From NCBI GenBank assembly GCA_002749535.1, contig MZZL01000379.1, positions 62,001-126,000 on the forward strand: a stretch of DNA of 64,000 bases, written 5' to 3'. The notes under the pieces are model-generated. The model worked only from the letters and a program-made list of their open reading frames with translations, searched no databases and was not told the DNA's origin. The position numbers and the translations under genes were made by a program. Numbering within the stretch: the stretch's first letter is position 1; each line of letters begins with the position of its first letter. Positions 1 to 64,000 of the stretch are shown in pieces. This DNA is from Apophysomyces variabilis. Taxonomy: Eukaryota > Mucoromycota > Mucoromycetes > Mucorales > Mucoraceae.

Positions 1-1058
1 ACTATAGGGCGCAATAAAGCAGTAGAACTTATTTTTGCAACACTTTTACCCATTATAGAACCAATCTGATGTTCATCGTTAACTTCAAACCATGTACTGT
101 AGCCGACTACTGAAACTAGCGTTTCAACATCATGATGGGACGTTTTCCTACGGAGTATTTTTAAAACAGTTCGTAAAGCGTATTCTCAACCTTATAACAA
201 GTCGATGGTTAAATGTCGACTTGCGTCATAAAGCATGGATACTGTGCTTGAGCTATTATTCGAACTATACAAGTCGAAAGAGACCAACGTTCAGGAGAGC
301 CTTTGCCGCGATTGCCGACCTGTGACCCATGTCACCCAGTTCTGGGACTCCGATGGTAGTCGTTTGGCTGTGAAAATGCTCTTGGTGGCAGGAAAAAGTA
401 GACCGATTCCCGAGTTGAAAAGTTATACAAATGTTTCACAGAGCATTTTGATAGCTGCAAAGCCCTTTGACAATGAACCCGTTGGTGCGACTGCCACTCC
501 TCATCCAAAAAACAACTTGTGTGTGCTATCTGTCTCGGAGGTTGACTGAACAAGCCCCGATGCTTTTATTGGAGTCAATGTAATGAATTACAACAGATAT
601 AGATAGTGCCAGTTCTTAAATAAGCCTACAGAGGAGGAACAGAGATTAGAGGAAAGAGCGGGAGAAAATAGAGACAAAGAGCAGGAGTAAAGAAGGAGTG
701 TGTTTCTCGTGCAATGAGTATCAGCTTTGGACCTTGTCTTTTTTGCTCGCAGGGAATGGTGTTTGATCCTCGTGATGGTTTTCACATTCCGACCGGTGAG
801 CCTCGTCCAGCTTTATTTTTTCGACTCCATCGTTTCACCACACACACACACACGCACACACACACACATATATACACACCGACCCATACATCCATATACA
901 CTACATACTAAACTCCCTCATCTTTGTATCTTGTTATTTCTTACTTACACACCGATAACCATCGTCATTCATTGGATTCCATTCGCGATCCATCTAGTCT
1001 AGTTTCCTTTGTAAACATATGAATCCTCCATTACTGTAGATATTTTTGAAACAAGAAC
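1..1058. other. left-end stretch without a convincing gene
   Basis: No recognisable gene lies before the F-box gene. One plus-strand ATG ORF of 104 codons (235..549) has no family signature and I cannot tell it from chance; it would encode a soluble protein with no membrane segment. The rest is A+T-rich, with a purine-rich stretch near 630-690 and a dinucleotide repeat near 840, and probably contains the promoter and 5' UTR of the gene that starts at 1059. Confidence 0.4.
838..870. repeat. CA/GT dinucleotide microsatellite
   Basis: A nearly pure CA repeat with a single interruption (CG for CA), followed by a short TA run. It lies about 190 bp upstream of the first ATG of the F-box/WD40 gene, so it is in the promoter or 5' UTR. 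Seen directly. Confidence 0.9.
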
Positions 1059-3293
1059 ATGCATTCATCCCATTCCATCGATTCCCCATTGCAACATTCA
1101 CAAGCCCTTTCTCTCTCACTCACACTACCACCATCCATGGCATCGCAAGCATCCCCTGCCATGGTCCGCATCTCCGTGCAATCCAGCAGCCCAACTTCAC
1201 CATCTGATGCGATGGAAACTATCACCCAAAATCCATCCCTCGACCTATCTTCGCAAAAAGGATATCCTTTGGCAAGTGCCAGTACACCTCCCAGCTTAAA
1301 ACCTTCCTCAGTAGACGCTTCCTGTCTTTCACAGGTAAACAAGACGGTAACAAGGCAGAGTGTTGAATAACCCGATTTCCTTAGGAATCCTTTTTCTTGC
1401 CTTCCTCTTCTCTAGTACGCCAGCGCGATAGATCCCCTCGTAAACGATCCGTCACTTGCGATGACTGTAATAAGCCATTAAAGAGCTGCTACAAACGTGC
1501 TCGGCTAAAGCCTGGCCAAGATGACTCATCTTCAGATATCCTCGAAGATGAGGCATCCTACTTTGACCCTCACACATGTGCCTTCCCTTCTCCCTCACCG
1601 ACACCTGCAGCTATTGGCACTGACTGTTGCGAAACTGAGCTTCAGCAGAATGATATCCGTGAAAGCTCAGCGTTGCGAGCCATATGGCGTCTGCCCAGAA
1701 TGGTCAATGCTTTTGACGCGCTTACACCCCATATGAAATCTTACCTTTTGTTCCAGTTATTAAAAAGGTCTTCGACAAGCACTTTGCAGTTTGTAAACTC
1801 CGTAATCATACCTGTTCTTAAACGAGATTTTCTGGCGTCATTACCTCACGAGCTTGCACTTCATGTGATTAGTTTTCTCGATTTCCAGTCCTTATGCCGA
1901 GCGTCATGTGTCAGTAAGAAATGGCGCTCTATCATCGATTCAGACGCAAAGACATGGCAGCGTGTGTTATACTCGGACGGCTTTGAGTATACCGAGGCGG
2001 ACAGCTCGAATTCGAACCATAACAGCAAGATGGATTGCGATGATGAATCTGGAAAGAACAAGACAAGAGCACTGCCTGGCCTAACGTATCCAACCCATCC
2101 TTATAAAGAAATTTATAGACGTCAATATACTCTTCGGCAGAACTGGCGACATGGTAGAGCAAAGCGGATCAGTTTTGAGGGCCATCTGGGTAGCATTGTC
2201 ACGTCTCTGCAGTTCGACGATGATAAGATCATCTGGGGCGAAAATGGTTGCGTAATCAATGTTTATAGCACCAGAACCGGCATGCCTATGCGATCGCTGG
2301 AAGGTCATGAAGGCCAGATCTGGGTCTTCCAGTATGTAGGAAATACGCTGGTAAGCGGAGGAACCGATCGAACCGTTCGTGTATGGGACATCGAACGCGG
2401 CGTATGTACCCATATCTTTTCCGCACATACTCAGACGGTTCGATGTCTTCAAATTATTCAGCCCACTTTGGTGGATGGACGTCTGGAGCCGAGATACCCA
2501 CTCATTGTGACAGGATCAAGGGATTCTACCGTCCGTGTTTGGCGTCTACCAGATCCTAGGCGCGACGAACCCTACTCAGGCACTGGAAGAAATCCCTGGT
2601 ATATGCATACTCTTGTGGGACATACACAATCTGTTCGTGCACTTGCTGCTCACGGCAACATCGTCGTCAGTGGAAGCTACGATCACAACGTCGGCGTATG
2701 GGACGTCGAGACGGGACGTCTTGTGCATCTAATGGAAGGTCATAATCAAAGGGTCTATGCCGTTGTTATCGATGCGAAAAGAAATCAGTGCATGAGTAGC
2801 AGCCAAGACAGTACTGTCCGTATTTGGGATCTAGAAACAGGCGCCTGTTTACGAGTGCTTGAAGGACATTCCATTCTTGTAGGTCTTTTGCGTATCACGG
2901 ACAATCATCTTGTTTCTGCGGCGGCCGACTCCACGCTTCGAGTATGGTCACCGGAGACGGGTGCCTGTCGACATGTTTTATCAGGCCATCAGGGTGCTAT
3001 TACATTCTTTCAACATGATAATGAAAAAGTGATATCTGGATCGGATGGTGGTGTGAAAATATGGGATATAAGAACAGGTCGTTTTATAAGAGATCTCATT
3101 ACAGACGTCGATGGTGTATGGAGCGTCGGTTTCGATCGACGTCGGTGTGTTGCAGCAGTCCACAAGTAAGTTCCTATACCTTTCCTATACCGTTTGTAGT
3201 CTAACTCATTCGTTCAACAGACGGACCAACAGAGGAGATGTAACCTCATTTGTGATACTGGATTTCGGTGTGCATGGATTAGAAGATACCTGA
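1059..3293 (+). CDS. F-box/WD40 protein, Cdc4/Fbw7/Pop1 type
   Basis: Substrate adaptor of an SCF ubiquitin ligase: the F-box binds Skp1 and the propeller binds phosphorylated targets. Model: join(1059..1334,1385..3165,3221..3293), 709 aa, all phases agree. The first 240 residues are Ser/Pro/Thr-rich and low in complexity; the F-box (LPHELALHVISFLDF) is near residue 245, and seven WD40 repeats fill about 354-709, with typical GH...WD dipeptides (VRVWD, VRIWD, LRVWS). Without splicing the ORF ends at 3169; removing a 55-nt intron (GTAAGT...TTCAACAG) adds a 24-residue exon ending in the final strand of the propeller, as in Fbw7. A second in-frame ATG at 1137 is an alternative start. Orthology to CDC4 rather than to another Fbw7-like paralogue is inferred. 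Confidence 0.88.
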
Positions 3294-3493
3294 AATAATG
3301 TTACATTGCTCTTTGTCTCTTCTTTTTTTTTTTTGGATGTAACGAATAAAGATAAAAGAGCAAGTAGCTCATTATTTAAACCAAGTGAGGCTGAAAAAGT
3401 GAACTTTGTGGTCCGTGTGTCACATCCAGTTTTGAACTTTCTGGTGACCGCTTAGGGGGAAGTGTTGTCTTGAAATCCAAAGTTGTCATTCAT

Positions 3494-5121
3494 ATGGTTT
3501 CAACACCCATTTTCGAAAATGAACACTCCCAAGCAGCAAGTCTACAAGTCTGGATTACAACTGTCGATTACAACCGAAAAGATCCCGTTTTTTGGATCGA
3601 AGTCTTGGTAAAGAAGACACGGTCTTGGCATGGGACACTGACGGAACAAACTCGTTCCTCGATAGACGAACCTGACCAAGTATAAGCAAAAGCGCCGGCG
3701 GTTTCCCCGTTATTATAGTGAGCTAGAGAAACTTTCGCAGCATCTGATTGCCACGCTCGATGATGTCTTTGTGCCTGCATTACCAGCTTGTCCTATACCA
3801 CGATATAACCGACAACAGCAGATAGCACCCCGGCGCTGGTGGCTGAATGTCGGCGCTCAGGATCATATAGTGACGGAAGACGAGGAAGATCGGATTGATA
3901 TTAAGGTTCAGCGGTGGTTTGATCGCATTGTTAAAAACCGTCGCGTCCAATCCAGCGAAGGCCTACGAGAATTTGTGGAGAGTGAAGTCGGGGTAGTAGT
4001 TTGAAATAATGGGAAAAAAAACAGACAACGACCATAAAACAACAAGACTAAAAGAAAGATTTGCTTCAGTTTCGACCTCAATTGCCGCGAAAACCTGTCT
4101 CAACTACCAGACCTGTTGTCATGAAAGATATGGAACCTGAATTCCGCCAGTTTTCAGAACAACTGACGCAGTTTAGTCATCATCTTGCTCAATGGCAACT
4201 CCAAACACAACGCGTCGAAATTGCACAGAAAGGTAACAATTTAGAAGAGGAAATTAAAAAAGCAGCGAAATATGCCTCTACTTCACTAAACGATGTATTA
4301 ACTATTACTCTTGTGCAATATTTAGAGTCAGCACAAGCTTGGATTGACATGGCCTCGTCCTGGATCATGTATGGAGGCATGGAACGGGATCCCGATCTGT
4401 TTATGTAAAAGAAACAAACAAGGGTTTGTTTACAGTGATCTAAAATCACAATAGACTGTACAAACACATGGCTAAAAAGTGTCAGCAAGCGTCGGATGTG
4501 GAAATCTCGCAGGTAATTAACAAGAAGAAAAAGAGCAAATGCTAGACGATCTTTAACCGAAGATTATTTTTCACATAGGCCAGAGCTCTAACGGAAACAA
4601 TAGGCGATGAGATTGTCTACCAGATTAAAAACGCCGATGGTGCTCAGGTACAATCTTTAGAAAACAGAAAACCGTAATTTCATATTATCAACCATGCTTT
4701 CAGCTGTCCATGCAACGTCGTGTAGATGCTTTATCAGATTATGTAGCAAGCACGAAACAAACCGAATCTAACTTGCGGGCTTTGGAACGACTTAAATCAT
4801 CTATCAATATCAATCACGAACGGGCCAATGGTGCTATCATCGATTTGGAAAATGTACGCATGTGTTATAGAATGAAAAGAAAAAAAGCTAAATTAACGTT
4901 CTCAATTACGAACACAGGCACGCAAACACGAACAAGAATGCCTTGCAAGATACGAACGGATTGATGGGCATCTGCGTGAAGACCTTGAGGAGGATTACAA
5001 ATCTGATACAGCAAACGATATGATCAGGACCATTCAAGAGTTTGCCCGAAGCCAACTATACCTTGAGCAACAAAAGCTGCAAATATGGCAGGCAGGTTTG
5101 AGCCATATTCTACCAAAATAA
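3494..5121 (+). CDS. VPS17: PX-BAR sorting nexin, Vps17-like
   Basis: Probable membrane-bending sorting nexin of the retromer coat that returns cargo from endosomes to the Golgi. Model: join(3494..3607,3666..3992,4070..4404,4455..4512,4579..4647,4704..4853,4918..5121), 418 aa, seven exons, six introns of 50-77 nt, phases consistent. Residues about 14-147 form a PX domain with a basic patch (KYKQKRRRFPRYYSELEKL) and end in RWFDRIVKN...FVESEVGF, wording typical of Vps17. From about 160 the chain is helical and heptad-rich, as expected of a BAR domain. The PX domain begins almost at the N-terminus, whereas family members usually carry a longer leader, so an upstream coding exon may have been missed. 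The 3' end is clear. Another PX-BAR nexin cannot be fully excluded. Confidence 0.75.
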
Positions 5122-6367
5122 ACAAATGGAAATATTACCGAAATTTAATCTCTCAATGTACGGAAATCAACCAAATTCTTAATATCTGAATTCGAGATAC
5201 ATTACGAGTCATCAGAAATATCATGCCTGAAAAATATCAGTAAAGGGGCTTTTGTACAGACATTTTATTGTTCTACTTGAAACTGTGTCCCGAAGCCAAC
5301 CGCTCTGTTGACAAACTGATGTATAAAGACAATTTCTGGTTATGAATACGGTTGCTATAACTGGTTGCACAATATATATCAAACTGTGTAATGCGTTTGA
5401 TCTTTTGATTTCGGATCTAGCTCGATTCTTCCTAAAGCTATTGTTTGTATCTGAAGCCATCAAGTGTATATAGTGTGTGACATTTTAACTCGACGTTTTT
5501 GTGAAAAAGCGTGCCAATTGCAATATTCGAGCGCTGATATATTGTTTCAATCGCGAATACAATCAGGGACATTTATCCACTAGCTAAGTTCCTTGACAGC
5601 CGTTTATGCCCCCCGATCTGCAAGCCTTACCTTATAGACCTGTACCTAATTCCAAAGAATTTGCTTACTTGGTTGTCTAAAGCAATGGAAAACTATCCAG
5701 AAATGAGGAGAGTATCTTTGCAAACGACGCGAAGAAGCAGTCGCATTGTCTAATTTTTAAAATTCCGTAATATGGACGAGCCCATTATTTGTTGTAGGAA
5801 AGGTCTGTCTGCTACCGATTATGAGAAGGTACCAAGTACCCATTTTAAATCTCGATTCACCTAATAAACTGTCCAAAGGGGTGAATTGCAAAGTGGTATG
5901 GACGAAGAATTTGAGAGACTACCTTTAAATTTAATCAATAAGGGTTTTCTACATGTTATTAAAGTGATATATATCAATCATAATGTTGAAGAATTGTGCT
6001 ATTGTGCTTCCTATTCGTCTCGAAGTCGACCTAAATTTCTGTCGGATTAAAAGGTCATGCACCATAGTAAACGGGCACTATGATCGTTGGATGGCATCGA
6101 CCTCTAGTCTATAAGCCAGTGTAACCTGTAGCTGGTAAGGGTGCTACTAATTCAGAATCAATTACAAAGCTTATTTACCATATTAAGAACAAAATAAAAG
6201 AAAAGAAATGGAAAGGAATGGATTATCGAGACATGGTGTAGATTATTCTTGGTTGAAAAAAGATCATCACTTTCCATATCAGCATATTTATTGCTCTAAC
6301 GCTATCAGATTATGATTGTGTATGAATACTGTTCATCTTTATTATCCGGACTAGACATCATTATGAC
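5122..6367. other. intergenic, no gene seen
   Basis: A+T-rich sequence downstream of the sorting nexin gene. Only short ORFs without family signatures are present, and no repeats or RNA genes were recognised. Confidence 0.5.
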
Positions 6368-7990
6368 TTACCGCAAAGCCCTTCGGATGCGGCATGTTTT
6401 GATTTTTTCTTTATTAGCTCTTAAAGCAGCTTCAATTAACTCAGCATAGATCCCATGAACGACGCCCGGAAAACGGGATTCACTCCCTTTTAAAGTTCCT
6501 GAAGAAAGAAGTGAGGTTAACTTCTGCAGCTGCTGGTTAAGATCAATATTTCCTATCACTGATATCGCAGAGACTTCATTTCTAAACAACAACTCAATAT
6601 TTTTCATAATGTACTTCATCCTTCCGTTAGGTGTGAATTTAGCCTTCAATCCCTGAACGAATTTCAGGCCAATAGTAGCTTGGTTACCCTGTTCCCACAC
6701 TGAAGATGCAATGTTTCTGAATAATATGGATGCTAGTCTTCCATCTAGATCCCCGTAACCGTCATGATCATGGTTTGCTAATATCCAAATAGTAAGGGGA
6801 CGTGTACGTAGATCATTCGTGAATTTGGACGAGGAACGACAGTAAATGTAGGTAAATAACGGATGGAACTTTTTGAACCAAGTTGCTGTAACTGATCATA
6901 TTGGTCAAACGGGTAGAGAAGACGCGGGTGAGAAATCGCTTGACTTGGATTGGTGTGATTGTAACTCAAGCGTGCTGGCGAAATTTTCCAAATGCGAGTG
7001 CTGGACAAAATCTCTGCTGCTTTAGTAGGCGTGATTCCATTTAGGCTGGATGCGCCAATGAGTATTCCGTCAATATCAATTCATATGGAAGATATGATTA
7101 ATGCATTCATACTTTTTAATTTTGAAGGCCAGTTTGTTGCTGTTATCTCTATTCCTCAAGACAATCAGTTCAACGTGTGGATATCGTGTGTTCACCTCAC
7201 GAACAGAGGTTATCGGAACTTCGTTTCTTTTTGAGGCTGTTCTTTGTAGTGCGCGTCTGTCGGAAAACGTCCGACCATACAACTCTATGCAGTTACAAGT
7301 AGCGCTTACTTTTTCAATGAAAACCATTTTTTCACAAGACTCTAGCACATAAGACCCGTAGCGATGCCGTCTATTGTCCAGTCTGTATTAAGCAAAGTGC
7401 AGAAGTTCCTATCATGTTCAGCGTTGACTAGTTTAAACCGCGTTCTTCCAAGGGCTGTTCGTAATCATATGGAGAACATGAGGCTAAGTACCTGATATTC
7501 AAATGCTGATTAGAATGCTTTCTTTTTGATTCGGGTTACGCAGAAAATGGATTTTTGATGTGGTTAATTGGATATCAAGCTGATTGCCACGATGGATTGT
7601 TCTAATAGGTTGAATTCTCGCATTTTCGTCGTCTAGATATGCTGTAGGCTGAGGATCGCTTAACGAAGCAATAATAGACTTTTTTTCTTGTTTGCCCTGA
7701 GGCATACCAAACTGCATGGAACGCCGATAATACAGAAGAATCATAATCACACAACTTGGAACTTCTTTCATTCTTCGGCGGTGTAACAGTTTTTGCCACT
7801 TCGCTAATTTCTTTGCCGTCTTTCTGCTCGCTGTTATCCTGCTGATCATTATCCTAGTCATCTTTGATGATATTACTTCCTCTTTCTCGCTCATATGCTT
7901 CACTTTGATAAGTTTTTGTATAGACTCTGACAGATCATATGGACAAGTGAGACAAAGAGGATAAAAGAAAAGTTTCTTTTCATTTCGCAT
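6368..7990 (-). pseudogene. coding-like but broken region, unknown product
   Basis: Several minus-strand stretches read like real protein but sit in different frames: 7499..7990 (163 codons), 7076..7348, 6778..7008 and 6368..6700. Within 7499..7990 the protein-like text switches frame near 7870 and again near 7710, and no standard intron of at least 40 nt restores one frame, so frameshift decay is the simplest reading. The last segment contains plausible helical text (IDLNQQLQKLTSLLSSG). I recognise no family. Alternatives are a multi-exon gene with unusual introns, or sequencing errors in a live gene. The exact ends are not determined. Confidence 0.35.
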
Positions 7991-8859
7991 AATAACTGTT
8001 TCCTCTACATTTAAATTATAACTAGCTTTTGCACACGGTTTTAAGTAACCTTTTTGCTGCCCAAAACTTACTAGACTGATGGAGATTATAGTCTGATGCT
8101 GGTAGGAACGATGGCATGTTTACCTAACGCTGCTGTTATCGGAAAATCTTACAGTGTATTCATTGCATTTAACTTTTGTATCATTATCTTTTGTTGCCAT
8201 GACAACAAGACAGAGAGATTGACGTTGAAAAGCAAAAAATGAAACCTTCTGTATCCAGGGCTTCTGTGGAAAGAGTTAGGTCTTCTGTCGAGATAGTCGG
8301 GCGTTCTGCAACAAGTGCTTTCTCTATCAGTATTTCAATTTATAAGCTATTCTACGCTTGCTACAACATTTATCACAAGAGTTATTCGGGATAATAGTTG
8401 CATCACACTCCGTCTCTCCTTTATATTAAATGGGCTTACACCACTAACCCATTGAATTCGTTTTAAAGGCTCATGAAATGTCATGTTCTTCAAAACTGGA
8501 AATGGTCGAAGAGAATTAGTGAAACAGAGCGTCTATTCCTCCAATTATTTTTGATAAGCAGAGCTAAGCAGTAGGCACATCAAGCCCTGGCGCCAATATA
8601 CAACATCCACTTTTATTGTAGTAACGGTCTTCTAAAAATACGAGATCCTTTTCCTGTTTAACCGCCATCTAACTCAGAAAATATTGTACATGTTTTTGGG
8701 AGATCGTCTTATCGCAGAGCAGTTGAAAACTGTACCTAATAGACAAAGAGCTTTGTCCTACCATGAGAGGGTCTGTCAATACGTTTGGGTAAAATACATC
8801 AACAGTATGAAAGACCAAAGCTTTTTCTCTTATTTCTGTGCTGCAACCAGGTCACACTT
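7991..8859. other. intergenic, no gene seen
   Basis: A+T-rich spacer between the broken region and the 3' end of DCP2. Only ORFs shorter than 70 codons, which resemble nothing known. Confidence 0.5.
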
Positions 8860-10405
8860 TTATTGGTTCGATGTACCCTGAAGAAGCGTTTGTAATGATT
8901 GAGCTTCGTTTGAATGGCCTGTGCCCCCTTGTAGCGCGTTAAGCAGCGAATTTCTTCGGGAGCTCTCCTCGGCCGGTACTTGGGGCTGTGCTGCCAGAGA
9001 GTTCGTTGCATGATTCTTCAACATCTGTTCAACAAAGGACGCTCTGTGGGCAGGAACATGAGCAGGCGTGGGGTACTCAGAAGGAGGTTGCTGTGATGCA
9101 AATAACTGCTGCAGGATGTTATCCACGGAAGAAGGGGTTGGGTTCGCAGGCGTTGTTTGTACTACTGGTGTAGACTTGACTGGGTTGTTGATAACCCCAA
9201 GAAGGGATTTCAGGGCATCGGAAGGATGTTCTAACGAGGGGGGAACAGGCATTGATGAGGATGGCGATGCGGATGGCGATGCGGATGGCTCAGGCGCTGT
9301 TTCTCTTTCATGCTCTGGTTTGACATCTGGCTTTTGTTGCGGTTTGTCCACGGATCGACGTGAAACTTTCCGGCGATTGTTCACGAAAGACCTTAGCTTA
9401 CTATACATACATGTTCATGAATGTTGCTGTCAGTTTGGTTCAGAAAATCATTATAAACGTACTCCATAAATGGTGCGACCATGTAAAATCTGTTTGATCC
9501 CAACTTTGCATATCCATGGCTACCGTTACCAGTACGAGACTCGGTTTTGAACGTTGGCAGATCGTCCATATTAAACCATAAAATTTCCTAGCATCACGCG
9601 TTGGACATATTGGAGAACGATATACAGAACTACTTACACTGATCTCTTTGCGCGTTTGCGGGTTAAACTCTGTGTCTTCTGGAACACCAACTACCAAATA
9701 CAATCGAATACGCTGCTCTCGCACCGTGAATTCCACGTAATCGTTCTTCTTTAGTAGTGGGGTGATATCGTAACCGGTTTCTTCAAGCACCTTTAATCGG
9801 AACAGATGAGACGGTATACAACAGAATAGATCAAATCGCAAACCTCTCGAATGGCACAGCAATTGTATTCTTCATCTTGATTGATCTTTCCTTTGGGAAA
9901 ACCCCATCCTGAACGAGAGCTCCAACCCTTCACCAGTACGCATTTGTCCAGTGAATCGTTGATGAGGATGGCACCACAGACAGGGATTCGGAAGCGATAC
10001 TGCATAAAATCAGCATAGGCACGCTCGTGTTCATGAGCCCATTGCTGCAATAATGGACAATGCTTGAATAGTGTTGTTTTGGGTTAAGGATGTTCAATGC
10101 ATAAATCGACTATTTTCAGCTGTTTATATCAAAGGATATTTCTTGCGGAAAATGTCTTTAACTGGAAAGATGGCAGTTCTGGTTTCTGTTCTCGTATAAA
10201 GTCTTCGTAGAACCAGTGAGCTTGTTCGACTTGGAAGCAAATACGCTCAACTGATTTAAGTTCTACTTCAGGCACGTTGATGATAAAACGACTGAAACAG
10301 GCATGGTTGTGAATCGGCTCTTTATGTACATTTGGCTCTATACCTTGATAGATCATCTAGGATTTCTTCAAATGTGAATTGAGCCAGCACTGTTCTTGAC
10401 TGCAT
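8860..10405 (-). CDS. DCP2: mRNA-decapping enzyme subunit Dcp2 (Nudix hydrolase)
   Basis: Removes the m7G cap from mRNA before 5'-3' decay, in the cytoplasm and P-bodies. Model: complement(join(8860..9396,9459..9587,9638..9790,9844..10070,10140..10291,10344..10405)), 419 aa. Residues 8-95 are the N-terminal regulatory domain (FTFEEILDDL, SRFIINVPE, EQAHWFYEDFI). The Nudix box G-x5-E-x7-RE-x2-EE-x-G fits at 132-153 with all catalytic glutamates present. A box-B-like segment (RFYMVAPFMEYL) follows, then a Pro/Ser-rich tail with short leucine motifs (DALKSLLG, VDNILQQLF) of the kind that bind Edc3/Pdc1. Intron 2 is a U12-type AT-AC intron, listed separately. The gene is head to head with MRF1, ATGs 197 bp apart. 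Confidence 0.95.
10071..10139 (-). other. U12-type AT-AC intron in DCP2
   Basis: A 69-nt intron on the minus strand. Its first nine bases are ATATCCTTT, the exact minor-spliceosome 5' consensus; a perfect branch-site motif TCCTTAAC lies at 10090-10083, and the intron ends in AC 12-13 nt after the branch adenosine. No GT-AG choice joins the two exons. Removing this intron in phase 1 gives TFSARIFKHCPLL, which matches the conserved Dcp2 text (for example VFSAKLFAHCPLL in fission yeast). Confidence 0.9.
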
Positions 10406-10602
10406 CCTATTTTTGTATTACGATGTCGGAAGAGCTGACAACAAACTCAAAGCACAATACGACGACGTCTTAGAATAAGGGTTCTGTTCCAGAGGACTGC
10501 TCTTTGGGCTGTCCGAAGGGGGAAATTGAGCCATTGTAATCCAAATATCGGAGCTCTGCAAAGAAAACAAGAAGTGACCTTCCAACTTTAGCCGAAGCTT
10601 CT
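10406..10602. promoter_or_regulatory. divergent promoter between DCP2 and MRF1
   Basis: 197 bp separate the two start codons, so both promoters and 5' leaders must share this segment unless transcription starts inside the genes. No clear TATA box was seen. Confidence 0.5.
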
Positions 10603-12059
10603 ATGATATTTGTACCTGTTAGGCGCTTCCTTTGGCGCGCCGCAAGGTATTCAACAAGAGGTTAGACCTCAAAAAGAGTTACTCAGAGAAAGAAGTCCAC
10701 TCATCCCAACTTATCCCAAAACGATCGTATTTGACAGCATCTACTCCCTCTTTTTCCCGGATCACTCCTTCTCTTCAGCAGAAACTGGGTGAACTAGCCG
10801 CACGCCACGATGAACTGCTGAATCAGTTGAATAATAATCAACTTACCTCAAGCGATCTGGCGAATGCCTCGAAAGAACTAGCCAACCTATCTACATCGAA
10901 ATCACTCTTTGAAGATTGGCAAAAGAAAATGAGCGATTTTGAGCAACTGCGTGAATTACTCTCCAGTCAAGAGCAAGACGATGAAATGCTAGAATTAGCA
11001 AAGGAAGAGTCTTCTGAGCTGGAATCTAGAATATGTGAAATAGAATGCAATCTAATCACGGAACTTGCACCAAAAGATCCAGCTGACGATGCAAGTGCCA
11101 TATTGGAAATTCGTGCTGGTGCAGGGGGTGATGAAGCCGCCTTGTTTTCTGCTGATATGGCAAGAATGTATGAAAGGTTTGCCCAATTACAGCGCTGGAA
11201 ATGGGAGGTGTTAGCGTCTTCTGAAGATATGAACGGCAAGGGCTTAAAGGTACCCTATTAACATAACTCTCTTTTTAACCGATTTAAAATGAACATCACA
11301 GGATATTACAGTTAATATTAGTGGACGAGATGTATTTAAGTATTTGAAGTACGAATCAGGCGTCCACAGGTAACGTATTGTCATGGGAAATAGTTTATTT
11401 TTCCTTCAGCTAACTGTTGTATCAAGAGTCCAACGCGTGCCGGCCACAGAAGCACAGGGACGTATTCACACTTCTACTATTACTGTTGCCATATTACCAC
11501 AGCCTACAGAGGTCGACGTGCAGATTCGCGATTCTGATCTTCGAATCGACGTATATCGTGCCTCTGGTGCAGGAGGTCAGCATGTCAATACTACCGATAG
11601 TGCCGTCCGCATAACACATATACCAACTGGATTGGTTGTGGCAATGCAGGACGAACGATCTCAACATAAGGTAACAGTACGAAATGAGAACAGTCCATTC
11701 TTAACATAGCATACCATTAGAACAAAGCCAAAGCACTGAAAATCCTCCGTGCAAAAATCTTTGATATGGAGCGCGAAAAATCAGATATGGCTCGACGAGA
11801 TTCACGCAATAAGCAGATTGGTTCTGGTGACCGATCAGAAAAGATTCGAACGTACAATTTTCCCCAGGTAAAACGGGATGGCAAATTTTCAGCATAGTAG
11901 GATAGACTTGCTTATCTCCTTTACTAGAACCGAGTAACCGATCATCGTATCAATTTGACCTTGTACGAGCTGGAACCGATACTTTCTGGGGAATCACTTA
12001 TGGGTGTAATCGAGCCACTACGAGATCATTACTTCACTCAATCTTTAGAAAATCAATGA
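10603..12059 (+). CDS. MRF1: mitochondrial peptide chain release factor 1
   Basis: Class I release factor that reads UAA/UAG and frees the peptide on the mitochondrial ribosome. Model: join(10603..10660,10738..11249,11302..11369,11427..11670,11721..11867,11928..12059), 386 aa, phases exact. The first exon gives an Arg-rich, acid-free leader ([19 protein letters not shown]), a good mitochondrial targeting peptide; a 77-nt intron links it to the long ORF. The anticodon-like PAT tripeptide is at 218-220 ([14 protein letters not shown]) and the catalytic GGQ at 262-264 ([16 protein letters not shown]). The C-terminal domain is complete. Length fits the family. Confidence 0.94.
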
Positions 12060-12445
12060 AATGCCAAACTATTAGATTCATAAGGTCCATTATGGATAAA
12101 CAAGCTTTTGCTCAATATAGCAATCAATATTTCCAATAAATAATGTCGCAAAGCATCAAAGTCAATGACTCCTTACCGTTCCTTCTATGCTAGCAACGTG
12201 CCCTTTCTTATCTGGAAGTACCGGTTCCTCATAGTTTTTGACCAAGCTATCGCATGGAAAAGAGCAATAGACTGTAATCACGCTTTTGACGTACCGTGAA
12301 AATATCTTTATGGGCGCCCAATAAGAAAAGTGTCAAAGGATCATTTATTACATGGTAAACAGAGAATAAAGATATGCATAGCCAATCGCATACAAAGTAG
12401 GGGTGCAGATAAATCTATTTGGTGCATTCCAGAAGTCGATTGGAC

Positions 12446-15251
12446 ATGTCGGTTTTCATGCCAAGCTCCGAGCAACGCAATAACGTTTATCACGTGTAAA
12501 TACTGACGCATTTAAGTTTCGCTTATTACGCTTCTTTTCTGTCCTTAATTCACTGAGAATCGGTGAAAGAACGCGTACGATTAAAATACTAAGATTGGAC
12601 ATTAAGCAGCCTGTTGTTGCTGAGGAATCCAGTGCCTCTGTTGTCAATCACACACCTTTTGCCACGATAGACAACACGGATCGAAAGACTGACAGTCGCC
12701 GGGTCGAGGCAGACGATGGACTCGCTTCATCGTCTTCAGCAGAGGAAGAACGTCAAACGCTCGACATTATTCGGCGAAAACGCGCCCAATCTCTTCCTGG
12801 AGCGACGAAGAATAAACCGGATGATGTTATCACTAATATGGCCGACATAAAAGGGACCAATACCAATATGGCAGAAAACTTGCTATGGATCGTGTCTGCC
12901 GCAAGGACACTGTATGAAGCATATCAAGCACGTGCATTACCGAATACCTTTATCCTGGGAGGTAAAGACGGTTTTATCCGTTGAAGCACTCTTTGATCTG
13001 ACCAAAGGGGTGAATAGAATGGGTGGCCTTGCTCTTATTAGGCTTGATTACGTGTTATTATGTGCCTCAGATAGTGGATTCCAAACACGCCACTTCTTAT
13101 TCAGCAACATCATCTGATGATCAGACTATGGACACACCGAGTCAAAACTCGAACCATGCGCCTCGCACGGATCGCTTGCGGGATGACAATTGCATTGGCA
13201 AAACTCCCCCAGAAAATGTGACCACAAGCCGTAGCATATTTGGCGCTCATCGATTATCCTACAGGTAGCAGAGCAAAAGAAAGTAAACGATGCCATTATT
13301 TCACACAAATTCAATTGTTTTATAGGGCTAATGCTGATGACGGTTTAGCTTGTGGCGTTTCACTCTTGCCAATCGTTGCTGTTGCCAAAGTGGTTGAAGT
13401 AGCTCAAAGGGAGATGGATACCATGCACACTGGTAAGCGTAGAATGAGATCCTGTGCGCTTTTCGCAAAATTCACCCTTCTAGTTGCAGCCCATATGCAA
13501 GCAAGATTGGAGCTCGTTCTGCTTATGAGTCTCATATTCCTTGTTTTGATAGCTGGCAATAGATTTGTCTATCCGATGAAGCGTATCATCCGGAAACGGG
13601 GTCTTTTGTTGCTCAGTGTGATCTTATCATCATTTTTTACTGTTCTTGCAACGAGAATTACTGGACTGACACCGGTTTTGAGCCGTACCCCGATTTCTAT
13701 GACTATCACAACGATTGTTTCATTCCAATGGGCGCTATATCTATGTGTTGTAGCTCTGAAGCGTTGTTTTACCTTGGGAGAAATGTGTGTTCTATCTGAA
13801 GCCGCTGCGATATTGGTTCATGGAGCTTCCGAATTAATCTATACTACCGTGGGTTTATGGAGTTCGCCATTACGCTTTAACGCTAACTCTTGCTAAAGTT
13901 TTTTCCGGATCTGGTGCCAGATTATCTAACCTATCAAGTACCGTCTCCCGTATTGGTTCTTTGCCACACTCTTGTACTAGGCATTGTCTTCATTGGCGCT
14001 CTCGCCTATCCACTCTTACGTCTATCACGGCGCCTGGCGCAACAACCGTACTGGCGCTTAGCCACTGAGGATATGCAGCGGAAAAAGATTGCAGTGGCTA
14101 TTGCCTTCTATGCGTTAACGGCGTGCATTATATTCTTCGTGATAGGTCCCTTGTGTCAGGCGGTGATGACTCATGATCCTTTTATATGGTAAAGCAGTGG
14201 TGAATTTGTACTGGTGTGCTTATATTTTGATTAGGACATTGGAATTTGTCTTTATGTCACCGTCTCGATTATTTATCTGTGGTTACTGGATATTTGCAAT
14301 TGCAACCACGGTTGTTGTATGGGTTCTCGTGCTTGATATCAATCAACAGCCGCAAGAAAAATCTTTCTTCGGTACCAAGACGATAGAAGGGAAAATGCTG
14401 ACTGTTTCATTGAACAAGAAGAGAAAGCTTTTTCATGCTTTGGCAGTTGCAATGTTTGTACCTGGTATATTGTTTGAGGTATGCAGGATAAACGAAAGTT
14501 AGTGGCACGCATTCAACCTTAGGTAAATATAGCTTGAATTTCTCCAATTAGCATTTGGAGTTGCTTTGGCCGCTTTTATTTACCTAGAGTTTCTTCGATA
14601 TTTTGCGGTCTGGCCTTATGGAAAAAGTTTGCATATATTCCTCACTGAATTTATTGATAATCGTGATCTCGGACCCGTTATTCTGAGTCATATCTACTTG
14701 CTACTTGGATGTGCAATACCGGCATGGTTGGGAAGGCAAGTGTCTTTTTCCTTGTATTGCTTTGTACAACTGACAGTCTCCCTCCTTTAGCTCCAACCTC
14801 TTGGGCAGTCTTTCCGGTATACTAGCACTTGGATTCGGTGATGCTGCGGTAAGCGTTATCACTACAAATCCGCTCACGCTAATAGCATATAGGCGTCACT
14901 GGTCGGGAAATATATTGGACGTTATCGCTGGCCCGGCACCAAGAAAACAGTGGAAGGCACAATTGCGTTTGTCCTGTCCGTATATATCAGTTCTCTCATT
15001 ATTACATATTCTGCAGCTGTGATTGGTGTTGACAGCGCGACAAGATTCGTGGCTTCGGCTGGCCGAAGTGAATGGGCATCCTACATGGGCGTGGTTCTAT
15101 TAACAGGTAGTATACGAAGCTGTGTGTAAGCATGAGCAGAAATAGCTGATTCCCATTTCAAGGCCTCTTAGAAGCATTTTCAACGCAGAATGACAATATC
15201 ATTATACCTCTTTATATGTATGCACTTGTCATATTGAACCGTATCTTATGA
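12446..15251 (+). CDS. SEC59: dolichol kinase
   Basis: CTP-dependent kinase of the ER membrane that makes dolichyl phosphate for glycosylation. Model: join(12446..12495,12594..12961,13018..13264,13326..13848,13899..14188,14235..14478,14533..14735,14791..14848,14893..15106,15163..15251), 761 aa, ten exons, frame exact. The N-terminal 120 residues are polar and Ser/Glu-rich; many membrane segments follow (for example VALLLLGLITCYYV and LVLLMSLIFLVLIAG). The C-terminal catalytic part carries GFGDAAASLVGKYIG and YRWPGTKKTVEGT, the CTP-binding signature, around residues 655-685. The intron at 14736-14790 has a GC donor (GCAAGT). The first exon (MSVFMPSS) is the weakest part; the true start could lie elsewhere. 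DOLK is the animal name. Confidence 0.9.
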
Positions 15252-15491
15252 TAGCCTCGCTTCTTACAAAAGTTGTACCAAGCGTATCCCGTCTACCTCT
15301 TAAAAGAAATAGCATTATTAAAGAAGGCACCTTATTTTCTGTCAATAATCGAGTTACCAACCTTTATCAATAGTCAGGATCACTTACTCTGGATTATGTA
15401 AAGGCGAGTCGTATCACGTTACAGTACGGGCCTCAATTCACGCGTATCGCTTTGATTTATTCTTGCCGATGGCCAGAAAACCATTATTGTG

Positions 15492-15850
15492 CTATTCAGG
15501 GGCTTTAAAAGCAAGCCAATCATACGCTATCCTAAAAGTCCTAGTAACTGAACCGTGGCTATTCCAATATACAGCATAAAGTAATATTAGTCTGGCATAC
15601 GAGAGAAAAAAAGCTGCATAGTGTGGAGATTGTGGATTAGCTAAGTAATTGATAGCAGCGCTTATCCATGGAAAATGGCGTTCGAAGAGAAACCAGTCCA
15701 CCCAACAAAAGCGTCGGTGAGACTGTATTACTTATGTCGGCGTAAAAGGAAACTTATGCTCCAATTCCTCTATGATCCAGTGGGCAGGATTACAATCTAT
15801 CATACGAAACAAGCTCGAAACTCTGAGCACATTCTGGACTGTTAAAGAGG
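15492..15850 (-). other. possible small hydrophobic ORF, unclear
   Basis: Minus-strand text from about 15850 reads like a membrane-associated protein (MIDCNPAHWIIEELEHKF, then DWFLFERHFPWISAAINYL and YARLILLYAVYW) in one frame, but an in-frame TAA near 15735 splits it and no normal intron removes the stop. It may be a decayed gene or a chance ORF pair. The final 69-codon ORF (15492..15701) is tail to tail with dolichol kinase. No family recognised. Confidence 0.25.
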
Positions 15851-15888
15851 GTAGCTACTGATATGAAGACAAATGGCTAGAGGCGTGA

Positions 15889-18151
15889 AAGTCTCATCGC
15901 GTGATCCTAGATTCCGCAGCCCATGATGACACAGCACCACCCAGTTTATCTTCGTCATGGCTACTCAGCAATGAGAACAGCCTAATACATCCCGAACCAC
16001 CATATCTACAGAGTAAAACAGACTGGAACGATTGGCAAATTTGGGAGTTCGAGAAAAAGATGGGTGTTGATAGCAATAAGCAGAGTGACAACGATCTTGA
16101 GCTCAGTTATCAGTCAAGAGATAAGTCCGTCTCGTCTATGCGCCCAGGAAAACGTAAAGCAGAAGATGCTTTCGAGCTTCATCATCAGCAATATCATCCT
16201 TTGCCAGAAGGTTGGGTTATTAAAAGTTTTCCATCGCCATCCGATAATCAACGATCTGACTTCGATCCGATACCGACGAAGAAAGCCAACACATACGATA
16301 GTTCACTTTCACCGAATAAAATGCAACCTGTTTCTCGGCAGATACAAATGACTGTCGATCTTGCTCCTGTTCCATCTGATGCACTACCTGAATTATCAGA
16401 AGAGCAAAAAGAAGTTCTCGAAACGGTTGTGAATCGAAAACGAAGCATCTTTTTCACAGGATCAGCAGGTTGGATTATCGGAAAAGTGTGACACCGGAAC
16501 TAAAAGCCCGTTTTATCTACTTAGGGACTGGAAAGTCGGTTCTTTTGAGAGGTAGCTGCAATCTGATTATTTCTTTGTAAAGATATCTATTATTCATTGC
16601 TCTCCTTTGGCAGCCATCATACAAAAGCTTTCGATGTTAAATGGTGATACTGTCGCCATTACTGCATCAACAGGTATTGCAGCTTGCAATATTGGAGGAG
16701 TGACTTTACACAGGTATGCACTTTTCTTTTAAGTGTACAAAAGCACACTTAGGTTGTTGTTCCTGCTCGGATAAGCTTTGCCGGCATCGGTCTAGGAGAA
16801 AAATCTATTGACGAACTAGTGTTAAACATTAAGAAGAACCAACCTGCGACTGTAGAAAGATGGAGAAGAACCTCTGTATTAATAATTGATGAAAGCAAGT
16901 TTAATGCTAGTTCTGTTACATAGTGTGTTAACATAATATGCTTCCTTTAGTCTCTATGATCCACGCTGATCTATTCGACAAAGTTGAGCGTGTTGCTCGC
17001 GAAATCAGAGAAAATGGGTTGCCATTTGGAGGCATTCAGGTATAAAACAGTTTATTAGAATTTTCAATACTTAGAAGTAAAGCTTACAGGTGATCATGAC
17101 GGGTGATTTTTTCCAACTACCGCCTGTATCCAAACATAAAAGCACAAGATTCATATTTGAAGCCAGTTGTTGGGACACTGTTGTTCAAGATGTAATTTTG
17201 CTCCGACGCGTCTTTCGTCAAAGCGACCCAGGTATACTTGTCATTCTTCATCGTAACCGATATTCTTACCTAGCTCCTTCCAATTCCGGTTTATCTAATC
17301 GTTCAGTATTCGTCAGAATATTAAACGAACTAAGAATCGGGCGTGTTTCGGACGAAACCATAGAATTATTCGACTCGTTGTCTCGCGAACTTTCGTATGA
17401 ATCGCCTATCGACCCCACGGAACTGTACGTAGTTTATTTCGTTGGCAGCAAGACTTGGCGCTAACTTTGTTTAGCTATCCACTTCGAGATGACGTTGATA
17501 AAGCTAACGAGCAAAGACTGAACGCTTTGAGTGGGATTGCACGCGAGTACGTTGCAGTTGATGTAGGCAAGAAAGGAGCTATGAGTCAATGCATTGCTCC
17601 TGAACGGATCCGGCTGAAGAAAGATACCCAAGTTATGCTGTTAAAAAACAAAGACCAGACACTGGTCAATGGCTCGGTTGGGATAGTCGTGGGCTTTGCG
17701 GGCGAAGATGAATATGCTGATCCCGTCAAGCTTCGCCCTATCATGAACCGCCCGAAACTAATTGAGCATGCCATTCAACGTTCGTTACCCATTGTTCGGT
17801 TCGGCAATCGCACGATATTGGTTGAACCCGAACAATGGTCCGTGGAACTACCAGGTAAGGGCAGAAGTATTGCTGCCTTCGCTAATGTAAAATACAACAG
17901 GCGAAAAGATTGCCTCACGGGTTCAGCTACCATTAACATTGGCTTGGGCGATGTCTATCCATAAAAGCCAAGGACAGACATTGGAGCGCGTGCGCATTGA
18001 CCTTGACAAAGTATTTGAGAAAGGCCAAGTGTATGTTGCCCTTTCTCGTGCGACGTCGTTGGAGACTTTGCAAGTGCTTAATTTTGACCGATCCAAGGTG
18101 CAGGTTCATCCAAGGGTCGTCGCTTTTTATAAGAGTATCAATTACATGTAA
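15889..18151 (+). CDS. PIF1: Pif1-family 5'-3' DNA helicase
   Basis: SF1B helicase acting on telomeres, G-quadruplexes, forks and/or mitochondrial DNA. Exons: <15889..16468, 16525..16551, 16614..16713, 16776..16894, 16951..17039, 17090..17231, 17307..17424, 17475..17854, 17901..18151. The frame is open from 15889 but has no ATG until 16060 (545 codons from there), and the preceding text looks coding, so a 5' exon is missing from my model. Motifs in order: [14 protein letters not shown] (Walker A, rebuilt across an intron), [35 protein letters not shown] (Walker B), [40 protein letters not shown] and [17 protein letters not shown]. The intron at 16895-16950 has a GC donor. Tail to tail with the RdRP gene, stop codons 306 bp apart. 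Confidence 0.9.
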
Positions 18152-18457
18152 ATAAGGACCACAGTCTTTTCTAGCTTCGGCATATACAGGTATACGTTTT
18201 ATATCAGCTCAAATTTCCGTTTCTATATAGTAGAGTTTGGCTCAATAAAAATGGTTAATAGGGTGAATGCTGGTAACGAGCCAATTGACTTTATCCGTGC
18301 GCAAGTTATAGTATGCCTTTCACTCTGACATACACGCCATGTTGCATGATTTTATTTTCTTTTCTACTTGCATGTCTGTCATACTTGCCACGAACGACAA
18401 TCCTTTTTGCATTACCATGCGATTCTTTTTCTTTCCATATAGCAATAACCGTGTAAA

Positions 18458-21400
18458 TTATTCGTGTGACTTTAAATCGCTAATTTTTACTTCTAATATC
18501 GGTACTTCTTCGGATTCGTCTTCCTCTTCGTCCGAGTATTCGCCATAATCATCGTTCTCAGATTCAGAATCGCTATCAGCAATCGATACGTGTACGGCAG
18601 CGCCTGGATTAGCTCTTCTGAAACGTTCCACTAGGTCGTTATCCACTGGTTTGGTCAACTCTGGTGTGACTATAACTGCATTGTTCCGTGTAGCGATTGC
18701 GCAGAGGATATCATCTACCACCCATGGAAAGCTCAGGAACGAACCTTCAAAAGATAAATCCCGCTTTCGCTCATTAGGATGGTATGTCACGTAATACCAT
18801 GCTGCTGCTTTCGTTTCTCGAAGTGCTCTTGTTCTTTTCACGAGATCGACGCTTACTTCTGAAGCATTACCGTAGAATTCTTGTTCGAAATTTTTCCGCC
18901 ATAATTTGCGCATGGCGGCGACAGCAGACATCATCTGTTTCCGTATTTCATAGGTACTCTTTCGGTTTGTCTTCTTCGTCCACTCTATTACGCAGCCCGA
19001 AGTAATTTCTGCCTCTGTTTGTACTCCATACTGGTTCATAAGAGCAGAAAGATCGCAATCGTATTTATGTTTCAAATCACGCGCTTCCGCAATGTACCTT
19101 TCCATGTCAGGAAGCCGAAGCCGTACATCGTACATCGTTTCGCTAATTAATCTTTCTCTGTATTCCTTATAATCGGACTTATCGATTTCTCTAAAGATCC
19201 TGCCTAGAACCTTCTGGGATTTGTAGGACTGCTTGTCCTTTTTCTGCATAAAATCGGGGAAGATATTCACGCGTAGTTCATCCGGCAACCTAGCAGGTTG
19301 ACCCGACTTTGGAAAGTCTTAAAAAAGATGGTAAGCCCTTCAATTATCCAACGAATGATATGCGTAACTACCGACCTACTGCCATTGAGTGTAGTTGGGC
19401 CAAACGTCGACACATCCCGTCCATAGCACCATGTTTGGACAAGTCAGCCATAGCTAAATGGGCATTAGCTATCTGTCCCAGGTTGTCATTATTGATGTAA
19501 TTCACAAAGAATTTTTTAACATGTAATATGTTCACTTCATCCACTTCAAGTGGTGGCTCAGGAGTGTAAGTCATAGGTGTAGCATTGCGGATGGTAGGCA
19601 TCAGTCTAGTATCCCAAATAATTCTAAAAGAAGACATACGATGTAAGCAAATGTCCTATTAATCGTCGTATCACTTACGAATAATCATCTCCATCTAAAT
19701 CCCCACCTGAGCACATGCTTGGAATGTCCCGATATCCCTGTGCAGGAAACACAATCACATCATACAAATGCCGCAATTGAGGTTTATCGACAGCTGTTAC
19801 AATCCGAATATCGCCAGGATGGAAACAAGGGTTCCGAAACACAATGCAATCACCCGTAATGACTTTTCTGTTGACACTTCTCTGAGTAGATATATCCGAT
19901 ATTTGGCAGAACACTTCATTCTCATGAAGTGTAAACGTCTCATCCAAAATCCCCATCAGAAGAGCGCCTTTACGGATCGGTATTTTTGCTTTCTTCTTTA
20001 GTTCTTTCAGCATACTGACGCGGAACATACTCAAGTAATTAACCAAATATGGGTCATACTTCTCCAAAAACCCAGCCTTAACCAATTCAGCCATGGAACG
20101 AGCCCGTCCAAACTCATCTACGTTGCTCAGCAGCACATCCACCGCGGCAGTTGGGTTCCCAAACATCTTATTTGCATGTCCAATGGTTTCATCCAGCATT
20201 CTCATGAAAACTTCGTCTTTTACTCCCAAAGCTGATAGTAATGTGATTGCTTGTCGGTTAAGATATGCTGGAATAAGCGTCGAGGTACGAATAATTTCCA
20301 GGACGCTATGAGAGGAATCGAACTTGATTTGGCTGGGCCGCAGTTGAACCTTTCGACCGCTCAGAAAATTAGATACAGAGAGCACGCCTTTAGCCCCACC
20401 TAAACGGATTTGATATGCGCTTGGTACTTCATCCAATTCCATAGTTTTGGCAAGCTCCCTAGCCAACTTGGGGGATATTTTTCCAACTCCGTCGGAGAAA
20501 ATATAGCCATTGTTTACAATGTCATCTATCACTTCCACCTCTTTTTCATCCAACGTTGTGATTGGTCGCGTGGATGAGAAACACTATATGAAGTATCAAT
20601 ATTGAATATTCAGTTCAATTCATTTTATTACCTGACCCATCCGCACCGCATGCTTAGCAATGACTTTTACTTGCGAGAAAGAACCCATCCACTTACGGAT
20701 CATGGTGGTGTTCAACTCCTTAGTGGGCGCAAAGAACCAACAGGCATGCTCTCGTAGTTGTGAGCCAGAGAATGCTAGGAAATCATAGCGACGGGTGCCA
20801 ATTTGAATGCCATCCTGAAGTACTTTGAAGATGCGAGCGTATACGGCATCATTACTGGTTCCGTTATAAGAAGCACTGATTCGCCCAAAGCCTTCATCCA
20901 CAAATTGTACCCGAAGGAAGCGGTCTGCATAATCTGCGAAATGTCTCACAACGCGATTCGTCGTCTCTACTGCTGGTGGTTGCAAATACATTCCCGTAGG
21001 TGTTACCATCACTTTCTGTGTCATTGCACAGTAGCTTGGAATCTTGGGTTGATGTCGCACAGTCATGCCCATTCTTTTAAAAATGCCATGTAGAGCCGCA
21101 GCTGGGTTCCATACTCGTTTTCGTTCTGCTTCTATTAATGACAATATACCACATGCTACTGTTGGATCCAGTTGGCTCAACCTATCATAAAAGTCGGAAT
21201 CCAAGTTGTACTCATTCATCACATAGTTCATGAGTGTCGTTTCCAACATGTACAGAACTGGAAACGAAAGGATCCTGGCTCTGTCTGCATGTGACTCCGG
21301 AGCTGGTAAACTAGCTTTGTCAACTATCGAAAATCTGGGGCTGTCGAGTTCAAAACGAACGAGGTTATAATGTGCAGCTTCCTGAAGCATGCCTTCAAAC

Positions 21401-22398
21401 TGCGATTGGTATTGCGGAGATAAACTGAATTCCACACGATATACAGTGTCAGAACTTAACGGAATAATGTCAGGCGGTGACATTGGCATAAGAGGCCTCC
21501 GCACTTGTGACCGATCGGACGACATAGATCCGTTATACGGTATTTGTGTTACTCTTTCCCATTGAGTTTCAGAATACGACCTGGAGTCGGACTGATGCTT
21601 AACCTGAGTTTGCCTCCAAAAACGCGCAGGATACTTCAGTGGGATCGTAAAGGCCGCTGATCTTGCAAGCGGTTCGAAATTGAAGTCATTACGCATGTCT
21701 TTAAAGCCGAATTCCAAACGGTATGGATTATTCAGATGGGTAAAGCTTATACGTACTCGACGCAAATCATAATCAATGGAAAAGATGACGTCTTTATCCG
21801 TAGTCCACCCTTTCGCAAATTTTCTTGGCGTTAGCATGAATCCCATCGAAAATTGTCTGGCAAAAAATCGAGCTTGCCGAGTTTTTCTTTTCACTGGTTG
21901 CTCATATTCAGCCGAAACGCCCATATCGACAAATCGCATGCTTATAATGCGACCATCGATCTTGAGCTTCAAGTTCACGAACTCTACGGACAGAGGCTTT
22001 CGTCTACAGCTGTTAAAAATTGTCCTTAGGACGGCATAAGCTTACGCAAATAAAACAATCGCAGTTCCATCTGGATTTCCTGCATCATCCTGGCCTAGGA
22101 CAACTCGCGAAAGCTGCCCGTATTTTTCAAATACGTTATGCACAGTGTTTGCTAGTGTTCTTCGATCTAGATTCCACACCAGAACGCAGCATCTGGTACA
22201 GTAATCACTGGAACTATCGTCTTCGTCTTCTTTGTAGTATATCTCAGGCGGTCGTTTCTCCCGGAAAGTATGTGTTGTAGACCTCCTTGGGCTGTCCTTT
22301 TTGCTGGCTAGTAAAACGGTTCAGCGGATTCTACAATATGAATGTGCCGTATACAAACAGGCAGATGTCGAGCTATGCGAAGAACCTTGAAAGTACAT
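18458..22398 (-). CDS. RNA-dependent RNA polymerase of the RNAi type
   Basis: Makes double-stranded RNA from single-stranded RNA to feed Dicer in silencing. Model: complement(join(18458..19317,19376..19623,19679..20583,20632..22009,22046..22307,22386..22398)), 1221 aa, frame exact. Residues about 35-90 look like an RRM (VLVWNLDRRTL, VHNVFEKYGQLSRVVL), as in many eukaryotic RdRPs. The polymerase core follows: YIFSDGVGKISPKLA, then the catalytic DLDGD at 846-850 in SMCSGGDLDGDDYSIIW, then AVDFPKSGQPA. The C-terminus is acidic. The start exon codes only four residues plus one base (MYFQ) and is the least sure part; the intron at 22010-22045 is only 36 nt. It belongs to the QDE-1/Rdp1/Ego-1 superfamily; which Mucorales paralogue (rdrp1, rdrp2 or other) I cannot say. 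Confidence 0.93.
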
Positions 22399-22674
22399 CT
22401 CCAGAGTGCAGTAATCTAGAATGCTGCTGGCTTCTTTTTTTTCTTTGTCAATGAGGATCCCACATTACAGAATTCGCGAAGTCACGGATAATTTTCGCTC
22501 CATGTGCCGAAAGCCTTTGATTCATGCATGAGATCTAAATTTGGGAGTGACTCCAGAAAAGGCAAAAGATGATGTCTCTAAATAAATGAGAAGATACACG
22601 GTGAGAATCCGCGTCTTCTGTTTCGATCTCACCAATTATTGCTCATGCTTAAGCTGAAGTGCGCGCATCCGATT

Positions 22675-22723
22675 CAAAAAAAGAAAAAAAAAAGAAGAAA
22701 AAAAAAAGAAAAAGAAAAACGCC
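22675..22723. repeat. purine tract (A-rich with G)
   Basis: About 49 bases of almost only A and G on the plus strand, upstream of the RdRP gene and next to the foldback. Low-complexity sequence; seen directly. Confidence 0.85.
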
Positions 22724-22773
22724 CATTAAAATAATATCTAAACACTGAACAGATTATAAGTAATACTGTTTAT

Positions 22774-22955
22774 TGAACAATTTTTTTACGCTACTCTAAA
22801 TAAATTTTGCGTCCATGCAAGGATCAAGTTTGCGCTAAGAGGGATATAAATATGCGTTATTAATAAATGGATTATGCGGGAAATATATTTTACTTACCTC
22901 AACTTGGTCCTTCCATGGACACAAAATTCATTCGAGCAGCGTAAAAGAATGTTCA
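22774..22955. repeat. imperfect inverted repeat (foldback), about 57-nt arms
   Basis: The left arm 22774-22832 pairs with the right arm 22899-22955 when reverse-complemented, with roughly 80-85 percent identity by eye (shared cores TTTTACGCT, AATTTTG, GTCCATG, AAGGA, CAAGTT), around a 66-nt A+T-rich spacer. A transcript from either strand could form a long hairpin. It begins about 375 bp upstream of the RdRP start codon. It may be the remnant of a small transposon. Confidence 0.7.
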
Positions 22956-23382
22956 TGGTTAGTAAATAGAAGGATAGCTTGACATCTTTTTTACTTACCC
23001 CCGAAGGGTAATCCTGCCCAAAGAAAGGGGCCGGCGAAAGAGAGACACGGCATCTGGGAGTGGCCGGTTAGAGTGTAACGCACTGCAGAGGACTTGAAGC
23101 GATGCAACACCTGGCGAGGACTTGGAAGCAGAATGTAATGGATGACACTTTGCATAAACATACAACATTTATTTTTCACTTACCTAGTGGAGTGCAGGGA
23201 GCTTACTCGCACAACCAAGGTGGTTCGGGATAGAGGTCATGCAGGCTAAAGGATACAAAAAAGGGACATCAGTCATTCTGTACATATAATCAATGCGAAG
23301 TACATACCGGGGATGTTTTGGATAACAGAGTCAAGGAGCAGAAAAGGTTGTTGTCCCTTCGCGTTTATATTGCTCGGGTCAC
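22892..23382 (-). other. possible spliced minus-strand transcript, no long ORF
   Basis: Three GTAAGT donors follow each other on the minus strand (reading into about 22896, 22998 and 23183), plus a GTATGT donor near 23307 with matching pyrimidine-rich acceptors (ATCCTTTAG near 23247, GGTTTCAG near 23382). Predicted exons are clearly richer in G+C than the introns. The first two predicted exons join in one frame (GQQPFLLLDSVIQN...) but reach a stop at the next junction, so coding potential is at most about 45 residues. It could be a long non-coding RNA or the relic of a gene. Confidence 0.3.
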
Positions 23383-23723
23383 TGAAACCAAAAATCACAG
23401 TCATGGATAAGAAAATCGATGGATGTCTTATGGATGACAACAATTCAGAGATAAGACAACAATTCTCCCAAGAGTAAAAATGGACTCAGTCTGATAGAAG
23501 GTCTTGAACAGAATGGAACATCTGTAGAGGAAATAAACCCTCTTCGTTCGTTTCTATACGTCATTGATACTATCATATCAGTTTCTGTCAGTTATGGTAT
23601 CAGAAGCTGTCAGGGCAATGTGCCCCAATTTCGGTTCTTCTCAATTGTATTGCTTTACTTTCCACTTTTATTTTCCCTGAATGTAGTTATACTCTTTTTT
23701 TTTCTTCTATTGTATCTTAAACT

Positions 23724-23984
23724 TTGTCCATTAAGCAACCACAAAGATTGGATCGCCACGGAATGAACGGTTATTATCTTGTCATGGATAATGCGCCCAT
23801 CCATACACCAGTCAATGTTAAGCAGTTGGTCGAAGAAAGAGGATACAAATGTCTCTATCTTCCTTTATACTCCCCCTTTCTTAACCCAATAGAAGAGTTT
23901 TTGGGCCAAAGTGAAAGCTGGGTAAGAAGGGAACCCTTACAAGTTGACGAAAACCGTCAAGAGCGTATTGTTCAAGCAGCATGA
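23724..23984 (+). pseudogene. truncated DDE transposase (IS630/Tc1-like), C-terminal part
   Basis: An 86-codon ORF holding the last third of a DDE_3-type transposase: the second catalytic Asp in YYLVMDNAPIHT, then YLPLYSPFLNPIEEF with the catalytic Glu. After that the text FLGQSESWVRREPL departs from the usual FWA/SVVK wording in a way that fits a frameshift followed by recovery. The N-terminal part, including the first catalytic Asp, is missing upstream. A dead fragment, not able to act alone. Confidence 0.75.
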
Positions 23985-24328
23985 AAAGTAAAGCGTCTAG
24001 ACTGTCAAGGATGAATCAGACACTCTGACAGCTTTTTCGATAGATACAAAAAATAGAGAACCACTTATTTAAATAAACTCGTCTTACTGTGGTTTGAAAC
24101 GAACTATCTCAGTAAATAGTGAACATGGACACGACTGTACGCAAAGAAGGGTAGTCTGACCGCAAATGAAAGCTGCGGTCGGGTGTTCAAATTGAACGAC
24201 TGAAGATTGGATAAGAATGCTCTTGTGATTCGCGTTCGATGTCCCTCACCCAATGAGTTCCTCACTGCCGAAATGCTACTGTGGACGACAAGCCATTAGC
24301 ATAGAGACTAAAAAACCAGGTCCTAATC

Positions 24329-27059
24329 ATGGTCGCTGGTTTTGGAAAGTGAGCAACATGAGAGTCAACATCGATCATTATCGGGTTGGTTAACATGTTC
24401 TCAGTGTTCCACATCGTCATGTAGTTACTTCTCGTGGGACACTTCAGCCAGTCAATTTACAGTACATCCTGCCAATGCCTATGCAGCAGCTGCTGCTGCT
24501 CGAACCCCTCGGAACTTTAGCCGACTCAACAACCTCCTTACGCGTCCAAATATTTCCCGTCGATCTGACAATTCGCAACAGAAGCTAAAGATCGAATTCG
24601 CTTTATATTCAACTTCACATATTAGCATCAAGGCGGACTACAACGAAACGCTGCTTCCAGTACTTCGAAATATTGATAATGCTACCTGGGATGCTGAGCA
24701 GTCTAAATGGATGATACCAGCCACTATTGATGCTTATAACCGGGCCTTGCAAATGCTTCCTTTGAAAACCCCCAATCTCAATATCGATTTGAACCCATTA
24801 CCACCAACCATTGTTCAATTAATGAAGGAAGAAGCTGCAGTCGAAGAAACGAGAGAAGTACGAGAAGCCGATGTAGCTGAATTGCTTTGCCGTGTACAGC
24901 CTTCAAAATTATGGAACCGTCTAAAACCATTTCAAAAAGCAGGCGTTTGTGAAGGTCTTAATCGCAACGGAAGAGTGCTTTTGGGAGATGAGATGGGACT
25001 GGGAAAAACAGTGCAGGCACTCGCTATTTCTTTGGCCTACTCGGATGAATGGCCTGTGCTCGTTATTTGTCCGTCGTCATTACGCTTGACATGGAAAGCA
25101 GAGATCATGAAATGGCTAGATCTATCTGATGACGAGGTTCATGTATCCATCAAAAGCTCTGATATGTTTAAAAGTCCTGAAGCCGGTCAAAAGAGAAAAT
25201 CAAGCAGTCGCTCCACCCCCAGGAAACGCGCGGCCACATCTGCTGGCCCCAGAAGAATTGAATCAACCAACAACTCTCATGATGTGGATGCAGAGAGTTC
25301 AAATAACGTTAAGTTTTACATAACGAGCTATGATCTTGCAATGAAAAACGCTACAGCGATCAATGATAAACAATTTAAATGTGTCATTTGCGACGAAAGC
25401 CATTATCTTAACAACCGTTTGGTATTATGCCTCAATCAGCTAGTTTCCAATTACTCATTACGACTATTAGGCCAAACGAACTACTAAGATTGTCCCCATC
25501 GTTCAGAAAGCAAAAAGAGCTCTATTACTATCAGCCACGCCCCTTTTATCAAGGCCTATAGACCTGTTTCCTCAACTTACTGCACTTCGATCGGACCTAT
25601 TCCCAGAATTTTCTCGCTTTGGACTCAGATATTGCAACGCCAGACATAACGTGTTCGGATGGGATTATTCAGGTTTGCATTGCTGGTGATTTGGCAAACG
25701 ATACTTAACTCTAGACAATGAATAGGAGCCAGCAATCTTGCAGAATTAAAGTACGCTATGGAGATGTCAGTGCTTGTACGACGTTTGAAGAAGGATGTAC
25801 TGTTGGAACTCCCGGAAAAGACACGCCAGTCAATGATCGTGAATATCGCGGACAAAGATAAATCAGAAATGTCTACAATGCTGAAAAAACTTAGCCAGTT
25901 GAATGCCGATCTAAAAAGCAGTCGAACAACTTTGCGAAATAAGCAACTTGCTATGGAGGCTAAACAACAATTAATGACCGAAATGGTATGTGATATTGAA
26001 AATAGAGAGCAGTACTCGTAATAACTTCTTATATAGTATGCTAAGTCCGGTACTGCTAAGATTCCAGCTGTAACGGATATTGTGGATCATCTCTTTGAGA
26101 AGAGTACTACTTCCAAAATCCTGGTATTTGCTCATCATAGAAATGTGATGAATGCTATTGAAGAATTAAGTGAAAAGCGCAAAGTAAGATATTGGTTACA
26201 CGATGTTTATTGGCTGATTGGAAGAATAGGTTGATTTTATTCGCATCGATGGCACCACTAATCAACAAAGTCGGCAGGCATTGTGCGAGAAATTCCAGAC
26301 GACGGCGAATGTTCGAATTGCCATCTTGAGTATCACAGCTGCAAATGTCGGACTTACATTAAATGTCGCTGACATCGGTATAATTTCTGTTGATATCGTC
26401 ATGCAATCTTATACTTGGCTGTAGTTTTATTCGCAGAATTGTTTTGGAACCCATCACAGCTATTACAAGCAGAAGACCGCGCTCATGTAATCTTGAAATC
26501 AGATACAGCTGTTACCTACTAATCGTTGAAATAGAGAATTGGCCGTGTAGGGCCGGTGGAAATAAAGTATGTCCTGGCTATGGATACTATTGGTAGGTGT
26601 TTGGTAAAGCTAATATATGATGCTTATTTTATAAAATACGATTAGACACGCATCAATGGGATTTGGTAAAGAAAAAGCTTAAGGTTATTGGCGAAACACT
26701 AGGTAAGTTTTTTGTCACTTTTACACCGATCATTAATGATTACCGTGGCAGACGGCTATCAAGCAGAGGACACATTGAAAGCATCAGAACGGCTGGCACG
26801 AGGACAAAACTCAAGCTTTCTTCGTTCAATTGGAGCTTATACAACGGATGACAGTGACCAAGACAGCGACAGCGACGATGATGATGAACTCGATCTGGAT
26901 GAAGAGTTTTTAGCTGAATTAACCCACGCTGCAGAACTTGCAGAACAGCAGCCTCCCCAGGAGGCTAACAACGATTCTACGCAAGCAGCGGAACAACACA
27001 CCTCGCCCACAACTCCTACCCCTACCGGCGAGATGCCAGATACTGCTTTATGTTCATAA
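24329..27059 (+). CDS. SMARCAL1-like SNF2 annealing helicase with HARP domain
   Basis: Likely DNA-rewinding ATPase at stalled replication forks. Model: join(24329..24348,24452..25421,25471..25672,25726..25985,26037..26183,26230..26377,26425..26486,26535..26592,26646..26702,26752..27059), 743 aa, frame exact. A HARP domain lies at about 48-115 (KIEFALYSTSHISIKADYN, ATWDAEQSKWMIP). The SNF2 ATPase has LGDEMGLGKTVQAL, LVICPSSLRLTWKAE, the DESH box typical of SMARCAL1/ZRANB3 (VICDESHYL), LLLSATPLLSRPIDLFPQL and a helicase-C end (LFWNPSQLLQAEDRAHRIGR). A Lys/Arg/Ser-rich insert sits between motifs Ia and II. The C-terminus is acidic and low in complexity. The first exon (MVAGFGN) is tentative. I see no zinc finger or HNH domain as in ZRANB3. 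Confidence 0.88.
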
Positions 27060-27847
27060 TGTTATCCCACTCATTCTATGATACAACCAATGTTCTACTG
27101 AACAGCTAATATAGTAGCAAATATTCAAAAGCTTTTGCTTTCAGAACCATTTATACAGATGACACTAGCTACTAAATATATCTTCCCTCTCTTCCATAAG
27201 GTAGATGGCAAAGTGGTTTTCGGATGTGTTTGAAAAGCGTCTACTCTGTGTATGATTGCATCTTTCATGAAGCGTTTGAAGCCGTTGCGGCATATCGCAT
27301 ATGATTACCAATACGAATCATTAAATTCGCTTTCGTCAACTCGTTATTGAAACAAAATATTTAGTAGAAGTCCTCTGTTTCTTGTCTTCTGGGCAAAACG
27401 ACCAAAACTCTTTGCATGTCAACCAGGTCGTCTCACAACCGTTTCTATAACGGCTATTTAAGACATGAACAACATAAAAAAGTCAAGAGAACTTAACCGT
27501 TTAATGCAACCAAAATGGAACACGTTAATCGTTGGAAGCCGGTGTTTAACATTGGATTATGTTCTTTTGCAGTTCTGAGGTTATTTAACATCATGTAAAC
27601 TCTCTCTTTCCGAAGCATTCCTGAAATAAATTTGCGCGTATTTCTGTATTTAGTATCTTTTCTACGATTCGTACGAAAATGAACGCTTTTGTATCATAAA
27701 GACTCTTTGTTAAGGCCGTGAACTTGCTGTCAGTAGAAATAATTATCGCTTTGCTGCTAAATCATTAGGCAACGGTGGGTACAGACAAAATGCAAGCTCT
27801 GGTAACGAGTATAAATAACAGCTAGAAGCTATTCAGTTCTGGAGGTC
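27060..27847. other. intergenic, convergent 3' ends
   Basis: Spacer between the 3' ends of the SNF2 helicase (plus) and the chitinase (minus). A+T-rich; no ORF of note, no repeat recognised. Confidence 0.6.
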
Positions 27848-30000
27848 TTATTTCCAAGAATGCGAGGAATGGGATGTACTTGAAGTTTGGGTACAACTAC
27901 TGGACGAGCTGTTCTCTTTCGGGTAGCCACAGTAAAGATATCCTAAGTAAAATAGCGATAAATTAGTGGTTACATTTACAGAGAGATACGTACCTGGGCC
28001 ATCAAAGCACACTAACTCATCAGGACAGTTGCGAGCAATCCAATGACCATTATCACAAGTAACCCATTCGTTGGATTGACCGCTTTCCACACACTTATCT
28101 TGGCCTGCAGTTCTGCATTTGGACCCTGGTTTGATCTTTTTCTTAATCTGGCAAGTCTGAGTAGGCTTATGTGGAGGGTTTGAACTAGGCCTTGATACAG
28201 GCAAAAGTGTGGGAATAGGAGAAGACATTGAAGCTGTAGCAGCCTGGTTCATTTGACTGACTTGCATAATACCAGATACAGAAGCCAATGCTGTTGTTAC
28301 CGATGCAGCACTATGAGTTGTAATTCCTGTATTTGTAGGATTCGCTTCGGTAACTGAACAATCCGCTGGTCTCGGCCCATGGATTCTACTAACAGCATCT
28401 AGCAGCTCGCCGTTATCCTGGTGAATATCCCTTGTACGAGAATTATGGTATTAGCGACACGTAAATAAAATTTTTCATGCTATACTCATTGCCACTTTAC
28501 CAGACCATGACACCTGCTAAATCTTCACATAGCGCATGTTTGACTTTAATTCCGATAGAGAAGGGGTCGTCATAAGATATAAATGTATTGCTGTCCTTGT
28601 TATATAACCATGGTGTTTGCGACACATTATCCCAGTGATGATCCCATTTTTCATCTGTCGTAACCCAGTCATCCTTCACGAGTCCTTCAGATCGAAGATT
28701 TTTCCATTTCCATATTCCTGTATAGGATTTAAGTGGACCTGCAAGAGTTCCTTTTCTTTTTTTTTTTTTTTGCCTTGTACCTGAAACTCCAGCAATGTCC
28801 TCGGGGCAATAGGGATCAGCCCAATAAGCATCATCTGAATCTCCTTTAGGTGCACCAATGACCGAAGTCTGATATTGTGAATCCTCTACCATGTCCTCTT
28901 TGGTTGTCATAGAACGACCATAGAAAGGCAGACCGGCATTGATCTTGCTTGATGGTACTCCTGCTGATTGCCAAGCCTTGATACCTATGAAAAAGGCCGT
29001 TGGGATTTATTAATGAAGTAGATTAACCTACTATTAACATAGGAAAATGGAGCGCCGGCGCCAAGCTGATAACGAAACGGGGCATTTGGACCAGTGATAT
29101 TGGCCCAAGCACCGTTAATATCTGGAATAGGATTATTTCATTGTACGCGGACTATCGCTAGGTTATCGCTCTACTTACCATATGACATGATGTTAATGAA
29201 ATCAAAATAAGGAACAAAAGAGCTTATGTCAGTCATGGGTTCGCCTTCTCTTCGGACGAACGGCAATACATGCACCGCCATCGAGATCACTTTATGCCCG
29301 TTGAATTTGCTATCTAAAGCTTCTCGCAGCTCCTTTAAGAGCAAAAGCAAATTGTCCGCATCCGCTTCGCTGTAATCATTACATCCGGCTGCTTGTCTGC
29401 CAGGATATTCCCAGTCTAGTCACGATCATTTAGTACGACTTTGCTTATTCTTGCCGAAAATTCTGTACCAATATCTACTCCATCTGTTTTGTATCTGTCA
29501 ATAAATTCCAGATTCCAATCGATGAATCGCTTGCGTGATTCGGCTGTGGCCACCATTGGGCTAAATTTCTTTGAACCTGTCCATCCACCCACGGAAAGCA
29601 TGACCTTTGTTTTCTGCCTATGGGCCAAGCTGACAAGCTTTGGAAGATAGTTCTCCACAGCCCAATCGTCAGTAAATGACGGTAGATAGTCGTCATTATT
29701 TAGGATGGCGAACGCTTGAGTAAAAAGTGAGATAGTGGTGAGAAGAAGGCGAACAATGAGAGAAGACTTGCAGCTTTAAGAATAATTTACCATAGTTTAT
29801 ATGGGTATATCTATCAAAAGGAATCTTCTCTAATGGATACTGCTCGTACAGCCAGTTGGGAAAATAGCTAAACCCATGAAGTAATATTCAGCTTACTGAC
29901 CGTTTGTCTCATCACTTTACCCGATAACCATTTTCGCCGAGACAGTAAAGCACATGAGGGCCCATAAGGAAGCCAAGAAAAAAATTATGAAAGCGTTCAT
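27848..30000 (-). CDS. secreted GH18 chitinase with C-terminal chitin-binding-like domain
   Basis: Cuts chitin, for wall remodelling or nutrition. Model: complement(join(27848..27942,27994..28430,28501..28984,29032..29121,29179..29415,29469..29714,29791..29867,29921..30000)), 581 aa, frame exact. Signal peptide MNAFIIFFLASLWALMCFTVSA, then VIGYFPNWLYEQYP. GH18 motifs: VMLSVGGWTGSKKF and the catalytic DGVDIDWE with the acid Glu at 137; a Trp late in the barrel (GVMVWDIHQDNGELL) is present. After a Ser/Thr/Pro linker, a Cys-rich module at about 505-550 (GQDKCVESG, WVTCDNGHW, ARNCPDELVCF) resembles fungal CBM19 chitin-binding domains. The tail is Ser/Thr/His-rich. A stretch of Lys codons (QKKKKRKG) interrupts the barrel region, which is unusual. 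Confidence 0.92.
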
Positions 30001-30943
30001 CGTTGTGCATCTTCCTATATGTAATTATGTCAATTTTTATACTCTTTCCTTCAATAGCAAGGGAAAAATCAGTGGAATTTCAAATGATCGTTCCGCCAAG
30101 AATGATAGAGACTGTGCCACAAATGGCCCGTTTGACAACGGGCATGTCAATCTGCAGAAAAACTTAGATGTGAGCTACTAGTAGCTTACCATTGCATTCT
30201 AAACAAAGCATTTCCTAAACTTAGAGAAGCGTCTCAATTGACACTATCATAGTTTTTGTTATATGTCTGACAGATTTTATGCTGTAAGCCAGTGCATGGT
30301 TCCATGATGTATATAGGAAGCGTAATAGTACCCAGCTTTCAACGTACTAATCCTAAACTACGACATAATGTCACGAGATTTCAGAATATATTAGTAAGTT
30401 AAACATACATGCTGATCTCGTTTACGGCACCCACACTGTTATCTTCTACTAGTTCTGTCCGTCGTTTGCAGCCAATAGCATACATGTGAGTCAAAGAAAG
30501 CATTATCAATGAGGAGTGGCAATAACATATACTAACAAGCGGTGAGCTGCAAAGTAGGTATGGTATACACGTTAAACGAGCATGCTTTGGCGGTTTAGGA
30601 CGAGAGGATAACAAGCTTTCTGAAAGTTATATGTCGTCAACCTTGCGCAATACTGACAGAAGGATTGTCCCATCTTGGTAGGATACAGATAAGGCGTCTA
30701 TCACAGGTGTTAACGGTAAAATGCTGGCCATAGTTTGTCAATTACGAGCAATAGGAGTAAACAACGTTGAGAGAACTGCAATACTGCAAACGCAGCTACG
30801 AATTACTTCGTTAAAGTTTATCCTCAGGATGCAATGCTTGATCATAGAAATATTACAGTTATAATGCACTACGCTGATGATAAGAAACGCAAGCACACGA
30901 AGAAGATTAGATAGATGGATGAAGTGATAGCATTTCTCTACTC
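30001..30943. other. intergenic, chitinase upstream region
   Basis: Promoter side of the chitinase and 3' side of the TLDc gene. A minus-strand ORF at 30399..30614 (71 codons) has no family signature and is probably chance. Confidence 0.5.
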
Positions 30944-32728
30944 CTAGCGTTCCTCACGGTTTTCATCAATGATACCAGCCATTTTCAACAATTCCTTGTC
31001 AATGGAATTATCCGATTGTCGGATATTGAGCCCAGCACGCCGTAATGCCTCGCGCTTTTCAAATGCCCATTCTTTTTCTTGTAATGCTCTTGCCTTGCTG
31101 TTTCCGAGACCAAAGACTTCAACAGTGATGGTTTCGAACGAATAGGCAAAGCTCTTGCGTTTTGCAGAGTTTTCAAACGTAGGTAGAGGGGGATAAAGTG
31201 TTTGGGCATAACAGCCTTTCTGGAGGGTATTATCCATAGTGATCGCAAGTGACGACATCTCCTTCGTTGGAGGATGGGCCAGGCTTGATGTCCCGCCAAA
31301 TCCAATCCCGAAATCATCACGACAATATACGTATTGATTGTTACGCTTCGTTGGTCTGAACACCTCGAAAGTAGGCGAAAGCTCAAAAAGAAAACATGCT
31401 TCATCTCCCCAATATTGTTTGCTAGTTTTCCAAGGTTGTGACACCAAAGCTCCAATAACAATCGTAGTGGAAACGTCGTAGCTATCTATGGCAACGTCTG
31501 CATTGGTAATATCCGCGTGGATTAAGAGCAATGTAGGTCCTGGATATTTAAACACATGACTCTCGAAGCGGTTCATGGAAAAGCCATCTTTACTACTGGA
31601 GTACAGTCTGTGCCACTCTTTACTTTGAAGACAATTTTCAGGCAAACACCAGGATAGTAGCAAGCAATACGTGCGATCAAGGATATCAGAAATATCAGGA
31701 GTAGAGATAGTAGCTTCAAATAGAACAATATCGGACACTGCGCTGAGCGAGTGTTGAGTGCACATACCGAACCGACTGTAGATAAAAGACTGGAACGTCT
31801 TGAATAGATGAGGTGCGTTCCGATTTTTCCATGTAAAAAATTGCTGTGCAGATACACAGGGCAAATTGTCATTGTCGCTGTTGGATAAATTGCAGGATGG
31901 AATGGATGCTACTAGTCTCTCTGCAGATGCTCGAATACGGTGGTAGTCGAGTTCCTCTTTTTTTGCGATAATGTTGTCTTCTTTTTCCATTTCGGCAATC
32001 CATAGCAACAAGACAAAGAAATCAATGAGGTCATGACAGGATATTTTTAAGCCTCCATCATCATCCGTTGGTTTGGTATCAGTGTCCTCAAGATCGAAGT
32101 CGTCGAATTTGATACCCAAATCCGCTAACGATAGACCACTTGTTGTAGCGACTTTTACTTCCACTTCTTCTTTCTGTTCTTCTATTTCACGTGCACTCAC
32201 TTCGTGCGTATCACACGGTGGAGGCGGAATAGCTAATGATTCAAAGAATAAATCATCGAAAGGGGGACCATCTTCTTCCTGGTCCATCTTTCCCGTGGCT
32301 AAGACAAATGCTGTGATGAAAGCATCAAGTGTTAGGGGAACCGCGCCTACGATAGCACAATTCGGATAAGAGGCTAGATAGGAAAACAGCTTGAATAAGA
32401 GCACGCCGGCCGGTTCAATGGCTGCAGGCAAATCTAAATGATCCTAATATTAGAGTGAGAAATGTGTAACTCTTCTTTATGCATTCCGGCCTACAAAGAA
32501 ACGTTTTGCTTCTATACATTCGAAATTATCGGAGACCGTGGATTTCAAGTCATCGAAGACTTGATGTAAGGAATACAGTTCAATACGTTTAAGCTTCCGC
32601 TTAACGCTATAATATCCTGAACGAGGACGCACAATATGTGAATGTCTTGCATGCGTTGTTGTTGCCGATAATGAATTGACAGCTAAGTGTTTTTGGTCAC
32701 CGGGTTTGGTCGAATGAGATTGGCCCAT
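30944..32728 (-). CDS. RTC5: TLDc-domain protein, RTC5/MEAK7-like
   Basis: TLDc proteins bind the V-ATPase; yeast Rtc5 sits on the vacuole membrane and promotes V-ATPase disassembly. Model: complement(join(30944..32443,32495..32728)), 577 aa, one 51-nt intron. The N-terminus MGQSHS has Gly2 and Ser6, a good N-myristoylation site, as in Rtc5 and MEAK7. The middle is acidic and EF-hand-like (LDLPAAIEPAGVLLFKLFSYL). The TLDc domain runs from about 330: WHRLYSSSKDGFSMNRFE, TLLLIHAD, IVIGALVSQPWK, YWGDEACFLFEL, FGIGFGG and TITVEVFGLG. The C-terminus is Glu/Lys-rich. Assignment to RTC5 rather than OXR1 rests on the length and the N-terminal region. Confidence 0.85.
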
Positions 32729-35436
32729 GTTAACGTTTGCCTCCAGTGAATTGTCGCTAGAGTTCTAGTGAATTCCTTATCGGTGACTGTTACACTGATG
32801 TGGATATGCAAAACGCAATTGCGGTTTAAGACAAGGTAAGACGCGCCACGTAGGTGATCAAGCTAAAATTTACACGAAGTTACTGTTTCAATTGCATTGT
32901 CAGCAAAGTCCACGTATATGGATAATAAAGGGACGTTTATGAGCCGTGAAGAGCAGAATGTCCTCGCATACCATGTCGTAATTCACCCTCCAGATATTGT
33001 ATAGACAAGCATATAGAACAATAATCATGCTAAATTTATGCGCGGATTTAGGATAAAAGAAACAGAAATTATGATAACCACATAAAGTATTCACTATATC
33101 AAGGACAACAACCAAGCATTTGTGAACAGTTATTCGTATTAACAAAAGCGGCCGAAGGGTATGCCGTATTTAAGGCACTTATGTAAAATGCTAGCTATAT
33201 GACGGTGCTATCGAGGTCAAAAAGTGAAATGCCATGCATAATACGTCTAAATGCACGTATATATGCTTCATGCATTTATATGTTTATACTGCTACGTTGT
33301 CTGGGGAAAGACAATCTCTTCAGATCTGCACCAACAGGCCTAGGACAAACCGTGCTGTTTGAGGTGAAACAATTGTATCTGATCGCTAAAGCAACAATAT
33401 CACGGAAACATACCATAACCTGTCAAAGCCTGGTTTGTTTTTTGAACGTTCTTAAGGATCAGGGAACCAGGAATAACAATGGTTACTATATGTAGTCATC
33501 ACAAGTTGCAGTTTTATCAAAGTTCGTTCCTCAGGATCAAAGTGTTTACAGTGGTCATGACATCGGTATGCGTCACTAAAGACTTGTTTACTAGCGTGAT
33601 TCAAATCGTGCGAAATATTTTTTTCTTAAAACAGCATTACCAACACTGTATCCGAGTGCTCTGTAGCACCATGCTGCTTGATAACGTGTAAAGTTAATAA
33701 TAGGTTAAAGGCACTATTAGCACTTTCTGGAGAATAGACTTCAGCCTGACTATATTTAGTGCTTTTTTATTGTGCTACTGATGCTTTGTATCAGCGACAC
33801 ACTATCATATACAGAGATGAACTGCTGAACCTCCTTCACAACAGTAGACAGAGTTAAATAGAATATGAGCCTACTTAAGGAAATACTGCGACATGGTCTA
33901 AGTTTAATGGATGTAATAATTGGTCCGTAAATTCTTGTGAATTGAGACAGATCTGGTTATAACGGGCCCTATGGTAACAAGCAATACGTGTGCTTGTAAA
34001 GGAAACTTGCAAAGAGAGAATCTCCATATCTCGGCCAGAGAATGCTATGAGCTCTTATTTCGCAACAAAGCTCTCGCACCTTGTTGTATGAACCTTATTC
34101 ATGGCGTCGATATTGAATAAATTCATGCAGGAGTAACCACATCAAAAACTATCTGAGTAGATGTTCACAGCAAGTCTACATTCAGGTTTTCCTTACATGG
34201 ACCGTCTTTTTCGGATTTCATGCTTACGAACGAACTTTATTATGGACTACTTACTGCTGGTTGCAAAGAGCTTTATATGAGCTATGCTCTCGATCAAAGG
34301 TGGTGCAGCTAAAATAGAAGACATCGTGGTAGCACATCGTACTGAAAGCTTTGATCATACATAGATAGGACATGGACCAGTACCTGTCAAAGCATCGGAC
34401 CGTAGCTATCTAGGTATGATATTAGTTAATTGACTTCAAACAAACAGTGAATGCTCCAATCTATGGTGAGATGGCCAAGCTGGTCAAGGGACGCAAGCGG
34501 ATATGGCCGATGCTCACGCTGACAATGATTTTCTACACGGTTCATGACTTGTCCTCCATGCCGTATGACATTGCGAAATATACCATGCCACATGCGATAG
34601 GGATGTTCAATGTCACTATGAACACCTCATAAATTTTCTCAGGCATGAAAGAAAACAACGGTGGCAGAACAGCTGAATCGACCAAAGAAACACAGAATCT
34701 GATAGGATACGCATCTTCACATAGAACCCTTCATATGTTTACTTTCCCAGTATGTATCCATATTGCTCTCGCTGCGTGTCCTCCACCTCTGGAACGTCAG
34801 CTCATAACTTGGAGTCCCTTAGAAATGACGGGAAAGCTACCCAAAAAAGCAAAAACAAGACATGCCAAATGAAAGTAAGCCCTTTCTTTTTCAAGTCGTA
34901 TTTGACGTCTTTGAGAAACGAGCTCCTGATGACCGACGCGTATAAATATATGATCATACTTTTTATCGCTGCTCCCTCACAAAACAGAAGTCTTTGCGAG
35001 TGGAAAATATATAGCATCTATGTTGGTTATCCCAGCTATAATTATTTCCATAAATGCAAATATCCGTACGTGTAATAAACATATCGGCCAATGCTGAAGG
35101 AGGCAGTAGTAACACCTTGCGCATATGAGAGAAAGAGGGAAAAACACATTGAGATGTTCGGCTAAGAAAAAGCCTAATACAGATTGAACAGTGCATTCTC
35201 TCGAGTCACATTCCTCGCTCTCGTCTGTTGTCCGAGAGAGCCGTTCTTAATCAATCCCCCTTTTTTTGTTAACTTTTTCGCGCCAAAGAAAAAAAAAATC
35301 CGAATACACCATTGTTCATGGTGTCATCATCTACATTTGACCCGTCGAACCATTACATATCATTTCATTTATTTGCCTTTTAAGATCACATCGTAGATTT
35401 ATTTGTTTCTTCTCTTCACGATTCATACTTGTCGCC
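32729..35436. other. 2.7-kb gene-poor stretch
   Basis: No intact gene recognised. One plus-strand island at 34447..34632 has richer G+C and coding-like text (APIYGEMAKLVKGRKRIWPM) ending in a stop; it has no ATG exon that I can place and no family match. The rest is A+T-rich with many stops in all frames. The right end must hold the promoter of the kinase gene. Confidence 0.5.
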
Positions 35437-37758
35437 ATGCCATCGTATAGTCCTGTCCTCAATACCATTGCCTCTCCTTCTCCACAACGACGGTTTCTGA
35501 AAACTGCACAGGGATCCACGCAAGGATCCAAACTACAACCGTCTCCAGCCACTTCTCCAGGCAACCGTCGACGAAAAGACATCGGCGATTATTGGCTAGG
35601 AAAAACACTAGGTAGAGGGTCGTCAGGTACGACGCTGCATTCTACGGATAATTTTTTGTTTTAATCTACAGGGAAACAGGTCGTGTCAAGCTTGGTATCC
35701 ATAAGATCACAGGCGAAAAGGTTGCTGTGAAAATTATCTCTAAATCCCACTTAGCTTCCAACGCGTCCATAGAGCGCGCTGTGAAGCGAGAGATCGCCGT
35801 GATGAAACTGATTAACCATCCTAACATCATGAGTCTCATTGACGTCATTGATCTTGCCGACTCACCTAACTTGTAAGTTTTTTTCTAAGTCGCTGTATGG
35901 AGCGAGTTAAATCGTTGGCGGTAGGTACCTGATATTGGAGTATGTCCAAGGCGGAGAATTATTTGAATACCTCGTCTCCCAAGGCCGCCTACCGGAGCAT
36001 GAAGCGCGTAAATATCTACAACAGATAATATTTGGTCTAGACTACTGTCACCGACATCTAATATGGTCAGCAAGTTGCGTGTTCGTTTTTATTGAAGCTA
36101 AATCCTTTTGCCGTAGTCATCGAGATTTAAAACCTGAAAATTTGTTGCTGGATAAGGACAAGAATATTAAGATCGCTGACTTTGGGATGGCATCGTTGCA
36201 ACCAGCTGGCTCATTGCTGGAAACTAGTTGCGGGTATGTGTCCAAAATGACCGTTTGCCTCAGGCTAAGATTATCCAGATCCCCACATTATGCAAGTCCC
36301 GAGATCGTCAATGTAAGTGACGGTGTGCGGTTTAAGTCTAAGTAGCTGATATGTGGTTAAAGGGAGTCCCGTATGACGGTTCTGCATCTGATATATGGTC
36401 TTGTGGTATCATATTATATGCATTGATATGCGGACATCTCCCATTTGATGACGATAATATCCGCCAACTACTGAATAAAGTCCGTACGGTTAATATGGTG
36501 AACCTTGAAACGAGACTAACTCTTATAAACCCAAATAGGTCAAACTCGGGAAATACAGCATGCCTGATCATATTTCGTATTCTGCACGCGACTTGATCCA
36601 AAAAATTCTAGTGATTGATCCGGAGAAGCGATTGACGGTAGGGAGCACGAGAGAGGGGAGACCTTGACTTCATTTATCTTACAATTATTAACGTAAAAAA
36701 ATAGATGACAGAAGTACAGGCGCACCCGTGGTTTACCGCGGACCCTCCAGTAAACCCAACGATTTTGCCAGATCCACCAACAGCGGAAGAAATTGGACGC
36801 CCAGTAACTGACGCCTCGGAAATTGATGACAGAATTCTCGAAACTCTCAAGGATCTCTGGACGGATCTTACAGAAGAACAAGTGAAAGAAGCATTGCTTA
36901 ATGACGAGTAAGTAATCACCTGTGTTCTATATATAATTTATACATCACGAAGATATAATATGCAAAAGGTAACATATGTGTTGCTACAACGTCATGCGAG
37001 CAAGTACTGGGAAACTGAGCGTGACGATGATATTCGAACAGGTAGCCTAAGAATAAAGATAGAGACGGTCATATTGACTTTCAATGTTGATAACTAGGTG
37101 CCTCACCTATGAAAAAGCGTCGACCAGCTAGCATTTGTGTAGGCACGTCTAGTAAAGAACAATTCCCAGGGCTCAACGAGATGATACTGAAAATTGCGGA
37201 ACAAGAGAAGACATCAGCTGGAAATATCTCGCCTGGAATCCAGAGACATTCAGTTCAACCGCGGTCTAAACCTGATTGCAGTACATTACATCCGTTGAAA
37301 GAAAACGTGCCACCCCCAGTACCACCCAAACCGCTATTCATGCGTGCAGTGGCTTTACCCAGCGATTCCGCAGGACAAGTCCTACCACCTTCCACACCTA
37401 GACAGCCTCGAGCGACCATGTATGTACCACGTCAAGAACAACTTCAGGCGCAACGACCATGGTAAAAATAGAACTGCATTCTAGACTTATTGTGGCTAAA
37501 TCGTGGTTAAAAGGCATGCACCATGTACGGCTGCACCATCACCCCATCGCCGTAGATCTTCGACAAGGAGCATAGCGCGCTGTCCTAATGGATTCGCTAA
37601 TCCTTATTATATCCAACCTCCGCAGCAGCCTTTCTTCTTTCCATCCTCTCCTCAGCAACAGCAGCATATGAACGTGACTCATATGCTATCCCCCCGCGTC
37701 ATTTCTGGTAGCACATTTAGTCAATCGATACGATCTTCGTTTTGTTGTCAGCAGCAGC

Positions 37759-37795
<37 letters not shown>

Positions 37796-38870
37796 TATCC
37801 AATGTATTTCATATACGAATCCATGTCATTGTCACCATTCAAACTGTTCTCCCGATATCCGCCTTCCTAATCATGATAATTCCTCGAAATTAAACAGGCT
37901 CATGCATTTTTGGCCACGCAGTAACAAGGTCGAGTCTGTAAACGGGTACTCCGTACCTTCTTCCCCACAGCAGCCTATCAATCCGTCACACGTTTACTGT
38001 ATGCTTAACCGGGAAGCAGTGGAATCTAGTTCATCTTATTGGAGCAGTAACAACACCCACAGCTTAGATATTCCCCAGGGTGGTCATAGCAGGAACACGT
38101 GGCAGGGCTCACCCCTGATGCACCCTTACGTTCATATGTCTCCTCCCTCACCTACTCCTCCGTCTCCAGTATCTTACTGCAGGCATCCGCCGCAAGCGCC
38201 TCACCACCAAAATGCCCCGGGATCCAGTCAACGCTTGTCTTCCTGGTTGCCTGGACTTTTCCACTTTAAACAACCAAAGGTAATTGATTGATACATATAT
38301 ACATTCACACATATGCTACATTGTAGATTTGTTCGATTGATTGTCCTGCTAGAGACGAACGTGAAGCTGTGTGCAAAATAGCTTTTGTTCTGCAAGAAGT
38401 GAGTATATTGCCTTTTTCCTTCCTCAGCTTCTCAAAGTCACTATATCTTCTCCATTCTGATGTCATACCTACTTTTTCAACAGTGTATGGAAGGGTCTAT
38501 TGTGGAACGAAAAGATCATTACGGTCACATAAGAAGAAAGGGTGAAATGAAGTTTATGACTGGTAAATGGCAAGAAGACGTTCTGTTTTCAGATGATTTA
38601 TAGAACGACTTGTTCTGTTTAGTCAACAAACCCGTTTTATTACGCTTCAAGCTGGAGTTTGGCCCTCATCAAGTTCTAAATAGAACATGTATCATACGAG
38701 CGAACTTTATCCAACAACAAGGTACAACCGTTTTGAGACTAAACACGAGGTACTTATCTTTTGCTAATCGGTACGATTTAGGGGATGCCATGGCCTTGAC
38801 GGCTGCTGTTAAAATGATAGAAGAAGCAATCCACGCATACGAGCAAGGTGCAGATTACTTTCTTTGCTAA
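35437..38870 (+). CDS. Ser/Thr kinase of the Nim1/Gin4/Hsl1-BRSK (SAD) group
   Basis: Snf1-related kinase; fungal members link cell shape or septins to Wee1/CDK control. Model: join(35437..35626,35680..35872,35925..36065,36117..36233,36279..36312,36363..36479,36539..36637,36705..36907,36953..37041,37098..37461,37514..38279,38327..38398,38484..38562,38623..38721,38782..38870), 883 aa, 15 exons, frame exact. Kinase domain about 49-310: [78 protein letters not shown]-like segment follows ([15 protein letters not shown]). The middle is Pro/Ser/Gln-rich with a CAA-coded polyglutamine. The C-terminal 120 residues resemble a KA1 membrane-binding domain (RFKLEFG, then [17 protein letters not shown]). 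The donor at 36480 is GTCCGT, a poor match. Confidence 0.88.
37749..37794 (+). repeat. CAG/CAA trinucleotide repeat coding polyglutamine
   Basis: Three CAG codons followed by a run of CAA codons, giving about 15 glutamines inside the kinase linker. Such tracts vary in length between strains. Seen directly. Confidence 0.9.
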
Positions 38871-39128
38871 CAAGCTAGACTCTGCGTTATACCAAGTCTT
38901 AAGTGCTATAAAGCCGAATAAATTGAATTGGCCCGCTAAAATGAACGCTGATTGAATAAGTCTCTGCAAACTCTGCACCAAAAGAGAGACTGACTCTTCG
39001 GCCCTTTTATATTTACTCAAATGATTTAGCGAAAAGCAAACGATGCGTTCTAGAATAGAATGGTCTGAAATAAAACATGTATTCACAGCATATACAACAG
39101 GCGGGGAGATGTGGAGGAAAAGATATGG

Positions 39129-40760
39129 TCAGTTCATGTTCTCGATAATGCTACAAAGGGTTGATTTATCTAATGGTATGTAAAACACCTCTGTACCGTC
39201 TACCAGGCGTTTTGAATTGATAATTTTGTGATCACGGAATTCGGTAAGCTGTGACCGCAACGCCAAATCAGTGGATACGTAGAATTGCTCGCGGCAAAGT
39301 TGATAATACCGATGGTAAGAAAGTCCAGTAGATTCATTTCCACGCCCATGTTCGTTACCCGACATCTCCATTTCAATCAATTGATTTTCCGCCAGTATGC
39401 GGAACACTCCACGAGCATTGCTTGTCAAAGAGGCTAAGACGTAGCGTACACCACGAGCACCACCAACTTCACCTGTGCGAGTCAACAACGAGTTCTCGAA
39501 ACTGGTTTCTACGATATAGTCGTCAAATGTAGTAGCATCATGCCAAATCCAATTGAATCGGCTCGCTTTGACGTTATCCCACAAAAGCCCACTGTTGATA
39601 TGGTCTACAGATCCAATGACATGAATGTTGGGTGCATTGGCTAGTATAGACAAGGCGGTTTGGGTCCGTTCATTGCGAAGGTTCATTCCATCAATGTTAT
39701 GAATAGCCAAATAGAGACGATCAAACTTCCGATCCTCCCTTGAGAAATAATCGCATACTAACGCCACTTGGTCCTGAATTTGCCCAGTCGCAGTAAGATC
39801 TAAAGCATGCACTAATATCTTGATTAGAATGTCTTTGATGGTGATAGTGGGGAAAAAGCCGTTGATAACAACAACAGGTCCATCTGTTAACATCGTTTGC
39901 ACAAAGCTGTTCAGCAAGCGTCGTTTAGATCCAAAACCGTAGAACAATAAGTTAAATCCAGCATGCATCTCAAAAAACCACTGTGAGAAATGCTGTTCAT
40001 GCATCATTTGAAGCGTGTCAATATCGTTCTTATGTTTTTTCGGTGCTGCTGCCAATATGTCGTGAAACTCTTTCGGTTCCAACACTGCGAGCTTTGAAAG
40101 GGTATTATTTGATGTCTTAGAAGACCCGTGTAAATCCTGAAAATATCGTTCGTAGCCTTCTTTTTCCTCCACCTCTCGTTCTTCTCCATCATCGTCGTCG
40201 TCATCGCTTATTTGATCGTCATCCTCTTCATCTTCGCTTTGTTGATTATCGTTCAGTAATTCTACTTGTCGCTCAATCCGCCGCCGTTTAGCGTGATCCA
40301 TTGAAGATTTATCCGAATGATGGTCTTTCTTTTTCGATCGCTTTCGCTTTCTTGGAGTTTCTGCTTTTTCCCTTTCGTCCGGTTCCTGTGTATCCTCCAT
40401 TGCTTTCTTCATCATGGACCCTTTTTTGGACGTAAAACCGAACATAACTTTGCCGCTTAGGTCTTTATTTTCTTTATCAGCAGTGTCGTCATCATCGAGT
40501 TCACCGCCATGAATGTCTTTCCGAAGCAATATTGCATCGTCTGTATCTGTATCGCCTGTCTTTTTGGTCTCATTCTGTGTTTTCTTATTGTCCACTGTCA
40601 GTCCAAGGTCCGCGATCATCTCTACGCCTGTTCTCCTCGTCTTCCGTTGTCTTATTTTACGCTGCTTTGCAAGCGCTTGCTCTGCTTGTGACGTTGCCGA
40701 GTCAACTATACTAACAATGTGCGTCGGAATTTCTCTATCGTCTTCAACTTTTATCTTCAT
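39129..40760 (-). CDS. ORC2: origin recognition complex subunit 2
   Basis: Subunit of ORC, which loads MCM helicase at replication origins. Intronless, 543 aa from the first in-frame ATG at 40760 (upstream in-frame codons to 40787 hold no ATG). The N-terminal 200 residues are charged: Lys/Arg-rich (RKRKRSKKK) then acidic (EDEEDDDQISDDDDDDGEE). The conserved core begins at YERYFQDLHGSSKTSNNTLS and includes FYGFGSKRRLLNSF, VVVINGFFPTI, LYLAIHNIDGMNLR, ASRFNWIWHDATTFDDY and a winged-helix C-terminus (GLSYHRYYQLCREQFYVSTD), all typical of ORC2. Lack of introns is unusual here: nearly all its neighbours have several. Confidence 0.95.
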   Translation of the reverse strand: MKIKVEDDREIPTHIVSIVDSATSQAEQALAKQRKIRQRKTRRTGVEMIADLGLTVDNKKTQNETKKTGDTDTDDAILLRKDIHGGELDDDDTADKENKDLSGKVMFGFTSKKGSMMKKAMEDTQEPDEREKAETPRKRKRSKKKDHHSDKSSMDHAKRRRIERQVELLNDNQQSEDEEDDDQISDDDDDDGEEREVEEKEGYERYFQDLHGSSKTSNNTLSKLAVLEPKEFHDILAAAPKKHKNDIDTLQMMHEQHFSQWFFEMHAGFNLLFYGFGSKRRLLNSFVQTMLTDGPVVVINGFFPTITIKDILIKILVHALDLTATGQIQDQVALVCDYFSREDRKFDRLYLAIHNIDGMNLRNERTQTALSILANAPNIHVIGSVDHINSGLLWDNVKASRFNWIWHDATTFDDYIVETSFENSLLTRTGEVGGARGVRYVLASLTSNARGVFRILAENQLIEMEMSGNEHGRGNESTGLSYHRYYQLCREQFYVSTDLALRSQLTEFRDHKIINSKRLVDGTEVFYIPLDKSTLCSIIENMN

Positions 40761-41209
40761 GTTGGAATGCTCTTTAGGAATTCGCACTGTTGCTGGCAGC
40801 CATGATGCTTAAATGCGCCAATTGTAAACTGAAGTGGCTTAGCTAGGTGGCATCAAAGCATGATCGCTTCCTCGACATATAACTGTTTGTTGCATAACAA
40901 TTGGCGTTAATTGACAAAACAAAATTCGCGGCATGTGGAAATAATATATATAAGAGTATTGTGTACACATTGCTTCCCTAGGATAATGGTTTCTTATTTA
41001 TCCTGATGATATACAATCGGCATCTGCCTCGATATAAGTTGGTCAATACCATGCTGACGTGCTTGCTATTCAAGCAACGAAGAATGACAAGTGTACAAGT
41101 CGCTCACAGTGATACTAAAGATCGCAAAGTGCTAGTTTACAGTAAGGTAGCAATTGTCTATGCAACAATGTTTTTAGATTTATTTTATGCCTTATTATAT
41201 GTGCTATTG
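40761..41209. other. intergenic spacer
   Basis: Short A+T-rich spacer between the ORC2 start and the Prp2/DHX16 stop, both on the minus strand. A plus-strand ORF across 41006..41278 overlaps the last Prp2 exon in antisense and is not considered a gene. Confidence 0.6.
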
Positions 41210-44813
<3,604 letters not shown>

Positions 44814-44968
44814 ACGTTATTTGATCGTAAATGGGAAGGAGAGGGAAAGGACAGGGAATTTGACCTCTTTGGAGGCACCCGTGACTTGAGAGTGTGCGGA
44901 TTTTAAAATCGGCTCTGCCAATGCAAAAAGTGGTTTGCCAAGAAGCTTTTCTGCACACAAGGCTCGAC
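44814..44968. promoter_or_regulatory. divergent promoter between PRP2 and VPS27
   Basis: Only 155 bp lie between the two start codons, so the genes must share a bidirectional promoter. No TATA box seen. Confidence 0.55.
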
Positions 44969-46954
44969 ATGGTTTCTTTATGGTGGAGTCAAACCGTTCT
45001 CAATGAACAAATCGGTAGGCATAGAAATAGCTTCCTTGCCAAAGAGATTGCTAAACCTCACTTTTTCTAGAAAAAGCAACCTCAGAACTACTTCCTGCAG
45101 GTCAAGAAGATCTTTCTCTTCATTTAGAAATAAGTGATCAGATACGAAGCAAAAAGGTTAATGCCAAGGATGCTATGCGAGCATTGAAGAAACGACTGCT
45201 CCATAAGAATCCTAACGTTCAGCTTTTGGCCATTTCGGTGAATACATATGGTTCCTGAAAATGCCAATGTCTGACAAATAGGAATAGCTAGTGGACACTT
45301 GCGTTAAGAATGGAGGAAATGCATTTGTACGAGAAATTTCTAGTCAGGAGTTTATGGATGAAATCGTGTCCCTTATAAGATCTCCGGTAGGGTAGCTGGT
45401 GGTTCATCCTATATATACCTTACGGGGTTTGAACAATAGACAAGCAACACGGATGTGAAAAATAAGGCACTATTAGTTATCCAAACATGGGGTATAGCAG
45501 CAAAAGGCAAACATGAGATCAATCGCATGACAGAAGTCTACGATCTGCTGAAGATGGAAGGTCAACCCTTCCCGGACATCAAGGAATCCATTAACCCGAT
45601 ATTTTTGGAAACTTCAGCTGTGCGGTATATTATTGTTATCAAAATCTGGCTACTAACAGACAAACTCGTGTAGGCACCAGAATGGACAGATTCAGATGTT
45701 TGCGAACGTTGTCGCGTAGCATTTACTCTAACAAACCGCAAGGTGCGATTCGCCGCTCCTGACAAATACTGAGTATGCTTAATGTCTTGTGTTTTTGTAC
45801 GTAGCATCATTGTCGCCAATGTGGAGGAACGTTCTGTCAGCTTTGTTCTTCTAAAAACCTACCGTTACCTCATCTTGCAATTAACGAGGCAGTTCGTGTG
45901 TGTGATGGATGCTATACCAAACTGAACACAGAAAAAGTAAAGAGCAAAACTCAGCTATCCAATCGCTCAGATTCATCGAATACAACATCCGATACCAACC
46001 GAATCGCAGCAGAGGACGAGCAGTATGATGACGATATGAAGAAGGTTATTGAACTGTCGTTGAGAGAGGCTGAGCAGACAAAAAGGGCATCTAGAGATAC
46101 GGTAGGCCAAGGATCCACCTCTGTACATGATAGGCTTACTTGTCGTAGCCACAGGGAACGGATAATGGCGATTTGATTGCCGCAAATGCTGACCTGGCTG
46201 CTGCTATAGCCGCATCTCTGCGAGAGATGGAAATTGCGACGCCACCACCAACTAGTGGTTACGAATCGAAACATACGATTGATGAAAATGACGTATCTCC
46301 GGTTGAAAAAGAAAAGATAGAATTATTCTCAACATTGATGGAACGTGCTTATGTCGCGGGGACTGATATTAGGAGTGATTTACATATCCAAAATTTGCAC
46401 AAACAAGTTGACAGCCTGCAATCGAAACTTGTGACTAATTTGGATAAAACGATCCGTAAACATTGTAGGTTTAACGGAAAAGCTCATGTATGTCTCTAAT
46501 GTTTCGTTTACCAGTGGCATTGGTTGAAATCCACCGAAAGTTAGACTCAGCAGTGAGAACGTTCGATCGCATATTGGAGGAGCGCATTGCCGGAGCATAT
46601 AATCGTACCCAGCAAGTGAGCACGCCGTTGGCCACGGATGTCTCTCGGTCCGTATATCCTAATGTTCCCGCGGAGAATCAGAATAATGCCAACTCGTTAG
46701 CATATCCAGACCTCCATACAGAAGCATTTGTTGGTACCGCGCCTCCGATTGAGCAGTTACATCACGGCGATTACCCTGCTAAACCTGTTGGGAGGCCTGA
46801 TTTTGGAGTGTCACAAGCCTATGCTCTTCCAGACATTCAGCCGTATATTTCAACCTCGCAAGCACAATCGGCAGGATTTCAAAGTCATTCACAGCCAGCT
46901 GCCCATCAATGTCACCCATCAAGCGCAGATGTTGCCCCGCTTATTGATCTTTAA
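44969..46954 (+). CDS. VPS27: ESCRT-0 subunit Vps27/Hrs
   Basis: Captures ubiquitinated cargo on endosomes and recruits ESCRT-I. Model: join(44969..45014,45071..45237,45288..45386,45440..45619,45674..45742,45805..46101,46155..46464,46515..46954), 535 aa, frame exact. VHS domain 1-150 ([35 protein letters not shown]). FYVE finger about 165-230 with [20 protein letters not shown] and VRVCDGC, all zinc cysteines present. Two ubiquitin-interacting motifs: [14 protein letters not shown] (about 265) and [14 protein letters not shown] (about 296). A GAT-like helical region follows. The C-terminus is Pro/Gln/Ser-rich and ends in PLIDL, a clathrin box. A PSDP/PTAP-type ESCRT-I motif was not seen. Confidence 0.94.
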
Positions 46955-47639
46955 TTAATTTTAATTGAATATAGGATACGTTTAAACGGATGATCGCTTG
47001 CTATCTGTATGTCTAGCCAGTTAATGTATCTGGTAGTTAATAAACAACATGTATTACCATGCCATATCTGGTTGGCATTGGTCTACAAGAAAGCAGGATG
47101 AATAAAGAAAATGATACCTTTCTGTCTTGCAAATGGCAAATACAGGTTAGTCACTTTATTTGACCATATAACATTATTTCGCAGAAAATAATTTCGCAAA
47201 CTACGAAAATCAAAGTCGCAGTCCATTGCAATTGAAATTTATATATGCACCTGGCATTCGCTTGGCGGAGAGATGGGTATGGCGTCGACAGTTTTCAGAC
47301 AGATATGTAACAATGATCAATTCAAATCTCTTATAACACGACGATTAATATGATTTGTTAGCGTCAAGCTCAGTTTCCAAAATGCGCCAAGTGAATTTGC
47401 TAGATACAACTTTAATTTTTAGAAATAAAGTACAAGGTTGAAAATGTATGCGTTATACGTGTGCATTTGCTTGTATCCGTTTTAATCGTTTCGTCTGCTG
47501 CATGAAAGGGTAGTAACCGATCCCCATGGGATTTCGGAAAGGGCGCTGGGTCTCAGGGCATTAGCGGTCACGTTAATGTGACTGACCCTTTAATGTTGTT
47601 TTTTCCTCGCACCTTGCATTTCACCAAGCTACGAAAACT
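46955..47639. other. intergenic region with repeat copy, PHB1 upstream
   Basis: 3' flank of VPS27 followed by a 209-bp repeat copy (separate entry) and about 200 bp of PHB1 promoter/5' leader ending in CTACGAAAACTATGG. Confidence 0.6.
47229..47437 (+). repeat. dispersed 209-bp repeat, copy A
   Basis: About 90 percent identical (by eye, roughly 19 differences) to the reverse complement of 56802-57009. The match starts sharply at CAATTGAAATTT and stops at AAATAAAGTACAA. It ends about 200 bp upstream of the PHB1 start codon. It has stops in all frames beyond about 35 codons. No terminal inverted repeats and no clear target-site duplication. Confidence 0.9.
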
Positions 47640-48621
47640 ATGGCTGCTATACTCGAGAAGGTTGCGAAGTGGGCGATTCCGGTTGGTCTTGCCGTTGGTG
47701 GCATTCAATCGGCCATGTACGATGGTAAGCTTTGGAAAATGAATGTCACTTCTCATTGTACTTACGCTTCTTGCAGTTCAGGGCGGTTACCGTGCAGTCA
47801 TTTTCGACCGTATCCAGGGTGTGAAGACCGAGTCTGTGGGTGAAGGTACCCATTTCCTGATCCCCTGGCTCCAGCGTGCAATCCAGTTTGACGTTCGCAC
47901 CAAGCCCCGCAATATCTCCACTACCACAGGTTCCAAGGATATGCAAATGGTTTCCTTGACTCTTCGTGTCCTTCATCGCCCTGAGCTCAAAGAGCTTTCC
48001 AGCATTTATCAAAATCTTGGCTTGGATTACGATGAGAGAGTTTTGCCCTCTATTGGTAACGAAGTCCTGAAGGCTATTGTCGCCCAATTCGACGCCAGTG
48101 AGTTGATTACCCAACGTGAGGTTGTCTCAGCAAAGATCCGTGAGGAATTGTATAAGCGTGCAAGAGAATTCAAGATCTCATTGGAGGATGTCTCTATTGT
48201 GAGTACTGGAAATTAGTTTGATCATTCGATATTAAGCGCTTGCGTTGTAGACCCACATGACCTTCGGTAAGGAATTTACGAACGCTGTCGAACAGAAGCA
48301 GATTGCCCAACAGGAAGCCGAACGTGCCAAGTTCATCGTTGAACGTGCTGAGCAGGAAAAGCAAGCTGCCATTATCCGTGCTGAGGGTGATGCTCAGGCT
48401 GCCGAGATGATTTCCCAGGCCCTTGAAAAGGCTGGCGAAGGGTAAGTAAATTGCTGAAGGTTTCATCTCCTGGTATTAACACTGCATATAGTCTTGTTGC
48501 ATTCAGAAAGATCGAAGCATCAAAGGACATTGCACAGACCTTGTCTAACTCGCGCAACGTTACTTATCTTCCCAGCAACAAGGAGGGCAATGGCAACCTC
48601 CTCCTTAACGTCCCTGTTTAA
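47640..48621 (+). CDS. PHB1: prohibitin 1
   Basis: Forms ring complexes with prohibitin 2 in the mitochondrial inner membrane and acts as a scaffold for proteases and respiratory assembly. Model: join(47640..47724,47777..48198,48251..48441,48492..48621), 275 aa, frame exact. N-terminal hydrophobic anchor ([17 protein letters not shown]), then the SPFH/PHB domain ([44 protein letters not shown]) and a C-terminal coiled coil rich in Glu/Gln/Ala ([20 protein letters not shown]). The length equals that of yeast and human PHB1 to within a few residues. Confidence 0.96.
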
Positions 48622-48818
48622 ACTATCCGTTCGAAAAAGAAATATAATATAAATAAAGGTGTACATTTAGAATGCCGTAATATTATGACGGCAGTATCCT
48701 GGTTAAATGGTACTTGTTGGCCGTGATATTACTGATTTATGGAAGCTAATGTAAAATCTGATCGTTAATTTTCGTATGCATTTCTAAAACAGCGGATATG
48801 ATTTGTCGGTAGTCTGTG

Positions 48819-50211
48819 CTATGTTTCTACTATCAAAGGTGCATCTTCATCATCCTCCTCTTCTTCTTCGTTGTGCTGAACATTCCACTTAAATTTGGTT
48901 GCAAGGAATAGTTCAAGTTCCTTTAACCTGGAAACCAATGCTTGGTTTGATTGAGGGATGTTGTCACCTAAAGTCTGTAATATAATGAATTTGGTCAGTT
49001 ATCACACTTGGATCCTTTCATTATATCTCACCTTAAGTACAGTGGCAAGGAAATTATTTTCAGTTAAAATATCATGGAAAAAATCTTCTGGGCATTCATC
49101 TAGCTGACACTCCAACGTTTCTATTGTCCATCACACATTAAAAACAGGCAAAGCAAGCGCAAGTACTCACCAATAAAATCAATAAATAATGATGGTTTGT
49201 TGACGATCAGTGACTGGCAGCAGCATAATAATTGAACCAGCTGCTTCCACTGATTAAATCCTGAAAAATTCTGTGCCATCAGCAGACAGACGAACGCCAA
49301 CTGTAATTCTCCTAGCATGAGTTTATGATCTACATCAAAAGACAATTAGAAAAGATGTCTGATATTCTAAAGTGGTACCATTGCGATATACACGAGTAAG
49401 CAGATCTTGAGCTAGCCATGATTTATCTAAACTCCACCGAGTTATATCCTCTCCTGTGGCTCCTTTCGGAAATGACTGCCGCAGATCAAAAGCTGTAAAT
49501 TCCATGCCTTCTTCTTTTTCGATATGACGGCCGGCTCGTTTATCTTTAAGTGATAATGTGCTTTCGTCAATGGCTTTGGATGGAAGATGCGATACTCTGC
49601 CGTTATTAGGAAGAATCCTTCGAACAAGCCCAGGTGTGATGTAGTTGGTCAGCTTTCTCCACCGTTCATAGTATGTTGCCGGCACCAGCGGGTAAGGGCC
49701 CATGTTACGATCAAAATCTCGAATATCTTTGAAAATAAGTCAGTAAGTATATGCTTCATGAGACAAGCATATAATACTCAACTAATTCGATAACGTTCTA
49801 CCTGATCAGGATCCAGCTCCGATTCGTCTCGCAAATCTTCGGTTTGCGGGTTCCATTCTCGAACAGTGACCTGCGCGCCAATTAACTATATAGCTGACGT
49901 CAAAGCGTACCGTTTAACCATACCTCCTTTGACTCGAAATATTTAAAGAATCCCGTGCGTATTCCTTGAATACCCTCTTTGCTTGTTGCACTAGAATCTC
50001 CGTCGATTAGAAAACTATTCACGCACAAGTTGAGAAACGCGTACGAGAAATAGACAAAGTGTAATCCTGGAGGAATCAGTTTGATGCCTTTGAACAGAGG
50101 GCCGATCGTCCAAGCATTATAATCAATGCCAAATTCGAGATTCGGAGGGGCGTCTAGAAAAAGAAGACATGCACCTTGTTCAAACAATGCGTTGGCTGTT
50201 TCTTGATCCAT
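48819..50211 (-). CDS. AAR2: U5 snRNP assembly factor Aar2
   Basis: Binds Prp8 in the cytoplasm and holds the U5 snRNP precursor before Brr2 joins. Model: complement(join(48819..48974,49032..49120,49171..49329,49379..49726,49783..49870,49924..49990,50045..50211)), 357 aa, frame exact. Conserved text: FEQGACLLFLDAPPNLEFGI, DYNAWTIGPLFKGIKLIPPG, HFVYFSATSKEG (across an intron), GIRTGFFKYFESKEVTVREW, IRDFDRNMGPYPL and LMLGELQLAFVCLLMAQNF, with an acidic C-terminal tail (EEEEEDDEDAP). The start ATG (MDQETANALF) fits family members. Length matches family (about 350-380). Confidence 0.93.
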
Positions 50212-51547
50212 GGGCAAACGAAAACGCTTGTAGACAAATATTACGGGAATTGATAAACTCCGCGCAGCTTTAACTTGGAACTCTTCCTGCAAATTGACCA
50301 CTCAGAGAAGAGACCATGCACAATATACATTTAACACTGTTAGCACACCACTGCCAGAATCCTTGAAATATTCAAGCTGCTCAATATCTACATCGTAAAT
50401 AAATACGCTAAAATTTGGCCTAACTAATGGTGACAGACACTCATAAAATGGTGATAGTTATTGTATGTAAATCACTATAACTAAGTGCGTCTAACTTGGT
50501 AATACAGCATAACAGTATGCGAGAAAGGACTACACATAGTTGGGAGATTTTTTTGGTATATGTCTATAGGCTTCGCTTTTTGCTATGGGTGAAAATAGCA
50601 TGTTTTTGATCGTAAAGCTGCGCAACTTGCAGAGTCTCGCTGTGGGTTACTGCATGGAAGTTGCTACCTAATAGTTGGTAATGGGGCAGTAAACTTATGG
50701 AAGCGGCGGACAATCCATTGTGTACGCCCAGCATGCCTGTTGATCATCGGCTTACGGTCAAATCTGAACAATGTTTTTTTTCGTTAGAATTGGACTATAA
50801 AAGGAGTAAACAATAGAAAAACAATGCTGATATACAGTAAATCAAGGTGCATCATTCCTTACTGTTATTTATTCATACATCTCTGTTTCTATCCGATGAA
50901 CATTACCGTGAGAACCATCCAAGTCAGTTGCACAATGGCGCTGCGGACCTCGGCCCTCGGACTAAACAATCAAGCAACGTTTAATGATTGATTGACATCC
51001 TATTTAGTATGTATTCCCACTAAGTTGCTCTACTCATGCGGAGATCGTATTTTCCTCGTCCGGAATGGAAAGAGAGGAACATGCCGTCTTAGCCGCCAGC
51101 ACTAAAATAATCTCCCATAGAGTAAACATTTATCATGCGTGCGATGTCGACATATCATGACTTCTGTTTACGTTTTAGGTCTACAGGATGAAAACATGGA
51201 GCGCCAATAGCAATGGGACGTTTTCCTCGAAAGATCTAGAATCAAACGGGTTGTTGTTTTATTGTTGCTGCCAGAATCTAATCAAGTGACCGAGCCATGG
51301 CTGAGACGGTATGCTTAATGCGCGATGGTCGAGATGTTTTGAGACAAAAGATATGTCGGCGTAAAAATTCCATACAGGTTATTCATAGGATGGATGACGT
51401 AAGTATTCAGAATTGTGATGATATTCATCGAGGACCTCGTTATAGATCAGTTTAGCTTTATCGGTCAGCGTAGAAAGCTGAAAGTGAGGGTTATCTCTGA
51501 CAATCGCTTGAAAGTCAAAAGAAATGTTGTGCATCGTTACTGTGCAC
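50212..51547. other. 1.3-kb intergenic stretch, no gene seen
   Basis: A+T-rich spacer between the AAR2 start and the alkaline phosphatase stop (both minus strand). Only short ORFs; no recognisable RNA gene or repeat. Confidence 0.55.
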
Positions 51548-53508
51548 TTACTTGTTCAACTGTGTCGTTATATCGGTCAAGTTTAAGTCAAGCACTTTTT
51601 CTATAAAGTGACCGATCTCTATATTCTCATGGCTGCCACGAAGCGAATCCACACCTTCACCGTAAGCATACAGGTTAACATCCACCGCACTGTGGCCGTG
51701 AGTAGCCCACTAAAATCAATTTGCCCATGAACTCTTTTTTTCCTTTTAAGCGTTAGATGCTTACACCCAACTGCGCTCGAAGAGAAACCATTTCCGCCAG
51801 ATACTGATCCAGCGATTTCACCGATTTTTTGCTTGCCATAGAACTGATTTCTTTCTCGGTGGGGTCATCAATACCCAAGCGTTCCTTTAACAATATCTGA
51901 ATATCAGAACTGGGAAGCTTGTTCTTGAGAATGTGGGTAGCCAAGCCGACGGTGGACTGTTTCACTTTTGTCAAAACGTCTGGGTACCTGTAAGGACAAA
52001 CAAATAAATCTATAATACAGAATGTAAAGTCGGAACTAACCACAAGTATCGTGGATAGGCATTAGAAACTTGACGAGCTAATGATAAGCCCCCGGTTTCG
52101 TGATCACTCGTCGAAATCATGATTGTGCCTGGGTTATTATCGACAAACTCTTTCACAAGGGCCACAGTATTCTGGTACTCCAAAATATCGTGGAGATGCG
52201 CAGCTGCATCATTACTATAGAGGGAAGTCAAAAACTAAATCTCAGGTATTACAGACATACGAATGTGCAGCCATGTCAATGCGACTTCCTTCGATCATCA
52301 AGAAAAAGCCCTTGTCTGTGCTATTGGTTGCAGCAGACAGGATATGAAGCGCTTTTTTCGACATCTCTGTCAAACTTGGCTGCGCCTCTGCTACCCTGTC
52401 AATTTCGTAGTCCATATGCTATCGATAACAAGTGAAAATGACCAAGGCTGAGCAAAACGAGAAAGAAAATACAGGTTTTCTTTTCTAGGAATGTAGCTTA
52501 CTCCTGAACTAAACAAGCCTATCAAAGGGAGCTTACTATCATTGGACAAGGCATCAAATTCGGTTCTGTTACGTAAAATAGACCATCCGTATTTCTCTTT
52601 TGCCTCTTGCAGTAAATTACGTTTATCCGCACGGCATCCACCGGCAGCTTTGGGTAAAAAGTGACAAACTCCACCGCCAAACATCAGGTCCACAACCCTA
52701 CCAAGAGGGTTATCACCTAGCTGCTGAGCAGCTATGGTATCTTCATTATCACGATCTTTAACGTGAGCTGAGAAAGATGCAGGTGTTGCGTGTGTGATAC
52801 GAGAAGTAGCGACAAGTCCAGTTTTCATTCCATGATGCAACTTGGCTGATTCCAGGACGGTGCCACAGGGCTGACCCTTGGGATCAACTTATTGTAGAAA
52901 GATTAAGCGGTTCGGCGGAGACAGAATCAGAAAATAAAAAGGTTTCATGGCTTACCTCCTACGGCCCGGTTGTTAGTTTTTAAACCGCAACTGAAGGCAG
53001 TTGCACCAGCAGCACTATCGGTAACCAATGTCGATGCACTTCGTGTTCGGGACTGGCCTATGTGTAGTGAATCCAAAGGCAATACATAATCATACGGATG
53101 GTTGTACAGAAACTGGCTGTATGTCCGTGCAAACGAGACAGAAGCCGGACCAAGACCGTCGCTTATCATCATGATTACGTTGCGAACGTTTTGTACCGGT
53201 TTTACTGAGGAATCAAAAGCTGTTGATACTGAGATCCGCTATAAGTCCACAAAATAAAGAAGAGTTGCAGAGCGAAACGTACTTTCTTTCTTTTCCACCC
53301 AAGGTTTTGATGATAAGAAAGCTGTAACAAAACCAGCAACGGTCAAAGACAAGGCCAGCACTGCTAAAAGGGGTCTCCTCCGTTTGAGCTTGTTTGATCA
53401 TTGATAAGCATACGTTGTTGTTCGATTATGATTTCTGCTTACGTTGTCTGTGGAATTTTCGACACTATTTTCGCTCCATTCATCGTTGCCCAAAAGTGGT
53501 TCGCGCAT
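51548..53508 (-). CDS. PHO8: vacuolar-type alkaline phosphatase
   Basis: Repressible phosphomonoesterase of the vacuole membrane. Model: complement(join(51548..51709,51765..51987,52041..52214,52261..52418,52502..52887,52956..53228,53283..53388,53443..53508)), 515 aa, frame exact. The short cytoplasmic tail MREPLLGNDEW contains an acidic dileucine-like signal, as in yeast Pho8, followed by one signal-anchor segment (PLLAVLALSLTVAGFVTAFL). Catalytic motifs: MMISDGLGPASVSF (metal Asp), TDSAAGATAFSCG (nucleophile Ser), IEGSRIDMAAHSNDAAA, STSDHETGGLSLARQ and WATHGHSAVDVNLYAYG. Every metal-site motif is present. The last exon ends in KTAAG-like context where a further donor is possible, so a slightly longer tail cannot be excluded. 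Confidence 0.93.
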
Positions 53509-53926
53509 CGTGTACAAGGGGAAAAAAAAAAAAGGGAAAATGCAGATCAGTCTGGTTGGATAAGAATCATAACTTTGGAGATGACCAATCACGATGGCAA
53601 TCAATTTGGGCGATCCTCTCGTTGCCATGACGGGGGCTCCCGATCCATGGTGTAACCACATTCCGAGCCGGCTATGCAACAAGTTGTGCGGTAGTGACGG
53701 TAGTGGATGTGTGAGTGCGAGGATGTCGCAATTAATACTCTTTTTGTATGGCATTTTTAAATTGCGCTAGGAGATTAAGCCTTTTTCGTCCGAAACGAAG
53801 TTCATGGCCGTGATTGGCAAAGATGCTTAACCGCCCGGCTTATTTTTAGGGGGGGGATTCAGAAAAAAAAGGTGACTGTGGTGGTCATTGAAGCTTTTTG
53901 CTTCGGCACAGCAAAAAAAAATTCTT

Positions 53927-53934
53927 TATATAAA
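53927..53934 (+). promoter_or_regulatory. TATA box of the small gene at 54012
   Basis: TATATAAA 78 bp before the ATG, followed by a long pyrimidine-rich initiator tract (CCTTCCCTCCCCCC onward) and the start context CACAATGG. This is the clearest core promoter in the window. Seen directly; use in vivo is inferred. Confidence 0.65.
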
Positions 53935-54011
53935 GGCCAATGACCAACACCTTCCCTCCCCCCACCTTCCTTCTTTTTTCCCTCTCTTCCCTTACTCCTC
54001 CTTTATTCACA

Positions 54012-54490
54012 ATGGCATTCCGGCATAATCATCGTAAGCCAGCATAACTATTGACTTATATGGTAGTCCTAACATTTCCACATTAGAAGGTTCAAAAAGA
54101 AAATTAGACTGTACCGACGAATTAGAAGAGGTAAAAAACTAAAGTCAAGTCAAAAAAAATTGGATATTAAATTGACATTAGTCCACAACATTAAAACGTC
54201 TCAATGATGTTGACAAGTTATTTGATCCGTCTGCATCACAGACATCTCCCCAGAATGAATTGCCACCTATCACATACGCTTCCCCAGATTATCGGCCACC
54301 ACCACGACAGGACGCGCTCTGGTTACAGCCGATTCATGTTCCAACAGCGCCTACTGTAATGGAAGAGGATTCAACAGATGAAGATGATGCCCCAGTGCTT
54401 TTAACTCCCTTGGGCTCACAAGGAAACCAATTGAAGCCTATACTCGAACAAGGATGGCATGGTATCATCCATCAACAACATTGGCAGTGA
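54012..54490 (+). CDS. small protein of unknown function, 124 aa
   Basis: Model: join(54012..54033,54087..54130,54182..54490), two introns of 53 and 51 nt, frame exact. Translated features: a basic start (MAFRHNHQGSKRKLDCTDEL), then LKRLNDVDKLFDP, a Pro/Tyr-rich middle (ITYASPDYRPPPRQDALWLQP), an acidic patch (MEEDSTDEDDAP) and a His/Gln end. No signal peptide or membrane segment. I recognise no family. Support comes from the strong TATA promoter, good splice sites and preserved frame. Divergent from the alkaline phosphatase gene (504 bp between ATGs). Confidence 0.7.
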
Positions 54491-55799
54491 ATTGTACAGC
54501 CGTTTCCTATATTTCCTTTCCATTTTTTTGCTTTTTATCTTTTTTATTATGTATATAAAAAAACAATAAGTTTCAAAAACTGAATATCGAACTTCCTTTA
54601 AAACCGAATTACTGTCATCTGACTTTCAATATCTTTTCTGTGGACACTTATTGAACATGCACCATGTCGAATCTGTTCGTCCATACTATTGGATTCTAAT
54701 ATGGTTACTGTTGTTCTCTTTCCAGTTAGAAGGAAAAGAAACGAACAATTTATTGAAATCTTGAAAACCAAACCAACATGCGATGCAAGTGGACTTGAAT
54801 GCCACCTCATGTTTTCACGTTAGGTTGAGGATGAATTCCACATGCTGCCATCAGTAGCCTAACTGACGGGAACAAACAGCGCGCTGCTTTGTGGGACGGT
54901 TAATGTTCACTGTCACACGGAAAACAGGAGGTCAGCGACCTTTTCGGTTTCTTAGTTTTCCACACGATGCCACCACGGTGCTAGGGCCATCTTACTTTTT
55001 TTGTTATCTGGTTTATGGATAAGGGTGATCAGGCTACCGTATGAGAGGGATATTCTCACCAGAGTTTGGCAGCTTAAATGGATGCATATGTACAACCGGT
55101 CGAATGATGTCTCTCTAATATGGGTTTGCTGTTCAGGAGAAGATGCGAAATGAAAGGGAGATCGGCTTGCTAAAATGCCTTATGCAATCGTTCTGGTATA
55201 GTTTATGCCTAATGAAATCTTTGATCGTTTTTACCCTAGGTCGTGGTCCATGCCATAAAGAAAAAAAAAAAGAAGGAAAGGGTAATGGGAAACTCCTTTT
55301 CTCTTTCGGATAGATCGGTGCAACTCCCCGCCAATGATCAATCGGCGTGAGAAATCCATCATCTCTTATTTTTGGTTTGAACACATGGCCACATTACCAT
55401 TTTGCTTTATGTCCACTCTTTTTTTTTTATTCCTTTAAGCCAAACCCCGATAGAGAACCAACGGGGTGCACACTGCCCAACACTTTTTTTGCCCTCTCAT
55501 TCGGACTCCCAAAAATTATTCAAAGTCCGTCACACAACGAATGGAATTATTATTTTTTTTTAACTCAATATGCTGAGAGCGGGTTCAACGGCACAATCGC
55601 CAATAATGTGAAATCACTCAATTGGGAAATAGAGTTAAGGCAACTAAAATTGTAATGTTGTTCAGCAAAATTAACACTTTGAAGGCCTTGTCTACATATG
55701 ATCTTTTTTTCACAATGTGTTAAACCTACAGACAAAGAGTTGTCCTGTTTTCTGTACCATTCATGGAAATCAAGTGTTCGTATTCATCGTTAAGATCCC
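54491..55799. other. intergenic, no gene seen
   Basis: A+T-rich, with several A and T runs. The short ORFs resemble nothing known and no repeat was recognised. Confidence 0.5.
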
Positions 55800-56480
55800 T
55801 TTTTCTAGGAATCCATGGCGCTTAACTTTGGTTTTAATGACAGACTAAAACTGCTTAATTGGGTTGAGCTCAGAGAGTCCGAAGGAAGATAAGCACACCG
55901 ATATCTTACGAGAGATAATTGATCTCGCAATATCTTTTCAGACTTGTTTATAGGAGCGTTATCGATGACCTTTCATTTGTGGATACTTTTCCATTTTATC
56001 CAAAGTGTCTTTCAAGAAGCTAACATAATGTACCGTAACAGCACCACTGCTGAAATATTCAGACTTTTGTTCAGTCTTTCTCTTCTTAATATATCTTGGC
56101 ATTTTCAAGTTTACGTTAGTGAAACCTGAACGCAGAGATAGAACCTCCCCTTCCGGTACACTGTTAGCCTCCGCCCTCGTAGTTGGCACTTCAACGAAGC
56201 AGATGTACCTTTCTTAGACCAAGCCCTTGTACGTCTCGTGTTTATATAAAACGCAGATTAGCCAAGAAATACACGATTGGTCAAGCGGTCCATATCCGTA
56301 TGTTCCCAATTGCGAACCCAATCATGTCCTTCCTCCATCTTTCCTGGACTGTTTCTCTCCATCGAATAGTTGCATTAAATGTTCAGTCACTTCAGCGACA
56401 ACAGCATCAAAAAAATTAATAATGGTTTTTATGTGTTCCTCAGTGAGAATGTGTACCCTATCTTTCTTTCTATCGCTTCC
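55800..56480 (-). pseudogene. degraded DDE transposase, core
   Basis: Read on the minus strand with several frame changes and stops, the text matches an IS630/Tc1-type DDE_3 transposase: HILTEEHIKTIINFFDA, WVRNWEHTDMDRL, TRRTRAWSKKGTSA, the 76-codon ORF 55959..56189 with SSGAVTVHYVSFLKDTLDKM, DNAPINKSEKIL (second Asp), and ELNPIKQF, where the catalytic Glu should lie. At least four frameshifts or stops interrupt it. It differs from the fragment at 23724 and belongs to another subfamily. Dead copy. Confidence 0.7.
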
Positions 56481-56553
56481 AAACATGCTATTAAAACGCT
56501 CCTCATACTGTTGAACTCATCTTTGGGCTGTGCGATTGTGAATGCCCAATCGT

Positions 56554-57264
56554 TTAGTTCGCAGCTGGAGCACTCATACACTTCTCAGTCTTCAGTTTAA
56601 ATAGTCTGGCTTTGTCTTTGAGGAGAGTAAGAAATATACCTACGTTCTTCTGTTGCGTTAGTTCATGGATTTTCAACAGGGTTTCTTCTGCAGATATCGT
56701 GTATGTAAACTGATTGTCTGGACAACAGATCGTCTCTGGTTCAACGATGTCGTCCATGAGCTCAGGTGTTGCGTTGTCATTCAGAAGATTTCCTTGTCCA
56801 TCTTTGTACTTTATTTCCAAAAATTAAAGTCGTATCTAGCAAATTCACTTGGCGCATTTTGGAAACTGGGCTTGACGCTAACAAATTACATTAATTGTCG
56901 TGTTATAAGAGTTCGAATTGACCACTTTTACATACCTGTCATAAAACTGACGACGCCATACCCATCTCCCCGCCAAGTGAATGCCAGATGCATATATAAA
57001 TTTCAATTGGTGAGTATTAGAAGAAAAATAACAATAGTATTCAATGACACTTACTAAATACCGGGCGTAAAAGTCCTGTCCACTTGACTCGTGGATCCTT
57101 TTCTGTCTTTTTGCTTGCTGCCTCTCACATCGCCTTAAAGGAGCTCGGGACGATTCTGCTCTTTCCTCTTCTCGTCGGCTGATTCGTCTGCGAGACCTGG
57201 GCGGTTCAACCATAGTCTCGGATTGGCTGGCTCTTGTTCGACGCCGTGCAGTTGGGGCTATCAT
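56554..57264 (-). pseudogene. probable N-terminal part of the same transposon ORF, with a long intron
   Basis: Two minus-strand ORFs: 56878..57264 begins with a basic, Arg-rich leader (RRRTRASQSE, SRRRISRREEERAES) and 56554..56820 continues with KDGQGNLLNDNATPELMDDI and SAEETLLKIHELTQQKN. Joining 57055..57264 to 56554..56808 across a GT-AG intron (57054-56809, 246 nt) keeps the frame (DFYARYL then YKDGQG). That intron is by far the longest in the window and is mostly repeat copy B. Belonging to the downstream transposase is inferred from position and strand. It could be an independent gene. Confidence 0.4.
56802..57009 (-). repeat. dispersed 208-bp repeat, copy B
   Basis: Inverted copy of 47229-47437, about 90 percent identical. 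It fills 201 of the 246 nt of the predicted intron 56809-57054, including its 3' splice site, and reaches seven bases into the next exon. Internal GACAG/GTATGT and TTTGTTAG sites look like splice signals, so the unit may derive from an exon-intron piece of a gene. Confidence 0.9.
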
Positions 57265-59224
57265 GTTCTCTTAATTTTTATGGAATACCTATTGTCTGCT
57301 AAAGTCTTTTGCAGCCTTCTTATCTCATATGGTTTGAAAGTTCGTCTGCATCACACCCGGTAAAAAACTATCTTGGTATGTCTTCGAATAAAGTACGTAA
57401 AAGTTGCAGCATCTTCGGGTGCATCCGAACAAAGTTTACATAATTTATGCCATTTCCATTTCATTGTACAATGGATTTGCATGGAATGTTACATAAATAT
57501 TGCCCGTGTGGATATAGTTTATAACTCGGTCTACTATTCCCATCAATAATACCTCAATGTCTATCTTGATTCAAAATTATGTCATGCTTACAGAAAATGA
57601 CGGGAAAAGAACGAAAATGACATGTGAAGGAAAACAAACATGTGGGTGACATGATTTCCATTAGTGATTTTCTGCTAGATAACCGGAATAATAATTCAAA
57701 TTCCCAACTGGATCGTATTCACAGCAGTAAAAGTGCAAGAATACACAAAGTACCCTTTATTGATTTTTTTGCAAGTAGGACATCTTGACAACTCGCAATG
57801 CATCTCAAGTTCTGATATTAAGAAGTCGATTTGCTTATGGGGTAGATTGTTAAGGTATTGGGTATGTCATTATTCTAGCTTACAGACTCTGGATGCGTCT
57901 TATAGAGGTTTGTGGATTACTTTCTTTTTCGAGCTAAGTGAATGACATCAACTTCCAACCTAGCGCTATCTAGTTTCTTCGGTTTATTCATTCGTTCAAA
58001 TGAACGCAAAAATAATAATTGTGTCCGCCCGGGCTAGATCAATGTGATAAAAATTGAGGGGGGGGGGGAATAGACGCCAAGTCTGTTGAATCTATTTCCT
58101 CTAATACAAACCGTCCATTCAATCCACATGCCTAATACATATCGATATCTCCGCAAAACGTATCCATCGCATCAGGGCCCCTGTCCGGCCTGCTGTCGCC
58201 CGCTTCTTCCTTGCAAAAAGGCTTTTTTGATACTCACGCCCTTCCCCGATATTTTTCCACAGGGAAACTAAAGTCTATCATCTTAAGAAGTGAAGCGTTG
58301 TGTTGTTTGAACATACTAATTTCAGCCTTGGCAGCAGCGAGTTCTGCCTTTGACTGTTTAACAGTGGGCATGGGGAGAGCTCAAGGATGTGGATGCACTT
58401 TTAAAATGAGGTCAAGCGGTAGCTAAGCAGAAAAAGGACGGCATTGAATTTTTTTTTTTCATTTGTTGCGACATTTAATTCCGTAGTTTGCTAAATTATT
58501 TTTGGGAGATACTGTATATAAATTGTACACTTATGCTTGAAATTGTAACATAGTGGAAAATAGTGGAAAGAACCCTGGCGCCAATATATACGTCCAGAAG
58601 TGCCGAAGGTTTTTGCTACGACAAGCTTTTTTCTTAGCAAACGACATTTGATTTCTAAGCTGCACGACATCTATTTTTAAAAAATGCGACCGACATTTTT
58701 ACGGTAACCAATCCATGATAAGTGGACAAAACTTTAGCCGTGGCCTCAGCTTCATATGTGGAGAGAGAGAAGAACGGGGTTGCCGGAAGTTACTCCTTTC
58801 TTTTTTCCTTAAGAGCTAACTGGCCATATACCCATGGCTCGCTTGACTCTGCTTGACTTGACGCAAAGACTGCAATTCACACTAAATATTTCTTTCTTTT
58901 TTGTTTTATACCGTAACCGAATCGAGCTATATGGATAAACAGATCATACACTCACACGGTTCAACGTAAGCGGAAAAAAGTTTATTTACAGGAAATTATT
59001 TTCATGCATTTGTAAGACAAAGCGTGATAATTTCGTGAGCAAGAAAGAAAAAGGAAACAGGGAAGGGGAGGCTAACTTGATTTAAAGGGGAAATGGAGTT
59101 ACTCTGGGAAGCAAAGAGATAGTGAAGAAGAATTAGAGGGTAATGGGTTGAAATTTTTACGGACGAGGTGATGGTATTGTGGGAAATGTGCAAATTAGGG
59201 GAGTAAATGCGCGGAACTCTGTTT
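57265..59224. other. 2-kb gene-poor stretch
   Basis: No gene recognised. Contains an 11-G run at 58068-58078 and short T runs. The ORF at 57733..57945 (70 codons) has no family signature. The right part holds the 3' flank of the cyclin gene. Confidence 0.5.
58068..58078 (+). repeat. homopolymer run of 11 G
   Basis: Seen directly. A typical spot for length polymorphism or assembly error. Confidence 0.85.
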
Positions 59225-60387
59225 TTATGCAAGATGTCGTTTTCTCTTTACGTTGACGTCTCTGTGGTCGTCATCATCATCATCTTCCTCGTCGTCATGG
59301 CCCATTTCATCATCTCCTTCGTCTGCAGAGCAGTATGTTTCGGTAACAGGCTCCTCTAGGAATTGATGAGCCCACCGGACTAGACGGGTAGCATCGTTTA
59401 GTCCCAAATCGTAGTTAAGAAAATGCAAAAACTCGAGTTCCATACGCATCACCCCATAATTTCGATTGCTTGGTGGCGTGTTATTGTTGTTATTAGTGTT
59501 GGTACTGTCATTATTTTTCTTTTCGGGGAAAAAGTGATAATCGGAAAGCGATTTTGGTGAGGTAGGTGGTGAAATGGGTTGTACAGATGGCTCTGGTAAA
59601 GGCAAGATGATTTTTTGTTTTAAAGTTGATCGTTCGGAAGATAGTCGAGCACTGATAGGAGACAACTGAGGTGGAGGTAACGGTGCTGATGGAGGCGATG
59701 CGGGTGGCGAATAAGAGGGAGCCGTTGTGTTAATGATGGAACGAAGGTTGCTTTGAAGAAACTTAGCGGCCATCATGTAGGCTACAGTAATCAATCTGTA
59801 CCCACAGCCTTGGGTTCCCTTGATATTCGTATATTTCTAGGAAGATGTGTAAGAAAATAAATCATCTGATAAATGACGTCTTACTTGTTTTAAGCGCTCA
59901 ATGTAGCTGACAGCAACCAGAAGAGTCACGCTAGGACACACGGTAGGCACAGCAACCGGATTGCGACAGAACTGTTTTAATGCCTGATCTAGTGGCTGTT
60001 GTTCGTATAAACCCGTTGTGTTTAACAGGTTGGTCATAAGCTTGACGAGCTCTTCGATTTTGGATGGCGATGGATCTGCCTCCCATGCTTTGGAGACATA
60101 GCTGGCCAAATGAGCTAAAATAGAAACCAATTTTAGCAAGCTGTATCACAGAAAGGCGATCACTTACAAATACACTGCAGTGATAGTCGCTTGCGACGAT
60201 TCAATTGGATTGCCTGGAGTAATAGGCAGGCTTGATTATAGTTGGCTGCGTATGCTGATGCTGCCAAGCGTCGTATGGTATCATGTTTGGTATTTGAAGG
60301 TCGCTGTGTTGTGTATGGCTGACGGATCTGAAAAGTATCGATCCGTCCTTTGGTATTGTAGTTGTGAAGATTTACTCTGGTCTTCAT
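59225..60387 (-). CDS. Pho80-like cyclin (PCL family) with a large insert
   Basis: Likely partner of the Pho85 kinase in nutrient or polarity control. Model: complement(join(59225..59836,59885..60114,60168..60387)), 353 aa, frame exact. The cyclin box starts near 75 (HLASYVSKAW, TGLYEQQPLDQALKQFC) and runs through VPSVTLLVAVSYIERL-type text (CPSVTLLVAVSYIERLKQKY) and GYRLITVAYMMAAKFLQSNL at 163-182. It then breaks for about 89 residues (187-275) of Pro/Ser-rich and poly-Asn sequence and resumes with YGVMRMELEFLHFLNYDLGL. The C-terminus is very acidic (DEEDDDDDDHRD) and ends in a basic cluster. Such an insert falls in the loop before the helix that normally reads MNxLExxFL. Function is inferred from the family. 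Confidence 0.87.
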
Positions 60388-63300
60388 GTAGGATATATGA
60401 GCGAAGCAAAAGGTGAAAGTGAGAGAAATACAAAAAAAAAGGTGGAGGAAAACGAAAATCGTCTGTTATTTATGTCCTTCCGAAGCCCGTAACGAGCTTA
60501 AATAAAAAGCCGTATTGCATGAATAAGAAAAATGTTTTTTTTTTCAGGGCTGCTTTGGCCCGGTAAATTATATCAGCCGAATCAAACCAATCCCGGAGAC
60601 TGGATAAACCCAAACCACGCCACAACCAACAACAGCAAATACATACAGATCATGCACGAATATCATTTGAAATCATAACGTGAGGAAGAGGCTATGTCTT
60701 GTACGCATAAGGTCTTAGTGATCTACCCAAAACAAAAATGAACCTAAAAAAAATCAGCCTATCGCAACATTTCCTCAAATAGACTTTGCGACACCATGGA
60801 AACTCGCGGGTGTATGAAAGTGATTCCGGTGTCGCTTTTCCGACGACGCAAATAACAATGAAATACTGGAAAGATTGTTCGACCGCTCTTCGGACAAAAT
60901 GACGCGAAAATGCACATCTTTTACCTATCATCACAAGTTCATGTCCGTGAAAAATGTGAAATGGTAAGAATCTATATGGAGGGAAAAATTCTGATCCGAC
61001 TTCATTGTTCATCAAGCTGCAAATTATGACCTCACAATCTGCTGGTGATTCACTTAAGGAACAATCATTATCTCTCCACATATTAAGAAAAAATATCGGC
61101 TGATGATAGCAAGAAAATGAACAAATGCGACTGATAATATGTGAGCGGACTGGGAAAGACATCTCTAAATCAGAGAAAATTCCATTCATTCTGAGGTGTC
61201 CATTGGTCACCTCGTTTTGATTCCCCGTTGGCGCAAGGCCATACGAAACACATGCCTACTAGAGTTCAAATCCAATGCCTATAAGGATCCGAGAAACGGG
61301 ATGAATATGCTACAGAAATCGTATCACCAATGTTCGGCTCGATTCCATCAACAGTGAAATGAACAAGTAACAAAGAGATACGAAGAAAGAATAGCTTCAA
61401 TGACTACAGTATAACAAATCTATGATAGGTTTATTCCTGGGTGCTGATCAAGACCATTTTCGAAAGGAACTTCTTTTTGCCTGTCTCTCGTAGAACATGA
61501 TACGCCCTTTATTGGTTGGTTTTCCTCAATTCACGTTGTAATCGTATTATGTAGAAATATTGAGTAGAGATGAGAAGCCGATAGCCATCCGGAATCCGAC
61601 CGATCTACTTCCGAAATAAATAAATACAAGTCAATTATCATACCACTCCATTCTTCCACTTATTGTGTATTGATTAGTAGGAGTATTAAACAAGTAGCGG
61701 ACCATTGCTTCAGTAAAATGTACGCCACGCAGCATAAGCTTTATTGCGTGCAACGTACCACCAATGCCATATTTTGAAACTACTTCAGATCGTCTCATTT
61801 TTGGCACACTCCGAGATCCGACTTCTTGCCTATAAGGGGCTTATCCGACTCCGCCTCAGTTACGCCTCTTGTGTTGTCTGCGTATTCCCTTCAAATCGTA
61901 TCACTTTTTTTTTGCAGCACTGAAAGGGAAAATAAAAACTTGACAGATGGCTGTGGGGAGAATATGAAAGCTAATCAATTTGGAGAAGCACAGTCGTCTT
62001 TTGACCAAAATAAACATTGCGCAAAGTGGCATGATTCCTTTTCTAAAAAACCCATGATCCAGAAAACAGATACCCTCGATGCCTACATCCATGCTTACTT
62101 CAGCACGGCATAACAGCCATTCTTGTTACAGTCAGTTAATCGCATGCAGCCAAATGAATTGACTTTCTGAATTTCTTTCAAATGCATTTTTTTGTTACCA
62201 GCAATCATTTTCCTAAACCAAAATACGTATCATGTACTAAAATGACGCAAAAAAAAAGAAGCAGGAATGCACTTTGTTGAATTGTTATTATTCTTGTTAT
62301 TGCTGCTGGCTGTCTTGAGTCGAAGAAATTCATACCATTGCTGGAGTCTCATCAAGATATACTGATATCTGACAATAAAGATCGGTGTAACCTTGTCGGC
62401 TCCTAATCGGCGGCATATACGCCGAAGCAAATTATGACTCGCAAAAGCAGGTAACAGTTACCCTGAAGATCACAAAAAATGAAAGAGATCCATGGGAAAC
62501 TTATGTCGTATATCTTCTGATCGCTCCTCTTTCCGTTTACCTAACTTGGGCGCTGATTTTATTTTATTTTGTTACTTTCTTTTTTGTCTCCGTTCCACAA
62601 TATACTTATGTACTTTTGTATTTCTTTTGGAAACAGAATAGGAGTAAGACTCTTATTCACTCAACTTTCAGCGGCATTAGATAAAATTCTGAATGCTTTA
62701 TCATTTATAAGTTTCAATATAACTTCGAAGGTGCATGTGACGCCTTTTCGGATGGGTCTCTAGAGGTATAATCATGCAAACTCAGGTTATACGTCAGCAG
62801 GAATGCCGTTTACTACCTTCAGTCCAACAGTCTATGTCCTTTCTCATTCGCTTTTGTCGTCTGTTATGTCCACAGTATGGACTTATTATATTTGACGCGG
62901 TACTGACTTGATCGACTGTTCATATATTTGGTAACACTTTAGCTCTTCGTCATAATATGTATGTATGGTTCAATGATGCAGGCAACAGGGAAAATATCTG
63001 ATTGCATATCAATGGTCTTGGCTGTCGGTGTCCTTTCCATCCACTTGTTGAAATTTTACTTCCTTTGTTTTACTTTGATATGTAAAGACTGTACTGCTCT
63101 TTTTGCTTCTTGATTTAACATGATTATTGTTTCTCACATACCGATGACTGCAAGAAGTGACCTATACCGCCTCCTACTTATTCCGTCCACTTACCTCTCT
63201 CTAAATGACGAATTCAACGCTAAAATTTGTTTTAAGTATATGGTAAGCTTCATGGCTACCGTGAACGTTGATCCACATTACTATCTTTGAAAAATAACTA

Positions 63301-63399
63301 AACAGCTACACGGTTCGTTCTCAACAAGCTCTTTGTCTAAATTCCGAGTTAAACTCGTCAACTTTTAAGAATATCTTTCTTTGAAAACTCTCCGGCAGG
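60388..63399. other. 3-kb stretch without a convincing gene
   Basis: Upstream of the cyclin. A minus-strand ORF of 172 codons (60692..61210) is the longest; it is rich in Phe, Cys, Arg and Ile, has no family signature, good start context or splice partners, and may be chance. A plus-strand ORF at 61826..62113 ends in polar text (NMKANQFGEAQSSFDQNKH) and might be an exon, again unplaced. No repeats or RNA genes recognised. Confidence 0.45.
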
Positions 63400-63652
63400 T
63401 TAATACTTGCTCTTGAGATCCTGTATTGACCTTTCTTCTCCGGAAATTCAGTAATGATAAGGATGGACTTTCAAGGAAGGGGTGAAAATAGTATACCTCC
63501 ATACTCTGCATGTTCCGCCGCCCTTGTCTGCGCGATTGCTCCTCCGTTGCACCATCAACCTTTCCATGTCGAGTACCACTTCCCCGACCTGCGAGTGATT
63601 TTTTGCTACTGCTAAAATGATAGGCCTGAAACGCTTGGTTCATCGCATCCAA
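63400..63652 (-). CDS. possible tiny basic protein, unknown
   Basis: Model: complement(join(63400..63420,63497..63652)), 58 aa, joined by a 76-nt GT-AG intron (GTATAC...ATACAG). The first exon reads MDAMNQAFQAYHFSSSKKSL followed by a Gly/Arg-rich stretch (GRGSGTRHGKVDG, RRQGRRNMQSME) and the second adds DLKSKY and a stop. The sequence just upstream (TGCTTAG before TTGGATGCG) could be a splice acceptor, so a further 5' exon near 63710-63760 (MAHNRQVFSS) is possible. No family recognised; soluble and basic. Support is limited to splice logic and composition. Confidence 0.35.
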
Positions 63653-63760
63653 CTAAGCACTATAAGTCGTGGCTCTATCTCGATAAATGCCTCTTGCCAC
63701 TTTTAAATCGAACCAATCCACGTTCGTTGTAAACCGAGGAAAATACTTGTCTATTATGTG

Positions 63761-64000
63761 CCATCTATAAAAGAAATACATCGCTAGAGTGTCGGAAGCA
63801 CATACGCGATAATCACGATGCCTTATTTTCCTGCATACTTAATTGTATAAAATTTCGTCGTCTTTCCATGATCGATACGGACAAATAAAACAAGACACTC
63901 GGAAAACCTTTCGTTCTTAAACTCGAGCGGAAAAATATTACACATATCCCTCTCCTGGATTGTTTCTCCTCGAAGTAGCATCATATGCTGTAAAAGAAAT
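63761..64000. other. right end of window, no gene seen
   Basis: A+T-rich sequence with no ORF of note. Confidence 0.5.

Follow-up and report, generated by a model that had tools for sequence, protein, structure and literature searches.

The window, which is the whole 64-kb stretch of Apophysomyces variabilis DNA that was analysed, contains a gene for the decapping enzyme DCP2 on its minus strand, at about 9.4-10.4 kb. Adjoining it on the opposite strand, at about 10650-12060 (+), is a gene whose protein motif, read by eye, we take to resemble that of an organellar peptide chain release factor. The GC content of the window is 42.0%, and the available text of the published genome paper gives 41.65% for the genome (PMC5604411). 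The features of the DCP2 gene are listed below in the direction of transcription.

10344..10405, minus strand: DCP2 exon 1, defined by its reading frame, with a presumed start ATG
10292..10343, minus strand: DCP2 intron 1, GT-AG, 52 nt
10140..10291, minus strand: DCP2 exon 2, ending in ...TFSAR and the first base of an Ile codon (phase 1), its last base being A (10140)
10071..10139, minus strand: DCP2 intron 2, predicted U12-type AT-AC, 69 nt
10131..10139, minus strand: 5' splice site of intron 2, ATATCCTTT
10129..10131, minus strand: in-frame TGA reached if intron 2 is retained (...SAR-NIL-stop)
10083..10090, minus strand: branch motif of intron 2, TCCTTAAC
10071..10072, minus strand: 3' splice site AC of intron 2, closing the 12 nt CCAAAACAACAC that lie 3' of the branch motif; CCAAAACAACAC holds no pyrimidine tract
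9844..10070, minus strand: DCP2 exon 3, opening with TATTCAAG at 10070, which gives bases 2-3 of the Ile codon and then ...FKHCPLL
9791..9843, minus strand: DCP2 intron 3, GT-AG, 53 nt
9638..9790, minus strand: DCP2 exon 4, with the Nudix domain, defined by reading frame and Pfam
9588..9637, minus strand: DCP2 intron 4, GT-AG, 50 nt
9400..9587, minus strand: beginning of DCP2 exon 5; the end at 9400 is arbitrary, and the gene model covers the 5' part of the gene

The spliced product contains the two domains of a DCP2 decapping enzyme, box A (PF05026, 3e-36) and a Nudix domain (PF00293, 1.5e-17), and matches chains of Schizosaccharomyces pombe Dcp2 at 5e-85 to 8e-85. At least one further intron and the C-terminal region probably lie 3' of 9400. 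The DCP2 protein of A. ossiformis (P0026) extends past the point that matches the end of the modelled exon 5.

Introns of the U12 type with AT-AC termini have the 5' splice site consensus RTATCCTTT and the branch site consensus TCCTTRAC. The 5' consensus is given as RTATCCTT in the available text of a survey of such introns (PMC2846911). The first-pass annotation had placed a 69-nt intron of this type at 10071..10139, and these coordinates hold, with the intron on the minus strand. All three minor-spliceosome signals that it named can be found: the 5' splice site ATATCCTTT, the branch site TCCTTAAC near the 3' end, and a terminal AC 12 nt after the motif that restores the frame. The window holds a single exact ATATCCTTT...TCCTTAAC pair with a gap of 35-60, and 100 dinucleotide shuffles produced no such pair. 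Splicing also restores, as had been proposed, the conserved Dcp2 junction: around ...LKTFSARIFKHCPLLQQW... the product aligns without gaps to the S. pombe chains, within the box A match given above.

Open-frame solutions for introns of at least 30 nt were enumerated between anchors at about 10230 and 10000. The claim that no GT-AG solution exists holds over this span, where not one keeps the frame. The other frame-keeping solutions are 3 GC-AG, 9 AT-AC, 2 GT-AC, 3 GC-AC and 6 AT-AG. Each of the three GC-AG solutions removes conserved residues, and SARIFKHCPLL is kept by only one of the nine AT-AC solutions, 10139-10071. A loose scan of the window for U12 signals gave one more, weak candidate, a GT-AG intron at 41364-41478 (+), where 0.5 is expected by chance.

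Conservation of the intron position was read from the proteins of relatives, not from their DNA. The sample consists of 196 DCP2 proteins among the matches listed by two overlapping searches (120 each of 840 and 1744 found). Models are broken at the AT-AC junction in 17 of these 196: eight read into the intron, seven lose the exon end and restart at HCPLL, and two, both from Apophysomyces, start downstream. Other models of the same fungal groups are intact.

The residues at the junction indicate the type of intron. All eight read-throughs have [KR]-N-I-L or [KR]-Y-I-L there. The sequence N|ATATCCTT translates to N, H, D or Y before IL, whereas a GT intron would give S, R, G or C before IL. All eight therefore fit an AT intron, since NIL and YIL are translations of N|ATATCCTT. 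Which of the two residues is seen follows the split codon of the intact relatives: N goes with Ile (Mucorales, Basidiobolus, Syncephalis) and Y with Phe (Mortierella; Entrophospora, compared with Rhizophagus clarus). A single phase-1 AT intron that interrupts the same codon throughout would produce this pattern. Whether DCP2 of other Mucoromycota shares the position, a question raised by the first-pass annotation, is answered indirectly, from proteins, in favour of an AT intron at the same codon. Eight is a minimum, because gene finders can read only into introns without early stops. A search with the junction region of P0008 for further read-throughs returned five proteins, none of them new.

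By NCBI taxonomy, the eight read-throughs belong to Mucoromycota, Mortierellomycota, Glomeromycota, Zoopagomycota and Basidiobolomycota (Basidiobolus ranarum being placed by genus). For the other nine broken models, the five names looked up are Mucorales or Glomeromycota; for those from Rhizopus and Phycomyces and from the second Apophysomyces, the presumed placement goes by genus. The intron is probably old and, judging from these proteins, would predate the split of the five phyla, with its codon and AT termini kept by common descent. One AT-AC intron may in this way be traced through several early-diverging fungal phyla.

One automatic measure, which counts indels of at least five residues, finds 10 models affected at the AT-AC site; the corresponding numbers for the three GT-AG sites are 3, 1 and 1. 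The remaining 7 of the 17 (two late starts and five read-throughs) were added by eye or by pattern, at the AT-AC site only. The late starts, P0026 and P0065, begin too far downstream to include either the first GT-AG site or the AT-AC site. The deletion in P0072 covers these two sites and is counted among the 3, and P0019, a generally poor model, has indels at the AT-AC and two GT-AG positions. AT-AC introns thus appear to damage public models of a core RNA-decay enzyme, in 17 of the 196 among the matches listed, including both Apophysomyces entries, and annotation-based surveys may undercount fungal AT-AC introns.

The first-pass reading would have fallen had the genome lacked minor-spliceosome components, and this check did not overturn it. 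Genes for U11, U12, U6atac and the U11/U12-25K protein were found, together with a candidate for U4atac. The sequence searched comprises 38,696,054 bases in 126 contigs; according to the available text, the published assembly has 39,387,571 bases in 431 scaffolds (PMC5604411), and the difference of about 0.7 Mb presumably consists of short scaffolds.

With Rfam models, U11 (71.2 bits) and U6atac (63.1 bits) score above their cut-offs. U12, with 47 bits and E 6.2e-7, falls short of its cut-off (53). The U12 locus (L001:1501-1700 = C95:3559514-3559713) carries an insertion of 61 nt that the Rfam consensus lacks, which may be why it is missed at the curated cut-off; both the GUAAGGA that pairs with the branch site and the GCCUACUUUGC stem-loop are preserved. 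A second U6atac-like sequence, divergent, below cut-off at 28.7 bits and possibly a pseudogene, lies at L004:1501-1561 (C70:461505-461565).

U4atac gives no match to the genome at E <= 0.001 with the Rfam model. The best candidate, L042, scores 33.4 bits (E 0.0085; cut-off 53), a level to be read beside U4atac matches at E <= 10 in 11 of 14 control genomes, and a clan scan of its locus ranks the U4 model best, at 28.7 bits and below cut-off. Its first 20 nt form 14 consecutive pairs (stem II) with the genome's own U6atac at -25.6 kcal/mol; none of 2000 shuffles is as good (mean -8.7), and for the 5' end of canonical U4 the value is only -9.9 kcal/mol. Stem I, of 7 bp, is not significant alone, since 130 of 2000 shuffles do as well. 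Canonical U4 itself (100 bits) lies on another contig. Because of the 14-bp stem II, on which its identity rests, and the separate canonical U4, L042 is a well-supported candidate for the U4atac gene, the least secure of the four minor snRNAs. Another locus, L041, the sole match to a hand-made pattern of U6atac complementarity, was rejected as U4atac: no U4-like 5' stem-loop or Sm site is seen in its context.

Three minor-spliceosome protein families were searched: U11/U12-25K, CENATAC and PDCD7. The U11/U12-25K protein is encoded (Pfam Ubiquitin_4, 1.1e-24; PDB 8r7n chain B, 1.5e-17). CENATAC (PF14968) and PDCD7/U11-59K (PF16021) gave no match in the genome family search, which does not show their absence. 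CENATAC is required for AT-AN introns in human cells, according to the available text of PMC8280824. Away from the U11/U12-25K gene, a third, weak Ubiquitin_4 match (E 0.085) lies at L046 (C94:1579498-1579617).

The available text of the genome paper describes U4atac and U12 as 'not present' and reports as minor components 'U1' (sic) and U6atac (PMC5604411). For the same genome, U6atac is found in both analyses, whereas U12 and U4atac, called absent there, have candidates here. The published absence from the genome of this pathogen is contradicted, by two candidates that are both below Rfam cut-offs.

The small RNAs found can be paired with the DCP2 intron. The 5' splice site forms 6-bp duplexes with the U11 5' end and with U6atac of the genome, and the branch motif a 7-bp duplex with its U12; these short pairings are uncontrolled raw values. 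The signals, the frame, the minor snRNAs of the genome and the pattern in relatives lead us to hold with high confidence that DCP2 contains, in its box A region, a functional U12-type AT-AC intron formed by the 69-nt segment, spliced in phase 1, old, at the same codon in relatives and missed in some public models.

Two other ways of removing the segment would use the major spliceosome. In one, an 84-nt GC-AG intron (10146-10063) would be spliced out, giving ...TFS-HCPLL with the loss of five residues. This solution keeps the frame, its AG sits eight bases 3' of the AC, and seven public DCP2 models (P0014-P0016, P0019, P0022, P0072, P0080) also restart exactly at HCPLL, though with larger upstream deletions. 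The lost residues, ARIFK, nevertheless belong to a stretch that 168 of the 196 relatives among the matches listed show without interruption, a figure that is silent on the presence of an intron in those genes. Moreover, the U12 signals would be a coincidence that no shuffle reproduced, and intact models exist for the same species, as in Phycomyces blakesleeanus (P0003 against P0019) and Choanephora cucurbitarum (P0168 against P0072). An 84-nt GC-AG intron is for these reasons very hard to credit.

The AT-AC intron itself could also be of the U2 type, and such introns are documented (PMC6717393, available text). This one has a full U12 5' splice site and branch motif, and the U11, U6atac and U12 of the genome contain complementary stretches. 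To our knowledge, U2-type AT-AC introns are not expected to bear TCCTTAAC. There is next to no chance that the major spliceosome removes this intron.

Assembly of the minor spliceosome starts with pairing of U11 to the 5' splice site and of U12 to the branch site; the U4atac/U6atac/U5 particle then joins, and U6atac replaces U11. For the U12-type DCP2 intron, the U11/U12 di-snRNP would recognise ATATCCTTT and TCCTTAAC, U6atac would displace U11 at the 5' splice site, and exons 2 and 3 would be ligated in phase 1, yielding ...SAR-I-FKHCPLL. A transcript that keeps the intron can be translated only as far as ...SAR-NIL, where the splice site itself supplies a TGA. Because of this in-frame stop, full-length Dcp2 needs splicing.

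The link between minor splicing and mRNA decay that the first-pass annotation suggested is conceivable. A regulatory role, which is compatible with U12-type splicing, can be imagined. Limiting minor splicing would lead to retention, truncated Dcp2 and slower decapping. Such a switch could act through the TGA that follows NIL, and a switching role of minor introns has been put forward for human cells (PMC3728624, available text). However, the read-through models of eight relatives run on beyond NIL or YIL, so that a stop there is not conserved, bearing in mind that stop-free introns are those that gene finders can read through. For Rhizophagus, Larue and Roy report that minor splicing is not linked to proliferation (PMC10639083, available text). 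A switch of this kind is thus improbable. Bolder, and highly improbable, is the idea that the intron serves early-diverging fungi as a brake of great age, maintained by selection. The output of a small minor spliceosome with mostly AT-AC substrates would then set the capacity for decapping, and through it nonsense-mediated decay, and retained DCP2 transcripts would be partly protected by the shortage of the very enzyme that degrades them.

Minor introns are already known from fungi, and the DCP2 intron adds one to the class. The first-pass annotation was right that they had been reported from Rhizopus and Phycomyces, but its list was incomplete, as Rhizophagus and Basidiobolus have also been published (PMC10639083, available text). 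ESTs scored by two methods gave 8-9 AT-AC and 8-12 GT-AG introns in Phycomyces blakesleeanus, and 1 and 2-3 in Rhizopus oryzae (PMC2846911, available text). These belong to the same intron class, and come from the same broad fungal group, as the DCP2 intron. The main text of that paper, in the part available, lacks the word 'decapping'; its supplement of intron sequences could list the DCP2 intron.

For Rhizophagus irregularis 205 minor introns were counted among annotated introns, and for Basidiobolus meristosporus 249; Rhizophagus has all four minor snRNAs, and some of its intron positions are conserved in other species (PMC10639083, available text). Both listed DCP2 models of B. meristosporus (P0070, P0115) run into the intron, and for this reason annotation-based counts would miss it there. 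The words 'decapping' and 'Apophysomyces' are absent from the available main text of the same paper, its supplement apart. Among the matches listed in the open-licence literature, supplements apart, no earlier report of the DCP2 intron described here was found.

Other candidates in the genome were sought with an AT pattern (ATATCCTT...TCCTTAAC, gap 40-70) and a GT pattern (GTATCCTT...TCCTTRAC, gap 36-66). There are 23 strict motif pairs of the AT type and 13 of the GT type, whereas the reversed patterns give 1 and 0; restricting the branch site to TCCTTAAC leaves 23 and 7. The statement that AT-AC introns are rarer still among fungal minor introns thus fails in A. variabilis at strict consensus, where the AT-AC to GT-AG ratio is about 2:1, although the true ratio may differ because looser branch sites lie outside the count. 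In Phycomyces the two kinds are roughly even (PMC2846911, available text), and human minor introns are 22-26% AT-AC (PMC6717393, PMC10639083, available texts).

Out of the 36 matches, 31 were scanned for protein domains. Four whose ninth base is not T (L010, L021, L032, L035) were omitted after poor frames, L032 and L035 having short open frames nonetheless, and L040 was left unscanned. In 16 of the 31 candidates a Pfam domain that scores above its curated cut-off extends across the spliced junction; the other 15 have no such domain. Eleven of the 21 AT-AC candidates have such a domain (DCP2, Alg9-like mannosyltransferase, Npa1, Brr6-like, importin-beta N, MIOS, ChAPs, ion channel, FancD2, TatD and Gaa1), as do 5 of the 10 GT-AG candidates (ion channel, two PP2C, Sedlin and WAC). 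The uncounted L005 and L014 have domains beside the junction, or across it below cut-off; in L009 the Pfam match reaches only 5 residues beyond it.

The 16 domain-supported candidates are 69-103 nt long, eight being in phase 1, five in phase 0 and three in phase 2. Open frames are favoured in this set, since each candidate 3' splice site, 7 to 32 nt past the motif, was chosen for the best open frame. In L012, L013, L025, L034 and L037 at least 22 nt are needed between motif and 3' splice site, which is unusually far.

L018 and L030 (C78:972650-973396), one GT-AG and one AT-AC candidate, share a strand and have about 0.6 kb between them; each lies in an Ion_trans domain, and the two probably belong to one channel gene. 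L012, L023 and L025 have no Pfam match; at all three, an AT-AC candidate interrupts the same junction motif, W[TV]PP[DE]R-x-x-MI|S. Going by this motif, they are possibly paralogues that have retained one minor intron.
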